DNA from: Deltaproteobacteria bacterium
GTDB lineage: Bacteria; JAUYMQ01
DNA length: 10,073 nt
Reading direction: 5' to 3'
Assembly: GCA_030698575.1 (NCBI GenBank)
Contig: JAUYMQ010000199.1
Coordinates: 1-10,073, forward strand
A program made the translations under genes and the position numbers. Of the stretch, positions 1 to 10,073 are shown in pieces; the first letter of the stretch is position 1; every line of letters starts with the position of its first letter. Under the pieces are notes generated by a model. That model worked only from the letters and a program-made list of their open reading frames with translations. It ran no database searches and was not told where the DNA came from.

Positions 1-1
1 A

Positions 2-175
2 TGGGCGTTGGGAGAGAACTGGCCGTTCTCGCCCCGCGAGTTCGACTGGGAGAGAGGCGAGGATCTCGACGGAGCGCGCCGCGATCTCGCCCGCCTGGTG
101 GCCATGATGGAGGCGGGACGCGGGGACGAACTCCTCCTGGATCCTCACACCCGAAAGCCTCTTCGCGCAGGATAG
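2..175 (+). CDS. C-terminal part of an unknown protein (5' end outside window)
   Basis: An open frame enters from the left edge and ends at TAG (173-175), giving 57 residues. The fragment is charged, with a tryptophan-rich start (ENWPFSPREFDW) followed by a predicted helix (residues about 24-41, LDGARRDLARLVAMMEAG) and an acidic/hydrophobic DELLLDP stretch. Third codon positions are mostly G or C, as in the neighbouring genes, which supports real coding. I do not recognise the family and propose no function. No complete start can be assigned; ATG codons near 103-108 are internal methionines inside the helix. The end of the frame is followed closely by the poorly resolved 176-246 stretch. Confidence 0.5.
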   Translation, partial: WALGENWPFSPREFDWERGEDLDGARRDLARLVAMMEAGRGDELLLDPHTRKPLRAG

Positions 176-176
176 A

Positions 177-240
177 ATGAACCTGGAAATCCTGGAGGCT
201 GATTTCGGCGACGCTGCGAAATTTAACCAATGCCACGCGC
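177..240 (+). pseudogene. Possible remnant of a GNAT-type N terminus
   Basis: Two bases after the upstream stop, an ATG (177) preceded by AGGA (169-172) opens a frame beginning MNLEILEADFGDAA. This start resembles the first strand and loop of some GNAT acetyltransferases (M-x-x-E-x-L-x-A-D-[FY]). After about 15 residues the resemblance ends and the frame runs on into the next gene out of phase, so at most a truncated remnant is left. The resemblance is from memory and covers only 14 residues. The stretch could equally be plain spacer DNA. Confidence 0.2.
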
Positions 241-246
241 AGAGGA
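241..246 (+). promoter_or_regulatory. Shine-Dalgarno touching ATG 247; GTG 253 better spaced
   Basis: AGAGGA directly abuts the ATG at 247 (no spacer), which is too close for normal initiation. The GTG at 253, two codons downstream in the same frame, is 6 nt away, the usual distance. The zincin-like protein may therefore start at GTG 253 instead of ATG 247. Confidence 0.4.
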
Positions 247-813
247 ATGAACGTGCAGGACGACCTCATTCAGCGATTCCATGCGGCGCTTCCCGAAGTC
301 GTACAGTGGATCGACGCGCTATTGGACGAGCACCGCGGACGGGCCCGTGCCGTCAGCACCCTGGGCTGCAAGCGGCTACCGGCCTGTTTTCCACCTGAAA
401 TCCTGGAGCGCGCCAGGGCGGTCACCGTGCCGCGGGTTCCTTTCCCTCCGATCGATCGTTTCGGCCTGCCGGAGCTGGCGCCGGTGCAACAAATGTCGTT
501 CGCGGGCATCACATTCAAGGACACCTTCTTCCTGCTGGAAGATCAAGCGTCCGAGAGGCTGTACTTTCACGAACTGGTCCACGTCGTTCAGTGGGCAAGG
601 CTGGGCGTGCGCAACTTCCTCCTGGCCTATGGCATCGGGCTCATTCAGTTCGGATACAACCAGAGTCCCCTCGAGCAACTCGCCTACACCTTGGAACGTC
701 GTTTCGAGGACGGGAGCCCGCCAAAAGATCTCGTGCGCTTCATAGAGACACGCACAGACGACGTTTGGGCCGAGGTCGCGCCTATCATTCAAGCAGGGGA
801 CAGGAGCGCGTGA
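247..813 (+). CDS. Zincin-like putative metalloprotein with HELVH motif
   Basis: This is a 188-residue protein without a signal peptide or membrane helix. The key motif is FHELVHVVQW at residues 107-116: H108, E109 and H112 form an HExxH zinc-binding and catalytic motif. Thirty-one residues further on, PLEQLAY supplies E143, a good candidate for a third ligand, as in zincins where the second helix carries an acidic ligand (the layout recalls DUF4157-like HELTHVVQQ proteins). Cysteines at 41 and 47 lie before the motif. The family is known to me only as hypothetical proteins; peptidase activity and substrate are not shown, and a cytoplasmic location follows from lack of an export signal. The start is either ATG 247 or GTG 253, the latter with better Shine-Dalgarno spacing. 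The gene stands alone: its neighbours on both sides look damaged. Confidence 0.75.
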   Translation: MNVQDDLIQRFHAALPEVVQWIDALLDEHRGRARAVSTLGCKRLPACFPPEILERARAVTVPRVPFPPIDRFGLPELAPVQQMSFAGITFKDTFFLLEDQASERLYFHELVHVVQWARLGVRNFLLAYGIGLIQFGYNQSPLEQLAYTLERRFEDGSPPKDLVRFIETRTDDVWAEVAPIIQAGDRSA

Positions 814-830
814 GAGGGAGGTCCTTCGGC

Positions 831-1207
831 ATGGCCTCGTTTTCGTCTTTGCTAACCGATGTTCGAGCCTGCACCCTCTACAAAGCTGACTTGCCTCTCG
901 GTCCCCGGCCTGTCCTTCAGTTACACCCGGCGGCAAGGATTCTGATTGCGGGGCAGGCCCCTGGCAGAAAGGTTCACGAATCTGGCGTGCCGTTCGATGA
1001 CGCCAGCGGCGACCGGCTGCGCGAGTGGCTGGGCGTGACCCGCGAGGAGTTCTACGACCCGAGTGCGCGCCGGCCTGGCGGCCGCACCTGGTTCCGCTCC
1101 CGCATCCCAGCCCGAGAAACAACCTCTGGCTGCGCCGGAATCCGTGGTTCGGGGTCGAGCTGCTGCCGTCGCTGCGGAAACGTGTCTCAAAGATTCTTGC
1201 CGGGTAA
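831..1207 (+). pseudogene. Uracil-DNA glycosylase family protein, internally deleted and frameshifted
   Basis: Frame 831-1060 encodes a glycosylase N terminus: MASFSSLLTDVRACTLY, then LPLGPRPVLQ, motif A (GQAPGRKVHESGVPF, GQAPG at residues 41-45) and SGDRLREWLGVTREEFYD. The C terminus continues in another frame from about 1055: RPECAPAW, then PHLVPLPHPSPRNN with motif B HPSPRN, then LWLRRNPWFGVELLP, ending at TAA 1205-1207. Family members of about 190-200 residues have, from memory, some 20-25 residues between FYD and RPECAP, and about 40 more between CAPAW and the PLPHPSPRN segment including a conserved GQYAQ. Both blocks are missing here, and the first loss shifts the frame. One cysteine of the usual N-terminal CxxC is also replaced (CTLY). 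Intact members remove uracil from DNA in base-excision repair; this copy cannot make a working enzyme. An assembly error is the alternative explanation. Confidence 0.8.
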
Positions 1208-1218
1208 AGAGGGCAAGA
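1195..1218 (+). other. Hairpin over the end of the glycosylase pseudogene
   Basis: TCTTGCC (1195-1201) pairs with GGCAAGA (1212-1218) across a 10-nt loop containing the TAA stop. An overlapping alternative is AGGGC (1210-1214) with GCCCT (1222-1226). No T run follows, so this is not a typical intrinsic terminator; it could be a chance fold. Confidence 0.25.
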
Positions 1219-1327
1219 GAAGCCCTATGCCGAACAAAGAGCCTATCCGCTGCCGCGTGGCCGCCTGCCGTGAATCGCTGGACGATGGAAAGGTATGGAG
1301 CCTTTTCCTCTCACCCGGCCCGCTCAT

Positions 1328-1356
1328 TTGAACTGGCGGCGGGGCGGGCTTATCAT
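1328..1356 (+). promoter_or_regulatory. Sigma70-type promoter for the SRPBCC-Nudix group
   Basis: TTGAAC (1328-1333) and TATCAT (1351-1356) are separated by exactly 17 nt, matching 4 of 6 and 5 of 6 consensus positions. Such a pair stands out in GC-rich DNA. Transcription would begin near 1363, leaving a leader of about 34 nt before the ATG at 1397. It lies in the 189 bp gap after the broken glycosylase gene, which otherwise holds only a weak 34-codon ORF (1227-1331). Confidence 0.45.
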
Positions 1357-1396
1357 CCCATCAGCCATCCGACCGTTCGACGGGGAGGGACCCGGC

Positions 1397-1792
1397 ATGA
1401 TCAAGCCCATTCGCCAGAGCGTCACGTTGCCAACCACGGCCGAGCAGCTCTACGGCATGTACCTCGACCCCAAGTTGCACGAGACAATCACGGGCGCGCC
1501 CGTCACCATCAGCGCGACTCCGGGGTCGCCCTTCAGCGCCTTCAACGGAATGCTCTCCGGGAAGATGCTCCATACCGTGCACAAGCATCTCATCGTTCAG
1601 ACCTGGCGGTCGAAGAAATGGAAGCCGGAAGACATCGACAGCGTTCTCATCCTCACGTTCTGGCCGTCGAAGCAGGCGGGGCGCATCGATCTCGTGCATG
1701 TCAACGTTCCCGAGCACGACGTCGACGGCGTGACGAAAGGTTGGGAGAACTACTACTGGACTCCCTGGCGGCGCTATCTGGAAGAGAGCTGA
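1397..1792 (+). CDS. SRPBCC domain protein, AHSA1 (Aha1 C-terminal-like) type
   Basis: The product is 131 residues, the usual size for a single START/SRPBCC-fold domain. Recognisable features are the N-terminal strand and helix (SVTLPTTAEQLYGMYLDP, residues 8-25), the central ITGAPVTIS...PGSPFSAF...GMLSGK segment (31-56), IVQTWRS (66-72), and the long C-terminal helix region GVTKGWENYYWTPWRRYLE (111-129) typical of this bacterial subgroup. The fold forms a deep hydrophobic cavity that binds small ligands or acts as a protein co-factor; the ligand here is unknown. ATG 1397 is chosen because GGGGAGGGA (1382-1390) precedes it at a suitable distance and homology begins there; an upstream in-frame ATG (1295) precedes the promoter. 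The Nudix gene starts 11 bp after the stop, so co-transcription is likely. Confidence 0.85.
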   Translation: MIKPIRQSVTLPTTAEQLYGMYLDPKLHETITGAPVTISATPGSPFSAFNGMLSGKMLHTVHKHLIVQTWRSKKWKPEDIDSVLILTFWPSKQAGRIDLVHVNVPEHDVDGVTKGWENYYWTPWRRYLEES

Positions 1793-1803
1793 GCGCGCAT
1801 CCC

Positions 1804-2313
1804 ATGCCCATGTCCGATCACATCCGCCGCCTGCGCGAGAAGGTGGGCCACGCCCGCCTGCTCCTCCCCTCGGTGACTGCGCTTATTTTTGACGAGGCCG
1901 GCCGCGTGCTGCTCGTCGAGCACGCCGACGCGCGGCGCTGGGTCGCGCCCGGAGGGAGCATCGATCCCGGCGAGATACCCGCCGACGCCCTGGTGCGCGA
2001 AGTGTGGGAGGAGACGGGGCTCCACGTAGCGCCTATTCGGCTTCACGGCGTCTATTCGGGTCCCGAGTTCACTGTTACCTACTCGAACGGCGACGAAGTC
2101 ACCTACGTGATGGCCGTCTTCGAGTGCCGCATCCTGGGCGGCAACATGCGTCCCGATAACGTCGAGACGCTGGACGTGCGTTTCTTCTCGCAGGACGAAA
2201 TGTCCGGAATCGTCGTCGCCCCCTGGCTGGCGCTGGTTCTCGCGGACGAGACGCGCCAAGACGGAAAGAGTGGCTATCAGTCGCCCTCCTGGCGACCGCC
2301 CGCATCGAAGTGA
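1804..2313 (+). CDS. Nudix hydrolase
   Basis: This is a 169-residue protein with a complete Nudix box at residues 51-73: GSIDPGE (G51, E57), then seven residues, then REVWEETGL (R65, E66, E69, E70). This matches G-x5-E-x7-R-E-U-x-E-E-x-G-U exactly, so the Mg2+-binding helix is intact. Nudix enzymes hydrolyse nucleoside diphosphates linked to another moiety; the substrate cannot be told from the box. RWVAPGGSIDPGE resembles broad-specificity MutT/ADP-ribose-type members. The start could also be ATG 1810 (MSDHIRRL), as no strong Shine-Dalgarno separates the two; translation is probably coupled to the SRPBCC gene ending 11 bp upstream. The C-terminal end after about residue 150 is poorly conserved in appearance. 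The protein is probably cytoplasmic. Confidence 0.88.
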   Translation: MPMSDHIRRLREKVGHARLLLPSVTALIFDEAGRVLLVEHADARRWVAPGGSIDPGEIPADALVREVWEETGLHVAPIRLHGVYSGPEFTVTYSNGDEVTYVMAVFECRILGGNMRPDNVETLDVRFFSQDEMSGIVVAPWLALVLADETRQDGKSGYQSPSWRPPASK

Positions 2314-2334
2314 ACCGATCCCCCCACCCTTATC

Positions 2335-2352
2335 GCGGCCTTTCGAGGCCGC
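2335..2352 (+). other. Hairpin with UUCG tetraloop between Nudix and SRPBCC genes
   Basis: GCGGCCT (2335-2341) and AGGCCGC (2346-2352) form a perfect 7 bp, almost all G-C stem around a TTCG loop. It lies 22 nt before the ATG at 2374. UUCG loops are unusually stable in RNA (here closed by U-A rather than the optimal C-G). No T tract follows, so it may be a processing or mRNA-stability element, or reduce read-through or initiation of the next gene. Confidence 0.45.
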
Positions 2353-2373
2353 CCTATCCCGAGCCCTGCAGCC

Positions 2374-2934
2374 ATGCGTGACATCGTCGTCGAGGTCTCG
2401 GGCAGCGTGCGCGCAACGCTGGAGACGACCTTCGACGTCTTCGCGCCGATCGATCTGCGCCTCATTTTACGGGGCTACGGCCCGCTCCCCGCCGTGGCAT
2501 CGGTCGAAGATCAGACTGGCGCCTGGGATGCGCCGGGTCAGACACGGACCATCCGTCTCTCTGACGGAAGCGGCATGCGAGAGGCGTTGACGCTCGTCGA
2601 GCGGCCGCGTCACTTTGCCTATGTGATCGATGAACTCACCGGCCCTTTCCGGTTTCTGGTGCGCGGCATGCGGGGAGCTTGGTGGTTCGAGCCTGTTCCG
2701 GACGGCGCGTCAGGCTCAACCGCGGCCGCGCAGCAAACGCGGGCGCGCTGGCGCTACGCCTTCGAGCCGCGCTCACGCTTCACCCGCCCGCTGGCCGCCT
2801 TCATCGTAAAGGTCCTCTGGCGTCGAAACATGCAGCGCGCGCTCGCACTCGCGCGCGCCCATGCTGAGGCAGCGGAACAATCGCGGGCCAGACCCGCCGC
2901 CGGTGGCGACGTGCCGGAAAGCGTGCAGCATTGA
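2374..2934 (+). CDS. SRPBCC-family protein (polyketide cyclase/dehydrase-like)
   Basis: This 186-residue protein has the layout of an SRPBCC domain: a first strand (VVEVSGSVRATLE, about 5-17), the 'FDVFAPIDL' helix region (20-28), the WDAPGQTRTIRLSDGSGMREAL strand pair (51-72), FAYVIDELTGPFRFLVRGMRG (81-101), and a long C-terminal helix (about 136-168) ending in an alanine/arginine-rich tail. This arrangement is common in polyketide cyclase/dehydrase-type ligand-binding proteins of unknown substrate. It is the second SRPBCC gene in the group but is not a recent duplicate of the first: length and motifs differ. The start has only a weak purine stretch upstream; ATG 2374 fits the domain start. 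The gene lies 60 bp after the Nudix gene, with a hairpin between them. Confidence 0.75.
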   Translation: MRDIVVEVSGSVRATLETTFDVFAPIDLRLILRGYGPLPAVASVEDQTGAWDAPGQTRTIRLSDGSGMREALTLVERPRHFAYVIDELTGPFRFLVRGMRGAWWFEPVPDGASGSTAAAQQTRARWRYAFEPRSRFTRPLAAFIVKVLWRRNMQRALALARAHAEAAEQSRARPAAGGDVPESVQH

Positions 2935-2961
2935 GGGTGCGCACGCTCCCAGACTTTTAAT
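2931..2961 (+). promoter_or_regulatory. Weak candidate promoter in the 169 bp gap before the L12-like gene
   Basis: TTGAGG (2931-2936) and TTTAAT (2956-2961) are 19 nt apart, longer than the optimum. The -35 overlaps the stop codon of the SRPBCC gene. The rest of the gap (2962-3103) holds no clear ORF or terminator. Support is limited to these two boxes. Confidence 0.25.
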
Positions 2962-3097
2962 CCTGGACAGCCTGTGGCATTCTCTCCGTGCGCTCTCTGA
3001 ACGCGCGCTTATGCGCATTGGAGACGGGCGGGCGGCCCGAACCGCGCACAGAGGATTCAAAGAGGACGCGTGGCCTGTTCCGCGTGCCGGGCAGTGT

Positions 3098-3103
3098 GGA
3101 GGG
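3098..3103 (+). promoter_or_regulatory. Shine-Dalgarno touching ATG 3104; TTG 3110 better spaced
   Basis: GGAGGG ends one base before ATG 3104, leaving no spacer. The in-frame TTG at 3110-3112 would sit 6 nt away. The L12-like protein could start as M(L)RAQVLV at TTG 3110, two residues shorter than annotated. Confidence 0.35.
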
Positions 3104-3376
3104 ATGCATTTGCGCGCACAGGTGCTTGTCATCATCCTCATCCTGATCGGCGCGGGGTTCGTCCTCGTCACGCTCGGCCGGCGCAAGGACGAGCAGCTCC
3201 GAAACTCCGGCGTCTATCCCCGGGAGGGCCAGGAGACCGGCGCCGACGTCGACCGCCTCATCCTGTTGGGTCACAAGATCGAAGCCATCAAGGTCTACAG
3301 GAAGTTGCACGGGGTCGGGCTGAAGGAAGCCAAGGAAGCCGTAGAGAAGCGCCAGTCGGAGATTGGCGTGAAATGA
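3104..3376 (+). CDS. Small membrane-anchored protein with ribosomal L7/L12 C-terminal-like domain
   Basis: The 90-residue product has an N-terminal membrane helix (about residues 5-24, AQVLVIILILIGAGFVLVTL) followed by basic GRRK, suggesting an N-out, C-in anchor. After a polar linker comes GHKIEAIKVYRKLHGVGLKEAKEAVE (residues 56-81), which matches the helix-loop-helix of the bL12 C-terminal domain (KxxVIKxVRxxTGLGLKEAKxxVE). In true L12 this region contacts translational GTPases, but this protein lacks the L12 N-terminal dimerisation domain and is membrane-tethered, so it is not the ribosomal protein. Proteins of this shape occur in many bacteria as hypotheticals; role unknown. The frame ends in TGA overlapping an ATG at 3373, though the downstream rhodanese gene more probably starts at 3412. 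The start may be TTG 3110. Confidence 0.75.
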   Translation: MHLRAQVLVIILILIGAGFVLVTLGRRKDEQLRNSGVYPREGQETGADVDRLILLGHKIEAIKVYRKLHGVGLKEAKEAVEKRQSEIGVK

Positions 3377-3411
3377 GCACGCCGCAGCAACCTCCCATCA
3401 TAGAGGTCCCC

Positions 3412-3834
3412 ATGCAGTCGAGCTCGGCCAGAACCACCCGCGTGCTCATGCCGCGCGTCCCCGCAATCTTCGCGCTCTCGATCATCTTCCTGCTCGCCTG
3501 CGGCCCCGCGGCCGAACCCGGCGCGGTGATCTCGCGCGAGGAGCTATCGCGGCGGCTGGAAGCCGGCGATGCGCCCCTCGTCCTCGACGTCCGCACGGCG
3601 GACGAGTTCGTATCCGGCCACATTCCCGGCGCGGTGAACATTCCCCATGACGAGCTAGCGAACCGGATGGACGAGCTCGGAGGGGCGAAGACTGACGAGA
3701 TCGTCGTTCACTGCCGCAGCGGCCGGCGTGCCGCGATGGCGGAGGAGGTGCTTGCCGGCGCCGGCTACACGAACGTGCGAGATCTCGAAGGCCACATGCA
3801 GGGCTGGCAGGACGCCGGCCTCCCCGTCGAGTAG
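3412..3834 (+). CDS. Rhodanese-like lipoprotein
   Basis: This 140-residue protein has an N-terminal lipoprotein signal: basic residues (R7, R10, R15), a hydrophobic stretch AIFALSIIFLLAC (18-30) and lipobox LLAC with Cys30 as the lipidation site; glycine at +2 would favour the outer membrane under the E. coli rule. A single rhodanese domain follows: LVLDVRTADEFVSGHIPGAVNIP (56-78) and the active-site loop HCRSGRRA, with catalytic Cys101 in CxxGxR form, ending LEGHMQGWQDAGLPVE. Rhodaneses move sulfane sulfur via a cysteine persulfide; a periplasm-facing location is predicted. Start 3412 is preferred because GAGG (3403-3406) lies 5 nt upstream and it gives a normal signal length; ATG 3373 (ATGA overlap with the preceding gene) and ATG 3448 are alternatives. 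Confidence 0.88.
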   Translation: MQSSSARTTRVLMPRVPAIFALSIIFLLACGPAAEPGAVISREELSRRLEAGDAPLVLDVRTADEFVSGHIPGAVNIPHDELANRMDELGGAKTDEIVVHCRSGRRAAMAEEVLAGAGYTNVRDLEGHMQGWQDAGLPVE

Positions 3835-3857
3835 CCCGCCATCCGGAGCCCCCTCCC

Positions 3858-3977
3858 ATGCAACGACGTCTCGCCCCCGGCTTCACCCTCTCGCACCTCC
3901 GGGCCTTGAACTCACCCGCCCTGGTCGAGAAGATGACAGAGGGATGGCGGACGGCCGGCTGGCTACCGCCCGAATGA
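3858..3977 (+). CDS. Candidate 39-residue small ORF overlapping the GST start
   Basis: This ORF fills the gap between the rhodanese and GST genes. It starts at ATG 3858 with GGAG (3845-3848) 9 nt upstream and ends with TGA 3975-3977, overlapping the GST ATG as ATGA (3974-3977), the usual sign of translational coupling. About 30 of 38 sense codons after the start end in G or C, close to the surrounding genes. The peptide begins MQRRLAPGFTLSHLRALN and ends TEGWRTAGWLPPE; it is basic at the N terminus, has three tryptophan/glycine-rich turns and no membrane helix. I do not recognise it. It might be a leader ORF for the GST gene, a real small protein or a chance reading frame. Confidence 0.35.
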   Translation: MQRRLAPGFTLSHLRALNSPALVEKMTEGWRTAGWLPPE

Positions 3978-4723
3978 GCGCGCGAGTGCGCATTGTGGGT
4001 TCCTACCTCTCGCCCTACGTGCGGAAGGTTCTGGTCTGCCTTCACATGAAGGGTGTTCCTTATGAGATCGATCCCATCATTCCCTTCATGGGCGATGACC
4101 GCTTCTCGAAGCTGAGTCCGCTGCGGCGAATACCCGTGCTCATCGACGCCGACGTGACGCTTTCCGACTCCACCGTCATCTGCGAATACCTCGAGGAGCG
4201 CCATCCCGAGCCCGCGCTATACCCGCGAGGCGTCGCAGAAAGAGCCCGCGCGCGCTGGCTGGAGGAGTTTGCCGACACCCGCATGGGCGAGGTGTTCATC
4301 TGGCGGCTGTTCAACCAGGCTGTCATCAATCCCTTTGTCTGGCGCAAGAAGACCGACACCGCGATCTTGAACCGGACGTTGACGGAGGAGATCCCGCACG
4401 TTCTCGACTATCTCGAAGGCGAGTTGCCTGCGGAAGGCTATATCTTCGGCGATCCCACGGTCGCCGACATCGCCATCGCGAGTTTCTTTCGCAACGCGCG
4501 CTTCGCCGGTTTTCGCGTGGACACAGAACGCTGGCCGCGGACGGCGGCCTTTGTCGATCGCACGCTCGGGCTCGCCGGCTTCCAGGCTGTGAAGTTTTTC
4601 GAGGACCGGCTCATCCGGACGCCGCTGGCCAAGCACCGCACGGCGCTCGCCGAGATCGGTGCCCCACTCACGGAAGACACCTACGGCACGCCGGCACCCC
4701 GTCGCGGAATGATGCAGACCTGA
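3974..4723 (+). CDS. Glutathione S-transferase family protein
   Basis: This 249-residue protein has the two-domain GST layout. The thioredoxin-like N-terminal domain (about 4-80) carries SYLSPYVRKVLVCLHMKGVPYE, where Ser13-Pro14 sits at the usual catalytic position, the cis-proline loop RRIPVLID (Pro54), and SDSTVICEYLEE (Asp65-Ser66) that binds the gamma-glutamyl part of glutathione. The helical C-terminal domain contains IFGDPTVADIAIAS, the conserved folding motif. Such enzymes conjugate glutathione to electrophiles or reduce peroxides; substrate unknown. Length is slightly above the usual 200-230 owing to a C-terminal tail after about residue 225. The start is placed at ATG 3974, where homology starts and the preceding small ORF overlaps; ATG 3944 in frame is an alternative with a Shine-Dalgarno placed too close. 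Confidence 0.88.
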   Translation: MSARVRIVGSYLSPYVRKVLVCLHMKGVPYEIDPIIPFMGDDRFSKLSPLRRIPVLIDADVTLSDSTVICEYLEERHPEPALYPRGVAERARARWLEEFADTRMGEVFIWRLFNQAVINPFVWRKKTDTAILNRTLTEEIPHVLDYLEGELPAEGYIFGDPTVADIAIASFFRNARFAGFRVDTERWPRTAAFVDRTLGLAGFQAVKFFEDRLIRTPLAKHRTALAEIGAPLTEDTYGTPAPRRGMMQT

Positions 4724-4768
4724 TCGCGCTGCTGGGTGCGCAGCCGGGATCGATCGACAGGGGCGGCC

Positions 4769-5413
4769 ATGACATCCACCGTTGACAAAATGAGTGAAGA
4801 AATTATCGCGTTCTGGTTCAGCGACGCGTGCCGCTCGCCGGAGGCGCTCAAGGCGCGGGCGGCGTGCTGGTTCACGCGCGACGACGCCTTCGATCGTGAA
4901 ATCGCGGATCGCTTTGGCGCGCTCCCAGAGCGCGCCGCGGGAGGCGAGCTGGACGCATGGTCGGATGCGCCGCGTTCAGCCCTCGCACTGATCCTCGTGA
5001 TGGATCAGTTTCCCCGAAATCTCTTTCGCGAAAGCGGGAGCGCCTTCTCCTACGACGAGAACGCGCTCCGCGTTGCGCTCGAAGCCGTGCATAAAGGCTT
5101 CGACCAGGCGCTCCACCCGGTGGAGGCCTACTTCCTGTATCTTCCCTTCGAGCACGCAGAGGACCTCGCGCTGCAGGAACGCTCCGTCGCCCTCATGGAG
5201 GCCCAGGTGGCGCGCGCGCCGGCGGGGATGGCCCCGTCTTTCGAGTCCTTCGCCGACTACGCCCGGCGTCACCGGGAGATCATCGAGCGCTTCGGGCGCT
5301 TTCCCCATCGAAACGCCGTGCTCGGCAGGCCCTCCACCCCCGACGAAGATGCCTACCTGCGAACGGGGGGTGAGACTTTCGGGGGAGCGGCACGAAAGGA
5401 AGAGAGCCCCTAG
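4769..5413 (+). CDS. DUF924 family protein
   Basis: The 214-residue, mostly helical protein matches DUF924 (COG3803) through IIAFWFSDA (12-20), the hallmark [15 protein letters not shown] (73-87), [20 protein letters not shown] (121-140), and [20 protein letters not shown] (168-187). The family is widespread in proteobacteria and is distantly related to TPR-like helical folds; its biochemical role is unknown. It is probably soluble and cytoplasmic. ATG 4769 is chosen with AGGGG (4758-4762) upstream; GTG 4736 and ATG 4790 are in-frame alternatives. It follows the GST gene by 45 bp and ends 7 bp before the YaiI-family start, whose Shine-Dalgarno overlaps its stop codon, so these two genes are very probably co-translated from one mRNA. 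Confidence 0.88.
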
Positions 5414-5420
5414 GAGACCG

Positions 5421-5873
5421 ATGCAGATCTGGGTCGATGCCGACGCATGCCCGGCGGCCATCAAGGAGATTCTCTTTCGCGTGGCCGCACGGACGGAGAT
5501 TCCGGTCATCCTCGTCGCGAATCAGCCGATCCGCACGCCACGCTCGCTCTACATCCGCAGCATCATCGTGTCTGGGGGGTTCGACGTGGCCGATCAGCAC
5601 ATCGCGCAGCAGGTGGAGAAGGGCGATCTGGTGATCACCGCCGACGTTCCGCTGGCCGCCAGGGTCATCGAGCGGGGCGGACAGGCGCTGAATCCGCGCG
5701 GCGAGCTTTACACCGCGGAGAACATCGGCGAGAGGCTTTCGGTGCGCGATTTCATGGACGAGCTACGAAGCGGCGGGACGATCACGGGCGGCCCAGCGGC
5801 CTTCAGCAAGCGCGATCGCGAGGCGTTCGCCAATCAAATCGACCGCCTGCTCGCCAGCCGCGCGAGGGAGTAA
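5421..5873 (+). CDS. YaiI/YqxD family protein (UPF0178, DUF188)
   Basis: The protein has 150 residues, the standard length of this family, and is colinear with it: the start [11 protein letters not shown] (Asp6 and Asp8), [11 protein letters not shown] (30-40), [31 protein letters not shown] (53-83, Asp55, Asp58, Asp75), [18 protein letters not shown] (89-106) and [22 protein letters not shown] (123-144). The conserved acidic residues and fold place the family with PIN-like proteins, suggesting metal-dependent nuclease or RNA-binding activity, but no function is settled. AGGAG (5412-5416), 4 nt before the ATG and overlapping the DUF924 stop, fixes the start and indicates translational coupling. 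The gene is followed by the gap containing the TATAGT box, so it may end its transcription unit. Confidence 0.92.
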
Positions 5874-5884
5874 CGCGCGGCCCG

Positions 5885-5905
5885 CGGCGCTATAGTCCGG
5901 CGCTA
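5885..5905 (+). promoter_or_regulatory. -10-like TATAGT between CGGCGCTA direct repeats
   Basis: TATAGT (5891-5896, 5 of 6 match to TATAAT) lies in the 54 bp gap before the dehydrogenase. Two identical 8 bp repeats, CGGCGCTA at 5885-5892 and 5898-5905, have a 13 bp period; the first overlaps the box. No good -35 lies 16-18 nt upstream, so a promoter would rely on an activator or extended contacts. The repeats could be operator half-sites, or chance in GC-rich DNA. Confidence 0.35.
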
Positions 5906-5927
5906 CCAACTCTCCAGGAGGCCATGC

Positions 5928-6803
5928 ATGGAGATCCAGGGAAAGACAGCCGTCGTGACGGGCGGGGCGAGCGGTATCGGCCGGGGAATCGCGCACGCAC
6001 TTGCCGAGAAGAAGGCGGCGGTGATCGTGGCCGACCTCGACGAGAAACGGGCCGTGGTCGTCGCCGGCGAGCTGGAGGCGACGGGCGTTCGCGCCCTCGG
6101 TGTGGCCTGCGACGTAGCCGACGAGGCGCAGGTGGAGGCGCTGGCCGATCGTGCCTGGCGTGAATTCGGGCGGGTGGATCTTCTCTTCAACAATGCCGGT
6201 GCGGCCGGGGGGGCCGCGCTGCTCGATTCCCGCGCGGAGGATCTGGCCTGGCTTTTCTCGGTGAACGTCTTCGGCCTCTGGTACGGCTGCAAGGCCTTCG
6301 GGCGCCGCTTCCGCGACCAGGACACCCCCGCCTGGATCGTGAACACCGGTTCAGAGCACAGCTTCGGCGTTGCCCATCTCTTCGCCGGCTTCTACACGGC
6401 GAGCAAGCACGCCGTGCTCGGCCTCTCGGACGTTCTTCGCCGCGAGCTTCCCGACCACGTGGGCGTGAGCGTTCTCTGCCCCGGCCTCGTCGACACGGAG
6501 TTCTGGAAGGCCGCAGAACGGCGCCCTGGGCAGTACGGCGGGCCGAGCGATCCGCAAGCCATCACGCGCGCGATCATGGCGCGCGGCACCAACCCGCTCG
6601 ATGTGGGGCGGCGCGCCGTGGCCGGCGTCGAGCGGGAGGACTTCTATATCGTGACGCACGCGCACGCGCGCACATTCGCCGAGGAGCGGTACCGCGAGAT
6701 CATGGCGGCCTTCGAGAGCCAGGCGCCCGCCCAACCGGGCGACGAGCGCTACGATGTGGGCACCATCATCCGGGATCTGCTTTCGAAAAATACCGGGGTC
6801 TGA
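5928..6803 (+). CDS. Short-chain dehydrogenase/reductase (SDR) family oxidoreductase
   Basis: This 291-residue protein is a classical SDR. The Rossmann fold opens with TGGASGIG (11-18, TGxxxGxG) binding the dinucleotide, and Asp36 at the end of the second strand suggests NAD(H) rather than NADP(H). NNAG is at 88-91, the catalytic Asn at 113 (SVNVFG), the catalytic Ser probably Ser142, then YTASK with Tyr156 and Lys160, followed by CPGLVDTEF (184-192). Ser142-Tyr156 spacing is one residue longer than usual. Family members of this size (about 280-300) carry a C-terminal extension with a substrate-binding lid, as here. Substrate is unknown; alcohol/ketone oxidoreduction is expected. AGGAGG (5916-5921) 6 nt before ATG 5928 fixes the start; another ATG at 5924 is out of frame. 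Confidence 0.92.
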   Translation: MEIQGKTAVVTGGASGIGRGIAHALAEKKAAVIVADLDEKRAVVVAGELEATGVRALGVACDVADEAQVEALADRAWREFGRVDLLFNNAGAAGGAALLDSRAEDLAWLFSVNVFGLWYGCKAFGRRFRDQDTPAWIVNTGSEHSFGVAHLFAGFYTASKHAVLGLSDVLRRELPDHVGVSVLCPGLVDTEFWKAAERRPGQYGGPSDPQAITRAIMARGTNPLDVGRRAVAGVEREDFYIVTHAHARTFAEERYREIMAAFESQAPAQPGDERYDVGTIIRDLLSKNTGV

Positions 6804-6847
6804 GGGGGACTGCACACCCCTCCGCCGCCGACGGAAGGTCCGCCCTC

Positions 6848-7450
6848 ATGCAGCAAGAGGAACGCACGCTGGATCTGTCACCCGTCACGCTAGAGGGCAT
6901 GCACGTCCGGCTGGAGCCGTTGACGAAAGCCCATCGCGACGCGCTCGTCGAGGCCGCCCGAGACGGCGGGCTTTGGAAGTTGAACGTTACCCGCGTGCCG
7001 TCGCAGAAAACGATGGCGGCTTACATCGACGCCGCGCTTGCGGCCCGGGATGAAGGGCGCCAGCTTCCCTTCGCCATCATCCACCGGGGCTCCGGGAACG
7101 TCGCGGGCAGCAGTCGGTTCTGCCACATCGAGCCGGCCGATCTTCGCGTGGAGATCGGCTATACCTGGCTGGCCGCAACCTTCCAGCGCACCTCCCTCAA
7201 CACCGAGGCCAAGCTCCTCATGCTGACCCACGCTTTCGAAACCTGGGGGTGCGTGCGCGTCGAGTTCCTGACCGACGTTCTGAACGAGCGTTCGCGCAAC
7301 GCTCTGGTCAGGATCGGCGCCAGGGAAGAGGGCGTGCTCCGCTACCACATGATCATGCCCGACGGCCGCTACCGCGACTCGGTCTGCTACAGCATCATCG
7401 CGCCCGAATGGGCTGCGGTGAAAGCAGCGCTGCGCGCCAGGCTTCGCTAG
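6848..7450 (+). CDS. GNAT family N-acetyltransferase (RimJ/RimL-like)
   Basis: The 200-residue protein aligns with the RimJ/RimL-type (Acetyltransf_3) branch: TLEGMHVRLEPLTKAHRDAL (14-33), FAIIHRGSGNVAGSSRF (75-91), VEIGYTWLAATFQRTSLNTEAKLLMLTHAFE (101-131), VRVEFLTDVLNERSRNALVRIGAREEGVLR (136-165) and HMIMPDGRYRDSVCYSII (167-184). GNAT enzymes transfer acetyl from acetyl-CoA to amines, here possibly a protein N terminus or small molecule. The canonical Q/R-x-x-G-x-G/A pyrophosphate loop is replaced by QRTSLNTEAK, a variant I recall as typical for this subfamily. GGAAGG (6833-6838) lies 9 nt before ATG 6848. The gene is 44 bp after the SDR gene and 14 bp before the membrane protein, so co-transcription is likely. 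Confidence 0.88.
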   Translation: MQQEERTLDLSPVTLEGMHVRLEPLTKAHRDALVEAARDGGLWKLNVTRVPSQKTMAAYIDAALAARDEGRQLPFAIIHRGSGNVAGSSRFCHIEPADLRVEIGYTWLAATFQRTSLNTEAKLLMLTHAFETWGCVRVEFLTDVLNERSRNALVRIGAREEGVLRYHMIMPDGRYRDSVCYSIIAPEWAAVKAALRARLR

Positions 7451-7464
7451 GGGATATACCGGCC

Positions 7465-8178
7465 ATGGCGTTGCGCGCCCTCATCGGTGATGAGTTCAGG
7501 CTGCTGACCTTCCAACCTTTCACCCCGAGCCGAGGCGTGCACTGGGGCGGCTATCTCGCCTTCGGCTTGTTCTTCACCTGGCTGGCTGGCATGGGGCGCT
7601 ACTGGGACAACCCGCGCGCCGCAATCTGGCAGCATCTCGGCCTCGGATCCGTGGCCTACGTCTTCTGTTTCTCGCTCCTTCTCTGGGCCATTCTGGCGCC
7701 CCTCAAACCCGAGCGATGGCGCTACCGCAACGTGCTGGTCTTCGTCGCGCTCACCTCTCCTCCCGCGCTCCTCTACGCCATTCCGGTCGAGCGGTTCATG
7801 CCGCTCGGCGCTGCCCAGTCGGTGAACGCCTGGTTTCTCGCCGTGGTGGCGGCCTGGCGGGTCGCCTTGCTCGTGCTCTTTCTCAGGCGATCGGCGGGCC
7901 TCGGCAGATTCACGATTCTGATTGCCGCCTGTCTCCCGCTGGTTCTGATTGTCAACTTGCTCACGATGCTCAACCTCGAGCACGTCGTCTTCGATTTCAT
8001 GTCGGGCGTGCGGGAGAGCCAGCGATCACCCAATGACACGGCCTACGGGGTGCTCTTCATGATCACGGCTCTTTCAACACTGCTCGCCCCCGCCCTGCTG
8101 GTATCCTACGGCTGGCTGGTCTACCGTGTGAGAAAGTTCCCTGACCCGAACTCGGCTGGTCGGCTTCCCGGAGGCTGA
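7465..8178 (+). CDS. Integral membrane protein, about six helices, unknown function
   Basis: This 237-residue hydrophobic protein has approximately six membrane segments: 29-45 (GYLAFGLFFTWLAGMGR), 60-80, 90-107, 119-140, 149-169 and 194-221. There is no cleavable signal peptide. Conserved-looking loop motifs are GRYWDNPRA (44-52), WQHLGLGSVAYV (55-66), RNVLVFVALTSPPALLYAIPVERFM (88-112) and AQSVNAWFLAVVAAWR (117-132). I recall similar hypothetical membrane proteins in other proteobacteria but cannot name the family or a function. AGGGGA (7449-7454) lies about 10 nt before ATG 7465 and the annotated start gives a short cytoplasmic N terminus. It lies 14 bp after the GNAT gene and 4 bp before the SnoaL-like gene. 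Confidence 0.75.
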   Translation: MALRALIGDEFRLLTFQPFTPSRGVHWGGYLAFGLFFTWLAGMGRYWDNPRAAIWQHLGLGSVAYVFCFSLLLWAILAPLKPERWRYRNVLVFVALTSPPALLYAIPVERFMPLGAAQSVNAWFLAVVAAWRVALLVLFLRRSAGLGRFTILIAACLPLVLIVNLLTMLNLEHVVFDFMSGVRESQRSPNDTAYGVLFMITALSTLLAPALLVSYGWLVYRVRKFPDPNSAGRLPGG

Positions 8179-8182
8179 AACG

Positions 8183-8578
8183 ATGAGCGAGCACCCGAAC
8201 GCAGCGCGCATCCGCGCGCTCTTTGCCGCCTTCCGCGAGGGTGACATCGCGACGATTCAGAATTCGCTCGCCGAGAACGCCGTGTGGCACTTCCCCGGGC
8301 GGGACGGCAAGCTCGCGGGCTTGCACGCGGGGCACGCGGGAATCTTCGCATTCCTGGCGCGAGTGCCGCAACTCACCGACGGCAGCTTTCATCTCGATCT
8401 CGAGGAGGTGCTCGCGAACGACACGCACGCGGTGGCGTTCTTTCGGGGGCACGGCGAGCGGGAGGGACGCAAGCTCGACAATCCGACCTGCCTCAAGATC
8501 CGGCTCGAGGGTGGCCGCGCCGTCGAGATCTGGGAGTTCGTCTGGGATCTGTACGCGGTCGACGCGTTCTGGTCCTAG
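8183..8578 (+). CDS. SnoaL-like / NTF2-fold protein
   Basis: The 131-residue protein has the size and pattern of a SnoaL-type NTF2-like domain: an N-terminal helix pair with ALFAAFREGDIATIQNSLAENAVWHFPGR (12-40), a middle helix GIFAFLARVPQLTDGSFHLDLEEVLA (53-78), and the strands AVAFFRGHGEREGRKLDNPTCLKIRLEGGRAVEIWEFVWDLYAVDAFW (83-130). NTF2-like proteins form a cone-shaped pocket and can be isomerases, cyclases, hydrolases or ligand-binding proteins; which one this is cannot be said. GGAGG (8170-8174) precedes ATG 8183 by 8 nt and overlaps the end of the preceding membrane protein gene, so coupled translation is likely. No export signal is seen. Confidence 0.82.
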   Translation: MSEHPNAARIRALFAAFREGDIATIQNSLAENAVWHFPGRDGKLAGLHAGHAGIFAFLARVPQLTDGSFHLDLEEVLANDTHAVAFFRGHGEREGRKLDNPTCLKIRLEGGRAVEIWEFVWDLYAVDAFWS

Positions 8579-8591
8579 CAAGGGATGGAGC

Positions 8592-8960
8592 ATGGCGACG
8601 GTGGTGACGGTCCTCTTCGTGGTCGCGGGGCTGATCAATCTGGTCCCGGTCGTGGGTGTGATCTCGGCGGGCCACATCGAGCGACTCTACGGCATCCGCA
8701 GCACGGACCGGAACCTCCTCGTGCTGCTACGGCACCGGGCTGTGCTTCTCGGACTGCTGGGAGCGTTCCTGATGCTTGCCGGCTTCTGCGCCTCGCTCCA
8801 GACCGTCGCGGGTGTGGCGGGGCTCGTGAGCATGGCCTCCTTCGTGATCCTCGCACCGCCTTCCGCGCCGCTCTCGGACGACATCAGGAAGGTCACCCGG
8901 GCGGACATCCTGGCTCTCGCGCTTCTCATCGCCGCGATGGCCATGAAGCCCTTCGCCTAG
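8592..8960 (+). CDS. Small four-helix membrane protein, unknown function
   Basis: The 122-residue protein has about four membrane helices: 4-25 (VVTVLFVVAGLINLVPVVGVIS), 49-68, 71-89 and 104-117. Between the first two lies HIERLYGIRSTDRNLLVLLRHRAVL, a conserved-looking cytoplasmic loop (the RHRAVLxGLLGxF motif). I recall this family from many bacterial genomes, sometimes labelled as phosphopantetheine adenylyltransferase; nothing in the sequence supports that label, since no nucleotidyltransferase HxGH motif or soluble Rossmann domain is present. AGGGA (8581-8585) sits 6 nt before ATG 8592, chosen because the first helix starts right after. It is 13 bp after the SnoaL gene and 7 bp before the cyclase gene, with which it may be co-expressed. 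Confidence 0.7.
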   Translation: MATVVTVLFVVAGLINLVPVVGVISAGHIERLYGIRSTDRNLLVLLRHRAVLLGLLGAFLMLAGFCASLQTVAGVAGLVSMASFVILAPPSAPLSDDIRKVTRADILALALLIAAMAMKPFA

Positions 8961-8967
8961 GCGCGCC

Positions 8968-10073
8968 ATGCCCCTCTCCATTGAAACCAAATACACGGAC
9001 AGCCGGATCGGACGCATCGGCTACCAGACGATCGGCGACGGCCCGTTCGATCTCGTCATGTCGCCCGACTGGACCAACTGCATGGAACTCATGTGGGAGG
9101 ATCCACGGTTCGAAAGCTACCTGCGCGAGCTGGCCTCCTTCAGTCGCCTCATTCTCTTCGATCACCGGGGCTGCGGCATCTCCGATCCTCCCCCTGTAAC
9201 CGCCGTATCCATGGGCCTGGCAGTGGAGGGCGGCGCCGAGGAGATCGAGGCGGTCATGGATGCGGTGGGTTCGGAACGGGCGTCCCTTCTGGGACTCAAC
9301 CTCGGAAGCTGGGCCATCATGCTCTTCGCGGCGACGGCGCCCCGCCGCGTGCGCTCGATGGTGCTGGTCGACACGAGTGCCCGCATCGCCGCGGCGCCCG
9401 ACTACCCCTTTGGCGCGACGCCCGAGCAGCTCACGCGGCTTGTGCAGTTCCTGAAGCGCACCCGGGGAACGGTAGAGGGTCTTCGCCTCAGCGATCCCAA
9501 GGCCGCCGGCGACCCTCAGTTCGCCCAGTGGTACGCCCGCTACGTGCGTCTCTCGATTTCACCCAGCTTGTTCGATGCTTGCTGGGACACCGTCGAGGAG
9601 GCCGATCTGCGTCCCGTGCTTCCGGCCATCACGGCGCCGACCCTCGTCATTGGTCACCGCGACAGCCGCGCCTATCCCGTGGAGACCGGCCGGTACATCG
9701 CCGAGCACATCCCCGGCGCCGCGTTCAGGGAGATGCCGGGCGGCGACGCGCTCTTCTTCAGGCGGAGTCCCAATCTCGCGCTGCAAGAGGTCCGGGAATT
9801 CCTCACGGGCGACCGGGCGGAGCCGGAGGTTGATCGCATCCTCGCCACCATCCTCTTCACCGACATCGTCGGCTCGACCGAGAAAGCGGCGGAGCTGGGC
9901 GATCGCGGCTGGGCCGAGCGGCTCGTGCGGCACCACGCGCTGGTGCGCCACGAGCTGGAGCGGTTTCGGGGCACCGAGGTCGACAACGCCGGCGATGGCT
10001 TCTTTGCCACCTTCGACGGGCCCGCGCGGGCCATCCGCTGCGCGATGGCCATCCGGAATAGCGTCGAGTCGAT
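8968..10073 (+). CDS. Alpha/beta-hydrolase-like domain fused to class III adenylate/guanylate cyclase (3' end outside window)
   Basis: The 368 visible residues start at ATG 8968, 7 bp after the membrane protein; no strong Shine-Dalgarno is seen. Residues about 5-285 are an alpha/beta-hydrolase fold: WEDPRFESYLRELASFSRLILFDHRGCGISD (43-73), LLGLNLGSWAIMLFAATAPRRV (107-128), PTLVIG (224-229) and VETGRYIAEHIPGA (238-251). The expected nucleophile serine is Asn111 (GLNLG) and the expected histidine Ala261 (GGDALFF), while Asp232 is present; the domain is probably a non-catalytic sensor. From 293 a class III cyclase domain begins: LFTDIVGST with metal-binding Asp299, and VDNAGDGFFATF with the second Asp343, so metal binding is intact. 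The position usually holding substrate-selecting Lys has Asp339. The product is likely a cyclic nucleotide made in response to a small ligand; the C-terminal part of the cyclase, including the transition-state Asn/Arg, lies beyond the window. Confidence 0.85.
   Translation, partial: MPLSIETKYTDSRIGRIGYQTIGDGPFDLVMSPDWTNCMELMWEDPRFESYLRELASFSRLILFDHRGCGISDPPPVTAVSMGLAVEGGAEEIEAVMDAVGSERASLLGLNLGSWAIMLFAATAPRRVRSMVLVDTSARIAAAPDYPFGATPEQLTRLVQFLKRTRGTVEGLRLSDPKAAGDPQFAQWYARYVRLSISPSLFDACWDTVEEADLRPVLPAITAPTLVIGHRDSRAYPVETGRYIAEHIPGAAFREMPGGDALFFRRSPNLALQEVREFLTGDRAEPEVDRILATILFTDIVGSTEKAAELGDRGWAERLVRHHALVRHELERFRGTEVDNAGDGFFATFDGPARAIRCAMAIRNSVES

Follow-up and report, generated by a model that had tools for sequence, protein, structure and literature searches.

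The stretch of DNA analysed here (the window, 10,073 nucleotides) is the entire contig C430 of a 4.13 Mb genome assembled in 653 contigs. The genomes searched included no other member of its phylum, and its lineage is probably poorly sampled. The last gene in the window encodes an alpha/beta hydrolase domain followed by a class III cyclase domain, as matches to Pfam Abhydrolase_1 and to 1ybt confirm for the original prediction, which had been made from the sequence alone. This gene (the query), its features and the two genes upstream are as follows.

8183..8578, + strand: SnoaL-like (NTF2 fold) protein (Pfam SnoaL_2, E 2.3e-16)
8592..8960, + strand: short hydrophobic protein without a Pfam match; stops 7 bases short of the cyclase gene
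8968..10071, + strand: hydrolase-cyclase gene, 368 codons inside the window, 3' end past the contig end
8968..9822, + strand: alpha/beta-hydrolase domain, residues 1-285 (Pfam Abhydrolase_1, E 4.1e-14, over the cut-off)
9292..9306, + strand: nucleophile elbow GLNLG, residues 109-113 (from sequence; strand then helix in the model)
9298..9300, + strand: Asn111 (AAC), nucleophile place; pairs with Ser of the KAI2-like 6atx; Ser in 94 of 131 family rows
9664..9666, + strand: Ser233, acid place; pairs with Asp of 6atx; Asp or Glu in 94 of 94 Ser111 rows
9748..9750, + strand: Ala261 (GCG), histidine place; pairs with His of 6atx; His in 93 of 94 Ser111 rows
9829..10073, + strand: class III cyclase domain, N-terminal part, residues 288-368 (phmmer to 1ybt)
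9862..9864, + strand: Asp299, first metal-binding Asp (FTDIVGS; sequence and alignment)
9994..9996, + strand: Asp343, second metal-binding Asp (AGDGF; sequence and alignment)

The three genes are closely packed on one strand, which makes an operon likely. The product of 8592..8960 is probably a membrane protein. A scan for promoters and terminators 5' of the query gene found nothing, and its neighbour genes, compared with those of the nearest homologue (L023), have nothing in common with them from which a ligand could be told. The start codon of the query is backed by alignment with the start of L023, which is full-length. At the other end, contig C445 of the same genome opens with 247 bases that make 81 codons in the frame and orientation needed to continue the query, and these codons share 74% identity with L023 residues 371-446. 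When the two contigs are joined end to end, the reading frame stays open for 450 codons (L023 has 449), with one residue absent at the seam relative to L023. The last 80 or so codons of the query are probably the start of C445, the join being likely by sequence but unproven.

The original prediction had proposed structure prediction and superposition as a check on the hydrolase half. An AlphaFold2 model of residues 1-292 (68-row alignment) has the complete hydrolase fold with high confidence (mean pLDDT 92.7, pTM 0.91). In the model, strand 105-110 runs into helix 113-123, the canonical strand-elbow-helix arrangement, strand 225-230 precedes the acid loop, and strand 252-256 precedes the place that once held the histidine. 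Of the solved structures, esterases come closest to the model, namely 5h3h (Z 30.9, rmsd 2.1 over 262) and the aryl esterase 1va4 (Z 30.6). The model also resembles signalling hydrolases, with Z 29.0 for RsbQ and Z 28-29 for KAI2/D14 proteins. A match to Pfam Ndr is weak and below the cut-off.

The catalytic residues are missing from this fold. The elbow GLNLG with Asn111 had been read correctly, as had Asp260-Ala261 (GAC GCG at 9745-9750) in place of the usual DH. The original prediction erred on the acid, which it took to remain as Asp232. That assignment is one residue out of register: the acid sits in column 233, where the query has Ser. Column 232 is Gly in most rows of the 131-row family alignment, and when the query is aligned separately with 6atx, a solved KAI2-like C sequence, D232 pairs with Lys. 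The number of lost triad residues is therefore three instead of two. Judged by these alignments, the query hydrolase domain is without all of them (Ser to Asn111, Asp to Ser233 and His to Ala261), and of the GxSxG nucleophile, the acid after strand 7 and the catalytic His that define a serine hydrolase, 0 of 3 are found. The histidines that remain in the domain are 66, 230 and 247. The core of the original prediction, a triad-dead yet folded hydrolase module before a cyclase, is backed by the alignment, the tree and the confident model, and is stronger than first thought because the acid is also lost.

The family alignment comprises the query and 130 homologues. The expectation that hydrolase-fused cyclases carry G-x-S-x-G holds for the 94 rows with Ser at column 111 but fails for the other 37, LipJ included. 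Since the Ser111 homologues have His261 and Asp/Glu233 almost without exception, most of the family looks catalytically competent by sequence. Among the 37 rows without Ser111, the His is kept in 16 and the acid in 16. Ser111 is associated with the His (Fisher p 2e-13) and with the acid (1e-14), values that are descriptive since the sequences are related. Other positions are linked to an intact triad as well: in the 89 intact-triad rows, G34 is present in 84, K66 in 84, R89 in 86 and E112 in 88, and the query has D34, H66, G89 and L112. One scan of viral contigs gave a single homologue, with its triad intact.

The nearest homologue, L023, comes from a Candidatus Binatia metagenome assembly (genome G145) and is 55% identical to the query. 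Its elbow is GIGFG, and it has Ser233 and Gln261, so that the same three sites are altered but to other letters. Asn111 and Ala261, whose conservation the original prediction had suggested examining, are Gly111 and Gln261 in L023. Between the two hydrolase domains, codons are different at 38% of first, 29% of second and 61% of third positions. The excess at third positions indicates that amino-acid changes are selected against and that the domain is not decaying. The corresponding values for the cyclase codons are 19, 14 and 60%. At a cyclase identity of 70-76%, mean hydrolase identity is 0.45 in broken pairs and 0.56 in intact pairs. The quicker divergence of the broken domains is compatible with relaxed constraint as well as with diversification of their ligands.

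The start of the cyclase half is intact in the query. Its residues 288-365 align with the Rv1900c cyclase domain (1ybt) at E 2.2e-21, and the probable continuation on C445, whose join is unproven, has a Guanylate_cyc match over the cut-off and carries VHTASR, which corresponds to R399 of L023. A full-length model of L023 (pLDDT 91.1; pTM 0.67, so the domain orientation is unsure) has the same hydrolase fold together with a cyclase fold that matches 1ybu with Z 28.8 over 162 residues at 51% identity. In the clade of triad-less proteins to which the query belongs (described below), all 27 rows have the two Asp residues that bind metal, and the transition-state Arg is kept in 26 of 26. These results indicate that the cyclase was retained while the chemistry of the hydrolase was dropped. 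The clade also has residues of its own, W89 in 24 of 27 rows (the query itself has G89) and H247 in 23 of 27, a pattern expected of a new role.

LipJ was examined through the NCBIfam model NF058673, named by NCBI 'bifunctional lipase/adenylate cyclase LipJ', which has a cut-off of 800 bits. The equivalogs, 32 in number, came from genomes of one mycobacterial genus and from three reference genomes, and nearly all were over the cut-off, at 824-866 bits. None of the 32 has an intact triad. Their elbows are FAPGFTT-like and lack GxSxG, column 233 carries no acid, and column 261 holds Ala, Thr, Val or Ser. The cut-short query (307 bits) and the full-length L023 (431 bits) score below the cut-off, but both share the LipJ layout of a hydrolase followed by a cyclase, with the triad absent.

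Trees were built with the triad columns removed. In a 130-row tree, the query falls within a 27-row clade that includes LipJ and in which every triad is broken (SH-aLRT 85), and at least nine switches between intact and broken states are required. A more careful 68-row tree, whose bootstrap is not fully settled, has a matching 21-row clade (96/89) and at least eight switches, and pairs the query with L023 at 100/97. Five mycobacterial DD-type rows (represented by L160-L162) lie outside the triad-less clade in a quick tree of a reduced set and inside it in the careful tree. Ser-His-Asp is the ancestral state of hydrolases. Because of this, loss is the natural direction and the switches are most naturally read as triad losses, the parsimony counts themselves giving no direction. 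Triad loss, as traced in these alignments and trees, is recurrent in the hydrolase-cyclase family, LipJ equivalogs included. An intact counterpart is present in the source genome itself: a paralogue on contig C309 (L002), 46% identical to the query, has the elbow GVSEGG and retains the acid and the DH.

Several relatives differ in other ways. In L113, L159, L161 and L162 the nucleophile place is taken by Asp, the residue that dehalogenases and epoxide hydrolases have there; L113 retains the His too, and changed chemistry is possible in it. L113 is a second triad-less hydrolase-cyclase in the genome of L023, and both genes lie in a region of contig C48 of G145 (18645-39888) with five class III cyclase-domain genes in about 21 kb. 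Weak acyl-CoA thioesterase (4HBT) matches fused to a class III cyclase are found at L023:6119-7636 and on contig C219 of G000 (L104:1474-3057, - strand); one copy of these 4HBT-like fusions is in the source genome and another is about 770 bases from the L023 gene. On Sinorhizobium and Paraburkholderia plasmids (L020, L022), a like hydrolase domain is part of longer proteins whose N-terminal part appears SARP/BTAD-like by eye. A Phyllobacterium plasmid protein (L021) has Ala at the nucleophile place, and Arg and Glu in place of the cyclase metal residues.

We favor the view, with a probability of roughly 0.58, that the query is a LipJ-type fusion in which a triad-less, esterase-derived hydrolase domain acts as a small-molecule receptor controlling cyclase output. 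The binding of a ligand, its chemistry and its coupling to the cyclase are steps that we infer. A small ester-, lactone- or acyl-like ligand would occupy the former active-site cavity, the resulting change would reach the class III cyclase dimer via a linker at about residues 282-290, and cyclic-nucleotide output would shift on binding.

Several known systems can be compared with the query. LipJ (Rv1900c) matches it along the entire length in having a hydrolase and then a cyclase domain, has lost the triad at the same three places and belongs to the same clade; unlike the query, it has other triad replacements and is reported as an esterase, and the query is below the equivalog cut-off. Intact fusions such as L002 share the architecture but have the GVSEGG elbow, the acid and the DH. 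The precedent for the proposed scheme is the plant gibberellin receptor GID1, considered to descend from an active lipase that lost its His and its enzyme activity (PMC3531792), a hydrolase fold turned receptor as proposed for the query. However, GID1 retains Ser and Asp, belongs to the plant hormone-sensitive-lipase group, signals through DELLA and has no fused cyclase. RsbQ, KAI2 and D14 share the fold of the query model and have signalling roles, but all three triad residues are present in the KAI2-like 6atx, and DAD2/D14 is described as having and needing all of them (PMC3531792). The NDRG family has a non-enzymatic hydrolase fold in which all triad residues are substituted, as in the query, but consists of animal and plant proteins without a cyclase (PMC7022630).

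NDRG proteins are also the model for the main alternative, in which the triad-less domain serves as a scaffold that binds a protein or holds the dimer together, and not as a small-molecule receptor. In NDRG3, the same fold with all three triad residues substituted has a sterically blocked site (PMC7022630), and the query does match Pfam Ndr, if weakly. The replacements also differ between the query (N/S/A) and L023 (G/S/Q), so no common pocket chemistry is visible in the two closest relatives, which counts against a receptor and in favor of a scaffold. The lower hydrolase identity of broken pairs, in fitting relaxed constraint as well, likewise counts against a receptor. Since the solved structures nearest to the model are esterases with a pocket and receptors for ligands, we consider a scaffold improbable, though a good deal less so than the explanations that follow.

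The listing of LipJ (Rv1900c) among characterised esterases in a review (PMC10865251), although its close relatives are triad-less (32 of 32 equivalogs), counts against a pure receptor and raises the prospect that the query domain still hydrolyses via an unconventional site. Such a site might in principle draw on Ser114 or His66 near the elbow, but the activity reported for LipJ may reflect contamination or weak promiscuity, position 111 is without Ser, Cys or Asp and position 261 without His, and hydrolysis by the query seems quite unlikely. It is less plausible still that the substitutions are an assembly artefact, sequencing errors or early changes in a pseudogene, as might be feared for a gene at the end of a metagenome-assembled contig. 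No fewer than two bases must change to turn His into Ala, the reading frame is uninterrupted, and L023, from another genome, is changed at the same three places. Sequencing error and pseudogene were rejected on this last ground and on the constraint evident from the codon positions. The receptor remains our preferred reading of the query. Its extension to the whole triad-less clade is more tentative, and we would not give it even odds: the clade, LipJ included, may consist of ex-esterases that now do nothing but sense small molecules resembling esters or lactones, a bacterial counterpart of GID1 wired directly to cyclic-nucleotide synthesis, in which case the 'lipase' in the name of LipJ would be wrong.

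Hydrolase-cyclase fusions are widespread, and the role of their hydrolase half is unsettled. The query adds one more to the fusions already known, and the useful addition is the recurrent loss of the triad, including in LipJ equivalogs. The general picture that emerges is of a family split between a large set in which the triad is strictly kept and at least several triad-less lineages, one of them with LipJ, in which the cyclase is intact. The triad-less LipJ equivalogs put in question a product name that is propagated automatically. The query and its triad-intact paralogue in one genome constitute a natural pair, which makes the question of 'enzyme or receptor?' directly testable.
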